Below, in pieces: positions 1 to 64,000 of a DNA stretch of 64,000 nt. Made by a program: the position numbers and the translations under genes. Source of the stretch: Halostagnicola kamekurae (GTDB lineage: Archaea; Halobacteriota; Halobacteria; Halobacteriales; Natrialbaceae); assembly GCF_900116205.1 (NCBI RefSeq), contig NZ_FOZS01000002.1, forward strand, positions 186,001 to 250,000, in the 5' to 3' direction. A model generated the notes under the pieces. It saw only the letters and a list, made by a program, of their open reading frames with translations, was not told where the DNA came from and did not search any database. The stretch's first letter is position 1; the number at the start of each line of letters is the position of its first letter.

Positions 1-653
1 TCCTCGCGTTCGAACTCGCGTGCCAGTGTTTCGGGATCGAGAGCGGGAACGTCACTCGAGACCGTCGTACTGACGCTCGAAACGTCGGCGGTCGGAGGCG
101 GTCGTTGACCCGTCGTCGCTGTTCCGCTGAGCGACGACCCCTCGTAGGGAGTCCACGTTGCGACCGCGTAGACGTTGTCTGCAGTACCACCGTCTGATCC
201 TTCAGTACCGATGTGCGGCCCTGCAGTGCCGACGTGTGACCCTCGGATCGAGGAGTCGACGGCGTCTTCGTAGACAGCACCGTACGCGAAGAAGTCGCTC
301 TCGTCGAAGCCGACGTTTGCGAGCGCAGCATCCGCCAGCAGACTGATCGAAGAGCCGTATGTCGTCATTTCGTATAGATCGTCAGAGACCGTCGTATCCC
401 GGTTTCCCGGCGGATCGAAGGTGTCGCTCCCGATCGTCGAAACACCAGTCTCGTTCGGCTCGGCGAGGTCGTAGACGACGGTGCTCGTCGTCGCGCTCAT
501 GCTCTCGAGGGCCTGTTCCGGGTGCCCCTCGGGCGGTGACTCGTCGGGGCCGTAGAGAGCCGATCCGAGCACCAGTACGCTCGCGCTGACCACGAGCAAG
601 GCGAGCGTGATATCCACGACGGTGCTCACGCCGCGGTCAGTCGAACGATACAT
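1..653 (-). CDS. Pseudopilin-like membrane-anchored protein, C-terminus cut by window edge
   Basis: An open minus-strand frame starts at ATG 653-651 and runs off the left edge without a stop (217 codons visible). The product starts MYRSTDRGVSTVVDITLALL and has one hydrophobic segment at about residues 14-33. This is the layout of haloarchaeal pilin-associated proteins: short basic head, GxST-type stretch, membrane helix, then an acidic extracytoplasmic domain. The start overlaps the stop of the upstream gene (TGATG), so the two are translationally coupled. From memory it resembles haloarchaeal family DUF7284, which occurs in PilB/PilC clusters. The role as minor pilin or assembly subunit is inferred from context. 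Confidence 0.7.
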   Translation of the reverse strand, partial: MYRSTDRGVSTVVDITLALLVVSASVLVLGSALYGPDESPPEGHPEQALESMSATTSTVVYDLAEPNETGVSTIGSDTFDPPGNRDTTVSDDLYEMTTYGSSISLLADAALANVGFDESDFFAYGAVYEDAVDSSIRGSHVGTAGPHIGTEGSDGGTADNVYAVATWTPYEGSSLSGTATTGQRPPPTADVSSVSTTVSSDVPALDPETLAREFERE

Positions 654-1120
654 CAGGACCACACCTCCACCGTGAGCGTCCCGGATCGCACGTCGGCTTT
701 CGACCCGATCGTGACGGGAACGCGCCGGCTCGCGACGCCGGCCGAGTTCGGTGGGTCGTCGACGTCCTCGAGCGAGAGGGAGCGGCCCTTATCGTCGAAG
801 CGCGCCTCGGCGACCGTTTCCGGAGTGCCGTCGGTGTAGACTTCGACGGCAACGTGGCTGTACTTTCCGTTCGGAACGGCGTCCGGTCCGATTTCGCTCG
901 AGACGTTCCGAGGGTGCTCGTGCGCGAGGTAGACGCCGGCGTCCTCGAGGTCGGTCCACACGAGATCGATCGCCGTCTGCTCCGGTGTTCGCTCGCTCGT
1001 CCCCGGAATCGTATCAGTCACGTACGCGCCGTAGATTCCGATCCCGACGGCGAACGCGGAAACGGCGATTAGCGCGGCGATCGGTTCAGTCTGTCCCCTA
1101 TTCGGTCGTGGAGATAGCAT
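653..1120 (-). CDS. Small membrane-anchored pilus-cluster protein (DUF7285-like)
   Basis: 155 residues. The start at 1120 is chosen because GGAGGTGA lies just upstream of the ATG, a strong Shine-Dalgarno site; the longer open frame lacks one. The N-terminus MLSPRPNRGQTEPIAALIAV continues into a hydrophobic helix (about 14-32) followed by a soluble acidic domain. The RGQTEP segment before the helix is typical of haloarchaeal minor pilin-like proteins; assignment to DUF7285 is from memory. The stop overlaps the start of the next gene. The gene lies downstream of the HerA-like ATPase on the same strand, with 217 bp between them, and belongs to the pilus/secretion-like cluster. Confidence 0.75.
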   Translation of the reverse strand: MLSPRPNRGQTEPIAALIAVSAFAVGIGIYGAYVTDTIPGTSERTPEQTAIDLVWTDLEDAGVYLAHEHPRNVSSEIGPDAVPNGKYSHVAVEVYTDGTPETVAEARFDDKGRSLSLEDVDDPPNSAGVASRRVPVTIGSKADVRSGTLTVEVWS

Positions 1121-1239
1121 ACTCACCTCCCGAGCGGGAGAGTCGACGCGGCGAACGAACGAGGTGACAGCGAAGAGACTGTCCCCGCCCGTCGACTGCA
1201 GTGGAGTTTCGAGACATATCGGCGTTGGTCCCGAACTTA

Positions 1240-1260
1240 TACTTAAACTATAACCTCGTT
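1240..1260 (-). promoter_or_regulatory. AT-rich TATA-like cluster upstream of the small pilus genes
   Basis: The stretch TTATACTTAAACTATAA is the only AT-rich block in the 217-bp gap between the ATPase gene and the gene starting at 1120. It could provide an internal promoter for the two small genes. A transcript from here would carry a leader of about 100 nt containing the GGAGGTGA ribosome-binding site. Confidence 0.4.
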
Positions 1261-1305
1261 CGGACCACTCAGCCGAGACGGAAGTTCCAGTGAAGAAATC
1301 AGAAC

Positions 1306-1357
1306 GGACGGTTAGCTGTCCACGAAATAACGGACAGTTATCTGTCCACGAAAACAT
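1306..1357. repeat. Two 26-bp tandem units, each a palindrome (GGAC-N8-GTCC)
   Basis: Unit 1 is 1306-1331 and unit 2 is 1332-1357. Each contains GGAC..GTCC arms followed by CACGAAA; unit 2 has the longer arms GGACA/TGTCC. The pair overlaps the stop of the ATPase gene (1338) and lies about 190-235 bp upstream of the start at 1120. It could bind a dimeric regulator, but function is inferred only from symmetry and placement. Confidence 0.5.
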
Positions 1358-2390
1358 CACTCGCACGCGGGCTGGCTCCACCGTGTGTGGTTTCTCGTTC
1401 CCGAACCCGCCCTGCGTGTGTCGTCTCCGTCGCATCGTCTATCACGACGACATCGCCGGGAGCGTCGGGCATCCGCTCTTCGATCGTCGCGTTCATGTAC
1501 GTCGGTCGGGCCCGCTCGAGCGCTTCGAGATCCGACCGTGAGGTGAGCCGGTGGGAAAGGACGATATCCGACTGCGAGATCCCGACCGCGGGGACGGAGC
1601 TCGGTCGCTGGGTCGCCGCCACGAAACTCACGCCCGGTGCCCGCCCGCGCGTCAGAATCGCCTCGAGTGCGGGCCCGGCCACGCCGTCGAAAAACGTGTG
1701 AGCTTCGTCGACCACGAGCCACGGCAATCGATCGACCGAGCCCGTCACTCGAGCGCGATAGAGCGTTTCGGCGACGCCGCGACAGATCGCGTTCATCGGT
1801 GCGCCGTCCATGCCGGAAACGTCGATGACGGTTATTTCGGGTCCACAGAGGTCTGTCTCCCCGATTCCCTCGCTTTCGAATACACCCCACGATGCCGCGA
1901 GATCGAGGTGATTGACCGCCGCGCGAACGTCTGAACGCGGGGCGTCGACCGACTCGATACGATCTCGCATCGCCTCGAGCGCCGCACATTCCTGTGCGGC
2001 CCGCCAGAGTAATCCGCCGGCCCCACTCTCGGGATCGAGACCGACCAGCGCACACCACGACCGCGGATCGAGCGTCGACGGGTCGATGGCGGGATTATCG
2101 AGCACCGACGCAGAGATCCCGTCGTCAGGCGAGGCGGCGAGCGTGTCGAATACACCCATGGGATCGATGAGAATGGGGGCGACGCCGGATGCCTGTGCGA
2201 GTGCCTCTGCAAGAACGCCGAGCGTATACGACTTGCCGTAACCGCGTTTCCCGACGACTAACGCCGCGTGCGGACCGTTCAGATCGAGGTACAACGGCGC
2301 ACCCGCGCTGCCGTCGAGGGCGCGGTAATGTCCGAGGTGGCCGACTGGCCCGTCAGCTTCGTCCGCGCCGCGGCCGATTACGAATGTCAC
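1338..2390 (-). CDS. HerA/FtsK-like ATP-binding protein of the pilus cluster
   Basis: 350 residues. The Walker A motif GKRGYGKS is at residues 47-54 and a Walker B motif WLVVDEAHTFF is near residue 220, followed by TRGRAPG and a TQRPSSVP segment typical of HerA/VirB4-type (DUF87) ATPases. These enzymes use ATP hydrolysis to move DNA or protein substrates. Here the gene is divergent from the PilB/PilC genes and precedes two pseudopilin-like genes, so a role in pilus or secretion function is more likely than a role in DNA repair (no NurA neighbour is visible). A TATA box (TTTATA on the minus strand, 2420-2415) lies 25-30 bp before the ATG, fitting a leaderless start. Confidence 0.8.
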   Translation of the reverse strand: MTFVIGRGADEADGPVGHLGHYRALDGSAGAPLYLDLNGPHAALVVGKRGYGKSYTLGVLAEALAQASGVAPILIDPMGVFDTLAASPDDGISASVLDNPAIDPSTLDPRSWCALVGLDPESGAGGLLWRAAQECAALEAMRDRIESVDAPRSDVRAAVNHLDLAASWGVFESEGIGETDLCGPEITVIDVSGMDGAPMNAICRGVAETLYRARVTGSVDRLPWLVVDEAHTFFDGVAGPALEAILTRGRAPGVSFVAATQRPSSVPAVGISQSDIVLSHRLTSRSDLEALERARPTYMNATIEERMPDAPGDVVVIDDATETTHAGRVRERETTHGGASPRASDVFVDR

Positions 2391-2556
2391 AGCGAGGTTT
2401 GCCGACGTATCCGGTATAAACTACAGCATCGCTGTACAGTCAGACTGATGCGATAGTCACTCGAGTTTATGTACGAAGGAGCAGCATCGCTCGGCGTGAA
2501 CCAGCGAGGAGACGAACGACAGCCAAGAGACGAACGACAGCGAGCGTGAAACGGGG
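2391..2556. promoter_or_regulatory. Divergent promoter region of the pilus cluster, with an 18-bp-period repeat
   Basis: TATA-like TATAAA at 2415-2420 serves the minus-strand ATPase gene. TTTAT at 2466-2470 could serve the plus-strand operon, giving a leader of about 60 nt. Within that leader GAGACGAACGACAGC occurs twice, at 2509-2523 and 2527-2541 (period 18). Confidence 0.5.
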
Positions 2557-3021
2557 ATGATCAGGTACGTACTCGCAGTCACGCTCACCGTCGGATTGTT
2601 GCTCCTGTCTATCCCGGCGATCGACGCCGCCAGCGAGCGACGAACCGAACGACAGCTCGAAGCGGCGACGGCCGACCTCGAGACCGCTGCGGTCTCGCTC
2701 TTCGAGAGCGAAGAAGTGTCTCACGCCGGGGCACCCCCGCCGCGGCGAACCGTAGCGCTTTCGCTTCCGAAATCGTCGATAATGACCGCTCCCGTCGCCA
2801 CCCTCCGAATCGAGCGCGTCCACGACGAGACGAGTATCGTTACCTACGCGGCCGAGGGAAGACCGAAACGCCGCGAAGCGGTCGCCGTGCCGATCGTCTC
2901 GAGAGGTTCGAGGGCGAACGAAAGTGCGGCGCTCGGCGACGCGAGCGGCGACGTGACCCTCGTGCTCCGACTCGAGACGGACGCAGACGGAGAGCCGATA
3001 GTAACCATCGAACGCGCTTGA
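2557..3021 (+). CDS. Membrane-anchored protein upstream of pilB (DUF7311-like)
   Basis: 154 residues beginning MIRYVLAVTLTVGLLLLSIP, an N-terminal helix that is uncleaved or signal-like, followed by an Arg/Glu-rich segment (about 24-50) and a soluble domain. No catalytic motif is visible. Position directly before the PilB-type ATPase gene is typical of a haloarchaeal family I recall as DUF7311. It is probably an inner component of the pilus machine; function unknown. Its stop is about 100 bp before the preferred start of the ATPase, or overlaps a TTG alternative start at 3018. Confidence 0.7.
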   Translation: MIRYVLAVTLTVGLLLLSIPAIDAASERRTERQLEAATADLETAAVSLFESEEVSHAGAPPPRRTVALSLPKSSIMTAPVATLRIERVHDETSIVTYAAEGRPKRREAVAVPIVSRGSRANESAALGDASGDVTLVLRLETDADGEPIVTIERA

Positions 3022-3119
3022 AATGGCCGCTTTCGATCGCTCATGGTCACATCCCGAGTCCGCCCGATATCGACCCGTTTGCCCGTGAGTTTAAAACAGA
3101 AGCCGAGCGAGAGCGAGCC

Positions 3120-5060
3120 ATGTCGAAACACGACACGTTGCGTTTTCGGTCGACTCGTCCCGCTCGAGCGCTGGCCGAAGCGGTGGGACTCGCAGGCGCT
3201 CGAACGGGATCGCAGGCGAGCGCGAGCGACTGTCGATGCGAGCCGACGTTCGACGAACGGACGCTGTACGTCGATGCGGCGGATTGTTCGGGCGACCTCC
3301 GTGATTCGAACGAGTGCAGACGAACGGTAGTCGAAACGCTTGCGGATCGCGACGCGGAATCGATCGTCGTCCGGTCGAACGGGCTGGAGTACCGGTATCC
3401 CGCGCGAGGCGTCGACGTGCTCGCCGCCGCGGGACGGTTCGTCGAACTCCTCGGCGCTCGTGACGAGCGCCTGGCCGAGGCCGCGGCCGAAGATCCGCTC
3501 GCCGTCGCAGCCGAACTTGACGGACGCGCCGACGAGACGGCCGACATCGGCGTCGAGTCCGGACTTTGCAGGGCTTCGAGTGGCGTCGAGAGCTACGAAG
3601 ACGTCCTGACCCCGCTCGTCGGGCTCCCGATCGCACACTATTTCGTAGATCGATCTGTTGACGATTCTGCCCGACTACGGGACATCCGAACGCTCGAGAC
3701 GGGAACGACCGCACGGATCTACGAGAGAGACGACGCCGTCGCGCTCTACGAACTCGAGCTGGTCGACCTTTCGCTCGGCGTGAAGACGGCGACGCTCCTC
3801 GACGGCTACGAGGCGATCGCAGACGGAGACGTCGACGGCGACCGTGCGCCGTCTCGAGCCATCGAATCGGTGTCCGACGGCCCGGTTGATCCGCGGCTCA
3901 CGAATATTTTGGAGAAGCATACGAGCGGCTACGGCGTCCTCGAGGACCTGTTCGCAGATTCGCGGGTTACCGACGTCTACGCGACGTCGCCGGTCTCGCA
4001 GAACCCGATTCGGGTTGTAGTCGACGGGGAGTCGATGGCGACGAACGTTCGTCTGACCACCGGCGGATCGCGGGCGCTTGCCTCTCGCGTCCGCCGAACT
4101 AGCGGTCGACCGTTCTCTCGAGCCACGCCGACGGTTGACGCGACGGCGGCGCTCGAAAACGGAGCGGACGTTCGGATCGCCGGGATCACGGATCCGGTCA
4201 CGGACGGAATCGCGTTCGCGTTTCGTAAGCAGGCCGACGAGACGTTCACGCTGCCGGCACTCGTCGAGAACGGAACGATGTCGGCATCGGTCGCGGCGTT
4301 CCTTTCGGTCGCTGTCGAACGCAGCGCCGCGACGCTCATCGCGGGAACTCGAGGGGCGGGCAAAACGACGCTTCTCGGAACGCTGCTGTACGAACTGACG
4401 CCGGAAACGCGAACCGTCGTCATCGAAGACACGCCCGAACTGCCGGTCGACCGACTCCAGACGGTCGGCCGCGACGTGCAAGCGCTCCGAACCGGGCTCG
4501 GAGACGGCCCGGAAATAACGCCCGTCGAAGCGCTTCGAACGGCGCTCCGTCTCGGTGACGGCGCGCTCGTCGTCGGCGAAATTCGCGGCGAGGAAGCGCA
4601 GGTCCTCTACGAGGCCATGCGAGTCGGTGCTAACGCGAACGCCGTTCTGGGAACGATACACGGCGACAGTGGCGCCGCCGTGTACGAGCGCGTCGTGTCC
4701 GATCTCGGCATCCAGCCGTCCTCGTTCAGCGCGACCGATCTGGTCGTAACCGTCCAGAGCTACCGCACCGACGCCGGCCGGAAGCGCCGGTTGGCCGCGA
4801 TCGAGGAGATCGTCGGCAGTGGCGACGACGTCCGCTTCGAGCCGCTGTACGAACTCGCGGACGAACGGGCGGTCTCGACGGGTCGAATCGAGCGGGGCGA
4901 GAGTCGACTCGTCGAGCGGTTGACCGGCCCTGCGGAGTCGTACGCGGACCTTCGAAACATGATCGAATCGCGAACGCAACAACTCACCGAACTGGCCGCT
5001 GACGGACGAACGAGCCCTCGAGAGACTGCAACGGTCTACGCTGGCCGCCCACTTGTATAG
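3120..5060 (+). CDS. PilB-type secretion/pilus assembly ATPase (T2SS/T4P/T4SS family)
   Basis: 646 residues from ATG 3120; the frame is open to a TTG at 3018 (680 residues). I prefer 3120 because TTTAAA at 3090-3095 sits about 25 bp upstream, as for haloarchaeal leaderless genes. The C-terminal half carries Walker A GTRGAGKT (about residue 408), the acidic segment IEDTPELP, Walker B ALVVGEIRGEE (about 480) and the histidine-containing loop GTIHGDS. This is the hexameric cytoplasmic motor that powers assembly of type IV pilus-like filaments. The N-terminal third is family-specific and includes a Cys pair (DCRCE). The next gene encodes the platform protein, as is standard for these systems. Confidence 0.9.
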   Translation: MSKHDTLRFRSTRPARALAEAVGLAGARTGSQASASDCRCEPTFDERTLYVDAADCSGDLRDSNECRRTVVETLADRDAESIVVRSNGLEYRYPARGVDVLAAAGRFVELLGARDERLAEAAAEDPLAVAAELDGRADETADIGVESGLCRASSGVESYEDVLTPLVGLPIAHYFVDRSVDDSARLRDIRTLETGTTARIYERDDAVALYELELVDLSLGVKTATLLDGYEAIADGDVDGDRAPSRAIESVSDGPVDPRLTNILEKHTSGYGVLEDLFADSRVTDVYATSPVSQNPIRVVVDGESMATNVRLTTGGSRALASRVRRTSGRPFSRATPTVDATAALENGADVRIAGITDPVTDGIAFAFRKQADETFTLPALVENGTMSASVAAFLSVAVERSAATLIAGTRGAGKTTLLGTLLYELTPETRTVVIEDTPELPVDRLQTVGRDVQALRTGLGDGPEITPVEALRTALRLGDGALVVGEIRGEEAQVLYEAMRVGANANAVLGTIHGDSGAAVYERVVSDLGIQPSSFSATDLVVTVQSYRTDAGRKRRLAAIEEIVGSGDDVRFEPLYELADERAVSTGRIERGESRLVERLTGPAESYADLRNMIESRTQQLTELAADGRTSPRETATVYAGRPLV

Positions 5061-5064
5061 GCCG

Positions 5065-6774
5065 ATGCGCACGATTTCACCACTCCTCGAGGCGCTCGCG
5101 AGACTGTACCCCTGGGGAGTCGATGCGAGCGACGAACTCGACGAGTCGCTGTCGTTTATCGAGTCGCCCCTCGCGGCCGACACGGTACTCCGCGCGGGAT
5201 ACGGTGCTGGCCTCAGTTCGGTAGCGCTGTTGCTTCCGCTGTTCGTCACACCGGTTCCACTGCCGGTCGTCGGGTTTTTCGCGCTGGTAGTGCCGATAAC
5301 CGCCATTCACGTCGTCCACACTGGTCCGAAGCTCGCGGCCGCGTTCCGCCGAACCGAGGCGCTCGGCGAGACGCCCAACCTGATCGGGCGCGCAGTGCTT
5401 CGAATGCAGGTCCAGCCGGCACTCGAGAGCGCGGTTCGGTTCGCCGCGTCGACGGGGCGCGGTCCGCTGGCGGCGAGCCTCGACGGCCACATCGATCGTT
5501 CGATGGGAACGCCGCGGACGGGATTGCTCTCGTTCGCGGACGAGTGGGACGAGCGGTTTCCGGCGCTTCGGCGATCCGCGCATCTGCTCGCGACCGCACA
5601 GCAAGCGCCCGAATCCGAACGAGCGAGGACGCTCGATCGGGCGCTCGCCGCGGTTCTCAACGGAACGCGAAACCAGATGGCAACGTTTACGGCCGCGATT
5701 CGCGGGCCGACGACGGGGGTGTTCGCGTTCGGCGTCATGCTCCCGCTCGCGGTCGTCGCGCTCGTTCCCTCGATTCCGATGGTCGGTATTCCCGTCACCA
5801 TCTGGATGGTCGTCCTGTTCTACAACGTCGTCTTGCCGGGTGCACTCGTCGCTGCCGGATTCTGGTTACTCGTCCGGCGACCAGTCGCGTTTCCGCCGCC
5901 GAAAATCGATCGCTCGCATCCGGCCCTGCCCGATCGGTTGTGGGCCCGATCGCTGTGTGGCGTTTGTATCGGAGTCAGTGCATATCTCGCGGCGAACGCG
6001 GTCGGGTATCCTGAACTCGCGCCGATCGCTGGTATCGGTCTGGGTCTCGGAACCGGATTGCTCGCAGTCTATGGCCCGATCTTGCGTGTGAGGAACCACG
6101 TCCGCGACGTCGAGCGGTACCTCACCGATGCGCTCTATCTCGTCGGTCGGCAAGTGTCCGAAGGCGAATCTGTCGAATCGGCCATCGAACTCGCAGGGGA
6201 GCGGGTCCCCGACGAAACCGGCGACGTGTTCGCTCGGGCGGCCGGACTCCAGCGACGACTCCACGTCAGCGTCGAGGAAGCGTTTTTCGGCACGTACGGT
6301 GCGCTCGAGTCGATTCCGAGCCCACGCGCTCACGGAACTGCAGCCTTGCTCGCGCTCGCGACCGACGAAGGGAGACCCGCGGGGCGCGCGATCGTTTCGA
6401 TGGCCGACCACCTCGAGGAACTCGAGGAACTCGAGCGCGAAACCAGGCGGAATCTCGAGGAGGTGACGAGCACGCTCGACAGCACGGCGGCCTATTTCGG
6501 GCCGCTCGTGGCCGGTTCGACCGTCGGATTGGCGACGATGATGGCCGAGATGAACCTGACCGCCCTCGACGGCGCGACGGCGTTCGCTCCGAGTTCCCTC
6601 GCGCTTTCGATCGGCGTGTTCGTGCTCACGCTGTGTTTCGTACTGACTCCGCTTTCGCTGGCGCTTCGACACGGTCTGGATCGCGCGCTGATCGGCTATC
6701 ACGTCGGCCGAGCGCTCACGTCCGCGACGATCATTTACCTCCTCGCGATCTGTCTCATCGACATCGCGTTTTGA
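5065..6774 (+). CDS. PilC/TadC-type membrane platform protein (type II secretion system F family)
   Basis: 569 residues from ATG 5065; an in-frame TTG at 5053 overlaps the ATPase stop (TAG 5058-5060), so the genes are coupled either way. Hydrophobic segments occur near residues 45-90, 210-270, 300-345 and 480-565, separated by large cytoplasmic helical domains, a duplicated architecture typical of archaeal pilus platform proteins. A charged helix (LEELEELERETRRNLEE) is at about 447-463. The protein would sit in the cytoplasmic membrane above the ATPase hexamer and receive pilin subunits. Confidence 0.88.
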   Translation: MRTISPLLEALARLYPWGVDASDELDESLSFIESPLAADTVLRAGYGAGLSSVALLLPLFVTPVPLPVVGFFALVVPITAIHVVHTGPKLAAAFRRTEALGETPNLIGRAVLRMQVQPALESAVRFAASTGRGPLAASLDGHIDRSMGTPRTGLLSFADEWDERFPALRRSAHLLATAQQAPESERARTLDRALAAVLNGTRNQMATFTAAIRGPTTGVFAFGVMLPLAVVALVPSIPMVGIPVTIWMVVLFYNVVLPGALVAAGFWLLVRRPVAFPPPKIDRSHPALPDRLWARSLCGVCIGVSAYLAANAVGYPELAPIAGIGLGLGTGLLAVYGPILRVRNHVRDVERYLTDALYLVGRQVSEGESVESAIELAGERVPDETGDVFARAAGLQRRLHVSVEEAFFGTYGALESIPSPRAHGTAALLALATDEGRPAGRAIVSMADHLEELEELERETRRNLEEVTSTLDSTAAYFGPLVAGSTVGLATMMAEMNLTALDGATAFAPSSLALSIGVFVLTLCFVLTPLSLALRHGLDRALIGYHVGRALTSATIIYLLAICLIDIAF

Positions 6775-6881
6775 CGCGAACGGGGGGCGTAACTGACACA
6801 CGAAACCGAAACTTGCGTTCGCGGCGCAGAAGACGTTCGAAGCGCATTTTCGCGAACGTACGGACTCGAGTCGCCTGAGAG

Positions 6882-6888
6882 TTTAAGT
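6882..6888 (+). promoter_or_regulatory. TATA-like box before the gene at 6912
   Basis: TTTAAGT lies 24-30 bp upstream of ATG 6912, consistent with an additional leaderless promoter inside the pilus operon. The 137-bp gap 6775-6911 has no other clear signal. Confidence 0.45.
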
Positions 6889-6911
6889 ACGAACGGTCGG
6901 CCAGAACCGGT

Positions 6912-7814
6912 ATGGATCTCGAGGCTCCCGCGGACGCGTGGTACGTCTGGCTGGCGCTCAGCATCCTCAGCGTCGCGGTTACCGGGATCGTTCTCGGCCT
7001 TCCGACCGGGCCGCCGCCAGATGCCGCCGAGGCGGCGAACACCATCGAACGCACCGCGGGTGCTACCTACGAGGCGAATTCGGTCTACGAACACGACGCG
7101 ACTGCGCTGAAAGTCCACGGGCCGACGGTCGCGCTCCGAAACGAGCACGGAATGAGTCGAGCGACTCTCGCGTACGGGACCGTGGTTCCGGTGATGGGTA
7201 ACGAGCGACTCGAGAACGTTACGGCCGGAACGCCGTTCGGGGTCGAGTACAGCGACGAACTCGAGGATCCTGACATTGCAGCAACCACGGCGTTTTTCGA
7301 GGATCTCGCGGCTGCCAACGCGAGCAATTCGGGGGAGTGGGTTCCGGCGGATAGTGAGTTACGAACTCGAACGGTGGGCGTCGTGTCGCCGTCGGTCGAC
7401 GTCTCGGTCGAACCGGAGGAGTGGGGGATGGGGGACACGACCCGAAGCATGGAGTTCCTCTACGAGGGCAATACGGAGACCCAGATTGCGATTAGCACGA
7501 CGGGGACGCACTGGGGCAAAGACGAGCCACAAACCGAAACACAACACGTGAAAGTCGACGAGGGAGTGGGAGGTCATCGATATTCCCTCCATACCGACGA
7601 TGGCCCGCACAATCAGATTCACTACCCGTTCGATATCGACGTGCGAGCCGGCGGGCAGCACGTGTGTCACGAAACGATCACACGTGCCGATCACGGCGAG
7701 AAAGTGGCCGTCTGCGACGAACCTGAGGGACGTATCGATACCACCGACGATCTGGAGTGGGTGGAGCAAAACGACCGAACTGGACGCTATCACGTCACGC
7801 TCGTCGACGCGTAA
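6912..7814 (+). CDS. Membrane-anchored pilus-cluster protein (DUF7283-like)
   Basis: 300 residues. One N-terminal hydrophobic segment (about residues 11-32, ending LGLPTGPPP) anchors a large acidic exported domain; the first 10 residues are short and uncharged apart from acidic residues. No enzyme motif is visible. Two cysteines in the C-terminal third (QHVCHETI and KVAVCDEP) could form a disulfide outside the cell. The gene directly follows the PilC-type gene, a position I associate with haloarchaeal DUF7283. A structural or minor-pilin role is inferred from context. Confidence 0.72.
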   Translation: MDLEAPADAWYVWLALSILSVAVTGIVLGLPTGPPPDAAEAANTIERTAGATYEANSVYEHDATALKVHGPTVALRNEHGMSRATLAYGTVVPVMGNERLENVTAGTPFGVEYSDELEDPDIAATTAFFEDLAAANASNSGEWVPADSELRTRTVGVVSPSVDVSVEPEEWGMGDTTRSMEFLYEGNTETQIAISTTGTHWGKDEPQTETQHVKVDEGVGGHRYSLHTDDGPHNQIHYPFDIDVRAGGQHVCHETITRADHGEKVAVCDEPEGRIDTTDDLEWVEQNDRTGRYHVTLVDA

Positions 7815-7921
7815 CCGCCGCCTACCGGCTGGTAACGACATCATATCTACAACGGTGATCGTGAACGAAACTGTCGTGGAAACGTTCCTCGCGATCGAGG
7901 CGGATCCATACCTCCCTACGC

Positions 7922-8878
7922 ATGTCTACGATACACGTCCCGAAACCAGGGAAACAGACAGTACAGATCGCCACCTGTATGCTGATCATAGCCGGCTGTA
8001 TCGGCGGGATTGCCGCGTTCGCAGGCCCAAGTGCGGCAGCGACTGGTACGGCGGCCATACAGCAGGATGCGGCGACCGAGAACGTTTCAGAAGAAGCCTA
8101 CAAGCAACCGGTTCCAGACCGAGACGACGAGTATTTCGAGGCGGCCGACCCGGAGAACGACTGGGTGAGCTATATCAACCCGCGCGATAAGTACCGCAGT
8201 CCGTATCTCGGCGACGGATCCGGAAAGATCTGCGTCACGATGGTCAACGAGGCCGGCGAGGTCGTCGACGGCCAGAGCATTCCCAATACGACCGTCAAAG
8301 TGCCAACCGGCGAATCGCTCGACTGGCACACCTCAGCCGACCCGTTCACGGTCGAGTACCCCCTGACCGAGCACTACGAACGACCGCTTGATGCCGACCA
8401 GTTCGGTGACTCGCCGGACCTGATAAAGGGTGACGGCTACCTCGACAGTCACTGCATGGAAATCCACGGACTACCCGAGGACGGATCGGTCGAATACGGC
8501 GAGGCGAACGTCACGGGCGAACACGCCGACGACGTCGACGTCGTCGGCTACATCCAACAGGAAAACGAAGCCTGGGACGCGGACGTCGACCCGATAGATG
8601 ACGCCGAATCGTACGAAGAAGCCGGCGGCGGCTGGACGTACTACCCGGGCGGCTCCCACGGACAGGTCGTGGTCGTGTTGCAACTCGACGACGCTGACGG
8701 CAATGTAGACGACCCCGAAAACACCGACTCGAGCGGCGACTCGACGAACAGTTCGATCGATGGCGATACCGACGATAATGACGATGGTGACACTGCCGCC
8801 GAGACGATACCCGGCTTCGGTATCCTGACCGCTATCGCCGCGCTCGTAGCGATCGTGCTGGTGCGACGCCGTCGGTAA
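7922..8878 (+). CDS. PGF-CTERM-anchored surface protein
   Basis: 318 residues. An N-terminal signal peptide (hydrophobic about 13-37, ending AGPSAAA) is followed by an acidic secreted domain with a Cys pair (KICVTM, SHCMEIHG), an Asp/Asn/Ser/Thr-rich linker (about 258-291) and a C-terminal sorting tail: PGFGI, a hydrophobic helix and terminal RRRR. The PGF-CTERM tail is the known substrate signal for archaeosortase A, which replaces the tail with a lipid anchor. The linker is probably glycosylated. The gene follows the pilus cluster on the same strand but after a 107-bp gap, so co-transcription is uncertain. The exported domain is not recognised. Confidence 0.82.
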   Translation: MSTIHVPKPGKQTVQIATCMLIIAGCIGGIAAFAGPSAAATGTAAIQQDAATENVSEEAYKQPVPDRDDEYFEAADPENDWVSYINPRDKYRSPYLGDGSGKICVTMVNEAGEVVDGQSIPNTTVKVPTGESLDWHTSADPFTVEYPLTEHYERPLDADQFGDSPDLIKGDGYLDSHCMEIHGLPEDGSVEYGEANVTGEHADDVDVVGYIQQENEAWDADVDPIDDAESYEEAGGGWTYYPGGSHGQVVVVLQLDDADGNVDDPENTDSSGDSTNSSIDGDTDDNDDGDTAAETIPGFGILTAIAALVAIVLVRRRR

Positions 8879-8941
8879 TGCTGTCCCGGATCACAAGCCA
8901 AGAGTAAGGGTTAACTTCACCCCCTGTTATCGATGACACGA

Positions 8942-9049
8942 GGGCCCTTAGCTCAGTCTGGTTAGAGCGCTCGGCTCATAACAAGCGCCGGTAACGTGCC
9001 GGGTTTGAGGGATACCGAGTGGTCGATGGTTCGAATCCGTCAGGGCCCA
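8942..9049 (+). tRNA. tRNA with CAU anticodon (elongator Met, or Ile2), containing a 33-nt intron
   Basis: Acceptor GGGCCCT (8942-8948) pairs with AGGGCCC (9042-9048); the discriminator is A at 9049. The anticodon stem CTCGG/CCGAG encloses CTCATA, then a 33-nt intron, then A. The intron sits at the usual 37/38 position and the fold gives 3-nt bulges TAA and ATA around a central helix CTCA/AGGG (one A-A mismatch), a near-canonical bulge-helix-bulge for the archaeal splicing endonuclease. Elongator tRNA-Met has an intron in Haloferax volcanii (known), favouring Met. The CTCATAA loop and the acceptor also resemble Ile2 tRNAs whose C34 is modified, so identity is left open. Confidence 0.85.
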
Positions 9050-9235
9050 CTCGACAACAATCCGAAGAGTGGCCGATACCGATTCGGCTGGTACCGGGGA
9101 ATTAAGCGCCCCGAAACGTCCTTTTTCGACCTCGAGGAACCGGGTATTTGAACCTGAACCAACCAGCTACCGGTTCCGGGTGGTCCCCCTCCTGAGAAAT
9201 TAGAAGCCGAAAACGGGGGTGGCGAGCATGATGCG

Positions 9236-9526
9236 GTGGGGAACGGATCAAAACGAACAGCGCAGTCTCACGTCCGAGAGTCACTCACCCCGGAGTCCCG
9301 TTGTGGATACGCCGATCGCGACGACCGCGCTCACCGCTGTCTGGACTGCGATACGATTCGCCGACTCGGCGAAGGGAGTGCAGCTGGGGAAGACCTCGAC
9401 GATGTCGATCCGCTCGAGCAACCCGACCGGTTCGGCGTTCCGATAGATCAGCTATCATCGAACGTTCGGTCGCTCGTCGAATCTCGAGCCATCGCGACTG
9501 ACGGAGGTGAGAACGGTGAGCGGTAA
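9236..9526 (+). CDS. Possible small acidic protein or gene remnant with a Cys-rich patch
   Basis: 96 codons from GTG 9236; the frame is open back to 9158 without a convincing start. Codon third positions are mostly G/C and the predicted product is acidic, which supports coding. A patch RCGYADRDDRAHRCLDC carries one C and a CxxC, as in half of a zinc finger. I do not recognise the family. It ends 18 bp before the convergent zinc-finger gene at 9545-9688. It may be a remnant in accessory DNA beside the tRNA. Confidence 0.35.
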   Translation: MGNGSKRTAQSHVRESLTPESRCGYADRDDRAHRCLDCDTIRRLGEGSAAGEDLDDVDPLEQPDRFGVPIDQLSSNVRSLVESRAIATDGGENGER

Positions 9527-9544
9527 CGCCTCGAACGGGACCGA

Positions 9545-9688
9545 TCACTCGAGCGGTTGGAACCCCTTGCTTCCACAGGAGCACTGGTCCCGTCCAATCG
9601 GGCGAATTCGTCCCGACGAGAGCACTTTTGCGGCATACACTGACCCGCAGCACTCACAGACACCGACGATACGCTTGTGCTGTGTCAT
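9545..9688 (-). CDS. 47-residue zinc-finger protein (two Cys knuckles)
   Basis: A minus-strand ORF of 47 codons, ATG 9688-9686 to TGA 9547-9545. The product begins MTQHKRIVGVCECCGS and ends with QCSCGSKGFQPLE. Two knuckles, CECCG and CSCG, about 25 residues apart form a classical four-Cys zinc-binding pattern seen in the small zinc-finger proteins of haloarchaea. GGGTGA lies 6 nt before the ATG as a ribosome-binding site, and AATATATCC (about 9727-9735) could be its TATA box with a short leader. The function of these proteins is mostly unknown, with roles suggested in regulation and protein-protein contact. It lies in otherwise gene-poor DNA. Confidence 0.7.
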   Translation of the reverse strand: MTQHKRIVGVCECCGSVYAAKVLSSGRIRPIGRDQCSCGSKGFQPLE

Positions 9689-9869
9689 ACTGTTCACCCA
9701 GTTCGTCAATGCAATCTCGATTAGTGGATATATTGTTATCGATTTCCGTTTACCAGGTCCTGGTCCTGTTCACTATACCAGTCACTACAGACGGCTACAG
9801 ATCAGGATTTCTCACAGTCTGAGAGTTCTACGCGAAACGAAGGGGGTCGCAGTGAGCTCCCAGGTGTGA

Positions 9870-10130
9870 GTCTCCGCGAAACGCGGAAGCGAGAACGCCG
9901 AAGCCGCTGTCATCCAAATCGTTCCCGAACTCGAGTACCTCGACAATACCGGATACGTCCGTGCCGACGCTCGAGAGACGATCAGAAGGTTCGAAGCACC
10001 GCGCGATCAGTCTCGAGGGATGACGACCGCTTACAGCCTACAAAGAACGAGCGCAGGAGCCGAAGGCCAAAAGCGCCCATCGACGCTACCCGTCGAAAGA
10101 CGACGGCGAGCGGCGGAATCGTGGATATAG
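9870..10130 (+). other. Open frame without a good start, likely gene remnant
   Basis: An 86-codon open frame lies between a TGA at 9867 and a TAG at 10128. Its first half reads like haloarchaeal coding sequence (IVPELEYLDNTGYVRADAR), while the second half drifts into basic, low-quality sequence. There is no upstream start or ribosome-binding site. The rest of 9689-10207 shows no gene; the stretch around 9700-9830 is AT-richer than its surroundings. Confidence 0.3.
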
Positions 10131-10207
10131 TGAGTTATACGAGAGGAAACATCCGAAGTCGCCAAGCACCCGTAGAATTTACTTCCCACGTCGAGTAGGA
10201 CGTTCCA

Positions 10208-10720
10208 ATGGATCATCTGGACGAACTCTCACTTGAGGACCTCCAGCGGGCGCTCGAGGAAGTCGAGGGGAAGAAACCGACGATGCGGTTGCTCGCGGCG
10301 ATCGCGTACAAAAACGGCGTGACACAGACGGAGTTAGCCGAGTGGTACGACGTCGAGCGGCGGACGATCTATAGCTGGCTCAAGCGCCTCGAGTCGGATT
10401 CGCTCGCGCAGGCCGTCACCGACGGCCGGCGGTCCGGTCGACCGCGGAAGCTGACCGAGGAGCAACGCGAGCGGTTCGAGCGCACACTGCAGGACCCGCC
10501 GACGGCGGCCGACTACGACGCGGCAGCCTGGCATCCCGACCTCGTACAGCGGCATCTCGAGGAGCGGTACGATGTCGCCTATTCGATCCCGAGTTGCCGA
10601 CGACTGATGAAAGAGGCGGGGCTCCGATACGAACCAGCGCGGGAGACGGAAGCCCCGAAAAGCGACGAGCGGTCGACAGACGACGGGCCGGGACGTAGTG
10701 GCAGGTGGACTCCATCCTGA
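10208..10720 (+). CDS. IS630-type helix-turn-helix protein without a DDE domain
   Basis: 170 residues. The N-terminal half is a winged/HTH domain (TQTELAEWYDVERRTIYSWLK, about 37-57, shown here by its ends TQTEL and YSWLK) followed by a second HTH-like segment with IPSCRRLMKEAGL (about 126-139). This is the DNA-binding half of IS630/Tc1-type transposases of haloarchaea. The sequence downstream (10721-10981) contains no DDE catalytic domain in any frame and no terminal repeats are obvious. It is therefore either a domesticated DNA-binding protein or a stranded transposase half. Residues 142-170 do not resemble the family. Confidence 0.65.
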   Translation: MDHLDELSLEDLQRALEEVEGKKPTMRLLAAIAYKNGVTQTELAEWYDVERRTIYSWLKRLESDSLAQAVTDGRRSGRPRKLTEEQRERFERTLQDPPTAADYDAAAWHPDLVQRHLEERYDVAYSIPSCRRLMKEAGLRYEPARETEAPKSDERSTDDGPGRSGRWTPS

Positions 10721-10981
10721 CGATCGACGGAGAGTCAGGGCCTTCGAAGAGTTCCGACCGCTGGCCAACCCGACAGCGGTCACCGGGTCGGAGAACGGTC
10801 GGGAACGAACGAATGCAATCCTCGAGCAACTAATTCTGAACCGTGTACACTCTATAGTGGGCGGGCGAAACCCCCTCGAGCCTGTGGTGTACGACCTGTA
10901 AAGCGGACGTATTGAGTGCTGGTAGGAGCTACTCGACGGGAACTAGTGACTGGGAGAGAAGTACGAACGAAGGCTTCGCGT
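10721..10981. other. No gene recognised
   Basis: 261 bp after the IS630-type gene. One frame gives a coding-like stretch containing NAILEQLILNRVHSIVGG but without start or family resemblance. No tRNA, repeat or clear promoter was seen. Confidence 0.4.
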
Positions 10982-11329
10982 TCAGGCAGCATCGGCTTCG
11001 ACGGTGTAGACGTCGGCGTCCCCCGGAACGTCGACGGAAACTGTCACGCGGCGGGATTCGTTCGAGTCTATCGTTATCTCACGGGTTTCGCGACCGACGA
11101 CGGTCCCCTCGTCGTCCTCGAACGTGATCGTGATCTGGACGTCACCGCTGCGACCGCCGTTTTCGACGAGGACTTCGATATCCATCGTCCCGGAGAACGC
11201 CCCCGAGATCGATTGGTCCCCATCGACGTTCTCGATCGACGGATCCGGACCCAATAGCTCCGTACAACCCGCGAGGCTGACGATTCCCCCAGTGGCAACG
11301 ACTCCGCGCAGGTACGACCTTCGATGCAT
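10982..11329 (-). CDS. Small Tat-type lipoprotein
   Basis: 115 residues. Start at 11329 (MHRRSYLRG) rather than the longer frame, because it gives a twin-arginine signal (RRSYLR) followed by a hydrophobic region and the lipobox SLAGC at about residues 21-25. The mature domain is a small beta-rich unit (VQITITFEDDEG, REITIDSNESRRVTVSVDVP) resembling the FxLYD/immunoglobulin-like modules found in many haloarchaeal lipoproteins. It would be exported folded by Tat and held by a lipid at the Cys. No operon partner. Confidence 0.75.
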   Translation of the reverse strand: MHRRSYLRGVVATGGIVSLAGCTELLGPDPSIENVDGDQSISGAFSGTMDIEVLVENGGRSGDVQITITFEDDEGTVVGRETREITIDSNESRRVTVSVDVPGDADVYTVEADAA

Positions 11330-11458
11330 AGATTCGACGTGCAACTGAAACACTTTCGGTGTTTCGTTGTGGATCGGCCATCGTAGACGTGTGGAGTGCC
11401 ATCGTAGACACATAGGAATGCCTGTCGCGCACGTGTGGAGACGATCGGTGTGTTTCGA

Positions 11459-13183
11459 TTACCGCTGTTCTGAACCGGTGTCGACCTCTGCCATCCACTC
11501 GCCCGCTTGCGGTTCCCTCGGATCCGTCGGCACCTCGAGGAGCGTCGGTTCGTCCGCGGCGATCGCTTCTTCGAGCACCTGTCGGATCTCGTCGGGCGTT
11601 CGCGCGCGCCACCCGGCCATGCCGAAACTGTCCGCGAGCGAGACGAAATCGATGGGGGCGTCGGCCCAGGCGTACGCGCCGTCCTCAAGGTCATAGGCTC
11701 GACCGGCTTCCTCGCTGATGAGCGCGTAATCTTCGTTTCGGGCCACGACGACGGTGATCGGAAGGTCCTCGGCGACGGCGGTGTGGAGTTCGTGCACGCA
11801 CATCATGAGTCCGCCGTCGCCGACGAGAACGACGACGTCTTCGGTCGGGTTCGAGAGTTGGGCACCGATCCCGGCGGGGAGAGCCGTTCCCATCGAGGCC
11901 CACGAGCCGGGGTTGACGTACGACCGCGGCCCGTAAGCGTCGAACGCCGTGAGCCCCCAGACGCGAAATCCGCCCGCGTCGGCGGTTACGATGGCGTCTC
12001 GCGGAGTGGCGGCTCTGACGGCCTCAAGGACGCCCACGGAGGTCAGCGGTGGGGACGATCCGCGAAGCTCCTCGAGTCGGTCGTCGGCCGCCGCCCGGAC
12101 CGCCGCCGCGCGTTCGGGTCCGCGGCCGCTCGCGGTCGCCATCCCTTCGCCGGCATCGACGCTGTCGCTCGCCGTTTCCCCGCTAGCATCGACTCCGTCA
12201 CCTTCCTCGAGCAGGTCACCCAGTTTCGAAAGCGTCTCCGCCGCGTCGGCGACGATTCCCACCGTCGGCTCGTAGCCGTTCCCGAGGTCGGCGGGGTCGA
12301 TCGTGACGTGGACGATCGTCTCGGGGAACTCGACTTGCCACGCTCGCGTCGCGACCGCGTCGAGGTCCGTCCCGACCGCGAGCGCCGCCTCCGCCGTCGC
12401 GAGACACTCGAGAAGTTCCGGTGGGGCGCTCGCAGAGAGCGTTCCCGCCGAGAGCGCCGAATCGTCGGGGACGACGCCTTTCCCCTTGTAGCTGGTGACG
12501 ATCGGCGCGTCGAGGAGGCGGGCGACGCGGTCGAGTTCGTCGCTCGCGTCGGCGGTTCGAACGCCGCCGCCGGCGTAGACGACCGTCGATTCGCTCGCTG
12601 CGAGCGCGGTCGCTGCGGCCTCGAGATCCGATCGAGAAACGCTCTCGAGGTGGGTACGAGTGTACTCGCCGGGCGTCGCGACCGGGACGTCTTTCGGCAG
12701 AAACGGTTTCGGGATGCCGACCCGGACGGGACCGTAGGGCGGGGTCGTCGCGGTCGCGATGGCCTCCTCGACGACGACCGCGGTACTCTCCGGCCGTTCG
12801 ACCAGCACGTTCGCTTTGACGACGTTGTCGTAGGTGTCCGGCGGCGTCTCGTGGATCGGGTCGCCGCCCCTGAGTTCGGGGCTCGTCTCGACCGCGAAAT
12901 GAACCAGAGGCGTACAGTCGTTGAGCGCGTTTTTCAGCCCGTTCATCGCGTTCATGTCCCCGGGGCCAGGGACGACGACGGTCGCGGCGGGGTCGCCGCT
13001 CGCCTCCGCGTATCCCCACGCCTCCTGGGAGACTGCGGTCTCGTGTCTGGCCATCACGAACCGAATATCGTCCCGTTCGTCGATCGCCTCGTTCAGCGGG
13101 AGCGTCTGCTTGCCCGGGATGCCGAAGACGGTGTCGATCCCGTTTTCGACCAGCCGATCGACGACGGCGCGACTGACGTGCAT
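11459..13183 (-). CDS. Thiamine pyrophosphate-dependent enzyme, acetolactate synthase-like
   Basis: 574 residues with the three TPP-enzyme domains in order: N-terminal PYR domain with the catalytic Glu in ARHETAV (E48), a central domain (about 195-330), and a C-terminal PP domain with GDGGLMM followed by a second metal-ligand region VVARNEDYA. Standard enzymes have GDG..NN; here the second Asn is Glu. The central domain is followed by an acidic, low-complexity insertion (about 325-360). The stand-alone gene lacks a regulatory-subunit or other ilv neighbour, so biosynthetic acetolactate synthase is uncertain; a decarboxylase or other carboligase is possible. The start at 13183 gives a standard N-terminus. 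Confidence 0.8.
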   Translation of the reverse strand: MHVSRAVVDRLVENGIDTVFGIPGKQTLPLNEAIDERDDIRFVMARHETAVSQEAWGYAEASGDPAATVVVPGPGDMNAMNGLKNALNDCTPLVHFAVETSPELRGGDPIHETPPDTYDNVVKANVLVERPESTAVVVEEAIATATTPPYGPVRVGIPKPFLPKDVPVATPGEYTRTHLESVSRSDLEAAATALAASESTVVYAGGGVRTADASDELDRVARLLDAPIVTSYKGKGVVPDDSALSAGTLSASAPPELLECLATAEAALAVGTDLDAVATRAWQVEFPETIVHVTIDPADLGNGYEPTVGIVADAAETLSKLGDLLEEGDGVDASGETASDSVDAGEGMATASGRGPERAAAVRAAADDRLEELRGSSPPLTSVGVLEAVRAATPRDAIVTADAGGFRVWGLTAFDAYGPRSYVNPGSWASMGTALPAGIGAQLSNPTEDVVVLVGDGGLMMCVHELHTAVAEDLPITVVVARNEDYALISEEAGRAYDLEDGAYAWADAPIDFVSLADSFGMAGWRARTPDEIRQVLEEAIAADEPTLLEVPTDPREPQAGEWMAEVDTGSEQR

Positions 13184-13313
13184 AGGTACAGTCTCGAGAA
13201 CGGATCACTTAGGAACTCTGCCGGGGTCGATTCGCTCGAGACGGGCTACACCGACGAGAGGACCCACGGCGTTCACGCGCTCGTGCTCGGCGGGGAGGTG
13301 ACCGGCTCTCCGC

Positions 13314-14303
13314 CTACGAGTGATCCACGCGATCCGTCGGCTGCGGGTCCCGCTCGGCGTCGTGCGCCGACTCGAGTTCGTCGACGAGCGGAAACGTCGC
13401 CTGCTGGGCGGCCGACAGCAGGACGCGGTCCTTTTCGTAGCCGTGGGCGATCGATTCGACCATCCCGTCGCCGTCGGTCAGCGGAACGGAACGAACGACC
13501 GTTCCGCGCGCGTCTATCTCGAGGAGCAGCATAGAATGGGGGAACGACGAGACCGCGGGCACCGTGAGTTCGCGCACGCCGCCGGTCCGCTCGATGGCCG
13601 GGAAGTGCAGGTGGCCGGTGACCACCAGCGGGACGTCGTAGGACGCGAGCAGTTCGACCAGCGGCTCCGGGTTCGAAAAGCCGGGAACCGTGCCGCCGAC
13701 CGGCAACTCGGCACGGTAGCGCTCGTACAGGTCGCCCGTCGCCGGGAGGTTGTGGTGGACGGTGACGATCGTCGCGTCGACGTCGCTGTCGGCCAGCGTC
13801 TCGTCGAGCCACATCAGCTGCTCGGCGCTGACCTGTCCGTCCCAGGTCTTCGCGGGAGCGTCCGGGGCGGCGGCGTGGCTGTTGAGTCCGATCACCTCGA
13901 GCCCGCCGAATCGGATTCGAAACGGCAGTCCGCCGGGCGTGTATCGCTCCTCGAAGGAAGCGATCGACGCCGACCGGTGATCGTCGAACGCCGTCGGCAG
14001 GTCGTGGTTGCCGGGCACCGCGACCATCGGTGGGTCGAACTCGGCGAGTTCGTCGAACCGGTCGAACTGTTCGGGCGTGCCGTCGCGCGAGAGATCGCCC
14101 GCGACGACCACGCCGTCGATTTGTCGGTCGTTCACCCCAGAAACCGCGGCTTGAAGGTGACGCTCCGTTCGGTGGAACACCTTCCACGTGCCGGCGGCGT
14201 CCGTCGCGAGGTGAACGTCGGAGAGAACGGCCAGCGTCGTCGGCGTCGGCGTCGTCGGTCGCTCGAGGCGTGCAAGCAGTTGGCCGGAGTGGGGTCGATC
14301 CAT
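13314..14303 (-). CDS. Metallophosphoesterase (calcineurin-like phosphodiesterase)
   Basis: 329 residues from MDRPHSG at 14303 (an alternative start lies 5 codons upstream). The metal-binding motifs are all present in order: SDVHLA, AGDLSRDG, PGNHDLP, VHHNLP and GHLHFP. This is the two-metal phosphoesterase fold used by cyclic-nucleotide phosphodiesterases of the CpdA/Icc type and related enzymes. The substrate cannot be told from sequence. No signal peptide is seen, so it acts in the cytoplasm. Confidence 0.85.
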   Translation of the reverse strand: MDRPHSGQLLARLERPTTPTPTTLAVLSDVHLATDAAGTWKVFHRTERHLQAAVSGVNDRQIDGVVVAGDLSRDGTPEQFDRFDELAEFDPPMVAVPGNHDLPTAFDDHRSASIASFEERYTPGGLPFRIRFGGLEVIGLNSHAAAPDAPAKTWDGQVSAEQLMWLDETLADSDVDATIVTVHHNLPATGDLYERYRAELPVGGTVPGFSNPEPLVELLASYDVPLVVTGHLHFPAIERTGGVRELTVPAVSSFPHSMLLLEIDARGTVVRSVPLTDGDGMVESIAHGYEKDRVLLSAAQQATFPLVDELESAHDAERDPQPTDRVDHS

Positions 14304-14353
14304 CGGCGAACTGCACAACGGGCTCGAAGCGGGTAAAGCTCACACGCGCGTCG

Positions 14354-14470
14354 CAGTGGAAACTCGAATCGGGACGCGAGAGCCGACCGGGACACGAAAA
14401 TCGATCGAGACGAGAGATCCGAGTAGGACACAAGTACCGACCGAAAAACGAGACGCGATCGAGATGCGAG
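14354..14470. repeat. Degenerate short repeats (CGAGACG/GGGACACG-type)
   Basis: The gap between the phosphoesterase and the HtrA gene contains repeated motifs such as GGGACGCGAGAGCC, GGGACACGAAAATCG, GAGACGAGAGATCC and GAGACGCGATCG. Spacing is irregular, about 20-25 bp. No gene is supported in 14304-14554 other than a promoter for the next gene. Confidence 0.4.
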
Positions 14471-14523
14471 TGGCCGGATCGCGGAGTAATCAGGTGTCGA
14501 ACCGGTCAATCCCGCTGGACGGC

Positions 14524-14530
14524 GTTTTAA
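14524..14530 (+). promoter_or_regulatory. TATA box of the HtrA-type protease gene
   Basis: GTTTTAA lies 25-31 bp before ATG 14555, and there is no ribosome-binding site; a leaderless transcript is expected. Confidence 0.55.
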
Positions 14531-14554
14531 CCCGTTCGTAGTGGACGGGCGACT

Positions 14555-15667
14555 ATGCGGAACCAACGAACGACGCGGCGGACGGTGTTGGGACTGGTCG
14601 GCAGCGCGGTCGCGACCGGGAGCGTCGCCAGCCTGAGCGGTGCCGCTCAGGACGACGGCGGATCCTCGAGCGGCCAGGACAGTAATCAACAACCGACCGA
14701 CGGAGCGGACGCGACCGAAGAAAGCCCGTACACGGCGCTCTACGAGCAGACGAGAGACGGGTTAGTGCTGGTCCGGGTTTCGGGAGACGAGCAGGGGGGC
14801 GGTATCGGGTCCGGGTTCGTTTACGAGGACGAGTATATCGTGACGAACGAGCACGTCGTCGCCACCGCCGACGAGCTTGACGTGCAGTTCGTCGAGGAGG
14901 ACTGGCGCTCGGCGAGCGTCGTCGGAACCGACCCCTACAGCGACCTCGCGGTGCTCGAGCCCGAGGGGTTGCCCGAGTACGCCGAGAGCTTGACTGTGGC
15001 CGACACGATCCCCGAGATCGGACGGCAAGTGGTCGCGCTCGGCAATCCGCTCGGTCTCGACGCCTCGGTCTCCCACGGCATCGTCAGCGGCGTCAATCGA
15101 TCGCTTCCGAGCCCCACGGGGGTTACCATCCCCGCAGCGATCCAGACGGACGCGCCGGTCAATCCGGGGAACAGCGGCGGCCCGCTCGTCACGCTCGAGG
15201 GAGCGGACGTCGTCGGCGTCGTCTCGGCGGGGGCCGGACCCGGGCTGAACATCGGCCTCGCGATTTCGGCGGCGCTCCTCGAGCGGGTCGGTCCCGCGCT
15301 GATCGAGGACGGCACCTACGAACACCCGTTCCTCGGAGTCAGCGTCGTTCCGCTGTCGCCGCGAATCGCTCAGGCCAACGACATCGACGAACCGGGCGGC
15401 GTCCTCGTCGTCGAAACGGTGCCGGACTCTCCCGCCGACGGCGTTCTCGAGGCCGCGGACGGAACGACAGTCGTCGACGGCGAGGCCGTTCCCGTCGGCG
15501 GCGACGTCATCGTCGAGCTAGCGGGCGAGGCGGTCCCGAACCAGGACGCCCTCTCCGCGCGGCTCGCGCTCGAGACGTCACCCGGCGAAACGATCGACAT
15601 TACGGTCGTTCGAGACGGCGAGCGGATCGAACTCGAGGTGACGCTCGCGGCTCGAGACGACTCGTGA
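14555..15667 (+). CDS. Tat-exported HtrA/DegP-type serine protease (S1C family)
   Basis: 370 residues. A twin-arginine signal (TRRTVLG) and hydrophobic region lie in residues 1-31, then an acidic linker. The trypsin-like domain shows the catalytic triad: His in VTNEHVV, Asp in PYSDLAVL and Ser in PGNSGGPL (about residues 98, 129 and 208). A C-terminal PDZ domain (about 250-366) includes LGVSVV and the GETIDITVVRDG strand. Such proteases degrade or refold damaged exported proteins. Tat export of a folded protease is typical for haloarchaea. It has its own promoter, and the flanking spacers carry short repeats. Confidence 0.9.
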   Translation: MRNQRTTRRTVLGLVGSAVATGSVASLSGAAQDDGGSSSGQDSNQQPTDGADATEESPYTALYEQTRDGLVLVRVSGDEQGGGIGSGFVYEDEYIVTNEHVVATADELDVQFVEEDWRSASVVGTDPYSDLAVLEPEGLPEYAESLTVADTIPEIGRQVVALGNPLGLDASVSHGIVSGVNRSLPSPTGVTIPAAIQTDAPVNPGNSGGPLVTLEGADVVGVVSAGAGPGLNIGLAISAALLERVGPALIEDGTYEHPFLGVSVVPLSPRIAQANDIDEPGGVLVVETVPDSPADGVLEAADGTTVVDGEAVPVGGDVIVELAGEAVPNQDALSARLALETSPGETIDITVVRDGERIELEVTLAARDDS

Positions 15668-15696
15668 GAGAGACGGAATCGGGTGGGAAACCGATT

Positions 15697-15822
15697 GACA
15701 GTCTGGGGAAAGCGACAGAGCTGGTGAGGGAAAACAACGGACAGTCTGGGGAAAGCGACAGAGCCGGTGGGGAAAGCAACGGACAGTCTGGGGAAACGAC
15801 GGAACCAGTAGGAAAGACGAGA
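15697..15822. repeat. Three tandem units of 42-43 bp
   Basis: Units start at 15697, 15740 and 15782, each opening with GACAGTCTGGGGAAA and continuing with CGACAGAGC-type sequence; the third is more diverged. The repeat fills the gap between the protease and the convergent universal stress protein gene. A plus-strand frame runs through it but has no support as a gene. Confidence 0.8.
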
Positions 15823-15856
15823 CGAGCGGCGGGTACGAGTGTCCCTTCGAGCCCGG

Positions 15857-16762
15857 TTACGACGGCGACAGGAGCCCCCTGAGCTGTCGGAGGATCGGCC
15901 CCGCGACCGCGTCGCCGGCCCGACAGAGGATGATCGTCCGATCGGTTCGTCGGACGACCGCCCGCGGGATCGATCCCACGAGACGACGGTGGAGCGCGCC
16001 CTGTCGAGTCGCACCGAACACGAGGACGTCGTGAGCCGCCGCCCGGTCGACGATCGCGTCCGCGGGATCCGTTTCCGCCGCCCCCCGTTCGACCTTCGAT
16101 TCGATTCGAACGGTCGACCCGCCAGCGTTCTCGAGCGCGAGTTCCGCCTCGGCGACGTACTCTCGAGCGGACCCCGATCCGTGGTCCGTCGGCGCGACCG
16201 AGAGCACGGAGACGGTCGCATCGTTCGGCGCTGCGATGGCGGCCGCCACTCTACAGGCCGGTTCGACGTGCGGGCCGCCCGCAACCGGCAGGAGAATCGA
16301 GTCGACGCCGTCGGCCTCGTGGCCGATCCGTTCGACGTACAGATCACACGAGACGCGCTCTAACAGCTGATCGACCGTCGTCCCGAGCACGGCGTCCGTC
16401 CGACCGCGGCGGTCTCGCCACCCGACGACGAGCGCGCTCGCCTCCGACTCCGCGACCGCGGTGGTGATCCCGTCGACGGCCGAGCGAGCCACGACCACCT
16501 CGCTTTCGACCGCCACGTCGTCGGGCGCGACCTCGAGCGCCCGCTCGAGGATCTCCCGGCTGTTCCCGGGATACTCCTCGACGATCGTCTCGTCGGTGTA
16601 CAGCGAGAACGGCGAACTGGGCGGTTTGACGGTGACCGAAACGATCCTGACGACGCGGCCCGCGACTCTGGCGAGATCGCCAGCCGTCCGGACCAGTTGC
16701 TCGACGTGCGACGGGTCACCAACCGCGACGAGAACCGGACTGGTCGCTGGTGGCTGGGACAT
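15857..16762 (-). CDS. Universal stress protein with two tandem USP domains
   Basis: 301 residues from MSQPPATSP at 16762; the open frame extends 60 codons upstream, but into AT-rich promoter-like sequence. Two USP folds are seen: residues about 9-145, with VLVAVGDPS at the start and SALVVGWRDRRG near the end, and about 150-290, with ILLPVAGG and HDVLVFGATRQGAL. The second domain has the G-x2-R/G ATP-loop-like segment LHRRLVGSIPRAVVRRT. USP proteins bind ATP or act as stress adaptors. TTTTAAATTTTATA at about 16800-16813 (minus strand) is the likely promoter, with a leader of about 15-25 nt. Confidence 0.85.
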   Translation of the reverse strand: MSQPPATSPVLVAVGDPSHVEQLVRTAGDLARVAGRVVRIVSVTVKPPSSPFSLYTDETIVEEYPGNSREILERALEVAPDDVAVESEVVVARSAVDGITTAVAESEASALVVGWRDRRGRTDAVLGTTVDQLLERVSCDLYVERIGHEADGVDSILLPVAGGPHVEPACRVAAAIAAPNDATVSVLSVAPTDHGSGSAREYVAEAELALENAGGSTVRIESKVERGAAETDPADAIVDRAAAHDVLVFGATRQGALHRRLVGSIPRAVVRRTDRTIILCRAGDAVAGPILRQLRGLLSPS

Positions 16763-16960
16763 ACTCGAGAGAACGCGGCGAACGACCGAATAGCTTCCTA
16801 TAAAATTTAAAATACATTTGGAGAACGGGTAACTAATTGAATGAATAGATACACTCACGCGTCTGCTCGCCGGGATACGAAATCTTGACTGCGTTGAACA
16901 TGATGTATTCTGTAGCCAGTAGCGACTACCACGCGGGTACAAAGCGTGTGCGGCAGAAAG
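16763..16960. other. AT-rich spacer, no gene seen
   Basis: 198 bp between the stress-protein gene and tRNA-Thr. It holds the stress-protein promoter (about 16800-16815) and no ORF or repeat I can support. Confidence 0.5.
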
Positions 16961-17032
16961 AGCCTAGGCCGGAATTTGAATCCGGGCTCTCGTCCTTACC
17001 AAGGACGCGCTTTACCGCTAAGCTACCCAGGC
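16961..17032 (-). tRNA. tRNA-Thr (GGU)
   Basis: 72 nt on the minus strand without an intron. Acceptor GCCTGGG pairs with CCTAGGC (one G-U), the anticodon stem is CGTCC/GGACG, and the loop TTGGTAA gives anticodon GGT. The T-loop is TTCAAAT within a CCGGA/TCCGG stem. The discriminator is U, as usual for archaeal tRNA-Thr. No CCA is encoded. Confidence 0.95.
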
Positions 17033-17127
17033 ACGCATATACTGGTTGATGCGAGCCGTCTTTATGCGTTTCGATTCGACGCAGGGCGTGGGTACGGTTC
17101 ACTCGAGTCACCACACGCCCCAGCTCA

Positions 17128-17793
17128 CTACGAATCCGTCGCCGAGGTCGCCCGATCGACGCTGTGGCCGTCCTCGGGGGTCGCATCGGCGGGCTCGAGG
17201 TCGCGTGTCGGGAACACGTCCGCGACGGGTGGGAACGTCGACCCCGCAGCGTCGGCGATCTCCGTCGCGGTCTCGAGCAGCGCCGGCGTGGGCGTCGTTC
17301 CGACGGCGGACGCGCCGGCCAGCGCCGCGAGTTCGAGGACGTCTCGCTCGAGCGAGCCAACGGTGTCGCCGTCGCCGTCCGCGGCCGCTCTGGTCTCGTT
17401 CCGGCCGAACTCCTGGACGGTTCTGACGGCTTTGCCGGCGGCGTCGGTGCGCGCGAGCAGGTAGAACCCGCGGGCGACGAGAATGTCGGCGGCGAGTATC
17501 TCGAGGTCGCCGCCCTCGCCCTCCTCGCCGTCGCGTTGGGCCCACGGATCCTCGTGGGCGAGCGTTCGCGTCAGCCGGAGTCCCTCGTAGATCAACTGGA
17601 CGCCGGCGGCGTGGCGGTCGAGCCCCTCGAGGTCGTTCTCCGGCTCGAGTTCGCGGGCGCTCTCGAGCGTGAAAACGCCGGGGAGCATCGACGCGTCTTC
17701 GAGCGTCTCTTCGACGAAATCGTACAACCGTGGTGGCTCGACGTCCGAGACTGCATCGCGGGCGGCACGCCGACAGTTGTCGGCCCTATCCAT
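17128..17793 (-). CDS. Conserved haloarchaeal protein of unknown function (DUF7114-like)
   Basis: 221 residues, almost entirely helical by composition and acidic, without signal peptide or membrane segment. Segments such as DFVEETLEDASMLPGVFTLESAR and QLIYEGLRLTRTLAHEDPW (given here only by their ends DFVEE and HEDPW) resemble a haloarchaeal family I recall as DUF7114. The all-helix layout superficially recalls polyprenyl synthetase-type bundles, but the Asp-rich catalytic motifs are absent. The gene is divergent from the enoyl-CoA hydratase gene with only 60 bp between starts, sharing a promoter region with a perfect inverted repeat. Confidence 0.7.
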   Translation of the reverse strand: MDRADNCRRAARDAVSDVEPPRLYDFVEETLEDASMLPGVFTLESARELEPENDLEGLDRHAAGVQLIYEGLRLTRTLAHEDPWAQRDGEEGEGGDLEILAADILVARGFYLLARTDAAGKAVRTVQEFGRNETRAAADGDGDTVGSLERDVLELAALAGASAVGTTPTPALLETATEIADAAGSTFPPVADVFPTRDLEPADATPEDGHSVDRATSATDS

Positions 17794-17817
17794 TAAGAGA
17801 AGGTTACGACGGGGCAG

Positions 17818-17831
17818 CCAAAGACCTTTGG
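17818..17831. promoter_or_regulatory. Perfect inverted repeat CCAAAG-AC-CTTTGG between divergent genes
   Basis: The 14-bp palindrome is centred in the 60-bp gap between the starts at 17793 and 17854. It lies 23-36 bp upstream of ATG 17854 and 25-38 bp upstream of the other start, where core promoter or operator elements would be. Confidence 0.4.
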
Positions 17832-17853
17832 AAACGGACGGCTGACTCGAGCC

Positions 17854-18555
17854 ATGATTCGCTCCGAATCCGACGGACAGATCCGGCGTGTGACCTTCGA
17901 CAGGCCGGACGCGCGCAACGCGTTGACGACCGACGCGCTCGAGGACCTCGAGTCAGCGATCAAAGCCGCCGAGGAACCGGTTATCTACCTCGAGGGGGCG
18001 GGTCCCGCGTTCTGTGCGGGCGCCGATCTCTCGGCCGTCGCCGACCTCGACCGCGAGCGGGCGGTGGCGTTCGCCCGCCGGGGCCAGCGCGTCGCCCGAA
18101 CCCTCGAGGACGCCGAAAGCGTCGTCGTCGCGGGGATCGATGGCCCCGTTCGGGGCGGCGGCCTCGAGCTGGCGCTCGCCTGTGACGTCCGCGTCGGGAC
18201 GCCGGCGGCGACGCTGGGGGAACCCGGCGTCACGTTCGGACTGTTCGGCGCCTGGGGCGGGACCGTTCGACTCCCACGAGTTCTCGGCGAGGGCGACGCC
18301 CTCGAGTTCGCGCTCTCGGGGCGCGTACTCGACGCCGAAGAGGCCCGTCGGGTCGGCCTGCTCTCTCGCATCGAGGCTGATCCGTGGACCGTCGCCGAGG
18401 AACTGGCCGCCAACGCTCCCGACGCGCTCGCCGTCCTCAAGCGCCGGATTCGCGACGACCGCGAGCGAGCGGCCCAGGAGCGGGCGGAAGCCGAGGCGTT
18501 CGGCGACTTGCTCGAGGCCCACGCGGCGGACGTCCGAGCGCTACTCGAGGAGTAA
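17854..18555 (+). CDS. Enoyl-CoA hydratase/isomerase family protein
   Basis: 233 residues, slightly short for the family (usually about 255). Crotonase-fold motifs: FDRPDARNAL at the start, the oxyanion-hole segment AFCAGADLSAV (about 52-62) and GPVRGGGLELALACDVRVG (about 91-109), with an EPGVTFGL segment. The residue usually Glu in hydratases (GGGxE) is partly matched by GGGLEL; the second catalytic Glu position reads WGGTVRLPR. Reactions could be hydration or isomerisation of acyl-CoA in fatty-acid or aromatic degradation. No beta-oxidation gene is adjacent. Confidence 0.85.
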   Translation: MIRSESDGQIRRVTFDRPDARNALTTDALEDLESAIKAAEEPVIYLEGAGPAFCAGADLSAVADLDRERAVAFARRGQRVARTLEDAESVVVAGIDGPVRGGGLELALACDVRVGTPAATLGEPGVTFGLFGAWGGTVRLPRVLGEGDALEFALSGRVLDAEEARRVGLLSRIEADPWTVAEELAANAPDALAVLKRRIRDDRERAAQERAEAEAFGDLLEAHAADVRALLEE

Positions 18556-18582
18556 GCCGACCGCTCCCCCGCGGACTGGCGT

Positions 18583-19377
18583 TCACTCGAGCGGTTCGGG
18601 TGCCGGTGGCGCGTTCCGCTTGTGCTCGCTGGCTTCGTACATCGATCGAACCCGATCGACCGTCTCCTCGTCGACCTCGAGCAATCGGCTCGTCGCCCTC
18701 GCCGAGAGCGGGCCGTCGATGTGGCTTACCAGAATCGAATCGAGCGTATCGTAGTCGATGCCGAGTTCCGACTCGTCGGTCTGGTCCGCCCAGAGCCCCG
18801 CCGTGGGCGTTTTTTCGACCAGATCGTCCGGCACGCCGAGGCTGCTCGCGACCTGTCGCACCTGCTGTTTGTAGAGGTTCCCGATCGGGTGGCAGTCGAC
18901 GGCGCCGTCGCCGTACTTCGTGAAGTAGCCGACGGCGGCCTCGCTTCGGTTGCCGGTGCCGAGCACGAGTCGATCCTCGTGGTTGGCGACGAGGTAGTTC
19001 AGTACCGCTCGCGTCCGCGCTCGCGCGTTGCCGACGGCGACGTGGTCGCCCTCGGCCTCGGGGTAAGCCGAAAGCAACGCGTCGACGATCGGTTCGACCT
19101 CGATCACGTCGTAGGGGATGTCCAGATCGACCGCGACGCGCTCGGCGTCGCTCATGTTCTCCTCGCTGCTAACTCGAGCAGGGAGAACGAGCCCGTGCAC
19201 CCGCTTCGCACCGAGTTCCGCGACGGCGAGGTTCGCGACGGTCGTGCTGTCGATGCCACCCGAAAGCCCGAGGACCGCGCCGTCGGCTCCGGCGGCGTTG
19301 ACGGCGTCGCGGATGAACGACTGGATGTGTTCGCGCCGTCGCGCCAGTTCCGCCTCCGAAAAGCGAAGGTCGATCAT
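18583..19377 (-). CDS. nadE: NAD synthase
   Basis: 264 residues, the usual size of the ammonia-dependent archaeal enzyme. The PP-loop SGGIDS is at about residues 39-44. LGTGNRSEAAVGYFTKYGD, KQQVRQVA, KTPTAGLW and TDESELG are the substrate and ATP-binding segments of NadE. It converts nicotinate adenine dinucleotide plus ammonia to NAD at the expense of ATP. No glutaminase domain is present, so free ammonia is the likely donor. With the nicotinamidase-like gene (20553) and nicotinate phosphoribosyltransferase (23068) nearby it forms a dispersed NAD-salvage set. Confidence 0.95.
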   Translation of the reverse strand: MIDLRFSEAELARRREHIQSFIRDAVNAAGADGAVLGLSGGIDSTTVANLAVAELGAKRVHGLVLPARVSSEENMSDAERVAVDLDIPYDVIEVEPIVDALLSAYPEAEGDHVAVGNARARTRAVLNYLVANHEDRLVLGTGNRSEAAVGYFTKYGDGAVDCHPIGNLYKQQVRQVASSLGVPDDLVEKTPTAGLWADQTDESELGIDYDTLDSILVSHIDGPLSARATSRLLEVDEETVDRVRSMYEASEHKRNAPPAPEPLE

Positions 19378-19585
19378 GGGTTCGTCTATGGCGGGTACCG
19401 CTTAATAGGCTGCCCTCGCGGAGAAAAAGTGTATGATCGTCCGATTTTCGACGACGAACCGTGTCGTGAGCGGACGAACGAAGCCAGACGAACTCTGCCC
19501 CTCTATACGCGAGACCGCTGTCGGATGACCCGTATTCGTGGACTGGCCGACGGTACCGCGCTCGCGCTCGGAACGGAAAGACCCA

Positions 19586-19592
19586 AGTTTAG
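19586..19592 (+). promoter_or_regulatory. TATA-like box of the cation transporter gene
   Basis: GTTTAGA lies about 20-26 bp before ATG 19611; the 233-bp gap 19378-19610 has no other feature that I can support. Confidence 0.4.
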
Positions 19593-19610
19593 ACTCGCTC
19601 TAATTCTCGT

Positions 19611-20528
19611 ATGGACGGCGACTCGAATCGACGCGGGTTCGCGCGCGCTTCGTGGGCGAACGTTCTCGGCAACGCCGTAAAGATCGTCGTCGAAGGCGCT
19701 GCGGGACTGGCTTTCGGGAGCGTCGCGTTGATCGCCGACGCCGCCCACTCGGTCGCCGATTTGGTCGCGAGCGTCGTCGTCCTCGTCTGGGGGCGCACCG
19801 CGTTCGACGGGCCGGACGACAGCCACCCGCACGGCCACGAGCGGATCGAGCCGCTGACAGCGATTTTCGTCGGCGCGGTGATCGCGCTGCTCGGGTTGCT
19901 GTTGCTCTCCGAATCCGCCCAGGGACTTCTCGATCCCGATCCGCCGGCGGCGCGACTCCTCTTGTTCGGCGCGCTCGCGTTCGCCATCGCCGACATGTAC
20001 CTCGTCTATCGGTACACGGAGTACGTCAACGCCGACATCGGATCGACGGCGCTTACGGCGCTGGCGGTGGACTGTCTCAACGACATCTACACCTCGATCG
20101 CCGCCCTCGTGGGCGTCGCCGGGGTCTTCTTCGGTGCTCCGATCCTCGACCCGCTCGCCGGCGCCCTCGTCAGCGTCCTCGTTATCTCTCAGGGCGTCAG
20201 CATCGGTCGCGAAAACCTCGACTATCTCGTCGGCGCGGCGGCGACGCCGACACAGCGCGCGCAGATCGCGGACACCCTGCGCGCCCATCCCGACGTCGAG
20301 GGCGTCCACGACCTGACCGTCTACTACGACGGCACCGTCCTCGAGGTCGAGGTCCACGTCGAGGTCGACGGCAACATGCCGTTTCGGGAGGCCCACGACA
20401 TCGAGTCGGCGCTCGTCGACGATCTCCGGGACTTGGAGGACGTCGGGGACGCGCACGTCCACCTCGATCCGTCGGGAATCGGCGAGTGGAAGGATCAGCC
20501 GGATCGGTGGCACGCCAACGGGACCTGA
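19611..20528 (+). CDS. Cation diffusion facilitator (CDF) transporter
   Basis: 305 residues with about six membrane segments between residues 15 and 205, then a cytoplasmic metal-binding domain (about 210-290) with VHDLTVYYDG and EVEVHVEVDG strands. In TM2 the metal site reads HSVAD (H-x3-D); in TM5 the matching site reads DCLND (D-x3-D) rather than the usual zinc-transporter H-x3-D. A PDDSHPHGHERIEPL loop after TM2 is His-rich and typical. CDF proteins export Zn, Fe, Mn or Co from the cytoplasm in exchange for protons. The mixed site leaves the metal uncertain. Confidence 0.9.
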   Translation: MDGDSNRRGFARASWANVLGNAVKIVVEGAAGLAFGSVALIADAAHSVADLVASVVVLVWGRTAFDGPDDSHPHGHERIEPLTAIFVGAVIALLGLLLLSESAQGLLDPDPPAARLLLFGALAFAIADMYLVYRYTEYVNADIGSTALTALAVDCLNDIYTSIAALVGVAGVFFGAPILDPLAGALVSVLVISQGVSIGRENLDYLVGAAATPTQRAQIADTLRAHPDVEGVHDLTVYYDGTVLEVEVHVEVDGNMPFREAHDIESALVDDLRDLEDVGDAHVHLDPSGIGEWKDQPDRWHANGT

Positions 20529-20552
20529 AGGACCGAGGACGGAGACGGCTGC

Positions 20553-21128
20553 TTATCCGTCGAACTCGAGATCCTCGCGCTCGACGAGTTCGCCAAAGAG
20601 CCAGTCGGCGTGCTCGAGGGCGTACTCCCGGTGGTCGGCTTCGATTGCGCCGATGCAGTCTTCGACCATGATCGGCCGAAAGTCCCGAAGCCCCGCGCTG
20701 CCCCCGGTATGCAGAACGCAGACGTTCGCGAGCGTTCCACAGAGCACCAAATCGTCGATGCCGCGGGCGTTTAACCAGCCCTCGAGTTCGGTCTGGTAGA
20801 ACGCGTCGTAGGTGTGCTTTTCGACGACGTGATCGTCCGATTCGACCGCGAGTTCGTCGACGAGTTCGGCGTCCCACGTTCCTTCGACGACGTGTTCGCC
20901 CCACTGTTCGAACTCGTCGTAGTAGTGGGCGTCCGCGAACTGCTCGGGCGGGTGGATGTCGCGCGTGTAGACGATCTGTGCCCCCGCCGTTCGAGCGCGC
21001 GAGACCAGTTCGGTAATCGGTTCGATGACCGTTTCGCTCCCCGGTGCGTACAGCGATCCGTCGGGGTGACAGAAGCCGTTTTGCATGTCGACCACGACGA
21101 CCGCGGTGCTGTCTGGCTCGAGGTGCAT
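20553..21128 (-). CDS. Isochorismatase-family cysteine hydrolase, probable nicotinamidase
   Basis: 191 residues from MHLEPD at 21128 (an alternative start is 9 codons upstream). The catalytic triad of the family is visible: Asp in VDMQNGF, Lys in EKHTYDAF and Cys in GTLANVCV. DIHPPEQ and HYYDEFEQWGEH include metal-ligand-like His/Asp residues as in nicotinamidases. Nicotinamidase converts nicotinamide to nicotinate. The closeness of nadE and the nicotinate phosphoribosyltransferase gene supports this over other amidase functions, but the family also includes other hydrolases. Confidence 0.8.
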   Translation of the reverse strand: MHLEPDSTAVVVVDMQNGFCHPDGSLYAPGSETVIEPITELVSRARTAGAQIVYTRDIHPPEQFADAHYYDEFEQWGEHVVEGTWDAELVDELAVESDDHVVEKHTYDAFYQTELEGWLNARGIDDLVLCGTLANVCVLHTGGSAGLRDFRPIMVEDCIGAIEADHREYALEHADWLFGELVEREDLEFDG

Positions 21129-21292
21129 ACGCGAGTCTACGCGAACGATCCTCAAAGCGTTCGTGGTCTCTCAGGCCGGGTACGGCCAAGCGCTGGATCC
21201 CCTTGAGCGTTCGCTGCGTGGCGTCTCCTCGCCCTCGAGACTGACCGTCGTTCTTTTCACACCCGCTTGCCAAGGACGTGTATCTCGCTGAA

Positions 21293-22924
21293 ATGAACCG
21301 GACGCGAACGCGCGGTGTTGCTCTCGCGGTTTTCGCATCGGCGATCGTACTGGCGGTGCTCGTCGCCGGTCCGGGACTCCCGCTCCTGTCGATCGCCGAC
21401 GATCCGACGCGGGACCGACCCGCCGACCCCTCGACCGAGGGCACCGTGGGCTACGTCGACGGCTACTGGTACGACGACGAGCTTTCGGTCGACGGCAGCG
21501 ACGACGCGACCGTCTCCGAGGACGAACTCGAGGCCGTCGTCAGCCGGTCGATGGCCCGCGTCGAGACGATTCGCGGCCTCACGTTCGAGGAGGACGTTTC
21601 GGTCGACGTGATCTCTCGGGAGGAGTACCAGTCCCAAAACGACACGTCGATCGAAGATCCGACCGCCGACCAGCGTCTCCAGTCGAACCTCCGGCTCGAG
21701 GCGCTGTTCATGGCCGATCGCGAGACGAGCGCGGTAGAGGAACAGCAATCGTTCTACGACGGCTCGGTTGCGGGCTACTACGACCCGGAAACCGACGAAA
21801 TCGTCATCGTCTCGGAGGACCCGGACGATCCGGCCTTAGACGAACTCACGCTCGGGCACGAACTCGTCCACGCGCTGCAGGATCAACACTACAATCTGAC
21901 GAGTTACGAGCGCGAGACGCAGGATCAGGCCAATGCCAAGAACGGTCTCATCGAAGGCGACGCCGTCTGGGTGGAAAACCGGTACGAAACGCGCTGTAGT
22001 CAGGACTGGGCCTGTACCGTCCCGTCGACGAACCCGCAAGGGGACCAGACCGAACCCAACTGGGGGCTCTACCTCACGATTTTCCACCCCTACGACGACG
22101 GCCCCGACTACGTCGACGCGGTGCTCGGCGAGGGCGACTCGCGCGACTGGGACGCCCTCAACAGCGCCTACGATGACCCGCCAGCGAGCTCTTCTGAGGT
22201 GATTCGTCCCGGCGAAGAGCGCGAGCCGCGCGACGTCGACGTCGAGGATCGCTCGAGCGAGAACTGGACCCAACACGAGGTCGACGGCGCCGTCGCCAAC
22301 GACTCACTCGGCGAGGCGACGATGGTGTCGATGTTCGCTGCCGACGGCCTCGCCGGCGAGGAGTCGGTTATCGAGCCCGACGAGTTGCTCCCCGACGGAC
22401 CAACCGGCACCATCGAGAACATCGACTACGACCACGAGGTGACCGACGGCTGGGCCGGCGACGAACTCGTCACCTACGTCGGCGACGACGAGTCGATCGA
22501 TGAAAGCGGCTACGTCTGGGAGACCGAGTGGGAGTCTACGACCGAGGCCGAGCAGTTCCTCGAGGGCTACCTCGAGTTGCTCTCCTTACACGGCGCGGAA
22601 GACATCGACGGTCACCGGGACACCTTCTCGATCGAGGACGAAGACGGCTATCCCGGCGCGTACTACCTCGAACACGATGGCGAGCGCGTGACTATCGTCC
22701 GCGGTCCCTCCGTCGAGGCGGTCGACGAAATCGACGCCGGGAGCGCACCCGAAGGGGAAGATACGCTCGAGTTGGACGCAACTGCGCCAGATTCGGGAGC
22801 CGGCGACGAGGCAGGGCCGGACGGCTCCAGCGCGAACGACGGCGAGCCGATATCCGGGTTCGGCTCCGCCGTCGCCGTCGTCGCACTGCTGGTCGCCGCG
22901 CTCACCGCTCGACTGTCACGCTGA
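21293..22924 (+). CDS. Surface metalloprotease-like protein (Hvo_1808-type)
   Basis: 543 residues from ATG 21293 (a GTG 5 codons upstream is in frame). An N-terminal signal peptide (about 8-33) is followed by an acidic ectodomain with a zinc-peptidase HExxH motif, TLGHELVHALQDQHYN (about 187-202), and a downstream GLIEGDAVWVE segment where a third ligand Glu could lie. The C-terminus ends in SGFGSAVAVVALL plus an Arg-containing tail, a PGF-CTERM-like sorting signal with Ser replacing Pro. I recall the family as the Hvo_1808 surface proteins. Proteolysis is plausible but not proven. The 3' end of the gene is duplicated in tandem. Confidence 0.8.
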   Translation: MNRTRTRGVALAVFASAIVLAVLVAGPGLPLLSIADDPTRDRPADPSTEGTVGYVDGYWYDDELSVDGSDDATVSEDELEAVVSRSMARVETIRGLTFEEDVSVDVISREEYQSQNDTSIEDPTADQRLQSNLRLEALFMADRETSAVEEQQSFYDGSVAGYYDPETDEIVIVSEDPDDPALDELTLGHELVHALQDQHYNLTSYERETQDQANAKNGLIEGDAVWVENRYETRCSQDWACTVPSTNPQGDQTEPNWGLYLTIFHPYDDGPDYVDAVLGEGDSRDWDALNSAYDDPPASSSEVIRPGEEREPRDVDVEDRSSENWTQHEVDGAVANDSLGEATMVSMFAADGLAGEESVIEPDELLPDGPTGTIENIDYDHEVTDGWAGDELVTYVGDDESIDESGYVWETEWESTTEAEQFLEGYLELLSLHGAEDIDGHRDTFSIEDEDGYPGAYYLEHDGERVTIVRGPSVEAVDEIDAGSAPEGEDTLELDATAPDSGAGDEAGPDGSSANDGEPISGFGSAVAVVALLVAALTARLSR

Positions 22925-22974
22925 GCCCAGCGCCAGTCGCCGCTCGACTGTCACGCTGGGCCCAGTGTCAGTCG
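22905..22974. repeat. 35-bp tandem duplication of a gene tail
   Basis: Unit 1 (22905-22939) covers the last codons and TGA stop of the surface-protein gene; unit 2 (22940-22974) follows directly, with four base differences. Both begin CCGCTCGACTGTCACGCTG. The repeat makes a duplicated copy of the coding end and the sequence just after it. Confidence 0.85.
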
Positions 22975-23067
22975 CCGTCGTTTGTCAGTCATCCCGAGTC
23001 GCGGTACCGACCGCCGCCGGCACCCGAAGACGGGTAGCTTTTTCGCCCTCCGTCGGAAAGCGAGGGT

Positions 23068-24225
23068 ATGTCGAACCCGTTCGAGACAGTCACGTCGGAG
23101 GCGATTCTCGAGGGTACCGCGACCGACGCCTACTTCGATCGGACGCGGACGACCCTCGAGCACGCGGGGCTGAATCCCCGCGTCGTCGCCGAAGTGACCG
23201 CAGACCAGTTTCCGACCGGCGAGTTTCAGGTACTCACCGGCATCGCCGATATCGCTACGCTGTTCGAGGGCCGCGCCGTCGACGTCGACGCCTTGCCGGA
23301 CGGACAGCTCTTCGACGGCGGTCCGGTCGTCAGAATCGAGGGCCCGTACCTCGAGTTCGCCGAACTCGAGACCACGTTGCTCGGCTTTCTCTCCCAGCCG
23401 AGCGGCTTCGCGACCGCGGCGCTCGAGGCCCGGCGCGCCGCGCCCGATTCGACCCTGCTCTCGTTCGGCGCTCGCCACGTCCACCCGTCGCTCGCGACGG
23501 CGGTCGAACGCGCCGCCATCCTCGCCGGATTCGACGGCTTCTCGCACGTCGCCGCAGGCGAACTGCTCGAGCAGGAGGCTAGCGGAACGATGCCCCACGC
23601 GCTCATGTTCGCCTTCGGCGAGGGGAATCAGGCCGACGCCTGGCGGGCGTTCGACGAGGCGGTCCCCGAATCGGTCCCTCGGATCGCCCTCACGGACACG
23701 TTCTGGGACGAAAAGAGCGAGAGCTTACTCGCCGCCGAAACGCTCGGCGACCGACTCGACGGCGTTCGCCTCGATACCACCGGCTCTCGCCGCGGCGATT
23801 TCAGACATATCGCTCGAGAGATACGGTGGGAACTCGACGCTCGAGGCTTCGAAGACGTCGATATCTTTTGCAGCGGCGGCATCGACCCGTCGTCGATTCG
23901 AACCCTACGCGACGTCGCCGATGGCTTCGGCGTCGGCAGCCATATCACGAGCAGGGCACCGATCGATTTCAGCCTCGACATCGTCGAACTCGAGGGCGAA
24001 CCGGTCTCGAAACGGGGGAAACTCTCCGGCGTGAAAGACGTCTACCGGACCGCAGACGGCGGCCACCACGTCGCGCTCGCGGACGGCGACGCACCAGCGG
24101 ACGCGGAGTCGCTGCTCGAACCATTGGTTCGCGACGGCGAGGTTGTCAGAGAACCGACTCTCGAGGAAGCGAGCGAGCGCTGTCTCGCGGACGCCGCGGC
24201 CGTTGGATTCGAGGAATCGCGCTAA
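23068..24225 (+). CDS. pncB: Nicotinate phosphoribosyltransferase
   Basis: 385 residues. Features of the NAPRTase family: TDAYFDRTRTTLE near the N-terminus, SFGARHVHPSLA (about 133-144), ASGTMPHALM (about 172-181), LDTTGSRRGD and CSGGIDPSSIRTLRD (about 270-284), where the phosphate of the product binds, and GVGSHITS. It joins nicotinate and PRPP to give nicotinate mononucleotide. The short archaeal form without the extra C-terminal domain is expected at this length. With nadE and the nicotinamidase-like gene it gives a route from nicotinamide to NAD except for the adenylyltransferase step, which is not in this window. Confidence 0.92.
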   Translation: MSNPFETVTSEAILEGTATDAYFDRTRTTLEHAGLNPRVVAEVTADQFPTGEFQVLTGIADIATLFEGRAVDVDALPDGQLFDGGPVVRIEGPYLEFAELETTLLGFLSQPSGFATAALEARRAAPDSTLLSFGARHVHPSLATAVERAAILAGFDGFSHVAAGELLEQEASGTMPHALMFAFGEGNQADAWRAFDEAVPESVPRIALTDTFWDEKSESLLAAETLGDRLDGVRLDTTGSRRGDFRHIAREIRWELDARGFEDVDIFCSGGIDPSSIRTLRDVADGFGVGSHITSRAPIDFSLDIVELEGEPVSKRGKLSGVKDVYRTADGGHHVALADGDAPADAESLLEPLVRDGEVVREPTLEEASERCLADAAAVGFEESR

Positions 24226-24343
24226 CGCAGGAATCGAGAACCGCCGTTCTCACGGAACTCTGTTCGCTTTCGCGATTCGAACTGTTGAGAACGGACGAAG
24301 CCGCGGCTCACCGACGAGTATCGTCGCGAAATCGAGTCGCCGA

Positions 24344-24946
24344 TTACACCTGCTCGACGCTGCCGTCGGCCTCGCGCTCGCGGAAGACCTGTCCTTCGAA
24401 GAGCGTGACGACGATGTCGTCGTCCTGCCACGCCGTCGGCGGGAGTCGGGCTTTCCGACACGCCCGGTCGAGGTACTCGCGCTCGCTCCAGTCGTTCTGG
24501 ACGGGGACGGTCGGGTAGAGCCAGCCGCTTTTACCGCCGCCGTCGACGGCGACGCCGTGGCTTCCGAGTTCGATATCCGCGAGCGGGTCGTCGGTGAGCA
24601 GTACGTTCTTGACGGTACACACCGAGACGGTGAGGTTGTCGAGTTCAGACGGCGTCACCTCGGAGCCACACGAGTCGTCGCTTGCGGCCTCGATGGCCGC
24701 GTCGACGATGACGTGTCCGAGCTGATCGTCCGATCGGTAGCCGCCGGCACACCCGCGCAGACTGCCGCGGCCTCGAGTCGACTCGAGGCGGACGAACGCG
24801 CCCGTGCGCTCGTAGAACGCTTCGCGCATGCTGCCTGGATGTTCTCGTTGACCGTTACGTACGAAAGATTCGACGGCTTCTCGTGCGAGTTCGGCCGCAC
24901 GCGCGCCGTCTTCGTAGGAAAGGTCGACGCCCTGTCGCTGGGACAT
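24344..24946 (-). CDS. AMMECR1-domain protein (TIGR00296)
   Basis: 200 residues from MSQRQG at 24946. The family hallmark LRGCAGG is present in RGRGSLRGCAGGYRSDD (about 62-78), along with ELDNLTVSV and HGVAVDGGGKSGWLYP. AMMECR1 proteins are conserved in archaea and eukaryotes, form a two-subdomain fold with a conserved Cys-centred pocket, and have no established reaction. The promoter region faces the RNase P RNA gene. Confidence 0.88.
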   Translation of the reverse strand: MSQRQGVDLSYEDGARAAELAREAVESFVRNGQREHPGSMREAFYERTGAFVRLESTRGRGSLRGCAGGYRSDDQLGHVIVDAAIEAASDDSCGSEVTPSELDNLTVSVCTVKNVLLTDDPLADIELGSHGVAVDGGGKSGWLYPTVPVQNDWSEREYLDRACRKARLPPTAWQDDDIVVTLFEGQVFREREADGSVEQV

Positions 24947-25048
24947 ACAACTACACATGTATGTTCAGCCCCTAAAGCGCTTCCATTCAGCGCTCGCCCG
25001 TATAGTACCAATCGAGGGACTTATTCGGCGCCTGCTCGTATAGTAGAT

Positions 25049-25484
25049 GGGAGAGAGAGCCCGGCCGCCGCGGCGGTCGACTCGGCGACGAGTCGGCTGT
25101 CCAACGCGGCTCGTCCCCCGCGGACGGGTCGCGCCTGCGAGGAAAGTCCCCCCACCGTTCGGGCGGGTGACCGGATGCAAATCCGGAGCGGGAGACCGCT
25201 GGCTCTGGAACAGAAACGACACGTCTCGGCCCGACCGATGATGCGCGCGAACCCGACCGAGAGGAAGGGGAGTCAACCCGCAGAGGGCACCAGCCGTTAG
25301 ACGCGATTCGAAATCGCGGGTCGCTCGATGCGACCGGCTGTGACGGCCGAGGATCGATGGAACGGCGAATCCCCACCGGTGCAAGTTCGCGCCGCAGGTA
25401 GCCCGAACGCACCGCCCACGGCGGGCGGCGCGAGCGCTCAGCCGAATGCCGGGACGAACAGAAGGGGGCTTACTCCTCTCACCC
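25049..25484 (+). ncRNA. rnpB: RNase P RNA
   Basis: The conserved elements of type A archaeal RNase P RNA appear in order: GAGGAAAGTCC (about 25138-25148), ACAGAAAC (25209-25216), AGAGGGCACC (about 25282-25291), GATGGAACGGCGAATCCCC (about 25355) and the closing GACGAACAGAAGGGGGCTTA (about 25453-25472). The terminal P1 helix pairs GGGAGAGAGAGCCC (from about 25049) with GGGCTTACTCCTCTCACCC (ending about 25484). The length of about 436 nt matches haloarchaeal examples. It forms the catalytic core that removes 5' leaders from tRNA precursors. TTATT at about 25020-25024 is the likely TATA box. Confidence 0.95.
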
Positions 25485-25671
25485 AGTTTCTCGTACTCGA
25501 GCGCCAGCGCTGTTCAGTTTCGGCGAGTGGTACTGGCTCGTGTCAGCGAACGCCGACGCTGTTCCGTTTTGTCGAGTCGAACACCGCTCGAGCGGCCGGC
25601 TACGACGATAGAGAACGCATCGACAGGCTCGACGGCCCGTCGGGTCACCGGTTCGCGAGAGAATCGAAAAG

Positions 25672-25775
25672 CGCCAAAGCCAGGACTCGAACCTGGGACA
25701 ACCTCGTATCTGCGGCGAACAGATGACCTGCATCGCCGTAACAGCGAGGTGCTCTACCAACTGAGCTACTTCGGC
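25672..25775 (-). tRNA. tRNA-Asn (GUU) with a 31-nt intron
   Basis: Acceptor GCCGAAG (from 25775) pairs with CTTTGGC, discriminator G. The anticodon stem CCTCG/CGAGG encloses CTGTTA, intron, A, giving anticodon GTT. The precursor folds into a perfect bulge-helix-bulge: central helix CTGT/GCAG, 3-nt bulges TAC and ATA, then the intron helix GGCGA/TCGCC. Cutting two nucleotides into each bulge yields a 31-nt intron and a 73-nt mature tRNA. Haloferax volcanii introns are known in tRNA-Trp, Met and Gln, so an Asn intron is less usual. Confidence 0.93.
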
Positions 25776-25870
25776 TCATCTTAGTGTATCGGCGGGTATT
25801 TGATAGGGCTTTCGTTTTGCCTGCACCGAGTTCGACACCCTTTCACGGGGTGGTCGAGTACCAGGTCGTG

Positions 25871-27334
25871 ATGACAGCAGAGGACGAAGACCGGGAGAGG
25901 GACGATTCGGACTCCCTCGAGTCCGGGTCCGGCCCGGCCGATCCGGCCACCGACTCGAGTCTCGAGGCCGTTGTCTCGCGGGTTCGCGAGCGAGTCATTC
26001 CCGACGACGCCGAACGCGAGGCGCTGTCGACGGCCGCGACGACGCTCATCGATAGGGCCGATGCCGCAGCCACGGCCCGCTGTCCCGACGCGGACGTCCT
26101 GCAGGTGGGCTCGACCGCACGCGACACCTGGATCAGCGGCGACCGGGACATCGATATCTTCGTCCGGTTTCCGCCCAACCTCGACCGGGAGACGTTAGAG
26201 GAGTACGGCCTCGAAGTCGGCCACGAAACGTTGCCCTCGGGCCACGAGGAGTTCGCCGAGCACCCCTACGTGAAAGGGAAGTTCGAGGGCTTCGACGTCG
26301 ATGTCGTCCCCTGTTTTCGACTCGAGTCGGCGACCGACATCCGATCCGCGGTCGATCGGACGCCGTTTCACACCCGGTACCTGAACGAGCGCCTCGACGA
26401 CGAGATCACCGCCGACGTTCGGGTCACGAAGCAGTTCTGCAAGGGGATCGGCGTCTACGGAAGCGACCTCAGAACCCGCGGGTTCAGCGGCTACCTCACC
26501 GAACTCCTCGTCTGCGAGTACGGCGGCTTTCGCCCGCTGCTCGAGGCCGCGAGCGACTGGAACCCACCGGTCCGGCTCGATCCGGAGAGACCGGATTCAT
26601 CCAGTGTTGACGGGAGCGACACCGCACCCGTCCAGTTCGACGACCCGCTCGTCGTAATCGACCCCACCGATCCCGAACGGAACGTCGCCGCCGTCGCCTC
26701 GGCCGACAACGTCGCCCGGTTCCAACACTACGCCCGCGACGTTCTCGAGTCCCCACGCGAGTCGCTGTTCGAACCCCACGAACCCGCGCCGCTGGACGCC
26801 GCCGCACTCCGCGCTCACCTGGCGAACCGCGGAACGACGCCGGTCGCCGTCAGGTTCGACGCGCCGGACCTCGTCGAAGACCAGCTGTACCCGCAACTTC
26901 GAAAATCCCTGTCGGGGATCACGAGCAAGCTCGACGCTCGCGGGTTCGACGTGTTTCGCGCGACGACGTTCGCCGACGACAGCGCCGTCGTCTTCGTCGA
27001 ACTCGCGGTCACCGAACGGCCGGCGCTCGAGCGCCACGACGGGCCGCCGGTCCACGTCCGATCGCACGCCGAGGGCTTCTTCGACGCCTACGCGGACGAT
27101 CCGGACGCCTACGGACCCTTTATCGACGGCGACCGCTACGTGACCGAACGCGAACGCGAGTTCACCACGGCGACGGCGTTTCTCGAGAGCGAGCGACTGC
27201 TCGAGGCGGGACTAGGCGCACACGTCGAGACGGCTCTCGAGGACGGGTACGACGTTCTCGTGGGTGACGACGTTACCGAACTGCTCGGCGAGTTCGACCG
27301 GGAACTGGCGCGGTACTACGATCCGCGGCCCTGA
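25871..27334 (+). CDS. cca: CCA-adding tRNA nucleotidyltransferase (archaeal class I)
   Basis: 487 residues from ATG 25871; the longer frame reaches back into the tRNA promoter. The class I nucleotidyltransferase signature GSTARDTWISGDRDIDIFV (about residues 80-98) holds the GS and the metal-binding D-x-D. VTKQFCKGIGVYGSDLRTRGFSGY is the archaeal CCA-enzyme segment (about 180-203; named by its ends VTKQF and GFSGY). The N-terminal 30 residues are an acidic extension. It builds or repairs the 3' CCA of tRNAs, needed here since none of the tRNA genes in the window encodes CCA. Its neighbours, tRNA-Asn and RNase P RNA, belong to the same process. Confidence 0.93.
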   Translation: MTAEDEDRERDDSDSLESGSGPADPATDSSLEAVVSRVRERVIPDDAEREALSTAATTLIDRADAAATARCPDADVLQVGSTARDTWISGDRDIDIFVRFPPNLDRETLEEYGLEVGHETLPSGHEEFAEHPYVKGKFEGFDVDVVPCFRLESATDIRSAVDRTPFHTRYLNERLDDEITADVRVTKQFCKGIGVYGSDLRTRGFSGYLTELLVCEYGGFRPLLEAASDWNPPVRLDPERPDSSSVDGSDTAPVQFDDPLVVIDPTDPERNVAAVASADNVARFQHYARDVLESPRESLFEPHEPAPLDAAALRAHLANRGTTPVAVRFDAPDLVEDQLYPQLRKSLSGITSKLDARGFDVFRATTFADDSAVVFVELAVTERPALERHDGPPVHVRSHAEGFFDAYADDPDAYGPFIDGDRYVTEREREFTTATAFLESERLLEAGLGAHVETALEDGYDVLVGDDVTELLGEFDRELARYYDPRP

Positions 27335-27398
27335 ACGAACGGTTTCGAAACGAACGACCCGTTTGAAGCTGGCGTAACAGTTCGATAAATTCGAGCCC

Positions 27399-28412
27399 TC
27401 AGTCGGTCAGCCCGTGTGCCTCCCGTACGTCCTCGATAACCGACGCCGCGTCGTCGCTCACCGCTCCTTCTGGTTCGATCGGCTCTCGGCCGTCGAACGT
27501 CTCGTGGACAAGCGCGACGCTGTCGGCGAGCACCTCGAGGCCGTAGCCCCCCTCGAGAACGAACGCCAGCGCCGCGTCGGTTTCGTCGGCGATCGTTCGA
27601 AACCGGTCGGTCATGAGCGCGTAGGCCTCCGTCGGCAGGCGAATCCGCGAAATCGGGTCGTGACGGTGCGCGTCGAATCCGGCGCTGATGAGGAGGAGAT
27701 CCGGATCGAACGACTCGAGCGCGTCGGTGAGCGGTCCGTCGATCGCCGCCAGATACCCCAGTTCGTCGGTTCCGGCGGGCATCGGGATATTCATCGTCGT
27801 TCCGTTGCCCTCGTCAGTCCCGATTTCGTCGACTGCGCCGGTGCCGGGATAGAGCCCCTCCTCGTGTATCGACGCGAAGAAGACGTCGCCGTCGTCGTAG
27901 AAGATGTCCTGCGTTCCGTTTCCGTGGTGGACGTCCCAGTCGACGATCGCTACGCGCTCGACGTCGTCGTTCGAATCGATCGCGTGCTGGGCTGCGACGG
28001 CGACGTTGTTGACGAAGCAAAAGCCCATCGCGTCGTCGCCGACCGCGTGATGGCCCGGCGGCCGTCCGATCGAGAACGGCGTCTTTCGTCCGTCTTCGCC
28101 CTCGAGGGCGGCGTCTGCGGCCCAGCAGGCCGACCCGGCGCTTCGGCGGATCGCGTCCCAACTCTCTTCGACGGCGGTCGTGTCGGGATCCCAGTTCCCG
28201 CCGCCCTCGGCACAGAATTCGTCGACGGACTCGATGTATTCGCGGTCGTGAACTGCGGCGATCGTGTCGATCGTCGCCGGATCCGGTTCGACGTACTCGA
28301 CGCCGTGTTTTTTCTTCAGTCGCTCTCGGATCGCCCTGAGGCGGTCGGGCGTCTCCGGGTGACGCGAACCGGGGTCGTGTGCGAGACAGTCCTCGCTGTA
28401 GCCAAACTGCAT
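27399..28412 (-). CDS. Histone deacetylase-family amidohydrolase
   Basis: 337 residues. Motifs of class II-type deacetylases: RHPETPDRL, GRPPGHHA (catalytic His pair, about 119-126), GFCFVNNVAVAA, IVDWDVHHGNGTQ (zinc ligands Asp and His, about 155-167), SAGFDAHRHDP (third ligand Asp) and LEGGYG with the transition-state position. It removes acyl groups from lysine or similar amines. It starts 3 bp after the histone gene stop, on the same strand, so the two are translated from one message. Substrate could be the histone, other proteins or polyamines. Confidence 0.92.
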   Translation of the reverse strand: MQFGYSEDCLAHDPGSRHPETPDRLRAIRERLKKKHGVEYVEPDPATIDTIAAVHDREYIESVDEFCAEGGGNWDPDTTAVEESWDAIRRSAGSACWAADAALEGEDGRKTPFSIGRPPGHHAVGDDAMGFCFVNNVAVAAQHAIDSNDDVERVAIVDWDVHHGNGTQDIFYDDGDVFFASIHEEGLYPGTGAVDEIGTDEGNGTTMNIPMPAGTDELGYLAAIDGPLTDALESFDPDLLLISAGFDAHRHDPISRIRLPTEAYALMTDRFRTIADETDAALAFVLEGGYGLEVLADSVALVHETFDGREPIEPEGAVSDDAASVIEDVREAHGLTD

Positions 28413-28415
28413 CGT

Positions 28416-28847
28416 TCACTCGAACAGCGAGAAGTAGGTCTCGATGTCGGATTCGATGATCGTCCGTCGATCGGCGTGGCGAGCGAGGATCGCCGCCGCG
28501 TGCGCGACGTTGTCGGCGTAATCCTCGAGGATGTCGGCGAGTGCGATCCGTGCGTCCATCGAGACGCGGTATTTGTCGTCGATCTCGATCCTAGCGATGC
28601 GGTCGACCGGCGCGACCGGCAGCTCGAGATCGTCCTTGTCGATCACCGTCTCAACCTCGAAATCGGATGCCATGAGTGTTTTTCGTCCGTCCGCGATCGC
28701 CCGCTCGGCGGCGTCGATCGCGAGTTCGCTCCCGTGTTCTTGAATCCGCAATGCGAGTGCTTCCGACGCGTCGGCGCTCACACGAAGATCACCCGCGTTC
28801 CGCCGGATGATCGTATCAACCGGGGCGAACGGGAGTTCGACGTTCAT
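28416..28847 (-). CDS. hstA: Haloarchaeal doublet histone
   Basis: 143 residues from MNVELPFAPVDTIIR at 28847. Two histone folds are fused in tandem: about residues 1-66 and 75-143. Each starts with a LPFAPVD/LPVAPVD segment and ends in a helix-strand portion containing the ADGRKTL-ASD and ADRRTIIESD motifs. The DNA-wrapping residues are more acidic than in Methanothermus-type histones, as expected in a high-salt cytoplasm. Fused doublets are the known haloarchaeal form. TTTTCAT-like and TAAC-rich sequence just upstream (about 28850-28880) may include the promoter. Operon with the deacetylase-family gene downstream and RPA gene upstream on the same strand. Confidence 0.95.
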   Translation of the reverse strand: MNVELPFAPVDTIIRRNAGDLRVSADASEALALRIQEHGSELAIDAAERAIADGRKTLMASDFEVETVIDKDDLELPVAPVDRIARIEIDDKYRVSMDARIALADILEDYADNVAHAAAILARHADRRTIIESDIETYFSLFE

Positions 28848-28911
28848 ATTTTCATACCCGAAGTTAACGCCCTTAACGCTTTTCGTACCGGCGCGAGGCG
28901 CTCTCGGCCGC

Positions 28912-30360
28912 TCAGAACACGTCGTTCGCCTCGAGGCGGCCGTCACGGATCACACCTCGGGCAGTGACTTCTTCGCCGAGTCCGACGTCGGCGCTGGTTT
29001 CGACGCTCATCGTCGTGTCGCCGTCGTCGAGAACGACCGGGCTTCCCGCCTGCACGACGACGCCCGTGAACTCCGTTTCCGCCCCCTCGTCCGGTTCCGC
29101 GAGCGCTGATTCGTCGCCCGATGCGCCCTCGCTCGTCTCGGGTTCGTCCGCGTTCGTCGTCCCGTCTCCGGCTGCGCTTTCCTCGCCGCCTTCGGCGAAC
29201 GACGAGAGGCCGGCCGATTCGGTGTCGGACGAGTCGGCCGACTCCGACTCACTCTCCTCGGAGTCGAGGACGGTGATCGTCGAGCGCCACCCGGCGGAGG
29301 CCTCGAGGTCGTCCTGCCAGCCGTCCTGAATCTCGACGTCCGCGAGCGCGACCTCGTCGCCGGGGCCAATATCGCGGTCTGCCTTATCGCCCCACAGCGC
29401 GACGCGAATGTCGCCCGTCGCGTCCTGCACGCGGATGTTTCGAACCTGCCCCTCGGAGCCGTCGTCCCGGTCGAACGTCCGCTTCGGATCCGCGGACCGA
29501 ACAACGCCCGCGATGTCGACGACATCGTCGATCTCGAGCGATTCGATCGGCGTGCTTTCTGGGACGTACTCGACATCCGCGTCGACTTCCTCGAGCGCGC
29601 CGCGATTTCCGACGTGGAGTTCGAGGGTGCCATCGCGCTCCCGAACGTAGCCGTCGACGACCTCGACCGTCGCGTCCGCCTCGAGTTCGGTCGCGCGATC
29701 GGCCTGCTCGTCCCAGAGGGTCACCCGGATGCGCCCGGTCTCGTCGCCGAGCGTGAGATTCGAGACTTTCCCTTCCGAGCCGTCGTCACGGTCGAACGTT
29801 CGGACGGAATCGGTGTCGAGGACCTTTCCGACGAGGTTGACGTTCGAAATGCCGAGCGAGAGGCTTTCGACGGTGTGGACGTCCGAGACCTGCACGTCGA
29901 TTTCGGTGTCGTCGTCGGGCTCTAAGTCGTCGACGCTCACTTCGACGCCGCTGAACCCCTCTTTCGGCCGACCCTTGATCCGAAGTACCTGTCCCTCCTC
30001 GAGTTGCTCGATCGCGGCCTCGGCGTGGTCGTCCCACAGCGAGGCTCTGACGGCGCCGGTCTCGTCGGCGACTTCGACGTTGACGACGCGGCCGTCCTCG
30101 TCCTCGCCGTCGCGCTCGAACGTCCGCAGTTCGCCGATGCTCGTCACTTTCGCGACGAACTTCGCTTCCTCCATACCGGGCTCGATGTCCGCGACGCCGC
30201 CGACCTCGCTTTCGCCGACTTCGTGAGCGATGAGCATCGCCGCCGTCTCCTCGTCCGCGAGTCCACCCATCTGCTCGACTTTGTCTTCGACGGCCTCGCG
30301 AAACTCCTCGAGCGAGACGTCCGCCTCGAGGTCTTCGTAAACCCCCTCGATGTCGCTCAT
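28912..30360 (-). CDS. rpa: Single-stranded DNA-binding protein (RPA), three OB folds
   Basis: 482 residues from MSDIEG at 30360. After an N-terminal helical region (about 1-50) three OB folds follow, each with the recurring signature TFxRDDGxEG..V.N....D.TG..R..LW: near 78-110, 184-218 and 300-335. An acidic Ser/Glu linker (about 365-430) precedes a small C-terminal beta domain (ETEFTGVVVQAG, GEEVTARGVIRDG), possibly a fourth OB-like unit. RPA protects ssDNA in replication and repair. CTTATG about 27-32 bp upstream is a plausible promoter. A conserved rpa-histone-deacetylase neighbourhood is known in Haloferax, as I recall. Confidence 0.93.
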   Translation of the reverse strand: MSDIEGVYEDLEADVSLEEFREAVEDKVEQMGGLADEETAAMLIAHEVGESEVGGVADIEPGMEEAKFVAKVTSIGELRTFERDGEDEDGRVVNVEVADETGAVRASLWDDHAEAAIEQLEEGQVLRIKGRPKEGFSGVEVSVDDLEPDDDTEIDVQVSDVHTVESLSLGISNVNLVGKVLDTDSVRTFDRDDGSEGKVSNLTLGDETGRIRVTLWDEQADRATELEADATVEVVDGYVRERDGTLELHVGNRGALEEVDADVEYVPESTPIESLEIDDVVDIAGVVRSADPKRTFDRDDGSEGQVRNIRVQDATGDIRVALWGDKADRDIGPGDEVALADVEIQDGWQDDLEASAGWRSTITVLDSEESESESADSSDTESAGLSSFAEGGEESAAGDGTTNADEPETSEGASGDESALAEPDEGAETEFTGVVVQAGSPVVLDDGDTTMSVETSADVGLGEEVTARGVIRDGRLEANDVF

Positions 30361-30513
30361 TCTACTCCGAACCATGCGTAGCCCGCGCATAAGCGTTGTC
30401 CATTCGCCCGCTCGACGGCGGATACGGCCCGTCGCGAGCGGTGGCGTCCGCGCCGCCTCGAGCGCTCGGTTCCGGGGTTCGATGCTGCGTTCATAGCCGC
30501 TTTTCGGTCGTAT

Positions 30514-30600
30514 TGGTATAAAAACTCGAGCGTCGTTCGACGCGAGTGTGTTGCTTGGTGTGATGTAGCGAGGGAGAGGGTCTCGGGACCCCAGTTCGTA
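30514..30600 (+). ncRNA. Candidate small RNA: strong TATA box followed by two hairpins
   Basis: In the 290-bp gap between RPA and tRNA-Arg, GGTATAAAAAC (30514-30524) is the best TATA box of the region and has no ORF after it. About 25 bp downstream begin two stable hairpins: GCGTCG-TT-CGACGC (about 30531-30544) and GGGTC-TCG-GGACCC (about 30579-30592). No known RNA family is recognised. It may simply be a distal promoter for tRNA-Arg. Confidence 0.25.
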
Positions 30601-30619
30601 GCGCTTCCTTTCGAAAGGG

Positions 30620-30626
30620 CTTTAAC
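30620..30626 (+). promoter_or_regulatory. TATA-like box of tRNA-Arg
   Basis: CTTTAAC lies 25-31 bp upstream of the tRNA 5' end at 30651. Confidence 0.5.
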
Positions 30627-30650
30627 TGCAACACCGGTACGTTGAGTTGA

Positions 30651-30723
30651 GTCCTGATAGGGTAGTGGACTATCCTCTTGGCTTGCGGAGCCAGGGACCG
30701 GAGTTCAAATCTCCGTCAGGACG
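30651..30723 (+). tRNA. tRNA-Arg (GCG)
   Basis: 73 nt without intron. Acceptor GTCCTGA pairs with TCAGGAC, discriminator G. The anticodon stem TTGGC/GCCAG (one T-G) encloses TTGCGGA, giving anticodon GCG. The T arm is CGGAG-TTCAAAT-CTCCG. No CCA encoded. The region just downstream carries repeated fragments of this gene's 3' end. Confidence 0.92.
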
Positions 30724-30935
30724 TTTTCCCGAACACAACATCGACGAGCGTAGCGAGTCGTCCGTGTTCGGGAAAACGGATACAGGGAGATTTGAACACG
30801 AGAGTCGCAGCCCGCACAACCGAGCGAAGCGAGGTGAGCAGGACCGTCTCTCATCTGTTCAAATCTCCGGACGGCGTGAAACGCCGTCCGTGCCCAACGC
30901 TCACTTCGTTCGCGTTGGACTCCGTCAGGACGTTT
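30703..30935. repeat. Repeated and inverted fragments of the tRNA-Arg 3' end
   Basis: CTCCGTCAGGACGTTT occurs at 30711-30726 (tRNA end) and again at 30920-30935. GTTCAAATCTCCG (T arm) occurs at 30703-30715 and 30857-30869, and its reverse complement GGAGATTTGAAC at 30786-30797. A separate perfect inverted repeat, GTTTTCCCGAACAC/GTGTTCGGGAAAAC, encloses about 28 bp right after the tRNA (about 30723-30778), and GACGGCGT/ACGCCGTC forms another hairpin (30870-30890). This looks like a scar of integration events at the tRNA gene. No gene is supported in 30724-31209. Confidence 0.75.
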
Positions 30936-31182
30936 CCGTCGACGCCAATCCGCGAGAGAAGCGAGCGACTGGTTCGACGAATCTCCGGACAGTGTTTTAT
31001 ACTGTCTGTGCTCTCCGCTCGGTTTCTTCACTGATGACTTTTAGGATAGTTCCAAATACGACGGTGTCATAGAACGCTTTCGCTCGAGCGAGAAGTGGTG
31101 TGCAGCCGCTTTTGACCGCATCCGATAGTCGGGCCCGCTGTACACGCCGCTGGTGGGAAATATAATATATAAGAGAAAATAT

Positions 31183-31189
31183 TTATCCA
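31183..31189 (+). promoter_or_regulatory. TATA region of the lipoprotein gene
   Basis: A very AT-rich stretch (31159-31188) contains ATATAATATATAAG and ATATTTAT; the latter lies about 22-28 bp before ATG 31210, fitting a leaderless start there. Confidence 0.5.
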
Positions 31190-31209
31190 TGAATGCATTC
31201 TTGGGAAAC

Positions 31210-31665
31210 ATGAATCGTCGAGCCCTCCTCGTAGGTTGTGTCTGTACATCTTTGATCGGAAGTGGCTGTCTTTCACGTGGTGGAAACGAAGAAGTTTCCA
31301 CTGGAGAGAGCGAGGTTCCTGAGTCTACTGACGATAAGGCGCACGGACACGATCCGTCGCCGAGTCACATTTTACAGGTTTCAGTTGTGGGGTCTACCCC
31401 TGATGATAATCAGGTAGTTGACCCAAAGGAAGCAGGAATAACTGAGAACGAACCCATTGCTACGGCACTCGAAAAGGCAAGTGACGAGTATACCGATGGG
31501 ATGGAAGACGACCTTGGGAAAAACGAGTCCCGAATACTCGCGTCTATCAGCGACGACGGATTAGACGGTGCCGAGGACAAAATCGAATCGGGAACACTGT
31601 TCGTGGACTATGAGGGGGTGACGTACCTTCTGATGGTGGCTAAAATGTCACTCGAGACGAAATAA
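31210..31665 (+). CDS. Small lipoprotein of unknown function
   Basis: 151 residues from MNRRALLVG at 31210, chosen because it gives a short signal with a twin-arginine-like pair and the lipobox IGSGC (about residues 16-20); ATG 31189 is an alternative. The mature part is acidic, with SGxxSxE-rich start and a small domain ending VDYEGVTYLLMVAKMSL. Codon use is less GC-rich than the neighbours, which together with the tRNA-Arg scar suggests acquired DNA. Family not recognised. Confidence 0.65.
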   Translation: MNRRALLVGCVCTSLIGSGCLSRGGNEEVSTGESEVPESTDDKAHGHDPSPSHILQVSVVGSTPDDNQVVDPKEAGITENEPIATALEKASDEYTDGMEDDLGKNESRILASISDDGLDGAEDKIESGTLFVDYEGVTYLLMVAKMSLETK

Positions 31666-31770
31666 GGGGGCGCTCACCGAATTTTCTTACGGCTCCATCA
31701 GGCTCCACCGATACCAGTCGAGTCCACCGGGATACCAGCTTTTATTCGATCCCACGACGGGGCTTCCGAC

Positions 31771-32688
31771 ATGGAAACAGGCATCGCGCAGGAAGTCACG
31801 GCCGGCGATTGCACGGATCTCTACTACATCGATACGGGGATGTACGAGACCGATGAGTACGGCGCGGTCTACGTACTCGAGAGCGAGCGACCCGCGGTCG
31901 TCGAAACGGGCGTCGGGGCGAACTACGAGCGCATCCTCGAGGCGATGGACGAGATCGGCATCGACCGCGAGGACCTCGAGGTGATCGCGGTCACGCACAT
32001 CCACCTCGACCACGCCGGTGGTGCGGGGCTGCTCGCCGAAGCGTGTCCGAACGCGGAGGTCTACGTGCCATCGATCGGCGCGAGCCACCTCGTCGATCCG
32101 TCCCGGCTGGTCGAGGGGACCAAGCAGGCGGTCGGCGATCGGTGGGAGTTCTACGCCGATCCGGAGCCGGTCCCGGAGGATCGCATCGTCGAACTCGAGG
32201 ACGGCGACGTGGTCGACCTGGGGGATCACGAACTACGCGTTCACGCCGCTCCTGGCCACGCGCCCCACCAGGTGGTTTTCGAAGATCCCGCGAACGACGC
32301 GGTGTTCACCGGCGACGCGGCGGGGATCTGGGTGCCGAAACTCGGCGAGATCCGCGAGACTTCGCCGCCGTCGAACTTCGACCTCGAGCAGTGTCTCGAG
32401 GACGTCGAGACGCTGAAAGCGATCGACCCGGACGTCCTGCTGTACACCCACTTCGGACCGCGAGCGGTCGGCGACGACGCGTCGGCGGCCCTCGAGCGGT
32501 ACGCGAAGGTGCTACGGGAGTGGGTGTCGGAGATCGAGGACAAGCGAGACGAGCTCGAGGACGACGAGGCGGTCATCGAGTACTTCGCGGACAACGCGGT
32601 GCCGGTCGGTCCGTGGGGAGACCGCGCGGTGCGAGCCGAAGCGAGGATGAACACCCGCGGCGTGCTGGGCTACCTCGATCACCGGTAG
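31771..32688 (+). CDS. MBL-fold metallo-hydrolase
   Basis: 305 residues. The metallo-beta-lactamase motif THIHLDHAGG (about 75-84) provides three His and the Asp; further ligands are His in APGHAPHQVVF, Asp in FTGDAAGIW and His in YTHFGPRAV. A C-terminal helical region (about 235-290) is family-specific. Substrates of such proteins range from lactones to glutathione thioesters, so no reaction is named. TTTTATT lies about 25-30 bp before the ATG (leaderless). Confidence 0.88.
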   Translation: METGIAQEVTAGDCTDLYYIDTGMYETDEYGAVYVLESERPAVVETGVGANYERILEAMDEIGIDREDLEVIAVTHIHLDHAGGAGLLAEACPNAEVYVPSIGASHLVDPSRLVEGTKQAVGDRWEFYADPEPVPEDRIVELEDGDVVDLGDHELRVHAAPGHAPHQVVFEDPANDAVFTGDAAGIWVPKLGEIRETSPPSNFDLEQCLEDVETLKAIDPDVLLYTHFGPRAVGDDASAALERYAKVLREWVSEIEDKRDELEDDEAVIEYFADNAVPVGPWGDRAVRAEARMNTRGVLGYLDHR

Positions 32689-32780
32689 CGGTTTCGAGTG
32701 CGACGGCAGTGCCCCGGCCCTGCGATCCGTTCAAATCGGGGCGAATAAACGGGAAAACGTGTGTGATCCGTTTCAACATG

Positions 32781-32786
32781 TTTTAT
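32781..32786 (+). promoter_or_regulatory. TATA box of the acyl-CoA synthetase gene
   Basis: TTTTAT lies 27-32 bp before ATG 32813; there is no ribosome-binding site. Confidence 0.55.
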
Positions 32787-32812
32787 CGTTCGGGAACTAT
32801 TGACATACGAGC

Positions 32813-34771
32813 ATGAACTGGCGCGAGGCCGAACGTGAACACGACGACGAGGTAATCGCTGAGACGACGCTCGCACGGATGTTCGAAAACGCCGCAACGC
32901 GCCACCCAAACCGGCCGGCCCAGCAGTACAAGGGCGGCATCTACGATCGCTCGCTCACTCCGTCGGTCCTTCCCGCTGCCGATCACGGGCGATTCCGCCC
33001 GATTTCGTACACGGAAATGCGGTCCATCGTACGGAACCTCGCGGCGGGGTTTCGCGATCTCGGCGTCGAAACCGGCGATCGGGTCGGCATCTTCTCGAAC
33101 ACCCGGATGGAGTGGGCCCAGACGGACTTCGCCCTGCTCGGTGCCGGCGGCGTCATCACGACCGTCTACACCAGTTCCTCGCCGGATCAGGTCCGCTACC
33201 TGCTCGAGGACCCCGACGCGTCGGGCGTCGTCGTCGAAAACGAACGACTCCTCGAGCGCGTCCTCGAGGTCGAAGCCGACCTGGACCTCGAGTTCATCGT
33301 CTCGATCGACCGCCTCGAGGGGTACGACGACCGCGACGATATCGTGACCCTCGCCGAGGTCCACGACCGCGGCGAGGACGCGTTCGACCTCGAGGCCTAC
33401 GAGGAGTGGGTCGACGAGCCTGCGATGGACGATCTGGCGAGCCTGATCTACACCAGCGGCACGACCGGCCAGCCCAAGGGCGTCCAGCTCACCCACCGGA
33501 ACTTCCGGTCGAACGTGAACCAGGTTCGAAAGCGCTACGGCCCGCGTCCGGACAAAGCCGCGGACGTTCCGTCGATCGACGAGGAGACGACCGTCGTCTC
33601 GTATCTCCCGCTCGCACACGTCTTCGAACGGACGGCGGGGCACTTCCTCATGTTCGCCAGCGGCTCCTGCGTCGCCTACGCGGAGGACACGGAGACGCTT
33701 CAGGAGGACTTCGGGCTGGTCCAGCCACAGAGCGCGACGAGCGTGCCGCGGGTCTACGAGAAAATCTACGATGCCATCCGCGAGCAGGCCAGCGAGTCGC
33801 CGGTCAAAGAGCGGATCTTCAACTGGGCGACCGAGGTCGGTCGAGAGTACCAGAACGCGGATTCGCCGGGGCCGGTACTCTCGCTCAAGCACTCGCTCGC
33901 GGACAAACTGGTCTTTTCGACGGTCAGGGAGGCACTCGGCGGCGAAGTCGAGATGCTGATCAGCGGCGGCGGAAGCCTCTCGCCCGATCTGGCGACGCTC
34001 TATCACGGAATGGGACTCCCGATCTACGAGGGGTACGGACTGACCGAGACCGCGCCGGTCGTCTCCTGTAACCCGATGGAGGAGCCGAAGATCGGTACGA
34101 TCGGACCGCGACTCCCCGGCGTCGACATCGAAATCGACGAATCGGTCACGGACGACGACACCTTCGAGGACGACCGCGGCCAAGTCGGCGAACTGCTCGT
34201 CAGCGGGGACAACGTCACGGAGGGCTACTGGAACAGACCCGGCGCGACCGACCGGGCGTTCACCGAGGACGAGGACGGCACGAACTGGTTCCGAACGGGC
34301 GATATCGTCCACCTGCGTCCCGACGACTACCTCGAGTTCCGCGAGCGCGCGAAGCAGTTGCTCGTGCTCTCGACCGGAAAGAACGTCGCGCCCGCGCCGA
34401 TCGAGGACGCTTTCGCCGCGAGCGAGGTCGTCGAACAGTGTATGGTCGTCGGCGACGGGGAGAAGTTCGTCGGCGCGCTGCTGGTTCCGAACACGGCGCA
34501 CGTTCGCGAGTGGGCTGAACGTGAAGGGATTGATTTGCCGGACGATCCGGAAGCGATGTGTCGCGACGAGCGGGTGAAAGCGTACGTACGGGAGGAAGTC
34601 GACCGCGTCAACGAGAACTTCGAGAAACACGAGACGATCAAGCAGTTCCGACTGGTCCCCCAGGAGTTCACCGAGGAGAACGACATGCTCACGCCGACGA
34701 TGAAGAAGAAACGTCGCGTCATCTTAGAGCGGTTCGACGACCGGGTCGACGAGATATACGCGGCGGGGTGA
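32813..34771 (+). CDS. Long-chain fatty acid-CoA ligase-like AMP-forming enzyme
   Basis: 652 residues. The ATP/AMP-binding motif YTSGTTGQPKGVQLTH is at about 219-234; further family motifs are YEGYGLTETAPVVS (about 403-416), GELLVSGDNVTEGYWN and FRTGDIVHLRPDDYLEFRER (residues about 486-505) with the C-terminal lysine region PTMKKKRR. Length and motif set match long-chain acyl-CoA synthetases of the FAA1/FadD15 type. It activates carboxylic acids to acyl-CoA through an acyl-adenylate. The genome segment also holds a thiolase and enoyl-CoA hydratase, but not in one operon. Confidence 0.9.
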   Translation: MNWREAEREHDDEVIAETTLARMFENAATRHPNRPAQQYKGGIYDRSLTPSVLPAADHGRFRPISYTEMRSIVRNLAAGFRDLGVETGDRVGIFSNTRMEWAQTDFALLGAGGVITTVYTSSSPDQVRYLLEDPDASGVVVENERLLERVLEVEADLDLEFIVSIDRLEGYDDRDDIVTLAEVHDRGEDAFDLEAYEEWVDEPAMDDLASLIYTSGTTGQPKGVQLTHRNFRSNVNQVRKRYGPRPDKAADVPSIDEETTVVSYLPLAHVFERTAGHFLMFASGSCVAYAEDTETLQEDFGLVQPQSATSVPRVYEKIYDAIREQASESPVKERIFNWATEVGREYQNADSPGPVLSLKHSLADKLVFSTVREALGGEVEMLISGGGSLSPDLATLYHGMGLPIYEGYGLTETAPVVSCNPMEEPKIGTIGPRLPGVDIEIDESVTDDDTFEDDRGQVGELLVSGDNVTEGYWNRPGATDRAFTEDEDGTNWFRTGDIVHLRPDDYLEFRERAKQLLVLSTGKNVAPAPIEDAFAASEVVEQCMVVGDGEKFVGALLVPNTAHVREWAEREGIDLPDDPEAMCRDERVKAYVREEVDRVNENFEKHETIKQFRLVPQEFTEENDMLTPTMKKKRRVILERFDDRVDEIYAAG

Positions 34772-34867
34772 CGACGCGCCACTTGCTGGTTTGTACGCGA
34801 ATCGTTGCGCCGCGAGCGCTGATTTCGACGAAACGGTTTTACCAGACTCCGTTGTATCGCCGTCGGC

Positions 34868-35536
34868 ATGACCTTCGTCGCCGAGTTCACGATTTCGTCC
34901 GCGGAGTTCTCGTTCGGGGCCGTCCTTCGGGAGCATCCCGGCCTGGCGATCGAGTTCGAGAGCGTCGTCCCGACTCATCACGGGCTCATGCCGTTCATTT
35001 TCGTCTGGAGCGACGGCAACTACGACGAGATCGAACCGCGGATTCGGTCGGACCGCGCCGTCGAAACGGTGACCGAGATGGACCGGTTCGACGACGGCCG
35101 ACTGTACAAGGTGACGTGGTCCGACTCGGTTCCCGGACTCGCGGACGCCCTCCTCGAGTCGCGTGCGACTCTCCTCGAGGGAATCGGGACCGACGAGGGG
35201 TGGACGTTCGAGATCAGGTTCCGCGAGCAAGAGCGCATCGAGGCGTTCCAGGCGCGCGTCGACGAGTACGATATCTCGCTCGAACTCGAGCGGCTCCGGG
35301 CGGAACTCGAGGTTTCGACGAGCACGCAGTACGACCTCACCGACAAGCAGTACGAAACGCTCATCACGGCCTTCGATGCGGGGTATTTCGAGAACCCGAA
35401 GGACGCGACGCTCGAGGAAATCGGCGACGAACTCGGCGTCTCCGAAGCCGCGGTCACCGGTCGGTTGCGTCGCGGACTGACATCTGTGCTCTCGCGGACG
35501 GTGATGCGAGGCGAACGGTCGGGTGGTTCCGAATGA
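34868..35536 (+). CDS. Bat-type transcriptional regulator (HTH_10 domain)
   Basis: 222 residues. The N-terminal half (about 1-135) is the beta-rich domain common to bacterio-opsin-activator-like regulators; the C-terminal half has LTDKQYETLITAFDAGYFENP and DELGVSEAAVTGRLRRGL, the HTH_10 signature (about 158-210). Such proteins control transcription in haloarchaea, often in response to oxygen, light or metabolites. GGTTTTACC lies about 27 bp upstream. The target may be the acyl-CoA synthetase gene next to it (same strand, 96 bp gap), but that is only proximity. Confidence 0.88.
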   Translation: MTFVAEFTISSAEFSFGAVLREHPGLAIEFESVVPTHHGLMPFIFVWSDGNYDEIEPRIRSDRAVETVTEMDRFDDGRLYKVTWSDSVPGLADALLESRATLLEGIGTDEGWTFEIRFREQERIEAFQARVDEYDISLELERLRAELEVSTSTQYDLTDKQYETLITAFDAGYFENPKDATLEEIGDELGVSEAAVTGRLRRGLTSVLSRTVMRGERSGGSE

Positions 35537-35646
35537 GCCCCTGAGTTGTCACCCGAAAAGCGTCCGAATATATTAACGACGATATTCAAGGATCGGGAGG
35601 CGCTACTCGAGGACGTTCGTTGGCGACGTCGGATCAGGGGATCGTA

Positions 35647-35997
35647 ATGTCAGATTCATCGGAAAGGGATCCACATCAGGACGATGAGACGATCACGTAC
35701 AGGACGGACATCCAGCCGAACGAAGGCGTGACTGGCGCGATCGTTCGCCTGCTTGAAAAGCTGCCCGAACGCGTCTACGACGACGTGACCCCCCTCTACG
35801 ACCACGTCGATCCAGAAGCGCTCGAGCACCTGTTCGCCGATACGACCGCGAGCGTTCGGCGTGGAACCGCGAGGGTGACGTTCGAAGACGTCCAGATCGC
35901 TGTTCTGGATGGCGACCGCGTCGAGATACGCATCGTCGACGAAACCGCTCCGTCGACGACCCCCGATCGCAGCGAGTGCGAGATCGATTCGCCGTAA
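35647..35997 (+). CDS. HalOD1 output-domain protein
   Basis: 116 residues from MSDSSERD at 35647 (a further in-frame ATG lies 9 codons upstream). The single domain, with TGAIVRLLEKLP, PLYDHVDPEALEHLF and VTFEDVQIAVLDGDRVEI, fits the haloarchaeal HalOD1 output domain, which occurs alone or fused to response regulators. It is soluble and acidic with no catalytic motif. Function in signalling is assumed from domain association only. Confidence 0.8.
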   Translation: MSDSSERDPHQDDETITYRTDIQPNEGVTGAIVRLLEKLPERVYDDVTPLYDHVDPEALEHLFADTTASVRRGTARVTFEDVQIAVLDGDRVEIRIVDETAPSTTPDRSECEIDSP

Positions 35998-36060
35998 CTG
36001 GGATTCGAACGAGTTCAGACCAAACGACAGTTATTCGCGAGGGTTCGAACCGCGAGTTCC

Positions 36061-36558
36061 TCAGGCGTTCAACCGCCAGATTTCGAACGTGAGAGCGGTC
36101 GCGAACGCGACCCACAGGAGGTACGGGACGAGCAGCGCGGCCGCCGTGCGGTCGACCCGCCGAACGGCAGCGATAGTGGCGACGACCAGTCCCAACAGGA
36201 TTGCGACGACGCCGAGCGCAACCAGCGGTCGTTGCAGCGCGAAAAACGCCGGCGTCCACGCGACGTTGAACGCCATCTGGACCGCGAACAGTCCGATCGC
36301 GAGCCCTCGCCCGGGGCCGTCGGCCCGCCAGACGCGCCACAGCGCGATCCCGAGCAGGGTGAAAAGCGCCGTCCAGACGATCGAAAACGCGATCGACGGC
36401 GGGTAGAACCACGGCTTCTCGAGGGTCCGAAACCAGGCTGTGTCGGTTGAGGTGACCAGCGCCGGCGCGCTCCCGACGGCGTTGACCAACAGGACGAAGC
36501 CGACGAGTTCGGCTATCGGCCGCGGCTTGAGATCGAGCGACCGGACGCTGTATGCCAT
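36061..36558 (-). CDS. tspO: TspO/MBR family membrane protein
   Basis: 165 residues with five membrane helices, the family size. The TspO loop WFRTLEKPWFYPPSIAF (about 42-58) and the QMAFNVAWTPAFFAL segment (about 94-108) are diagnostic. TspO proteins bind tetrapyrroles and other hydrophobic ligands and influence stress or pigment regulation in bacteria; in haloarchaea the ligand is unknown. No operon partner. Confidence 0.92.
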   Translation of the reverse strand: MAYSVRSLDLKPRPIAELVGFVLLVNAVGSAPALVTSTDTAWFRTLEKPWFYPPSIAFSIVWTALFTLLGIALWRVWRADGPGRGLAIGLFAVQMAFNVAWTPAFFALQRPLVALGVVAILLGLVVATIAAVRRVDRTAAALLVPYLLWVAFATALTFEIWRLNA

Positions 36559-36694
36559 AGTCGTTGTACGGATCCGAGCGTCTTATACCATCAGTCGCCG
36601 AGCAGCGCGACGATGGTTGCGATCACCGGGGACAGTACCACCGCAGACCGCGCGGCTCCGACGTTCGAGTGCCAACTCCACTCGAGGGGGGCAA

Positions 36695-36701
36695 CGCTTT
36701 T
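36695..36701 (+). promoter_or_regulatory. TATA-like box before the 39-codon ORF
   Basis: GCTTTTG lies about 25-31 bp upstream of ATG 36726. It is weaker than typical TTTTAA boxes. Confidence 0.35.
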
Positions 36702-36725
36702 GTGACAGACCGTTGGGGACCAGCT

Positions 36726-36845
36726 ATGGACGATCGCCTCGAGTCTACCGGGTGGGTCGCGATCGACTATCCGCGGAGCGGGTCCACAGTGACTCCGAGA
36801 AGGCGGACCACCAGTGATTCCGAGTGGGGAGGCCGAAATGACTGA
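36726..36845 (+). CDS. 39-residue leader-type small protein coupled to the next gene
   Basis: ATG 36726 to TGA 36843-36845. The product starts MDDRLESTGWVAIDYP and is followed by an Arg/Thr/Ser-rich tail ending GGRND. The ORF overlaps the next gene by 8 bp (ATGACTGA), and the next gene's GGGGAGG ribosome-binding site lies inside it. A TATA-like box at the right distance would make this ORF the leaderless first cistron. The presence of a strong internal Shine-Dalgarno site for the second gene supports translation of the first. No family is recognised; it may be a regulatory leader peptide or a small partner protein. Confidence 0.5.
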   Translation: MDDRLESTGWVAIDYPRSGSTVTPRRRTTSDSEWGGRND

Positions 36846-37395
36846 CGGGATCTCCTCGGGCTCGACGCGGGACGAGCCCGATCCGTGGCTCGAGTTGCTC
36901 GCGGACGCGACAGCGATCGAGAGCGAGTTTCGGGACGCGGGCTGGGAGACGGTGCTCGTCGAACCGGACGCCGTCACGCCGATCGATACCGACGAACGGG
37001 TCGGCATCCGAGCGGCGGTCGCGCAGGACCGCTACGCCGTCGTCGAGGGCCTCGTCGACCGGGACGACGTCGCCTTCAGCGCGGTCGATGTCTACTACCA
37101 GACCGACGGCCAGACGATATTCGTCCTCGCGGTCGAACGCGACGACGAGAGTCACCACGCCGTCCTGGTCCCGTTGTACTACGATCTGCCGGACGCATCT
37201 GTGGTGCTCCAGACCGCACTCGCGGAGGGCAACCTCTCGATCTACCTCGACCCGGCGGACGAACCCGAAGCCGAAGTCGAAGCGGAACCACGGCAGGCGG
37301 ACGAATCAGAAGCGACGGACGAAGACCGCTGGGTCGTGTTCTCCCACGACGATCCGTCGCTGTTCGTCGAGTCCGTCGGCGAACTCGAGGAGTAG
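36838..37395 (+). CDS. Conserved haloarchaeal protein of unknown function (DUF7529-like)
   Basis: 185 residues from MTDGISSG at 36838; GGGGAGG 6-12 bp upstream decides this start over the frame's earlier methionine. The protein is soluble and very acidic, with an N-terminal helical part (DPWLELLADATAIESEF) and an alpha-beta core (YAVVEGLVDRDDVAF, TIFVLAVERDDE, HAVLVPLYYDL). An acidic linker leads to a conserved C-terminal segment DRWVVFSHDDPSLFF-like. I recall it as DUF7529; function unknown. It is coupled to the small ORF upstream. Confidence 0.75.
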   Translation: MTDGISSGSTRDEPDPWLELLADATAIESEFRDAGWETVLVEPDAVTPIDTDERVGIRAAVAQDRYAVVEGLVDRDDVAFSAVDVYYQTDGQTIFVLAVERDDESHHAVLVPLYYDLPDASVVLQTALAEGNLSIYLDPADEPEAEVEAEPRQADESEATDEDRWVVFSHDDPSLFVESVGELEE

Positions 37396-37416
37396 CCGCT
37401 CACTCCGTCTTTTCGC

Positions 37417-38265
37417 TTACGCTTCGTCTTCTCGCAACTCCTTGCTGGCGTCGCGAACGTCGCGCATCACCGTCGAGATTCGCTCTTCGGCCTCGAGTTC
37501 CTCCTCGACCGAGAGGTCGACGCCCTCGACCTCGAGGAGGAACTTCGCGACCTCGGTCGCCTCGTACATCACGTCGTCGAGTTCCTCGGCGGTGAAGAAG
37601 TCACACATCGCCCCGTAGAGGAAAGTCGCGCCCGCGGTCCGGATCTTTTCCTCGAAGGAGCTCCGGGCCTGATTGACCGCCTGCGGGGTGTAGGTGTCGG
37701 TCATGAAGGGGACGAGTTCGGGGAGGTTCTCACCGATCTTGGTCATCTCGACACCGGTTTCGGTCCGAAAGTCCGAACACAGACGGGCGATGGCCCACTC
37801 GCGGGCCGTGATGTAGGTCCGATCCCGCAGGAACTCGTTGACCCGGTCGTACTGCGCGCCGTCCATCTTCTGGAACCGGGCGTACTTCTGGACGTCCGCC
37901 GGCACGTCGTTCTCATCGCCCTCGTCCGGGTCCGGCACGCCCGGCATCGACTGCTCGGTCGACGAGTCGCGCTCGTTCGAACCGCCGCGTTCCGTCGATG
38001 GACCCCGTTCGTTCGACGCGGACTCGTTGGAGTTGACGGCCCGTTCCGTCTCCTCGGAATCATCGTCAGAAGGGTCTGTGGCCCCCGTCTCGTCAGTATC
38101 ACTGTCGGGAGTGTCTGTAGCCGTCGTCTCGCCGAGACCGTCGTCGCGGGTCGCCTCGGGAGTGTCGCCGGCCGCTTGCTCGTCGCCGGTCGCTTCCGCG
38201 GGGGTGGTCTCGCTCGAGTCGGAGTCCATCTCCTCGGACTCCGTCCGCGAACCGTCCTCGTTCAT
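37417..38265 (-). CDS. DUF5806-like haloarchaeal protein with long disordered N-terminus
   Basis: 282 residues. Residues 1-115 are a Ser/Thr/Asp/Glu-rich disordered tail with repeated TERGGSNERDS-type units. The C-terminal 165 residues form a conserved helical domain: VQKYARFQKMDGAQYDRVNEFL, YITAREWAIARLCSDFRTETG and TFLYGAMCDFFTAEELDDVMYEA (segments named for recognition; each under 24 residues and shown by position about 119-140, 144-164 and 213-235). I associate this with DUF5806. No enzyme motif or membrane segment is visible. It is convergent with the DUF7529-like gene. Confidence 0.72.
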   Translation of the reverse strand: MNEDGSRTESEEMDSDSSETTPAEATGDEQAAGDTPEATRDDGLGETTATDTPDSDTDETGATDPSDDDSEETERAVNSNESASNERGPSTERGGSNERDSSTEQSMPGVPDPDEGDENDVPADVQKYARFQKMDGAQYDRVNEFLRDRTYITAREWAIARLCSDFRTETGVEMTKIGENLPELVPFMTDTYTPQAVNQARSSFEEKIRTAGATFLYGAMCDFFTAEELDDVMYEATEVAKFLLEVEGVDLSVEEELEAEERISTVMRDVRDASKELREDEA

Positions 38266-38421
38266 AGCCTCTCATTCCCAAGGCCCGGAGATAAGGATTG
38301 TTCTCGAGGGCGTCGTCTCGTCCGCCGCTCGCCGTCGCTTCGCCTTCAGCACTGGGGTACTGACCGCGTCTCGAGACGGGCCCGATCCGATAAACTCCCC
38401 TTGCATTTGGTGTGGTTCTGC

Positions 38422-38430
38422 GTGTTTTAA
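38422..38430 (+). promoter_or_regulatory. TATA box of the thiolase gene
   Basis: TGTTTTAAG lies about 26-34 bp before ATG 38456, without a ribosome-binding site. Confidence 0.55.
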
Positions 38431-38455
38431 GATGATAAAGGCCGTTACCTAGGCT

Positions 38456-39592
38456 ATGTCACAAACGCCAGTCATCGCGGCCGCGTATCGAACCCCACAA
38501 GGGAAAGAAGACGGCGTATACGCCGACCTGCGAAGCGAGGATCTCTCCATCCCGCTGATCAACGAAATCCTGGCCGAGAGCGGCCTCTCGAGCGAGGACA
38601 TCGACGATCTGATGTGGGGCTGTGCCCAGCAGCGCGGCGAGCAGGACAACAACCTCGCGCGGATCATCGCCCTGCTCTCGGATCTGGGCGAAGGGGTACC
38701 GGCGACGACGATCAACCGCTGGTGTGCCTCCTCCATGCAGGCGGTCATCTCCGCGTCGGACGCCATCGCGGCGGGCAACCGCGACGCGATCATCGCCGGC
38801 GGCGTCGAGTCGATGACCCGCGTGCCGATGGGCGAGAGCACGGCGGAGGTCCACCCGCGGCTGGCCGCCGAGTACAACGTCGGCGAACTCCAGATGGGGA
38901 TGACGGCAGAGAAGGTCGCCGAGGAGTTCGACGTCACTCGAGAGGAGCAAGACGAGTACGCGGCCCGAAGCCAGCAGCGGGCCGTCGAGGCGACCGAGGA
39001 AGGTCGCTTCGAGGACGAGATCGTCCCGATCGAAACGGAAGACGGAACGATCACCGAGGACGAGGGCCTCCGTCCGGGAACGACCGCCGAGAAGCTCGCC
39101 GAACTGCCGACGGTGTTCAAATCCGACGGCAGTGTCACCCCCGGTAACGCCTCGCAGATCTCCGACGGCGCGTCCGCGCTTCTGGTCACGAGCGAGGCCT
39201 TCGCCGAGGAGCACGACCTCGAGATCCTCGCCGAAGTCGGGATGAACAACGTCGCTGGCGTCGATCCGACCATCATGGGAATCGGTCCGGTTCCGGCGAC
39301 GCGCGGCCTGCTCGAGCGAAACGGTCGCGACATCGAGGACTACGATCTGGTCGAACTCAACGAGGCCTTCGCCAGCCAGAGTCTCTACTCTCGAGACGAA
39401 CTCGGGATCGACCCCGAGATCTTCAACGTCAACGGCGGCGCGATCGCGATCGGCCACCCGCTCGGCGCCTCGGGCGCTCGCCTGCCGGTCACCCTGATTC
39501 ACGAACTCCAGAAACGCGGCGGCGGCCTCGGACTGGCGACGTTGTGTGTCGGGTTCGGACAGGGAGCGGCGATCGAGTTCGACGTGAACTAA
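38456..39592 (+). CDS. Acetyl-CoA C-acyltransferase (thiolase)
   Basis: 378 residues. Nucleophilic Cys is in [11 protein letters not shown] (about C87), followed by [13 protein letters not shown]-terminal catalytic residues: His in [16 protein letters not shown] (about 334-349) and Cys in [10 protein letters not shown] (about 365). ELNEAFASQ is the conserved thiolase segment. It cleaves 3-ketoacyl-CoA or condenses acetyl-CoA units. The last 34 bp of the coding sequence plus about 50 bp downstream are duplicated in tandem after the gene. Confidence 0.93.
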
Positions 39593-39767
39593 CGGACCGT
39601 TCGTTCACCTTTTGGTCCAGATTTTCCGAGGCTGTGAGCGAGCGAAGCGAGCGAGTCGGCCGAGAGAAAAGGTGGTCGCGACAGGGAGCGGCGATCGAGT
39701 TCGATGTGAACTAACGGACCGTTCGTTCACCTTTTGGTCCAGATTTTCCGAGGCTGCGAGCGAGCGC
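39559..39767. repeat. Direct repeat of about 86 bp (period 122) duplicating the thiolase 3' end
   Basis: Copy 1 is 39559-39645, covering the last codons and stop of the thiolase gene and the sequence CGGACCGTTCGTTCACC onward. Copy 2 is 39681-39767, nearly identical (GACGTG to GATGTG and CTGTGAG to CTGCGAG). The 35-bp gap between them contains GCGAGCGAAGCGAGCGAGTC-type short repeats. The shared AC-CTTTTGG-TCC segment may be a terminator, so the terminator would also be doubled. Confidence 0.9.
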
Positions 39768-39814
39768 GATACTGCCACGGAGCGATTTACAACGGTGTAG
39801 CGCGAATACCTCCT

Positions 39815-40180
39815 ATGGTCAGTCTCCTGCTAGTCGCGCTCATCTCCGCCGCGCTGTGTGCCCACGCCGGGCTCGTGGGAGTGGTCTACTACGACACCGG
39901 GACGGTCGCGCTCGAGCGCCGACGCTGGCTGTTGCTCGTCGGGCTGATTCCGATCTTCGGCTTTTTTATGTACCTCTTCGAGCGAAGCGAACTCGACTAC
40001 GATCCGTCGACGGACCCCTACGCCGGCGGCGGCTACAACGTTCACCCGTCTCGAGCCGACGATTTTCCGTTCTCGAGTTCCGACGGCCAGGAGGGCGCTC
40101 GAGAAAATAGTTCAGATGGTGTGAGACGTGCGGAAAATGAGTACCGAACAGCCACCGACGATGAAGAACGCACCCAGTGA
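39815..40180 (+). CDS. Small membrane protein, haloarchaeal
   Basis: 121 residues from MVSLLLVAL at 39815; the frame is open upstream into the repeat. Two hydrophobic helices (about 2-26 and 39-55), the second ending FFMYLFERSELDYDP, are followed by an acidic, Ser-rich cytoplasmic tail. The IPIFGFFMYLFER segment recalls the small phospholipase-D N-terminal (PLDc_N) membrane hairpin, but this is weak. Function unknown. Confidence 0.6.
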   Translation: MVSLLLVALISAALCAHAGLVGVVYYDTGTVALERRRWLLLVGLIPIFGFFMYLFERSELDYDPSTDPYAGGGYNVHPSRADDFPFSSSDGQEGARENSSDGVRRAENEYRTATDDEERTQ

Positions 40181-40188
40181 TCGGAACC

Positions 40189-40362
40189 TTACTCGTTCTC
40201 GAGCGCGTCGTATATGTCTCGATTCTCGTCTCGATCGGCAGCCGCTACCCGCTTTATTAGCTCTTGACGAATATCCTTCATCGCTTCGTCGAGTTGGGTG
40301 GCGTTCTCGACATTTTCTTCGGTCGCCATGTCTCGATTATCGGTCTGAAAGCGGTTAATCAT
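40189..40362 (-). CDS. 57-residue probable antitoxin, overlapping the Doc toxin gene
   Basis: ATG 40362-40360 to TAA 40191-40189; 57 residues, or 46 if the second methionine (40329) is used. The first ATG overlaps the toxin stop (AATGATTAA). The product is helical and charged: METHIONINE-led MATEENVENATQLDEAMKD (second start) then RQELIKRVAAADRDENRDIY. Size, charge and coupling to a Fic/Doc toxin suggest an antitoxin that inserts a helix into the toxin. The order toxin-then-antitoxin is reversed relative to classical Phd-Doc, and no Phd-like DNA-binding domain is visible. Function inferred. Confidence 0.6.
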   Translation of the reverse strand: MINRFQTDNRDMATEENVENATQLDEAMKDIRQELIKRVAAADRDENRDIYDALENE

Positions 40363-40843
40363 TCGGGTCTGATGGATCGTCAGTCAACAGGTTCAAACCG
40401 TGCTGGAGGAGTTCGTCTCGCCAGACATCGATTTCGGTCGACAGATCTACTTGTTCAGTATGAGATCGGAGGTATTCGATTGTCTGTTCCTCATCGACTG
40501 CCGCTTGGTCCTTCCCGAACCGTTTTAGAATCGTTCTGATTTCGTCGTCATATTCGAACCGATATCCGTTAAGGAGATAGAATACGACCGTTGTGTTAAG
40601 CGCAGTGCGTTTGTTCCCGTCGACGAACGGATGATTGGCAACGAAGAGTCTGAGAAGGTGAAACGATTTCTCGTGAATTGTCTCTGGTGCCGTTCCGAAA
40701 CTCCCGTCGGCGATGTAGCTCAACGCAAACGCGATGTCCCCTCGGTTTCGAATCCCCGAATGAGTATTCGAATACTCAGAGACGATGTCGTCGTGGATCA
40801 TGAGGACATCTTCAACTGACGGATACCAGAACGAGTCAGCCAT
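40355..40843 (-). CDS. Death-on-curing (Doc/Fic family) toxin
   Basis: 162 residues. The Fic core HPFVDGNKRTA (about 71-81) has the catalytic His, the Asp and the Asn-Lys-Arg anion site; Doc proteins often have DANK where this has DGNK. The N-terminal VEDVLMIHDDIVSEY and GGDIAF-like GIRNRGDIAFALSYIA segments also match Doc. Doc phosphorylates EF-Tu, whereas most Fic proteins AMPylate; the mixed motif leaves the reaction open. An overlapping small gene downstream is the likely antitoxin; nothing suitable is found in the 136 bp upstream. Lower GC than neighbouring genes. Confidence 0.85.
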   Translation of the reverse strand: MADSFWYPSVEDVLMIHDDIVSEYSNTHSGIRNRGDIAFALSYIADGSFGTAPETIHEKSFHLLRLFVANHPFVDGNKRTALNTTVVFYLLNGYRFEYDDEIRTILKRFGKDQAAVDEEQTIEYLRSHTEQVDLSTEIDVWRDELLQHGLNLLTDDPSDPND

Positions 40844-40979
40844 TCGTATCAGAGTGTGGGATCGAACCGGCCTAATTCTTGCTGTCGGTCACTAGCGTTC
40901 CATTTCACCGGAGCGACTACCGCTGACAGATCGCCACTACGGGGGAGCTATTATCGCCCTCGAGCACCGACGCACATCC

Positions 40980-41582
40980 ATGCCCACAGACGAGACTCGC
41001 CGAACGACGGACGAGCATGGACACGACGTCATCGACCCGCTGTACGTCGCGATTGTGACGGTATCGTCCTCTCGAGCGGCCGCGGCCGACGGCGACGATC
41101 CGGCGGCGATCGAGGACCCTGGAGGCGATACGGTCGCCGAGTGCTTCGAGGCCGAGGGTCACGAGGTGCGCGAGCGCGTTCTGGTGCGGGACGATTACGC
41201 TGCGATCCGGACCGCGGTGCGACGACTGGTCGCGAAGCGGGACGTCGACGTGGTGGTGACGACCGGCGGAACGGGGGTCACCGCGGACGATGTCTCCCCT
41301 GAGGCGACCGCCTCGCTGTTCGAACGCGAGTTGCCAGGCTTCGGCGAACTGTTCCGGTCGCTCTCCTGGGACGAGGTCGGGACGCGGGCGATGGCCTCTC
41401 GAGCCACGGCGGGAATCGCGGTTGACACGCCGGTTTTCACCCTTCCCGGGAGCACGAACGCCTGCCGAACCGCCTGCGAGGAACTCATCGTTCCCGAGAC
41501 GCCGCACCTCGCAGGACTCGCGACGAGCCACCGAACTGATGCGGCGGATCAGTCGCTCGAGGCGTTCCGGTCAGAGGACTGA
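40980..41582 (+). CDS. moaB: MoaB/MogA-family molybdenum cofactor biosynthesis protein
   Basis: 200 residues. The molybdopterin-binding motif VVTTGGTGVTADDVSPEAT is at about 90-108, and further motifs are GFGELFRSLSW and FTLPGSTNACRTACEELI (about 160-177). IVTVSSSRA near the N-terminus is the usual first strand. The enzyme adenylates molybdopterin or assists metal insertion. TATTATC about 29 bp upstream is a plausible TATA box. Confidence 0.9.
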   Translation: MPTDETRRTTDEHGHDVIDPLYVAIVTVSSSRAAAADGDDPAAIEDPGGDTVAECFEAEGHEVRERVLVRDDYAAIRTAVRRLVAKRDVDVVVTTGGTGVTADDVSPEATASLFERELPGFGELFRSLSWDEVGTRAMASRATAGIAVDTPVFTLPGSTNACRTACEELIVPETPHLAGLATSHRTDAADQSLEAFRSED

Positions 41583-41624
41583 GCCGCCGCTCCTAGCCAG
41601 TGAAGCCGGCCGGTCTCGGACCGC

Positions 41625-42134
41625 CTATTGGTCGGTTACGCCCCGGAAGACGCGATAGGATCCCTGACCGGTCGCGACCGCTTTCGTCTCGCCGTCTTCG
41701 GTCGTGCTCTCGACGGTGATCTCGCTCACGCCGACGCTCGAGCCGACCCGGACCACGTTCGCGGTCGCGCACAGGTCGCCGGTCGCCGGCCGGAGGTAGT
41801 TGACGTTGAGGTTGATCGTCGCGATGCTCGCGTCGAACGGCTCCTCGAGTTCCGTTCGGAGGGCGAGCCCGCCGGCGGTGTCGATGAGCGTCGCGGCGAC
41901 GCCGCCGTGCATGTCGGGGCGTCGATCCGACCCCGAGTCGGGACGGACGTTCGTGAGCTTCTCGTCGTAGGGGATCGAGAGCGTCATCGTTCCCGCGCCG
42001 ATGTCGTCGACCGACGTGCCCAGCCAGGAGAGAAACTCCTGTGATTCGTCGATGTGCGCCTGCAAGAACCCCTCGAGGTCGGCGTCCTCGGCAGCCGCGG
42101 GGATGCCGATCGAATCCGGTGTCTCGTCGCTCAT
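41625..42134 (-). CDS. PaaI-type hotdog-fold thioesterase
   Basis: 169 residues from MSDETPD at 42134; the longer open frame is not supported. The motif PDMHGGVAATLIDTAGGLAL (about 91-110) is the hotdog active-site helix with the H-G-G and Asp/Thr of PaaI-type thioesterases, and NLNVNYLRPA follows. These enzymes hydrolyse acyl- or aryl-CoA thioesters. The first 30 residues are an extension over the minimal domain. Substrate unknown. Confidence 0.87.
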   Translation of the reverse strand: MSDETPDSIGIPAAAEDADLEGFLQAHIDESQEFLSWLGTSVDDIGAGTMTLSIPYDEKLTNVRPDSGSDRRPDMHGGVAATLIDTAGGLALRTELEEPFDASIATINLNVNYLRPATGDLCATANVVRVGSSVGVSEITVESTTEDGETKAVATGQGSYRVFRGVTDQ

Positions 42135-42294
42135 AGCAACCCGTGGGTGAGCCCCGGTCTTGATCCCTGCGCTTTCGTGATTCCCGCGGGCCGCACTCGC
42201 TGATCGGCGGGAATTGGACGGAGCGCTCGAGCGGCGCTCCGGCGAAGCCATCGGCTGCCCCATCTTTTGTCCTCGGCCGTCGTAGTCACTGTCG

Positions 42295-43008
42295 ATGTCT
42301 CGAGGCGTCGGCGCGCTGGAAGCGGTCCAGAAGCTCCTCCCCCCGTGGGCGGCGCTCCCCGCTGCCGCGCTCACGCAACTGGGCGACATGTGGTTTTTGG
42401 CGCTCCTCTTCGTCGCTCTTTACTGGTTCGACGCGCCGAGACGGGAGGCCATCGCGACCGTCGCGGGCGCGTGGCTGGCCGGGGCCGGCGCGTTCCGGGG
42501 ACTGAAGGCGTTCTTCGGCTTGCCGCGCCCGAACGAACCGCTCGCCGATCCGAGCGCGTATCCCCCGATCGTTCGACCGGTCTACGAGGCGACGGCGCTG
42601 GCCGGCGGATACGGGTTTCCGAGCGGCCACGCCGTCAACGTCACGATCGTCTACGTCGGACTCGCGGCGGTCCTCGCGGTCGGCACGCGCCGCCAGCGCG
42701 CGGCCGGTGCCGCGGCGATCGTCGGTATCGTATGTCTCACGCGGATCGTACTCGGCGTGCACTATCTCGTCGACGTCGTCGCCGGCGTCGCAGTCGGGCT
42801 CTGTATCCTCCTCGCCGTGCGAGCGCTCGCCGTCAGACGACCGGACGCCCCCGCGACGAGCGCGTTCGGGCTGGCCGTCGTCTGTGGCGTCTTCTTCGTC
42901 GTGATGAGCGGTGCCGTGACCGATTCCGTTCTCGTCCTGCTCGCCTCGATCGGCGCGCTGATCGGGTTACAGACCTTCGATCTGGGCCGTGACGATCCGG
43001 GCCGTTAG
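42295..43008 (+). CDS. PAP2-family membrane phosphatase
   Basis: 237 residues and about six membrane segments. The three phosphatase motifs are KAFFGLPRPN (about 71-80), GFPSGHA (about 106-112) and TRIVLGVHYLVDVVAG (about 146-161) with catalytic His residues and Asp. Family members dephosphorylate lipid phosphates such as polyprenyl diphosphate. The active site should face outside or the membrane interface. It overlaps the convergent gene end by 4 bp. Confidence 0.9.
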   Translation: MSRGVGALEAVQKLLPPWAALPAAALTQLGDMWFLALLFVALYWFDAPRREAIATVAGAWLAGAGAFRGLKAFFGLPRPNEPLADPSAYPPIVRPVYEATALAGGYGFPSGHAVNVTIVYVGLAAVLAVGTRRQRAAGAAAIVGIVCLTRIVLGVHYLVDVVAGVAVGLCILLAVRALAVRRPDAPATSAFGLAVVCGVFFVVMSGAVTDSVLVLLASIGALIGLQTFDLGRDDPGR

Positions 43009-44147
43009 TTTCGACTCTCGACGCGAACGCTGACTCGCTGGCCGACCGCGAACGATCGATCCGGACAGACGAGTTTGGCGCCGAAGTCGGCGTCTCGAGC
43101 GAAAAACAGGGAGAGGCCGGTGATCGCCTCGCCGTCGACGGTGACGACGAGTTCGTCCCACGCGATCGTCCGCCCGCTCGAAGTTCCCAGGCGATCCCCG
43201 TTCAGTGAGACGCCCCTCTCTATTCCGTGGGTCCGCCGACCGATATCGTGGACGTCGCCGGCGTCGCTGGTGTCATTGGCATCGTCGGTGTCGCTGGCGT
43301 CGCCGGTGTCGTTGGCGTCGCCGTCGTTGCCGTCGTCGCCGGCGGTAGTCGACCCGTTCGGCTGGATAGCTCCGGATTCGGCGCTCGAGAACTCGAGCGT
43401 CCCGCCTCCCGGTTCGAGAATCCCGCCGCCGTCGTAGTGGGGGAGTCCGCCGTCGAGGACGCCGCCGCCGTCGGCGCGAATCCCCGCGAAGGACGCCCCT
43501 GGATTCGGGTGTGTCGGGCTATCGAGGATCGCGTACGTGTCGCCGACGTCGACGACCGTTCCCGTGCCGTCCCACTCGAGCGGCGTGATGTCGACGCCCG
43601 CGCTGATCTCGAGCGGGAGCGATCCCGACGCGCGGACCGGGTTCTGATCGGATCGGCGAAACCCGACGTGGAGGTGGTTGTCGACCCACGGCGCGAAGAA
43701 CCCTGATCGAACGAGCGTGCCGAGCGACTCGCCGGCCCGGACGCGGTCGCCGACTTCGACCTCGGGTTCGACGTGGAGGATTCTGGCGAGGAGTTCGTCG
43801 GATTTACCGACGCTGGCGGGGTCGTCGGCTCCACTGGTTCGGCTCCCGGTATCGATTCCACTCGAGTCGGCGCTCTCATTCGCGCCCTCGATCCCGGTCT
43901 CGTCGCCTATCTCGAGGACGACGAGATGGTCGTGTTCGGGCGCGTAGGGCTTCGACGGCGCGCTGACCGCCCTCGTCTCGAGGACCGTCCCCGAGATTGG
44001 ACTCGGCGCGTCGGTCGTCCGCCCGCCGGCGAGCGTTTCGGGATAGAGGTCGATCGCGCGGCCGCCGTCGTGGGCCGGATACGGCGAGTTGTACAGCGAG
44101 AACCGCTCGTACCGGGCGAGAATCGACTCGGTGAGTGTGACGGCCAT
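43005..44147 (-). CDS. Lysostaphin/M23-like duplicated-hybrid-motif protein
   Basis: 380 residues from MAVTLTES at 44147 (an alternative start lies 8 codons upstream). The N-terminal half resembles the M23/duplicated hybrid motif fold: AHDGGRAIDLYPE, SPISGTVLETRAV, EPEVEVGDRVRAGESLGTLV and DNHLHVGFR. In M23 peptidases H-x-H and H-x3-D bind zinc; here HLH and HDGGRAID are present. Haloarchaea lack murein, so peptidase action on a cell wall is unlikely. A central Asp/Gly/Asn linker (about 270-305) is coded by a 9-bp minisatellite. No signal peptide, so a cytoplasmic role is likely. Function unknown. Confidence 0.7.
   Translation of the reverse strand: MAVTLTESILARYERFSLYNSPYPAHDGGRAIDLYPETLAGGRTTDAPSPISGTVLETRAVSAPSKPYAPEHDHLVVLEIGDETGIEGANESADSSGIDTGSRTSGADDPASVGKSDELLARILHVEPEVEVGDRVRAGESLGTLVRSGFFAPWVDNHLHVGFRRSDQNPVRASGSLPLEISAGVDITPLEWDGTGTVVDVGDTYAILDSPTHPNPGASFAGIRADGGGVLDGGLPHYDGGGILEPGGGTLEFSSAESGAIQPNGSTTAGDDGNDGDANDTGDASDTDDANDTSDAGDVHDIGRRTHGIERGVSLNGDRLGTSSGRTIAWDELVVTVDGEAITGLSLFFARDADFGAKLVCPDRSFAVGQRVSVRVESRN
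43251..43343. repeat. 9-bp minisatellite inside a coding sequence
   Basis: About ten units of the type GTCGCTGGT/GTCGCCGGC run through 43251-43343. On the coding (minus) strand they give a D-A-x/D-T-x tripeptide run. Unit number is likely to vary between strains without a frameshift because the period is a multiple of three. Confidence 0.8.
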
Positions 44148-44215
44148 CTGTCGTTCGCAGGTCGGTGCCACGAAGGTTTAGGCGCGTCGGCGCGTAGCCG
44201 GCCTCGAGACGACGA

Positions 44216-44935
44216 ATGTCCGTTCGTATCCTTCGGGGACGCTCCGAGACCGTCGACGCCGATCGCGCGGCGAGCCAGCGACTTCTCGAAACCGCCGCGA
44301 CCGGAACGCCCGCAGTCCGAGTCTGGCGGCCCCACAGGCAGGTCGCCTTCGGTCGCCGGGACGCCGGACTCGAGGGGTACGACGACGCTCGAGCGATCGC
44401 GCGCGAGTTCGGGTTCCCGCCGGTCGAGCGCAGCGTCGGCGGTCGGGCCGTCGCCTACGACGGGGAGACGACCCTGGCGTTCGCCCGCGCCGAGCCCGTC
44501 GCGGACTTTCGCCAGGGGACCGACGAGCGCTACGAACGCCTGACCGCCGATATCGAGCGGGCGTTCGAGCGCCTCGGCGTGAGTGCCGTCCGCGGCGAGC
44601 CCGCGGACTCGTTCTGTCCGGGTACTCATTCGATTTCGGTCCCAGCGCCGAGCGATCGAACCGGCTCGAGCGAGACTCCCGACTGCCGGAAGATCGCGGG
44701 CCTCGCCCAGCGGGTAACGCAGGACGCGGCGCTCGCGTCCGGAATCGTCGTCGTCGCGAATCGCGACGAACTGGCGAGCGTTCTCGAGGGAGTCTACGGG
44801 GCACTCGAGGTCCCGTTCGATCCCGACTCCATCGGTACTCTCGAGACCGAACACGTCGAGATCGAGCGCGTTCGGACCGTTCTCGAGGAAGAGCTGATCG
44901 GCGATCGCTCGGTATCGGCCGTCGACGCTGTCTGA
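44216..44935 (+). CDS. Lipoate-protein ligase-like protein
   Basis: 239 residues. BPL/LplA/LipB-fold motifs: VWRPHRQVAFGRRDAG (about 37-52), ERSVGGRAVAYDGETTLAF (about 75-93), corresponding to the RRxSGGGAV lipoyl-AMP loop, and CRKIAGLAQRVTQDAAL (about 156-172) with the conserved Lys. It would attach lipoate to E2 or H proteins. The loop reads VGGRAV rather than SGGGAV, and a low-complexity insert precedes the Lys segment, so lipoate ligase or a regulatory relative are both possible. A 4.0-kb dehydrogenase gene follows after 87 bp. Confidence 0.8.
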   Translation: MSVRILRGRSETVDADRAASQRLLETAATGTPAVRVWRPHRQVAFGRRDAGLEGYDDARAIAREFGFPPVERSVGGRAVAYDGETTLAFARAEPVADFRQGTDERYERLTADIERAFERLGVSAVRGEPADSFCPGTHSISVPAPSDRTGSSETPDCRKIAGLAQRVTQDAALASGIVVVANRDELASVLEGVYGALEVPFDPDSIGTLETEHVEIERVRTVLEEELIGDRSVSAVDAV

Positions 44936-44990
44936 GACCGCTGTACCGGTCAGCGGTGTATCGGTAGTTCGAAATCCGAGGGATGCCCCA

Positions 44991-44998
44991 CGCTTTAT
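44991..44998 (+). promoter_or_regulatory. TATA box of the large dehydrogenase gene
   Basis: CGCTTTAT lies 25-32 bp before ATG 45023; no ribosome-binding site. Confidence 0.5.
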
Positions 44999-45022
44999 GC
45001 TGGCGACGCACAAGAATGTGGT

Positions 45023-48000
45023 ATGGCCACGGAGCCGAGCGAGGATTCGGTCGGTGACGCGCGCGCTGAGAGCGACGACCCGGCCGTCGACGCCCACGCC
45101 GAGCGCGACGATCCGGCCGCCGACGCGCGCGCTAATTACGACTACGCGAGCGCCGACGTCGACCGGCCGGGGTTGGTTCGGGACCTCGAGAACCTCGTCG
45201 ACTGTTCGGTTCGGTTCGACTCGTACTCGCGACAGCTGTACGCCACCGACGCCAGCCCCTACGAGGTGACGCCGATCGGCGTCGTCTTCCCCGAGTCGAC
45301 GGCGGACGTCGCACGCGTCGTCGAGTACTGCGCGAGACGAGAGATTCCGGTCCTCCCCCGCGGCGGCGGGACGAGCCTCGCTGGACAGACCGTCAACCGC
45401 GCGGTCGTCCTCGACTTCACCCGGCACATGAACGAAATCGTCGAGACGGATCCCGACGGGCGGACCGCAACGGTCCAGCCGGGAACCGTTCTGGGGATGC
45501 TCAACGAGACGCTCGAGCCCCACGATCTGAAGTTCGCGCCGGATCCCGCCTGGGGCGACAAGAGCGCGATCGGCGGCGCGATCGGGAACAACTCGACGGG
45601 CGCACACTCCCTGCAGTACGGCAAGACCGACGCCTACGTCGAGTCCTGCGAGGTCGTCCTCGCGGACGGCACCGTCACCCGGTTCGGCGAAGTCACCCTC
45701 GAGGAGATCGACGAACGAGCCGATCCCGACGGCTCGCTCGAGGCGCGGATCTACGCCGAAATCGGGCGAATACTCGAGGAGGATGCAGACGCGATTTCGG
45801 AAGCGTACCCCGACCTCAAGCGGAACGTCTCGGGGTACAACCTCGATCGGCTGGTCGCGGAAGCCAGAGGAGACCCCCTTCCCGGGGGAGAAGACACCGG
45901 AAAAGCGGGAACCGTCAACCTCGCGCGGGTGCTCGCCGGCAGCGAGGGAACGCTCGCGATCGTGACCGAGGCGACCGTCTCGCTCGAGCCGGTCCCCGAA
46001 ACGAAGTCCGTCGCCCTGCTGTGTTACGCGGAGCTTCACGACGCGATGGCAGACGTCGCGCCGATTCTCGAGCACGACCCCGCCGCCGTCGAGGTGCTCG
46101 ACGACGTGCTGATCGACCTCGCTCGCGACACCGCGGAGTTCGCTCCCGTGACCGAGATGCTCCCCGAGGGAACGAACGCGACGCTGCTCGTCGAGTTCTA
46201 CGCCGAGGACGATGCCGAGGGTCGCGATCGGGTCGCCGAACTGCTCGCCGACCGCTGTCCGTCCGTCACGCCCGCCGGGACGCCCGACGGCGGCGTTTCG
46301 GAGGCGGACTCGAGTACCGACGACTCGAGCGGTGCGAATTCGAATAGTACAGCTTCGCGCGACGCGCAACCGGTCGCGATCGACGCGCTCGAGGCCTACG
46401 AGGACGACGAACGAGCGAAGCTCTGGAAGCTACGCAAGTCGGGCCTTCCGATCTTGCTCTCGCGGACGACCGACGAGAAACACATCTCGTTCATCGAAGA
46501 TACGGCGATACCGCCCGCGCGGTTGCCCGAGTTCGTCGACCGGTTCGAGTCGATCCTCGAGTCTCACGACACCTACGCGACCTTTTATGCCCACGCCGGG
46601 CCGGGCGTACTCCACGTGCGGCCGCTGATCAACACGAAGACAGATACCGGAATCGACCAGTTACATGGTATCGCCGACGACGTGACGGACCTCGTGGTCG
46701 ATCTCGGCGGCTCCGTCTCCGGCGAGCACGGGGACGGCCGCGCCCGAACCCAGTGGAATCGCAAACTCTACGGCGAGAACCTCTGGGAGACGTTCCAGGA
46801 TCTCAAGACCGCCTTCGATCCCGACTGGCTCCTGAACCCAGGTCAGGTCGTCTTCCGCGATGAAAACCCGACGGACCTCCGTGAGAACCTTCGGTTCGAC
46901 CCCGACTACGAGTACGACGCCGGGTTCGAGCCGACCCTCGAGTGGGACAACGACAACGGCATGCAGGGGATGGTCGAACTCTGTCACGGCTGTGGGGGCT
47001 GTCGCGGCGAGCAGTCGACGACCGGCGGGGTGATGTGTCCGACCTACCGCGCCTCACACGAGGAGATCACGAGCACCCGCGGGCGGGCCAACTCGTTGCG
47101 GCAGGCGATGAGCGGGGACCTGCCGCGGGGCGAGCAATTCTCCGACGAGTTCACGGAGGAAGTCATGGACCTCTGTATCGGCTGCAAGGGCTGTGCCATC
47201 GACTGCCCGAGCGAGGTCGACATGGCGAAGTTGAAAGCCGAAGTTACCCACGAGTACCACCAGCGAAACGGCGCGTCGCTTCGCGACCGGCTGTTCGCCA
47301 ACGTCGCGAATCTCTCGCGATGGGGTAGTCGCTTCGCACCGCTGTCGAACGTCGCCCACAAGGTTCCGGGCTCGCGCTGGCTGCTCGAGAAGACGGTCGG
47401 CATCGCCGCGGATCGGCCGCTTCCGACGTTCCACAGCGACACGTTCTCGGACTGGTTCGAACGCCGGGGCGGCGCGACCGTCGAGGAGGCCGACGCCGAG
47501 CGCGAGGTCGTGGTTTATCCCGACACCTACACCAACTACAACCATCCCGAGGCCGGCAAGGCGGCGGTTCGAGTGCTCGAGGCGGCGGATATCCACGTCA
47601 CGGTCCCCAACGGCGTCGGCGACACGGGCCGGCCGGCGTTCTCGAAGGGATTCCTCAAGAAGGCCCGGGAAACTGCGCGGGAGAACGTCGACGCGCTCGA
47701 GCCCCATCTCGAGGACGGGCGGGATATCGTTCTCATCGAGCCCTCCGACGCGGTCATGTTGCAGTCTGACTACCTGGACCTGCTCGGCGAGGACGCTCGA
47801 GCGCTCGCCGACCGAACCTACGGCGTCTGCGAGTACGTCGATACGTTCCGACTCGACGAGTCGATCTCGTTCCTGTCGCCGTCCGATCTGGATCCGGGTG
47901 GCGACGATTCCGCGGCGGAGGAGGCCACCGCGGACGGCGGCGCGCTCGAGCACCTGACCTACCACGGCCACTGTCATCAGAAGGCGACGGCCAAAGACCA

Positions 48001-48271
48001 CCACGCGGTCGGCGTCCTCCGGCGGGCGGGCTACGCCGTCGACCCGCTCGATTCCGGCTGCTGCGGGATGGCCGGCAGTTTCGGCTACGAGGCCGAACAC
48101 GCCTCCATGAGCGAGGCAATCGCCGACGTGCTCTACGACCAGGTCGACTCGAGCGAGGGCGACCGGGTCGTCGCGCCGGGTGCCTCCTGTCGGAGCCAGC
48201 TCGAGGCCCGTCCCGGCGCCGAGGAGGAACCGCCGACACCGATCGAGATGCTGGCGAACGCGCTCGAGTGA
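45023..48271 (+). CDS. FAD-linked oxidase fused to Fe-S/CCG domains (D-lactate/glycolate dehydrogenase-like)
   Basis: 1082 residues. The N-terminal half is a PCMH-type FAD domain: LPRGGGTSLAGQTVN (about 112-126) and AIGGAIGNNSTGAHSLQYGK (about 183-202), then the FAD-oxidase C-domain ending in GSVSGEHGDGRARTQWN (about 564-580). The C-terminal half has CHGCGGC (about 654-660) with a further CP pair, CIGCKGCAIDCP (about 714-725), and two CCG-type motifs, YHGHCHQKA and DSGCCGMAGSFG (about 1012-1023). This GlcD-GlcF-like fusion oxidises 2-hydroxy acids such as D-lactate and passes electrons to quinones. An acidic insert (about 425-450) is a haloarchaeal addition. Confidence 0.9.
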   Translation: MATEPSEDSVGDARAESDDPAVDAHAERDDPAADARANYDYASADVDRPGLVRDLENLVDCSVRFDSYSRQLYATDASPYEVTPIGVVFPESTADVARVVEYCARREIPVLPRGGGTSLAGQTVNRAVVLDFTRHMNEIVETDPDGRTATVQPGTVLGMLNETLEPHDLKFAPDPAWGDKSAIGGAIGNNSTGAHSLQYGKTDAYVESCEVVLADGTVTRFGEVTLEEIDERADPDGSLEARIYAEIGRILEEDADAISEAYPDLKRNVSGYNLDRLVAEARGDPLPGGEDTGKAGTVNLARVLAGSEGTLAIVTEATVSLEPVPETKSVALLCYAELHDAMADVAPILEHDPAAVEVLDDVLIDLARDTAEFAPVTEMLPEGTNATLLVEFYAEDDAEGRDRVAELLADRCPSVTPAGTPDGGVSEADSSTDDSSGANSNSTASRDAQPVAIDALEAYEDDERAKLWKLRKSGLPILLSRTTDEKHISFIEDTAIPPARLPEFVDRFESILESHDTYATFYAHAGPGVLHVRPLINTKTDTGIDQLHGIADDVTDLVVDLGGSVSGEHGDGRARTQWNRKLYGENLWETFQDLKTAFDPDWLLNPGQVVFRDENPTDLRENLRFDPDYEYDAGFEPTLEWDNDNGMQGMVELCHGCGGCRGEQSTTGGVMCPTYRASHEEITSTRGRANSLRQAMSGDLPRGEQFSDEFTEEVMDLCIGCKGCAIDCPSEVDMAKLKAEVTHEYHQRNGASLRDRLFANVANLSRWGSRFAPLSNVAHKVPGSRWLLEKTVGIAADRPLPTFHSDTFSDWFERRGGATVEEADAEREVVVYPDTYTNYNHPEAGKAAVRVLEAADIHVTVPNGVGDTGRPAFSKGFLKKARETARENVDALEPHLEDGRDIVLIEPSDAVMLQSDYLDLLGEDARALADRTYGVCEYVDTFRLDESISFLSPSDLDPGGDDSAAEEATADGGALEHLTYHGHCHQKATAKDHHAVGVLRRAGYAVDPLDSGCCGMAGSFGYEAEHASMSEAIADVLYDQVDSSEGDRVVAPGASCRSQLEARPGAEEEPPTPIEMLANALE

Positions 48272-48424
48272 CTATGCCGACCGTACGGGCTGATTCGCTG
48301 GTTGACTGAACAGATCGGTCGCGGTTCGCAAACTATCGTTCTGCTCTCATCAGCGGGACACGATCCTCACGAACACTGCTGTATTCATATAAAGTATATA
48401 TGTATTGGTGTTGTGAGACTACAC
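48272..48424. promoter_or_regulatory. AT-rich promoter of the MNT/HEPN operon
   Basis: The stretch CATATAAAGTATATATG (about 48386-48402) includes two TATA-like boxes; the second lies about 25-30 bp before ATG 48425. The base composition changes sharply from the GC-rich gene upstream. Confidence 0.5.
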
Positions 48425-49216
48425 ATGAGTAGTGAGAGTTCGGTCGAACCCGGAACTGATCACGGGTCGTCAGTAGAGTTGGCACTCCCAATTCGAGACG
48501 GAAATCTATTCAAACACACTGCAAGCAGCTATATCCTCAATTTCCTCTCGGACAACCCCGATATCCATCTCTCGGTCCGACAGTTGGCCACAGTCACACC
48601 GAGGACCGAACGGGCCGTTCTCGAGGCCGTCAACACTCTCGAGGCGAATAACTTGATTCGTACATTTAGCGAGGGAAATTCACGGAGAGTGCAAATTAAC
48701 AGAGATCGGCTCAACAGAGCAGACGATCCGATACTCAGCATTCCGCAACCGGAATTCCAGACACCTGCGCGAATTGCACTGCAATATCTAAAACAGGAAC
48801 TCGAAGATATCAGGGGGGTCGTACTCTTTGGAAGCACCGCTCGCGGAGAAGGCGATCGGACGTCCGATCTCGACCTATGGGTGCTCGTCGGTGGAGATCA
48901 CATGAACCAACGACACCGGGCAAACAAACTCGGCAAACATCTTGGAGAACTTCGTATTCCCTCCTCTATCGGCGTATCGAATGCAGAGAATGCAGACGTT
49001 GCGGCGAACTGGGAAGCCATCAAAGAACGCCTCGAAAGCGACGACGTGCCGCCATCAGCAGAGCGGTATTCCTTCGAAATCATCGTCGAAACACCGCAAT
49101 CGATACTCAATCAGTCCGAACGGGTTGACGTCGAAAAATTATTCGGCGAAGGGATAACGCTCGAAACGTCGGAAACACTCGAGCAAGTCAAACTGGAGGT
49201 TCTCTCCGATGAGTGA
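48425..49216 (+). CDS. Winged-helix plus MNT nucleotidyltransferase, probable antitoxin
   Basis: 263 residues from ATG 48425; the open frame begins earlier in promoter sequence. A winged-helix domain (about 25-95: LSVRQLATVTPRTERAVLEAV, given by its ends LSVRQ and VLEAV) precedes an MNT-type nucleotidyltransferase with GSTARGEGDRTSDLDLWV (about 138-155). In known MntA/HepT pairs the MNT antitoxin adds AMP to the HEPN toxin. Here the antitoxin carries its own DNA-binding domain, which could autoregulate the operon. It overlaps the HEPN gene by 8 bp. Low GC relative to the surroundings suggests transfer. Confidence 0.85.
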   Translation: MSSESSVEPGTDHGSSVELALPIRDGNLFKHTASSYILNFLSDNPDIHLSVRQLATVTPRTERAVLEAVNTLEANNLIRTFSEGNSRRVQINRDRLNRADDPILSIPQPEFQTPARIALQYLKQELEDIRGVVLFGSTARGEGDRTSDLDLWVLVGGDHMNQRHRANKLGKHLGELRIPSSIGVSNAENADVAANWEAIKERLESDDVPPSAERYSFEIIVETPQSILNQSERVDVEKLFGEGITLETSETLEQVKLEVLSDE

Positions 49217-49736
49217 CCCAAATAAACTTCTCGACCAAATAACAGCCGCCGAAGATGCGTTCGGGCACGCTCACGGCCAACCAATATTCGAGCCAGAGCT
49301 GAACGCTTCTCCTACCGCAGACGATGGTGAGGTCCAGATTCAGAAGGCATGCCGCCTTTTGAAACTAACTCGAGAACTCGACGGTATTGGAGACTATTAC
49401 GGGGCGATTCTCGAGCATTCGTTTATCGTAATCGAGCACACCTTTCAGGGATATCTCATTGTGATCGCAGGAACAGATCCGAAGGAACTCCGAAATCACG
49501 ATTCTCCATACGAGTTTGCCAAAGGCCAAATCCCACTCGAAGACTCGACAATTGAATCGCTCAAATCGCTATACGACAACCGGCGAACCGAGCACTACTA
49601 CGGAACGACAGTCACAACTGAGCAACAAGCAAAACGGATGTGAGATATCGCAACGACCGTCCATTCGCGTATTATCTCATTCGATCACGAAATCAAGCAA
49701 TATTGTAACTGTTCTAGTGAAAATCGCAAAAAGTAG
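49209..49736 (+). pseudogene. HEPN-domain toxin gene with an in-frame TGA
   Basis: The open frame from ATG 49209 ends at TGA 49641-49643 after 144 residues. Without that stop it continues for 30 more codons to TAG 49734-49736, reading DIATTVHSRIISFDHEIKQY, an amphipathic helix that looks like the missing end of a HEPN fold. The visible part is helical, with ACRLLKLTRELDGIGDYYGA and a motif RRTEHYYG that is close to the RX4HXY ribonuclease motif of HepT-type toxins (here R-x3-H-x-Y). The gene is therefore either inactivated by a point mutation, or encodes a truncated protein, or is read through. It follows the MNT gene with overlap. Confidence 0.7.
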
Positions 49737-49850
49737 TCACGGGCACAGTGCTCATTTAAACGGAACTCAAGAGATTGCCATGAAAACATCTATGCAAAGA
49801 TCGTTGGAATTCACATAAGATGTGATCCAATCGTCGAACGAGTCTTTAAT
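49737..49850. other. AT-rich spacer, no gene
   Basis: 114 bp between the HEPN gene and the convergent membrane protein gene; nothing recognisable. Confidence 0.4.
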
Positions 49851-50171
49851 TTATGCTGTGTCGGTCACGTCCGAAGCTCGAGGTGACCAGAGGCCATACA
49901 AAATAGACACTAGTCCAAGGGTCTGGCTAGTAGCGGCAATACTCGTAACGAATACCCCGTTGACCGATGAAAGCGTAAATCCGAGTAGCGAGAGGAGCGG
50001 GGTCAAGAGGACGAGAACGAACCCGACAGCGATGAACAACATCGGCCGCTGCCCGCTCCGGAGATAGCCGCGCACGGCGAGGTACGCGACGCAGAGTCCG
50101 AGCAGTACGGACACGAGAGAGAAAACCAGCCCGACGAGCGCGACTGGATGCAACGAAGCCACGTCTATCAT
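49851..50171 (-). CDS. Small three-helix membrane protein (DUF7521-like), partner of the wHTH gene
   Basis: 106 residues with three hydrophobic helices: about 10-35, 44-66 and 68-95. GYLRSGQRPMLFIAVGF is a conserved-looking loop-helix junction. Its start overlaps the stop of the winged-helix gene (ATGA), so they are translated together. I recall this as DUF7521, which often follows an ArsR-like gene in haloarchaea. A membrane sensor controlling the regulator is a plausible inference. Confidence 0.75.
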   Translation of the reverse strand: MIDVASLHPVALVGLVFSLVSVLLGLCVAYLAVRGYLRSGQRPMLFIAVGFVLVLLTPLLSLLGFTLSSVNGVFVTSIAATSQTLGLVSILYGLWSPRASDVTDTA

Positions 50172-50515
50172 TGGTTCCTCACGTGATTTACGAACTCGAT
50201 GAACCGATCGGTCATCCGTTCTTGCTGAGAAATCGCTACGTTGATATCTTCCGCAGTAATCTCAACGACTATCTGGGTTGGATCGGCGGTGTAGGTTCGA
50301 TAGTGGTGACCGTCTGCATCGTATTCCATACGCGCATCCAGAAGGCCATGTTCCGTGAGCGGGTCCGTCCGCCGGTAGACAGATTGCGGTGAGATATCGC
50401 ACGCCTCGCTCAGTTCGTCCGCTGACATCGGTTCTTTCATCGTTTCTTGGAGGATGTTCCTCGTATGTTCGTCACTTAGAATATTCAAGAGCGAATTTTG
50501 CTCCTCATCGGTCAT
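50168..50515 (-). CDS. ArsR-like winged-helix transcriptional regulator
   Basis: 115 residues. The HTH is in EPMSADELSEACDISPQSVYRRTDPLTEHGLL (about 28-59; ends EPMSA and EHGLL), then a wing with HHYRTYTADPTQIVVEI. DEHTRNILQETM at the start is typical of haloarchaeal ArsR-like regulators. It is followed in the same operon by a small membrane protein, overlapping by 4 bp. Confidence 0.85.
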   Translation of the reverse strand: MTDEEQNSLLNILSDEHTRNILQETMKEPMSADELSEACDISPQSVYRRTDPLTEHGLLDARMEYDADGHHYRTYTADPTQIVVEITAEDINVAISQQERMTDRFIEFVNHVRNQ

Positions 50516-50658
50516 CGTACTTATACGCTCATCCGACGCCGTCTACTTGTATTCATCACCCGTCGCTACACGTGATGCGATAATAAACGGTCGTTCGCGG
50601 TTCCACCGTCTGGAACCGTCCCCGTTTCTTCTTTGATACTGCTGACCAACGATCGAAC

Positions 50659-51015
50659 ATGATGTCAACAATGAATACAGATAATACCCAGCCGGGCGAT
50701 ACTCGAGACACCACTCTCGCAGCGTTCGTTCATATCGCTGCGCTCTTTTTCGGGTTTTTCATCATTGCGCTCGTATACTTCGCATCAGATGATAGCTTCG
50801 CGCGGGAGAACGCGGCAAATGCATTGAACTGGCACATCCCGCTTTCGCTGGTGGCTATACTGGTCGTTTTCATCGGTCTCGTGGTGAACCAGTTCGCGGG
50901 TGTGGTCATGGCGGTGGGCATCGGAATCGCAACGGTCTGCGTTGCCCTGATAGCAAGCGTGAAAGCTCGTCAGGGCAAAGCGTGGAAGTACCCGATAGTC
51001 CCGAACCTCGCCTAA
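50659..51015 (+). CDS. DUF4870-domain membrane protein
   Basis: 118 residues from ATG 50659 (also ATG 50662 and 50671). Three membrane segments (about 20-45, 57-78, 80-100) and the FARENAANALNWHI motif are typical of the DUF4870 family of small membrane proteins. Function unknown. Its end overlaps the convergent heme-pathway gene by 4 bp. Confidence 0.85.
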   Translation: MMSTMNTDNTQPGDTRDTTLAAFVHIAALFFGFFIIALVYFASDDSFARENAANALNWHIPLSLVAILVVFIGLVVNQFAGVVMAVGIGIATVCVALIASVKARQGKAWKYPIVPNLA

Positions 51016-52055
51016 CGGTTCCCCACCAGTTCCTCGTACTGCGCGCCGGTTTGCTTCAGCGTCTCAGTCGAGTACAGCCGCTCGTGATCCACGGGCAAAT
51101 ACTCGCTCGCGAGTTCGTCGATCTTCGCGTCGACGGCCGCCGGATCGCGCCCGTGGATCATCGTGAACAGGTTGTAGGGCCACTCGAGCGCCGCTCGCCG
51201 CGGCCGGTGATAACAGAGCGTGACGTACGACTGGTCGCCGACGCGAACGCCGCGCTCGTCGAGTTCGTCGTCGGGCACGTCCCAGACGACCATGCAGTTG
51301 GCGTCGAATCCCGTCACGACGTGGTTGACCACGCAGCCGATGCGCTTGATACAGCCCGTCTCGAGGAGGCGCTCGATCCCGTGGAGGACCGACTCGACGT
51401 CCGCCTCGAGCTCCGCGGCGACGTCTCGGTAGGGCGTCCGCGAAAGCGGGAACCCGTTCTGGATCGCGAGCAGGAGGTCGGCCTCGAACGCCGAGAGGTC
51501 GCCGACGGCTTCCTCGCTGATCCGAGTTGCCGACGCGTCGGTCCCGCCCTCGAGCGATTCGCGCGCGAACCGATCCGCGTTGACCACGGGGAACTCGAGG
51601 TCGATGTAGTAGTCGGTCAGCATCGGGAGGTTCAGGACCGTACAGCCGGTTCGAGCCTCGATGTCCGCCAGAATCTCGTCGCGGGCCGCTCGAGAGCCGG
51701 CGGTGACGACGAACCACATGTTCCACTCGTGGTCGCGGGCGTAGTTGTGGTTGACCTGCCGGTAGCCGTTGATCACCTCGGCGATCTCGTCGAATCGCCC
51801 CTCCGGTGCTCGAACGGCCGCCAGCGTCGACGAGCCGATCACCGGCGGGTTGAGCACGGGACCGAACCGGCGGAAGATGCCGTCCTCGTGGAGGCTCCGA
51901 ACCCGCTCGAGGGCGTCTGACTCACCGATTCCGAGGTCCTCTCCGAGGCTTCGAAACGGCCGTTCGGCCACCGGAAAACCGCTCTGATAGCTGTCGATGA
52001 TCGCGGCGTCCACGTCGTCGACCGCCTCGCGCCAGTCCCTCGAGAGGGTACTCAT
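51012..52055 (-). CDS. Siroheme decarboxylase, AhbA-AhbB fusion
   Basis: 347 residues. Two AsnC/Lrp-like halves are fused. The N-half (about 1-165) has RRFGPVLNPPVIG and VNHNYARDHEWNMWFVVTA-type residues of AhbA. The C-half (about 185-340) has KRIGCVVNHVVTGF, CMVVWDVP, TLCYHRPRRAALEWPYNLF and TMIHGRD, the AhbB hallmarks. Siroheme decarboxylase removes two acetate carboxyls from siroheme in the archaeal alternative heme pathway. Automated annotation may call this an Lrp/AsnC regulator, but the tetrapyrrole-site residues argue for the enzyme. No other heme gene is in the window. Confidence 0.88.
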   Translation of the reverse strand: MSTLSRDWREAVDDVDAAIIDSYQSGFPVAERPFRSLGEDLGIGESDALERVRSLHEDGIFRRFGPVLNPPVIGSSTLAAVRAPEGRFDEIAEVINGYRQVNHNYARDHEWNMWFVVTAGSRAARDEILADIEARTGCTVLNLPMLTDYYIDLEFPVVNADRFARESLEGGTDASATRISEEAVGDLSAFEADLLLAIQNGFPLSRTPYRDVAAELEADVESVLHGIERLLETGCIKRIGCVVNHVVTGFDANCMVVWDVPDDELDERGVRVGDQSYVTLCYHRPRRAALEWPYNLFTMIHGRDPAAVDAKIDELASEYLPVDHERLYSTETLKQTGAQYEELVGNR

Positions 52056-52263
52056 TGATTCGCCTAGGGACGAGCGTAAGGTAGTGGTTTCGGATCGTTT
52101 CCGGGCCGCGTGGCGGGAGTAGAACCCGGTCGAGACGATTCGCTATCGAAACGGCTCCCTCGGTTCGGAACCATCGTAATCGCCCTCCACCGGAGGGGTT
52201 CCGGCCCGCGCCCTACTAGTGTAGCCATCTCGGTTAGGGTATTCTCGCCGAGAGGTATTGTTG

Positions 52264-52665
52264 ATGTCACAGACACAGCAGGGGTCGACCGACGAACGCG
52301 GTTCGGACAGCCAGTGGAGTCTCTACGTCAAAGACGGCGTTCTCGTCGCGGAGTTTCCTGAGGGGATGCCCGCCGAGCGCTCGGAGTACGAGAAGGTAAA
52401 TCGACGATTCGAAGAACTGGCCGCACAACCACACGTCCACGCACACCTCTCGTGGCTGAAAATGGATTCGGCGTTGAACGCGGACGTCTTCGAGAAGGCA
52501 CAGGAGGCGGCGACGATGGGTCGCGAGTACGATATCACCAAGTGGGTGATGGTTTCGGAGGGGATCAAGAGCATGGCCCTGCGGAGCAAGATAAACGACA
52601 TTCCCGATGTCGAGACGACCACGGCGAACACGTACGAAGAAGGGATGGAGTGGGCTCGGCGTTGA
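52264..52665 (+). CDS. Small acidic protein, STAS/SpoIIAA-like fold suspected
   Basis: 133 residues from MSQTQQGS at 52264 (TTG 52258 is in frame). No membrane segment or enzyme motif. The pattern of strands and helices (SLYVKDGVLVAEFPEGMP, HLSWLKMDSALNADVFEKA, DITKWVMVSEGIKSMAL; each under 20) resembles SpoIIAA/STAS-like single domains. Family not certain; function unknown. Confidence 0.65.
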   Translation: MSQTQQGSTDERGSDSQWSLYVKDGVLVAEFPEGMPAERSEYEKVNRRFEELAAQPHVHAHLSWLKMDSALNADVFEKAQEAATMGREYDITKWVMVSEGIKSMALRSKINDIPDVETTTANTYEEGMEWARR

Positions 52666-52794
52666 CTCCTGTACTCGACCACACGCACTGTACTCGGACC
52701 TGCGACGCTATTCGAGACAACCCTCCCTCGAGCGGTCGTGTCAGTCGGTCGCCGGAAGCGGGAGGCTTTTGCGCCGTCCGTCCGAACCACGGAC

Positions 52795-53865
52795 ATGGCT
52801 CAGACAACTCGAGAGTTCGGCGAGTGGCCGTTGAAGCGGCTGATGACCGAGGTGGTCGGTACCGGCACGAAATCCGCGGAGGACATGTCTCGCGAGCAGG
52901 CCCGCGAGGCGTTCGAACGCATTCTGGCCGGCGAACCGGATCCGACGACCCTCGGCGCGTTCTGGCTCGCAAACCGGTGGAAGCACAACAACGCCGAGGA
53001 GCTATCGGCCTTTACCGACGTGATGCTAGAGGAGGGCGTCGTGAGCGCGGAACCCGACTGCAACCCCGTCGACTGCGGCGCGAACTACGACGGCAAGCAC
53101 ACGTCGGCGATCCTCGGCGTCGGTGCCGGCGTCGTCGCGGCCGCCGCGGGAACGCCGGTCGTCGTCCACTCCGGCGACCGCGTCCCGACCCAGAAGGAGA
53201 CGGCGTACAAACACGTCCTCGACGAACTCGGCGTCCGAACCGAACTCGAACCCGAAGAGAGCGCCGAGATGGTCGACGAGACCGGCTTCGGCTTCTACTA
53301 CCAGCCCGAATTCAACCCGCCGATCGACTCGCTATACGACCGCCGGGACCAGATGGGCGTTCGAACGTTCGTCAACACGATTGAGACCGTCGCCAACCCG
53401 GCTAACGCGGACGTCCATCTCGGTTCGTTCTACCACCTCGCGTTCGCGAAGAAGATGACCGACCTGATCAAAGGCAGCGAGCACCTCGAGTACTCGCGCG
53501 TGATCATGTTCCAGGGGATGGAAGGCTACGACGACATCCGCCCCGGCTACACGAAGGTCGCGGAGTGGGACGAGGGCGCGGGCACGTTCGAGGACTTCGA
53601 GATCGAGACCGCCGAGTACGGCATGGAGATGGAAAGCGACGACCTCGCGGTCGAGGACGTGCAGGCCGACTCCGCGCGGATCACCGAGGAGGTTCTCGCC
53701 GGCGAGCGCGACGATCACTTCGCCGACGCCATCGCCTTGAACGGCGCGTTCCGGATCTACGCCCGCGGCGACGTCGACTCGCTCGAGGCCGGTCTCGAGG
53801 CCGCTCGAGGGGCGATCGCTGACGGGAGCGCACAGGCGGTGCTCGAGGACCTCCAGTCGTTCTGA
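52795..53865 (+). CDS. TrpD-family phosphoribosyltransferase-like protein
   Basis: 356 residues from MAQTTREF at 52795; GGCTTTTG about 25 bp upstream may be the TATA box. The helical N-domain (SREQAREAFERILAGEPDP) and core resemble anthranilate phosphoribosyltransferase. However, the glycine-rich PRPP loop, normally GTGGD, reads DCGANYDGKHTS (about 99-110), and the KHGNR region reads VHSGDRVPTQKETAYKHV. TrpD itself joins anthranilate and PRPP in tryptophan synthesis. The altered motifs and lack of other trp genes suggest a paralogue with a different substrate. Confidence 0.75.
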   Translation: MAQTTREFGEWPLKRLMTEVVGTGTKSAEDMSREQAREAFERILAGEPDPTTLGAFWLANRWKHNNAEELSAFTDVMLEEGVVSAEPDCNPVDCGANYDGKHTSAILGVGAGVVAAAAGTPVVVHSGDRVPTQKETAYKHVLDELGVRTELEPEESAEMVDETGFGFYYQPEFNPPIDSLYDRRDQMGVRTFVNTIETVANPANADVHLGSFYHLAFAKKMTDLIKGSEHLEYSRVIMFQGMEGYDDIRPGYTKVAEWDEGAGTFEDFEIETAEYGMEMESDDLAVEDVQADSARITEEVLAGERDDHFADAIALNGAFRIYARGDVDSLEAGLEAARGAIADGSAQAVLEDLQSF

Positions 53866-53958
53866 CCCGTTCCGGTTCTCGGGCGACCTCTTACCATCGT
53901 TTACGGGCTGGGGATATAGTCGAACATAGCTGAAACGCGGGCAGAAAATCATGAACGA

Positions 53959-53965
53959 ATTTATA
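53959..53965 (+). promoter_or_regulatory. TATA box of the SDR gene
   Basis: ATTTATA lies about 24-30 bp before ATG 53989; leaderless start expected. Confidence 0.55.
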
Positions 53966-53988
53966 TCGAACCCGATCGATGGAGAACT

Positions 53989-54750
53989 ATGCGACTCGAA
54001 GACAAGACGGTAGTCGTCACCGGTGCGGCAGCGGGAATCGGGCGCGCGACCGCCGAGCGTTGTGCCGAGGAGGGCGCGCGGGTCGTCGTCACCGACATCG
54101 ACTCGAGCGGCGGCGAGGAAGTCGTCGCGTCGATCGAGGACGCCGGCGGCGAAGCCGAGTTTTCCGAACTCGACGTCACCGACAGCGACCAGTTTCACGC
54201 GGTGGTGGACGCGGTCGCCAAAGCGGACGGCCTCGACGTGCTCGTCAACAACGCCGGCACGGGTCATCCCTCGTCGCGAATGGAAGAGACCGACGAGTCA
54301 CTTCGGGACTTCGTGCTGGACGTCAACGTCAACGGCGTTTGGAACGGCTGCCACGCCGCGTTGCCCCACCTCAAGGAACAGGGTCACGGAGCCATCGTCA
54401 ACGTGGGCTCGCTCGCGAGCATCCTCGGCCTCCCGAAACAGGCAGCCTACTCGCTGAGCAAGGGCGCGGTGTTGAACTTCACTCGAGCGATCGCCGCCGA
54501 GGCGGGTCCCCATGGCGTTCGGGCGAACACGGTCTGTCCTGGCTTTACGAACACGCAACTGGTCGAGCAGTACCTCGAGGGTCAGGGCGATCCGGAGAAA
54601 GCTCGCGAGGAGATGGAGGCCCAGTATCCGCTCAAGCGGCTGGCAGAACCCGAGGAGGTGGCGGACGCGATCCTCTTTCTCGCGAGCGACGAAGCGTCGT
54701 TCGTCAGCGGTCACGGGCTGGTCGTCGACGGGGGGTTTTCGACCTGCTGA
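53989..54750 (+). CDS. Short-chain dehydrogenase/reductase
   Basis: 253 residues. The cofactor motif TGAAAGIG is at residues 11-18, DVTD near 63, the NNAG motif in LVNNAGTG (about 86-93), catalytic Ser in VNVGSLAS (about 141) and YSLSK (about 154-158). The C-terminal SGHGLVVDGGF is standard. Asp in VVTDIDSS after the second strand suggests NAD preference over NADP. Substrate unknown. Confidence 0.92.
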   Translation: MRLEDKTVVVTGAAAGIGRATAERCAEEGARVVVTDIDSSGGEEVVASIEDAGGEAEFSELDVTDSDQFHAVVDAVAKADGLDVLVNNAGTGHPSSRMEETDESLRDFVLDVNVNGVWNGCHAALPHLKEQGHGAIVNVGSLASILGLPKQAAYSLSKGAVLNFTRAIAAEAGPHGVRANTVCPGFTNTQLVEQYLEGQGDPEKAREEMEAQYPLKRLAEPEEVADAILFLASDEASFVSGHGLVVDGGFSTC

Positions 54751-54790
54751 ACGGCACGCCCCTCTGCTTTCGTTTTTCTCCCTGCCGAAC

Positions 54791-55795
54791 TCACTCGAGC
54801 GTGCGGTCTGCCTCTCGAATCGCGACGCTCGCGAGTTTGCTCCCCGCGGTCACAGTCGCTTCTCGAGTGAGCGTATAGAGGATCCCTTCGCGGTCTGTCA
54901 CCGGGCGCTCGAGGACCTCGTACGTCGCCGGCTGGTAGATCGTCCCGAGATCGACGCCCTTCGAGATCGATTGGCCGAGGTCGAGGTCGGGATTCGGTCG
55001 AAACAGTCCCGATTCCTCGGCGGTGACCTGCCCGAGGTGGTTTCGTGCGACGACCGGCGCGTCGTCCCGATTTTGATCGCGTTCGCGGGCGTATTCCCGC
55101 GGCAGCATCTCGAGGTGGGCAAGGACGCTCACCAACCCCTCCACGCCGTCTTCGACGACACTCTCGAGAATCTGTCTGCTGTGTGCGAGTTCGGGCGTTA
55201 TCGACGGAATGCCCTCTTGCGTTGCCGCGACCCGGAGCTTTCCGGCGAACCCGCGTCGATGCCACTCCTCGGGAGCGTCCTCCGCGGCTTCCTCGGCGAG
55301 CAGGAGATCGGTGCCGAACGCCCGCGCCAGCGTGGCGGACGGCCTATCGTCCGCGAGATAGACGACGTGGGGGAGCATGGCCGGGCTCCCCGTGTGCAGG
55401 TCGACGACGGCGTCCGCGTCTTCGATGTACTCCCAGAGGTGAGCGGCCATGCGCTGGTGGAGGCTCCCGCTCTCGTCGCCGGGCCAGACGCGATTCATGT
55501 TGTCGTTGACGCTGTCGATCGAGTCGGGCGCGGTGTAGGAGACCCGATCGAACGTCAGGGGGTTCGCGACTGGAACCGCGACGACCGTTCCCGAAAGCGA
55601 CTCGAGCGGGAGCCGGTCGTGGAACCGTCGCAGGACCGCTGTGCCATTGATCTCGCGGCCGTGCTGGGCCGCCTGCACGTAGAGCGTCGGTCCTGACGCC
55701 TCGCCGCGGTAGGTGTGGACCGTGGTCGTCAGTTCCACGCCCGAGGGCAGACGGGCGAGTGTCACCTGCTCGGCCACGTGCGTGCCGTCACTCAT
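54791..55795 (-). CDS. Succinylglutamate desuccinylase/aspartoacylase-family metallo-hydrolase
   Basis: 334 residues from MSDGTHVAEQ at 55795. Zinc ligands appear in QHGREINGT (His and Glu, about 44-52) and VVDLHTG (His; about 128-134); ITPELAHS carries the probable catalytic Glu. These enzymes split N-acyl amino acids or, in other members, different amide bonds. The divergent cyclophilin gene starts 94 bp away. Confidence 0.87.
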   Translation of the reverse strand: MSDGTHVAEQVTLARLPSGVELTTTVHTYRGEASGPTLYVQAAQHGREINGTAVLRRFHDRLPLESLSGTVVAVPVANPLTFDRVSYTAPDSIDSVNDNMNRVWPGDESGSLHQRMAAHLWEYIEDADAVVDLHTGSPAMLPHVVYLADDRPSATLARAFGTDLLLAEEAAEDAPEEWHRRGFAGKLRVAATQEGIPSITPELAHSRQILESVVEDGVEGLVSVLAHLEMLPREYARERDQNRDDAPVVARNHLGQVTAEESGLFRPNPDLDLGQSISKGVDLGTIYQPATYEVLERPVTDREGILYTLTREATVTAGSKLASVAIREADRTLE

Positions 55796-55889
55796 AGGGA
55801 GTCGTTTCACGGCCAGCGGTATGTACCTGCGGCCGACGCGGTCGGCGGAGACCACTACCGTTTTCACTCGGCCCCCCGTCTCGAGGGAC

Positions 55890-56408
55890 ATGGGAGACGT
55901 TACTGCGACGCTGCACACGAACCGTGGCGACATCGACGTCGAACTGTACGACGACCGCGCGCCGCGGACAGTCGACAACTTCGTCGGGCTCGCGACAGGC
56001 GGAAAGACCTGGGAAGACCCCGAGACGGGCGAGGAGGTCGAAGGCGAGCCGCTGTACGACGACGTGGCCTTCCACCGGATCATCGAGGACTTCATGATCC
56101 AGGGTGGCGACCCAACCGAAACCGGTCGCGGCGGCCCCGGCTACCAGTTCGACGACGAGTTCCACGACGACCTGCGCCACGACGACGAGGGCATCCTGAG
56201 CATGGCCAACTCCGGCCCCGACACGAACGGGTCGCAGTTCTTCATCACTCTCGCTCCACAGCCCCACCTCGATGACCGCCACGCGGTCTTCGGGAAGGTA
56301 ACCGACGGCATGGACGTCGTCCACGAGATCGGAAACGTCGACACGAACGCGAACGACCAGCCGAAAGAAGACGTCGTCCTCGAGTCGGTTTCGGTCGACT
56401 ACGAGTAA
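55890..56408 (+). CDS. Peptidyl-prolyl cis-trans isomerase, cyclophilin type
   Basis: 172 residues. The cyclophilin core is clear: FHRIIEDFMIQGGDPTETG (about 61-79), GPGYQFDDEF, NGSQFFITLAPQPHLDDRHAVFGKV. The active-site Arg, Phe, Met/Gln residues are present; the Trp that binds cyclosporin in human CypA is replaced (DDRHAVF). It speeds proline isomerisation in folding of cytoplasmic proteins. CCGTTTTCA about 27 bp upstream is a likely TATA box. Confidence 0.93.
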   Translation: MGDVTATLHTNRGDIDVELYDDRAPRTVDNFVGLATGGKTWEDPETGEEVEGEPLYDDVAFHRIIEDFMIQGGDPTETGRGGPGYQFDDEFHDDLRHDDEGILSMANSGPDTNGSQFFITLAPQPHLDDRHAVFGKVTDGMDVVHEIGNVDTNANDQPKEDVVLESVSVDYE

Positions 56409-56450
56409 GGTACTCCGACTGCAGCCGAGTCCGAAATAATTTTTCGCGAG

Positions 56451-57272
56451 TTACTCGCTCGAGTGCGGGTTCTCGGGTGTGAAAAACCGGGCGATACCGC
56501 TTGACTCCCCGGACCACTGCGACTCGCGAGTCGCCCACTCGATCGTGAGTTTCCCGGCGATCACCAGCGTCGAGACCCCCACTTCGGTCACGGTCGCCGT
56601 GTCGAACACGAGCGCGATCGGCCAGAGCAACAGCGGGAAGACGAGCTGTGCGAATATCGTCAGCAGAAACCAAAAGAGGATCACGCGAATCGGGAGTTCC
56701 GCGATCGTCGCCGCAGACAGTCGTTCGTGCCGTCGGCGGCCGAAGAACTCGCGTCGGATCGTCACTAACTGCGAGACGAACAGCAAACACGCGTTCACCA
56801 GAATCGCGGGGGAGAACGCGTTCCCGATGATCGAAACGACGTCGCCGATCGGGACTCCCTCGCCGCTTGCCGAGAGCTCGAGGGTTGCGCGAGCGGGCAT
56901 GAGTACCATTAGCACTGCGAGACACCACCAAAACACGAGTCCCCAGACGAACAGGCCGATTGCGTACCGAACGTTTCGAGGATACACCGCTGGGACTCGA
57001 TCGAAGGGCTGTATCGGGGTTTCTCGAGCGTTCACGAACGGGAGCGAGAACGAAAGCGGGTCGATATTTCGATCAGCTGGTCGCGATTCTCGTTTTGCGA
57101 ACAACACCAGTCCGCTGTAGAGCACGACGAAACTGCCGATCTCGAGCCAGTAGACGAACAACACCTCCTCGGGGTGCCACTCGAGGAACGCGATTCCGGC
57201 CAGCGGAAACAGGTTCGCGACGAGAAGCGGGAGAAACGCCGTTTTCTCACCCAACTGCAGACTGCGACTCAT
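56451..57272 (-). CDS. DUF6498-like polytopic membrane protein, copy A
   Basis: 273 residues from MSRSLQLG at 57272. Five to six membrane segments. The segment EWHPEEVLFVYWLEIGSF (about 25-42), then VLYSGLVLFAKRESRP and YAIGLFVWGLVFWWCLAV, is closely matched in copy B at 58466-59290. From memory these are DUF6498 proteins, whose function is unknown. It ends near the cyclophilin gene in convergent orientation. Confidence 0.8.
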   Translation of the reverse strand: MSRSLQLGEKTAFLPLLVANLFPLAGIAFLEWHPEEVLFVYWLEIGSFVVLYSGLVLFAKRESRPADRNIDPLSFSLPFVNARETPIQPFDRVPAVYPRNVRYAIGLFVWGLVFWWCLAVLMVLMPARATLELSASGEGVPIGDVVSIIGNAFSPAILVNACLLFVSQLVTIRREFFGRRRHERLSAATIAELPIRVILFWFLLTIFAQLVFPLLLWPIALVFDTATVTEVGVSTLVIAGKLTIEWATRESQWSGESSGIARFFTPENPHSSE

Positions 57273-57454
57273 CACGTTGGTGTGGAGACACTGTCGTGAT
57301 AAAATGCAGCTACCTCCTTCCGCTGTGGAAACATCGACCACGACTGTAACAGGAGACACGCTACACCCAAGTGCCGAGGTACTGAAAGCGATCGATCTCC
57401 CTCCGATGATTTCGAACCGGTGGCCGAAATCTGCGCTCGTCCGGTGTGATTACC

Positions 57455-58186
57455 CTACCAGCCGTCCGTGATCGTAACGATGCCTTCCCTGGCGGCGACG
57501 TTGACCCGCGTCTTCGGATCGACGGTTAGACTGGTCAGCCCCGACTCGAGTTCGTCGGGTCGCTCGAACCGGGCGACACCCGTTCGGTACGTGTAGTCCG
57601 TCGTCGTTAGGCACGGACGGCGGTAGCAGCCGAATGCGTGGATGCCGTCGTCGGTCTCCTCGATTCGCTTGATGTACGGCGTTTCGGCGCTCGAGCCCCA
57701 GCCGGTCTGGACGATCAGAACCGCCTGCTCCGCGAAGTCGGTCCGTTCGAGCAACGCCGCCGCTGTGGTGGAAGCTTCGGGGTCGACGCGCTCGAGGTCG
57801 GTCTCATCGGTGAGCAGCGCCGTAAACAACTGCGGATTTCCGTCGCCGCCGCTGCCGTTCCCGAGGCCGCCGTCGATCGATATCGATCGGCTGGTCGTCT
57901 CGTACTCGAACTCGAGCGACGGCGCGGCGGGCATCTCGTCGCAGAGATAGAGTGGGTCGCGTCCGTCGCCCGAACCGAACCCGCAGTCTTCCCCCTCGAT
58001 TTCGTACGGTGGCGTGTCGATTCGGTCGAAATCGTCCGTTGGCCATCCATCGACGCTCCCGTCGGAGTCCGTTGTACCGCCATCCCGCGCGCGTGACCGC
58101 CTGTCGCCCGCCACCTGTCCGGCGGCGAGTGCGGTCGCGAGCGATCCACCTGCGGCCAGCAGCGCCTTTCGTCGGGTGTACTCCAT
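57455..58186 (-). CDS. Tat-exported protein of unknown function
   Basis: 243 residues from MEYTRRKALLAAGG at 58186 (an earlier frame extension of 6 codons is in AT-rich sequence). The signal has the RRKALL motif and a short hydrophobic region ending LAAGQVAG. The mature part has four Cys (GEDCGFG, LYLCDEMP, AFGCYRRPCL) that could form two disulfides outside the cell, an acidic character, and no catalytic signature. It lies between two DUF6498-like genes on the same strand, with gaps of 182 and 279 bp. Confidence 0.7.
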   Translation of the reverse strand: MEYTRRKALLAAGGSLATALAAGQVAGDRRSRARDGGTTDSDGSVDGWPTDDFDRIDTPPYEIEGEDCGFGSGDGRDPLYLCDEMPAAPSLEFEYETTSRSISIDGGLGNGSGGDGNPQLFTALLTDETDLERVDPEASTTAAALLERTDFAEQAVLIVQTGWGSSAETPYIKRIEETDDGIHAFGCYRRPCLTTTDYTYRTGVARFERPDELESGLTSLTVDPKTRVNVAAREGIVTITDGW

Positions 58187-58465
58187 AGGCAAGTGACCTT
58201 CCAACGACTCATAATAAAAATCTTATCCAAACTAAAAATATCTCTATACTAGACAGCAGTAATGAATTACATGAAGAAACCAACGATGGCTTATGAATTC
58301 GCGATAGAGCAGCACTGCTGATAGCCGAGACCGCAACGCGAAAGGTGGCTGACTCCTGATACTCGAGTAGTAAGCGATGGCGGGATCGCGCTCTCGTCCG
58401 TCGGAGTTCTCAAATGACTGTGTGACTAGACAGACGTGACGCGATAAGAGCGGCACGTGCAACGA
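58187..58465. other. AT-richer spacer, no gene seen
   Basis: 279 bp between the Tat-protein gene and copy B of the DUF6498-like gene. Composition is lower in GC near 58200-58300. TAATAAAAATCTTATCCA (about 58211-58228) may include the promoter of the Tat-protein gene. Confidence 0.4.
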
Positions 58466-59290
58466 TTACCAACCATCACTGCTGGTTTGTGGGTCACTGG
58501 GGGTGAACCAGCGAGCAAGGCCATCGGACTGATCGATCCAGCGTCCTCCGTAGATCGACCACTCCATCGTGACCTTCGCAAAAATCGTGAGCAGGGGAAT
58601 CCCGCTCTCGATAGCGCTTTTCGCATCGAACACGATCGCCACAGGCCAGAGTAGTAGAGGGACCACGATTTGTGCACCAACCCCCACAACTATCCAAAAC
58701 CCGATCTGTCGTGCCGGGATCTCAGCGATCATGGGTGCCGAGAGGGTTTCGTATACGTGTTGTGCGAAAAAATGACGAACAAATAGAAGCTGTGCGGCGA
58801 GCAGTACAAGTCCGTTGAGGAGAAGTCCGGGAGTGGCTGTTGCTGTTATAGCGGCTACTCCCTCGCCGAAAAGGGCCCGTCCCTCAGCACCTGTCTCGAC
58901 TGGTTCGGGATACGAAAAGATGATTAGAAGCACCGAGAGAGACCACCAGAAAACGAGTCCCCAGACGAACAGTCCGACGGCGTATGGAACGTTCCGACGG
59001 TATATGGGAGGCATCCATCCGACCGGCTGTATCTGACCGGTTCGCGTTTCTAGAAGTGGAATCGGGAGTGACGGCGGGTTTAAATTCTGATCATCCGGTC
59101 TGGGTTCTCGACTCGCAAAAAGTACCAGCCCACTGTAGAGGACGACAATGAATCCGACCTCGAGCCAATACACGAACAGTACTTCATGTAGTTGCCAACC
59201 GAGAACTGCTATTCCAGTAAGTGGAAACAGATTACCAAGAAGAAGAAGAGGAAGACCTTCATCAAGACTTATCTTTCCTTCGAATCTCAT
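58466..59290 (-). CDS. DUF6498-like polytopic membrane protein, copy B
   Basis: 274 residues from MRFEGKIS at 59290. It shares long runs with copy A: LHEVLFVYWLEVGF, VVLYSGLVLFASREPRP, YAVGLFVWGLVFWWSLSVLL, RQIGFWIV and PLLLWPVAIVFD, with the ends about as conserved. The two are clear paralogues, diverged but intact. GC is lower here than in copy A. Function unknown. Confidence 0.8.
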   Translation of the reverse strand: MRFEGKISLDEGLPLLLLGNLFPLTGIAVLGWQLHEVLFVYWLEVGFIVVLYSGLVLFASREPRPDDQNLNPPSLPIPLLETRTGQIQPVGWMPPIYRRNVPYAVGLFVWGLVFWWSLSVLLIIFSYPEPVETGAEGRALFGEGVAAITATATPGLLLNGLVLLAAQLLFVRHFFAQHVYETLSAPMIAEIPARQIGFWIVVGVGAQIVVPLLLWPVAIVFDAKSAIESGIPLLTIFAKVTMEWSIYGGRWIDQSDGLARWFTPSDPQTSSDGW

Positions 59291-59605
59291 CAATAAACCA
59301 TGCAATTGAGGTGCATATAAATTTCCTCGATCCAAAAATATGTGTTATCTATTGTCAATAACCTACTATACTATTACCTTAGTAGATAGAAGGGAAGAAA
59401 AGTCAAAAATATTAGTATAATGGGTTATAGCGTAAAAGTCGAAGACTCTCGAATATAGAGGTTGTTTTAGATTCTGAATAGCTGATGAGACGAATCGTAC
59501 GGATCTAACGATTACAGAGAGACGATTATTGGCATAAATTTAGTCAGAGTGCAGTTTCTAGTTAGGCCAGTTTGAGGAACGAGAAGGTCGTAGAGGTAGT
59601 TTGGA
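59291..59605. other. AT-rich region, no gene seen
   Basis: 315 bp of strongly AT-rich DNA (59330-59500 is the lowest-GC part of the window). No ORF, tRNA or repeat is supported. It may carry the promoter of copy B, and probably belongs to an old insertion with the transposase remnant that follows. Confidence 0.5.
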
Positions 59606-60299
59606 ATGACACTCGTAGACCTGCTCAGTGAGCCCTAAGCGGCGGAATTTGATGAAGCTTGGGAGCGTGAGCGGACGGCGATTGCGTCAGGATGTTCGCC
59701 GTCCGGCTCCACGCGACCGGGTGTTCGCTTCGATAGACACAAGCAATTCTTCGTTTGATCGACGTTGAACGTTCTCACCAAGCGATTTGGAACTGGGTAC
59801 ATCGGCTGACTGACAGCGTTCCAGACCCGCCGACGTCCACGAGAGTAAAGCTCTCGTGCGGCCCATCAGAACGCGATGCGTTCTGAGGACGGCTTCGCCA
59901 TCGCGGCTCGTCATTGATGAAACAGCTGTCAAGATTAACGGCGGGTGGTCTTGGGTATATGATGCAATAGACCTAGACTCGCGACTGATTCTCGATGTCG
60001 CAGTCTTTGGACGCCGAGGCACCGATCCAGCCGCTGCGTTCCTCCATCGATTGACCGAGAAACACGATCTCTCTGACACGGTGTTTCTCGTCGATGGCTA
60101 CGGATATCTGACTGATCTCTCTCGATTAGGATTGGGCGGTCAGCTCGACTATGTCGAAAGAAACCTGATTGAAAAGTGGTTTCACACCTTGAAAATGAGA
60201 GTTGACCGCTTCCATAACTCGTGGGTGGATAGTCGAGCGAGCGTCAGAGACTAGCTTGAACAGTTCGTACACTACTACAACACACAACGACCGAACTAA
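59606..60299 (+). pseudogene. Decayed IS6-family (ISH14/15-like) transposase
   Basis: Pieces of a transposase can be read in different frames. ATG 59606 gives MTLVDLLSEP then TAA; ERSHQAIWNWVHRL (about 59770-59812) follows in another frame; from 59910 a third frame runs IDETAVKINGGWSW, LDSRLILDVAVFG, RGTDPAAAFLH, ERNLIEKWFHTLKMR and ends at TAG 60252-60254, which replaces the Trp expected before LEQFVHYYNTQRPN. The DDE residues of IS6 elements are partly visible (Asp in IDETAV, Asp in FLVDG, Glu in RNLIEKW). At least one frameshift, several stops and an extra segment around 59850-59910 show that it is dead. Confidence 0.88.
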
Positions 60300-60302
60300 T
60301 AA

Positions 60303-60335
60303 CTTGACTTACAGATGATGATGGAGGTGCTAAAC
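60303..60335 (+). mobile_element. Probable right terminal sequence of the IS6-type element
   Basis: CTTACAGATGATGATGGAGG and GTGCTAAAC directly follow the transposase end and resemble terminal inverted repeats of haloarchaeal IS6-type elements. A matching left end was not found upstream of 59606, so the element is incomplete or the left end has decayed. Confidence 0.35.
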
Positions 60336-60943
60336 TAGACAGTGCCGTATTCGTCATCTAGTCAACAATCATATGGCTAATTGCGGCCGCCGCGATGCTT
60401 GCAGTTCCCATCCCACTGGAACGGCGATCGGTTCGGGCTGGGTTGCTCGAGAGCCGTACTTCCTCGCCGGAAAATCGTGACTTGCGCAAACGGTGATGGG
60501 TTGTCGTAACGCGGTTAGTCGCTGAAGGACGACGCCTCGAATCGTTTGTCGGAGCAAGCTCCGGTGTTCGCTCGTCGTTCCCGAACGGCCGTGACACTGC
60601 GATATGAAGGCCCGATGCGTTTCCGCACTCGTAGTGAGCGGATCGACGGATGAAGCGAGCCCTCGAGCTGTGAGTCGCCGTCTCTCGGTCGCCGCGATTC
60701 GATATCATTTAACCGATGTATGTCTGTAATAGTGCGAAAACAATCATAAAATTATTTTTGATATATTTGGCAGGCGATCCGAATAGACGGAATCGGTAAT
60801 CGGGGGTCGACCGAGAGAAGCTACCGGGCTGGGAGGCCGAAACGCGACGGCGAGCGTCGAGCGGCGGAGACTGTAGCCGCCGTTCGCGAGTTGGCCTTCG
60901 GCGATCGGATCGATCGGTCGGGAGGGAGACGAGATCGGTGCGA
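60336..60943. other. Gene-poor region, possible 3' remnant of a membrane protein
   Basis: 608 bp. A plus-strand frame from about 60363 to TGA 60502 reads STIIWLIAAAAMLAVPIPLE, a hydrophobic stretch then Arg-rich sequence; it could be the tail of a membrane protein cut by the IS6-type element. The block 60720-60780 is AT-rich. No intact gene. Confidence 0.3.
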
Positions 60944-61840
60944 TCACGAGGCGGTAGTCACGACGTACACGCCGAGCGCCATGAGTAGCCCACCGATGAA
61001 GAATTCAGTGCCGATCGATTCGCCCAGTACCACGGCGCCGAGTGCCGCACCGACGATCGGTTGGGCGAAAAAGAACACCGCAACCGTTCCCGCGTCGGTG
61101 ACTTCCATCCCCTTGTACCAACAGTACCAGGCGACGGCGGTACTCAGAACCCCCAGGTAGAGGACGGCTGCCACGAGCGGTCCGGTTACCGAAACCGATC
61201 GTATCGTCGCGTCCGTGAACCGGAGTTCGACCGGTACCAGTACCGCTAGCAGCGGAACTGCGAGCACCGTCGAGTACGTCGCGGTTTCGAGGGCCGAATA
61301 CCGACGAATCAGCGGCTTTCCACACACCGTGTAGGCCGCCCACCCGGCACTCGCGACGACGAGAAAGCCGATCCCCGCTGCACTTCCCGCCCCGATCGTC
61401 GCTAGTTCGTACTGACCGGAGAGGACGAAAACCGTACCCCCGATCGCGAGAACCGTGCCAGCGAGTTTTCGAAGCGTGAGTTCTTCCTTGAGAAAGCCGA
61501 CGCCGAGACCCAGCGTGAAGACGGGCGTGAGGACAGTTATGAGGGATCCCTCGCTCGCCGTCGTCAGGTCCGTCCCGACGAACTGCGTCCCCATCGTGAC
61601 CGCGACCCAGACGCCGAGGACGGCGAATCCCTGCCAGTCCCTGCGCGTAAACGACCGCCGAGGGTACGCGACGCGAACCACTCCGAGAAGGACGGCCGCG
61701 CCGATAAAAACCCGTAGAAACGCCAGCGTTACCGGAGGAATCGACTGAAAGCCCCATTTACTGACGACGTACATTCCACCCCAGAGGATCGCTGCGAACG
61801 ACGGCACGAAGAGGACTATTTTCGAGCGAGGATCGTCCAT
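60944..61840 (-). CDS. EamA-family (DMT superfamily) transporter
   Basis: 298 residues from MDDPRSKIV at 61840; the frame extends 26 codons upstream without a good start. Ten membrane helices in two EamA repeats: the first starts AAILWGGMYVVSKWGF, the second SAGWAAYTVCGKPLIRRYS (about 172-190). FFFAQPIVGAALGAVVLGE near the end is typical. Such permeases export or import amino acids, nucleotides or other metabolites. No operon partner. Confidence 0.9.
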   Translation of the reverse strand: MDDPRSKIVLFVPSFAAILWGGMYVVSKWGFQSIPPVTLAFLRVFIGAAVLLGVVRVAYPRRSFTRRDWQGFAVLGVWVAVTMGTQFVGTDLTTASEGSLITVLTPVFTLGLGVGFLKEELTLRKLAGTVLAIGGTVFVLSGQYELATIGAGSAAGIGFLVVASAGWAAYTVCGKPLIRRYSALETATYSTVLAVPLLAVLVPVELRFTDATIRSVSVTGPLVAAVLYLGVLSTAVAWYCWYKGMEVTDAGTVAVFFFAQPIVGAALGAVVLGESIGTEFFIGGLLMALGVYVVTTAS

Positions 61841-62052
61841 AGTGGCGAACGTGGACACACCGAAAAGAGCGTAACGGAACTCGCTCCTCGAGCGGTGCTT
61901 TTCGCCCTCTCGGGACAAACACCTGTACGACAGGACCCGGGTTGGAGATCCTTCGTCGATATATGGAGCAGAATCGGTCGACGAATCCGGATCAACGAGC
62001 GGTCCCGAGACGAGCGATCGCGCAGGGAGGCGACCGAGTGGAGGGCTTCGCC
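61841..62052. other. Intergenic region, no gene seen
   Basis: 212 bp between the EamA transporter and the small gene of the symporter operon. It includes a promoter for the transporter but no clear consensus. Confidence 0.4.
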
Positions 62053-62565
62053 TCAGTCCGTTAGCGGCATCTCCGTGCCGCGGACGCTATCGACGATGAC
62101 GTCCCCGTCGGGTCGAGACGCGATCCAGAACAGTTTGTGGGCGTCGACCGACCGCTCGAAGGTCAGTTCCGGGGCGGAGCCGACGGCGACTTTCCGGAGG
62201 GTCCACGTGAACACCGCGTCTTCGGCCTTGTCGCGGACCTGCGCGTCGGAGAGTTCGGACGGGAGGATGAGCACGTCGTCGACCGTTTCCGTAACGGTCT
62301 CGGGAAACACGTCGGCCCGGACGGCGAGCCGGCGAGAGCGGTCGACGCTGACGACGTACTCGACGTCGCGGGCCGAAATCAGTGGCCGTTCGATCGTCGC
62401 GACAGCGTCGTAGATCCGGTACGGGTACGCGACGGCACCGACCCGACCGCTCGAGTCGACGTCCTCGCGCGTCACCATCGGCTCGATGACGGTGAGGGCC
62501 GCGCGTTCGCGTCGCTCGCCCGTGACGGTCGCGGGCTCGAACGGCTGCCGACGCGCGTCGCTCAT
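62053..62565 (-). CDS. Small soluble protein in the symporter operon
   Basis: 170 residues. No signal peptide or membrane segment. It is alpha-beta with LTVIEPMVTREDV, PYRIYDAVATIERPL, VEYVVSVDRSRRLAVRADV and FWIASRPDGDVIVD. Its ATG directly follows the TAA of the symporter gene (TAAATG), so it is translationally coupled. It could be a regulatory or accessory subunit of the transporter. I do not recognise the family. Confidence 0.7.
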   Translation of the reverse strand: MSDARRQPFEPATVTGERRERAALTVIEPMVTREDVDSSGRVGAVAYPYRIYDAVATIERPLISARDVEYVVSVDRSRRLAVRADVFPETVTETVDDVLILPSELSDAQVRDKAEDAVFTWTLRKVAVGSAPELTFERSVDAHKLFWIASRPDGDVIVDSVRGTEMPLTD

Positions 62566-64000
62566 TTACTCGTCACCCTCGTCCCAGTACTCGCTGGCGC
62601 TGACGTGTGCGCGAATGGTGTCGGTCTCCGTGACGGCCTTGGGATCGACGTCGCGGCCACCGTCGGTCACGTACTCGGGGGTACCGGTCGGACCGTCGGC
62701 GCTCGAGAGAGCCGAGAGCGGTTTGTTGAAGGACTCGAAATGATCGTCGATATCCTCCGGCGGCGTCGTCAAAAGCGAGACGACGATGAGCGTCGCCGTC
62801 GAGAGGATGAACGCGGGGAAGAGCCCGTAGACCCCGATCAGTCCCGTGAGGAACGCCGACCCCTCGACGGCCCCCATGAGCCCGGTCAGTTCGAGGACGG
62901 TCGACAGCTGTGTCCAGAGGACCATCGTCGTAGTGCCGACGATCATGCTCGCGACGGATCCCGTCGCGGTGACCCGCTTCCACCACACGGCCGCGATGAG
63001 CGTCGGTCCGATGGCCGCACCGAGGCCGCCCCACGCGTAGTCGAGGACGAGCGTGTAGATCGGCGTGTTCTGTGCGAGGAAAGCGAACGCGATACTCGCC
63101 GCTCCGAGTCCGAGCGTGACGTACTGGGAGTAGCGAACGAGCGTCTCCTGACTCGCGTCCGGGTTGACGTATCCGTGGTAGACGTCCTCGACGATAGCGC
63201 TCGTCGCGACGAGTAGCTGTGAGTCCGCACTGGACATCATCGCGGCGAGCGCGGCCGCCAGGATGATTCCCGCGATCGCACCGGGGAAGAACTCGAGCGT
63301 GAGCAGCGGCATGACGTTGTTCGGGTCCTCGATACCGCCCTGCCCGAAGGCGACCAGTGCGTACAGCCCGACGAAGCCGGCGCCGATGTACGCGACGAAC
63401 ATGAACAGCTGGGCGACCAATGCCGCGAGGCGGATGTTCTTTACCTCGTCGATCCCCATGAACCGCACCATCACGTGCGGGTTTCCGGGAATCCCGAGCC
63501 CGATAGCGGCGTAGCTGATGATCCCGAAGATGGCGGCCCAACCCGTCATCCCGGCCGTGACGCTCGTGAACGAACTCCCGACGGACTCGAGCTCACTGAA
63601 CGGGAGCCCGTAGTTGGTAAACGCGATGATCGGCAGGATGATGAACGCAATCAGGATGATCGCGCCCTGTACGTAGTCGGACCACGCGACGGCGAAGTAG
63701 CCGCCGAGCATGGTGTAACCGACGACGATGACGCCGCCGCCGAGGATCCCGACCACCGACGAAACGCCGGTGAGAACCTCGAGCAGCGTCCCGGCGGCGA
63801 CGATCTGTGCGCCCACGTATCCTCCCTCGAAGATCATCAGGACGATCGCGGAGACGCCTTTGACGTACCCGGTATCGTCCTGTAGCCGCGTCTCGAAAAA
63901 GGTCGGCAGCGTGACCGCCTTCACGATCTCCGTGTACTTCCGGAGACGTTTTGCGATCCCGGCCCACGCGAACAGGTCAGCGGGAATCATTCCGAGCCCG
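62566..64000 (-). CDS. Sodium:solute symporter (SSS family), N-terminus outside the window
   Basis: The last 478 residues are visible; the frame continues past the right edge (GLGMIPADLFAW at the edge), so the real start is beyond 64000 and the internal ATG at 63990 is not the start. About ten membrane segments are present. SSS motifs: TLPTFFETRLQDD, SYAAIGLGIPGNPHVMVRFM and GFVGLYALVAFG, and AAALAAMMSSADSQLLVATS (about 220-239 of the visible part), the sodium-site helix. The C-terminal tail is acidic and cytoplasmic. Proline or pantothenate-like carboxylates are typical substrates; not decidable here. Confidence 0.9.
   Translation of the reverse strand, partial: GLGMIPADLFAWAGIAKRLRKYTEIVKAVTLPTFFETRLQDDTGYVKGVSAIVLMIFEGGYVGAQIVAAGTLLEVLTGVSSVVGILGGGVIVVGYTMLGGYFAVAWSDYVQGAIILIAFIILPIIAFTNYGLPFSELESVGSSFTSVTAGMTGWAAIFGIISYAAIGLGIPGNPHVMVRFMGIDEVKNIRLAALVAQLFMFVAYIGAGFVGLYALVAFGQGGIEDPNNVMPLLTLEFFPGAIAGIILAAALAAMMSSADSQLLVATSAIVEDVYHGYVNPDASQETLVRYSQYVTLGLGAASIAFAFLAQNTPIYTLVLDYAWGGLGAAIGPTLIAAVWWKRVTATGSVASMIVGTTTMVLWTQLSTVLELTGLMGAVEGSAFLTGLIGVYGLFPAFILSTATLIVVSLLTTPPEDIDDHFESFNKPLSALSSADGPTGTPEYVTDGGRDVDPKAVTETDTIRAHVSASEYWDEGDE

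What the first reader, a model, noticed from the sequence alone, without database searches (positions are those of the whole stretch)
40189..40843. Doc/Fic toxin with a tiny, overlapping downstream partner (reversed order)
The toxin gene ends inside AATGATTAA, where the ATG of a 57-codon gene begins. The partner has no Phd-like DNA-binding domain, and no antitoxin-sized ORF lies upstream. The toxin core HPFVDGNKRTA mixes Doc and Fic features. A partner this small, placed second, may be a new class of Fic/Doc neutraliser. Seen: genes, overlap and motif. Inferred: antitoxin role.
Basis: partly seen in the sequence, partly recalled or inferred. Interest (0 to 1): 0.72.

Follow-up and report, generated by a model that had tools for sequence, protein, structure and literature searches.

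The report
Haloarchaeal Doc toxin with miniature antitoxin
A salt-loving archaeon carries a cell-poisoning enzyme gene (doc) followed by a tiny 46-codon gene that very likely makes its antidote; unlike bacterial antidotes it is just the toxin-binding tail, with no DNA-binding part, and it sits after the toxin, an arrangement shared by many archaea but apparently not described before in salt-loving ones.

Summary
The toxin and small gene are real, on the minus strand. The toxin (40355-40843) is an ordinary Doc-type Fic protein; HPFVDGNKR is the normal Doc motif. The small gene is coding (dN/dS 0.18), but its conserved start is the second Met (40329): 46 codons, 25 nt after doc. The ATG inside the doc stop occurs in 2 of 29 homologues, so the overlap is incidental. 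In 292 Halobacteria genomes, 147 of 150 Doc rows have such a partner directly downstream. The small gene stays intact where doc is broken or lost; the reverse is almost never seen. Its C-terminus aligns with the Doc-binding tail of bacterial Phd/AbrB antitoxins. AlphaFold packs a relative confidently onto Doc (pTM 0.87). In Sulfolobus, Doc is experimentally neutralised by a small protein holding the same motif. Best reading: a Phd-Doc-like type II module whose antitoxin is only the neutralising tail, without DNA-binding domain, encoded second. Bacterial Docs have it upstream, with such a domain; 12 of 14 scorable Docs from other archaea have it downstream and tiny. A widespread new variant of a known kind; toxicity and rescue are untested here.

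The parts
40355..40843 (-). doc: death-on-curing family (Fic-fold) toxin, 162 aa
   Evidence: TIGR01550 E=1.1e-17, PF02661 E=3.3e-10; PDB sequence relatives 9VZC and 3K33 Doc; fold of a relative matches 3DD7/3K33 Doc
40607..40633 (-). Doc active-site motif HPFVDGNKR
   Evidence: Read from sequence; H71, P72, F73, D75, N77, K78 and R79 invariant in 52 Docs
40189..40329 (-). Predicted antitoxin gene, 46 codons from the conserved start (MATEENVENATQLDEAMKDIRQELIKRVAAADRDENRDIYDALENE)
   Evidence: Conserved start and dN/dS 0.18; profile hits downstream of doc across Halobacteria
40192..40230 (-). Conserved C-terminal tail DENRDIYDALENE, predicted Doc-binding element
   Evidence: Invariant Tyr, Leu and final Glu across subtypes; aligns in C-terminal register with bacterial Doc-antitoxin tails (hhalign P=2.3e-4; matrix ranking)
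40330..40354 (-). 25-nt spacer between doc stop and the conserved small-gene start
   Evidence: Exactly 25 nt in 54 distinct pairs, including relatives from other families
40330..40362 (-).
   Evidence: ATG in only 2 of 29 homologues; dN/dS 0.66
40872..40884 (-). Conserved element upstream of doc (CAGCAAGAATTAG here; often ATAGCAAGGATTAC in relatives), possible promoter
   Evidence: Comparison of 57 upstream regions, about -41 to -29 from the doc ATG; role is inference

Best explanation
This is a type II, Phd-Doc-like toxin-antitoxin module in toxin-first order. Doc, if free, would inactivate a translation factor by the known Doc kinase chemistry (inferred from the family; P1 Doc phosphorylates EF-Tu, and the archaeal target would be the EF-Tu counterpart). 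The 46-aa partner, translated from the gene 25 nt behind doc, binds Doc through its C-terminal helix (..RDENRDIYDALENE), which corresponds to the Doc-binding C-terminal tail of bacterial Phd/AbrB antitoxins, and holds Doc inactive. The partner lacks a recognisable DNA-binding domain, so it is unlikely to autorepress the operon as Phd does; the toxin:antitoxin ratio would instead be set by relative translation and antitoxin turnover. Shown: genes, coding status, co-occurrence, one-sided decay, tail similarity, confident docked model of a type-B relative. Inferred: binding, neutralisation, toxicity, target, lack of autoregulation.
For: Doc family match and Doc fold of a relative. Partner directly downstream in 147 of 150 haloarchaeal Doc rows. 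Partner under purifying selection, dN/dS 0.18; 0.124 where doc is intact and 0.249 where doc is broken or lost. Among 30 type-A loci of one family: 14 have both genes intact, 15 a small gene with broken or absent doc, 1 is cut by a contig end; no intact type-A doc lacks the partner. Doc and partner distances correlate strongly (Mantel r=0.88 over 133 pairs; 0.89 and 0.92 within clusters). The C-tail aligns with tails of bacterial Doc antitoxins (hhalign P=2.3e-4 halo, 8.9e-8 other archaea); all 26 non-redundant halo tails are in the top 2.2% of 4771 ORF C-termini, most in the top 1%. AF2 of a type-B Doc-linker-partner chain: mean pLDDT 89.9, pTM 0.87, linker below 50, partner core and tail 92-97; Doc alone is 132 of 200 residues, so pTM 0.87 implies confident placement of the partner. 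Literature: toxicity of Sulfolobus Doc SiL_0731 is relieved by small SiL_0730 or viral SMV1 gp44, and both pull the toxin down (PMC11065993); gp44 contains the same motif, YKEYLDALAE.
Against: No experiment. The window's own tail alone scores modestly against the bacterial profile (top 1% of ORF ends, but shuffle p=0.25); significance comes from the family. Halo and other-archaeal small profiles barely align with each other (P=0.014). One haloarchaeal Doc (L117) has a frameshifted partner, and L087 has none recognisable. Co-variation partly reflects shared species history.
Confidence: 0.86

Rival explanations
1. The small protein binds Doc but is a regulator, chaperone or activity-modifying subunit rather than a neutralising antitoxin.
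For: Co-occurrence, co-variation and a docked model would also fit a stable subunit. In Enterococcus Phd-Doc the antitoxin acts by dimerising Doc rather than covering the active site (PMC13034048), so mechanism can vary.
Against: The partner persists without an intact doc (15 of 30 type-A loci), odd for a mere subunit; the tail matches known neutralising tails; the Sulfolobus precedent is neutralisation (PMC11065993).
Confidence: 0.07
2. The small gene is an independent conserved gene that happens to neighbour doc.
For: Orphan copies exist (L123-L126, L129, L131, L133, L136-L138 and others).
Against: 147 of 150 Doc rows carry it, with near-fixed spacing; sequence divergence tracks Doc; selection is weaker where doc is lost.
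Confidence: 0.02
3. Doc in this strain is no longer an active toxin and the pair is a decaying remnant kept by chance. (This can hold together with the antitoxin reading of the family.)
For: Doc is broken in 10 of 30 type-A loci of the family, so decay is frequent.
Against: The window's doc is full length with an intact HPFVDGNKR motif and 74-77% identity to most other intact type-A copies.
Confidence: 0.1
4. The partner is a class I Fic antitoxin (VbhA/FicA type) acting through the (S/T)xxxE(G/N) inhibitory helix.
For: Type-A proteins carry (S/T)PLDEV or TQLDEA, loosely like S/TxxxE.
Against: The motif lacks G/N after E, varies (SPLDAV, SELDRV) and is absent from the other subtypes; Docs have NKR, not the GNGR of AMPylating Fic proteins.
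Confidence: 0.03

Closest known systems
phd-doc of phage P1 and chromosomal phd-doc (Salmonella, Enterococcus)
   Same: Doc toxin of the same family and fold; antitoxin tail in the same register as Phd hot spots at positions 56, 59, 60 and 63 (H/N, I, Y, L here); hot spots from PMC9207808, P1 Phd sequence confirmed in PDB 3HRY
   Different: Phd is 73 aa, upstream, with an N-terminal DNA-binding domain; here 46 aa, downstream, no such domain, and ending before Phd hot spots 67 and 70
TasA-TasB and other AbrB-, RHH- or Panacea-Doc modules of bacteria
   Same: Doc plus antitoxin with a conserved C-terminal tail (PMC1626090); Phd-C described as a separable linear neutraliser (PMC10440598)
   Different: Antitoxin carries an extra globular or DNA-binding domain and is mostly upstream; 94 of 108 bacterial/viral Docs scored here have the tail upstream (training set overlaps). 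Phd-C alone did not neutralise in E. coli unless stabilised by SUMO (PMC10440598)
[quoted passage not shown]
   Same: Archaeal Doc neutralised by a small protein; SMV1 gp44 has the motif YKEYLDALAE
   Different: Described as convergent gene pairs; antitoxin longer (83-aa ORF for gp44); full-length homology to the haloarchaeal protein not shown
FicTA / VbhTA (class I Fic)
   Same: Very small antitoxin of a Fic-fold toxin
   Different: Antitoxin upstream, inhibitory S/TxxxE(G/N) motif, AMPylating toxin (own knowledge); motif not conserved here

Membership tests
Doc (death-on-curing) toxin family | Match to DOC_P1 profile above cut-off | tested here: met
   64.4 bits against cut-off 38.65
Doc (death-on-curing) toxin family | Motif HxFx(D/N)(A/G)NKR | tested here: met
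   HPFVDGNKR at 40607-40633; conserved in relatives
Doc (death-on-curing) toxin family | Doc fold | tested here: met
   Type-B relative model vs 3DD7/3K33/3KH2, target-normalised TM 0.80-0.85; the window protein itself was not folded
Doc (death-on-curing) toxin family | Toxic on expression; phosphorylates EF-Tu or its counterpart | not testable with these tools
   Needs expression and a kinase assay
Canonical phd-doc operon | Antitoxin gene upstream of doc | tested here: not met
   No coding ORF upstream; partner downstream in the window and across Halobacteria
Canonical phd-doc operon | Antitoxin with N-terminal DNA-binding domain (Phd/YefM, AbrB, RHH) | tested here: not met
   46 aa; no Pfam/NCBIfam match above cut-off for five subtypes
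Canonical phd-doc operon | C-terminal Doc-binding tail | tested here: met
   Sequence resemblance only: profile alignment P=2.3e-4 and tail ranking, plus docked model of a relative; physical binding not tested
Canonical phd-doc operon | Autoregulation with conditional cooperativity | not testable with these tools
   No operator-like palindrome stood out by eye in upstream regions, not a formal test
Type II toxin-antitoxin module (general) | Two adjacent co-directional genes, toxin plus small protein antitoxin, conserved as a pair | tested here: met
Type II toxin-antitoxin module (general) | Toxicity relieved by the partner protein | not testable with these tools
   Indirect support: one-sided decay; Sulfolobus precedent (PMC11065993)
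Class I Fic antitoxin (VbhA/FicA) | Conserved (S/T)xxxE(G/N) inhibitory motif | tested here: not met
   Only R21, Y40, L43 and E46 (plus Met1) invariant across subtypes

The most novel reading that the evidence does not exclude
Archaea, unlike bacteria, use a reduced Doc module as a rule: a stand-alone neutralising tail (about 38-70 aa) encoded after the toxin, with no DNA-binding autorepressor. It would be a natural 'Phd-C only' antitoxin, functioning in vivo without the stabilising or DNA-binding domain that bacterial Doc antitoxins carry, and regulated by some means other than conditional cooperativity.
Probability: 0.7. Interest if true: 0.62.

Novelty: new variant of a known kind. Interest (0 to 1): 0.55.

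Why it matters
It gives a probable function to many haloarchaeal genes called 'hypothetical protein' or not annotated at all, and supplies the missing partner for archaeal Docs that look solitary when only upstream genes are inspected, as in PMC1626090, which listed two archaeal 'solitary' toxins. A 2009 survey found no archaea-specific TA systems (PMC2701414). If antitoxin function holds, this is a natural minimal antitoxin: the linear neutralising element alone, without the autorepressor domain thought central to type II modules. That makes testable whether a type II module can be stable without autoregulation, and why bacterial Phd-C needs a stabilising partner domain in E. coli (PMC10440598) while archaea do without.

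Tried and rejected
Rejected: the 8-nt overlap as a mechanism (ATG not conserved); the 'mixed Doc/Fic motif'; an upstream antitoxin; class I Fic antitoxin; non-coding small ORF. Literature searches found no description of the haloarchaeal partner, but only open-access papers were searched.

Full report
WHAT IS THERE. Doc matches NCBIfam DOC_P1 at 64.4 bits (cut-off 38.65) and Pfam Fic. Its motif HPFVDGNKR is the ordinary Doc motif HxFx(D/N)(A/G)NKR; H, P, F, D, N, K and R are invariant among 52 Docs aligned here. The nearest solved sequences are Enterococcus Doc 9VZC and P1 Doc 3K33.

THE SMALL GENE IS CODING, BUT STARTS LATER. The small protein is found in 43 of 125 genomes of the window's family. 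Over the 46 codons from there, average dN/dS is 0.18 (0.125 for the last 34), against 0.66 for the 11 codons before the conserved Met and 0.66-0.83 after the stop. So the gene is 40189-40329, 46 aa, 25 nt behind doc, and the overlap in AATGATTAA is accidental. The 25-nt spacing is identical in 54 distinct pairs, while other subtypes have their own near-fixed spacing (33 or 30, or 2 nt).

THE PAIR IS A RULE IN HALOBACTERIA. I searched 292 class-level genomes with the small-protein profile and with TIGR01550. Of the 150 Doc rows listed, 114 have a profile hit directly downstream on the same strand in the listing alone. I fetched the other 36: 33 also have a partner, one of them frameshifted (L117), one weak (L122), one a 149-aa protein with the same tail that overlaps the doc end by 4 nt (L091). 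The three without are L121 (a Doc fragment), the first of the two doc pieces in L119 (doc split by an insertion of about 1.5 kb, the second piece followed by an intact small gene), and L087, a distant Doc. The only small gene listed upstream of a Doc is a second copy beside a normal pair in one genome. Several subtypes exist (46-aa type A as in the window, 56-aa type B, 47-aa type C, 45-aa type D, about 70-aa type E and others) sharing Arg21, Tyr40, Leu43 and the final Glu. Doc and partner divergence correlate strongly (Mantel r=0.88 over 133 pairs; 0.92 and 0.89 within the two large clusters). Public annotation calls the partner 'hypothetical protein' or leaves it out.

ONE-SIDED DECAY. Among the 30 type-A loci returned: doc and partner are both intact in 14; in 10 doc is frameshifted, truncated or fused while the small gene is open; in 5 doc is gone; in 1 the contig ends. 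No intact type-A doc lacks a partner. In the class survey many further small genes follow a broken doc or stand alone. Selection on the small gene is weaker where doc is broken or lost (0.249 against 0.124). This is the asymmetry expected if losing the small gene first is harmful. The lesions were not placed on a tree, so some may be shared by descent.

WHAT THE PARTNER LOOKS LIKE. In bacteria and phages, Docs fetched by sequence have an upstream gene, often overlapping by 4 nt, with an AbrB-, Phd- or RHH-like N-terminus (my reading of the sequences) and a conserved C-terminal tail such as RYRNTLRALAK or ARNAAIYEELAK. Profile-profile comparison aligns the haloarchaeal small proteins with these tails at the C-terminus (P=2.3e-4), and the tiny partners of other archaeal Docs with them more strongly (P=8.9e-8). 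With a position matrix built only from 69 bacterial tails, all 26 non-redundant halo tails fall in the top 2.2% of 4771 ORF ends, most of them in the top 1%, the window's at about 1%. The register places H/N, I, Y and L of the halo tail on Phd positions 56, 59, 60 and 63; in Salmonella Phd these positions are binding hot spots (PMC9207808). Two further hot spots (67, 70) have no counterpart because the small protein ends first. Caveats: the window tail alone is not significant in a shuffle test (p=0.25), nor is P1 Phd, and the halo and other-archaeal profiles barely align to each other (P=0.014).

GENE ORDER BY DOMAIN. Using the same matrix, 94 of 108 bacterial/viral Docs have the tail upstream and 1 (spurious by eye) downstream; the upstream count is partly circular because those ORFs trained the matrix. 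Of 20 archaeal Docs outside Halobacteria, none used in training, 12 have it downstream, 2 upstream, 6 neither. So toxin-first order with a tail-only antitoxin appears typical of the archaea sampled here.

STRUCTURE. In type B the two genes share a frame, so translation through the stops gives Doc-linker-partner as one chain. With 52 rows AlphaFold2 gave mean pLDDT 89.9 and pTM 0.87; the linker is disordered (residues 135-149 below 50) and the partner is three helices, at 92-97 over its last 40 residues including the tail. Doc makes up only 132 of 200 residues, so this pTM requires confident placement of the partner relative to Doc (my inference). The Doc part matches P1 Doc structures (3DD7, 3K33, 3KH2; target TM 0.80-0.85). 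A 7-row model was poor.

MECHANISM AND PRECEDENT. The best explanation is a type II module in which the 46-aa protein binds Doc with its C-terminal helix and neutralises it. In Sulfolobus islandicus, Doc SiL_0731 lowers transformation by 3-4 orders of magnitude; the small partner SiL_0730 or viral SMV1 gp44 relieves this as proteins and pulls Doc down (PMC11065993). gp44, taken here as the 44th CDS of HG322870, contains YKEYLDALAE, matching the same motif (9.4 bits, shuffle p=0.004). A separable 'Phd-C' neutraliser is known from PanA-Doc, where Phd-C alone failed in E. coli but worked with a SUMO tag (PMC10440598); here nature appears to use such an element alone. Without a DNA-binding domain, Phd-type autoregulation is unlikely (inference).

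NOVELTY. Doc and its neutralising tail are known. New, as far as the open literature searched shows, is a stand-alone tail-only antitoxin encoded downstream as the standard partner of haloarchaeal (and many other archaeal) Docs. I rate it a new variant of a known kind, interest 0.55.

Noticed in passing
window 39558-39644 and 39680-39766: An 87-nt direct duplication (98% identical, spacing 122) of the 3' end of the thiolase-like gene and its downstream sequence.
   Followed up: partly
G000:C2:664378-664518 (L123), same genome, outside the window: A second small-family gene of type C with no Doc nearby and a reading frame running on past the usual end: an orphan antitoxin or possible anti-addiction gene.
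   Followed up: partly
L002 and L028: Independent deletions fuse a doc remnant in frame to the small gene, leaving the antitoxin part intact.
   Followed up: no
L119 852-2981: doc is split by an insertion of about 1.5 kb while the downstream small gene stays open.
   Followed up: no
L156 and L314 (non-halophilic archaea): Exceptions to archaeal order: the same C-terminal tail on a gene upstream of doc (92 aa in L156).
   Followed up: no
L155, L158, L160, L163, L164: Archaeal Docs with a HAF(R/N)NGNKRT motif, mostly longer, and no recognisable partner on either side; their antitoxin is unknown.
   Followed up: no
window 39815-40180 (+): A 121-aa putative membrane protein with a sub-threshold PLDc_N match ends 8 nt from the convergent small gene.
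   Followed up: no
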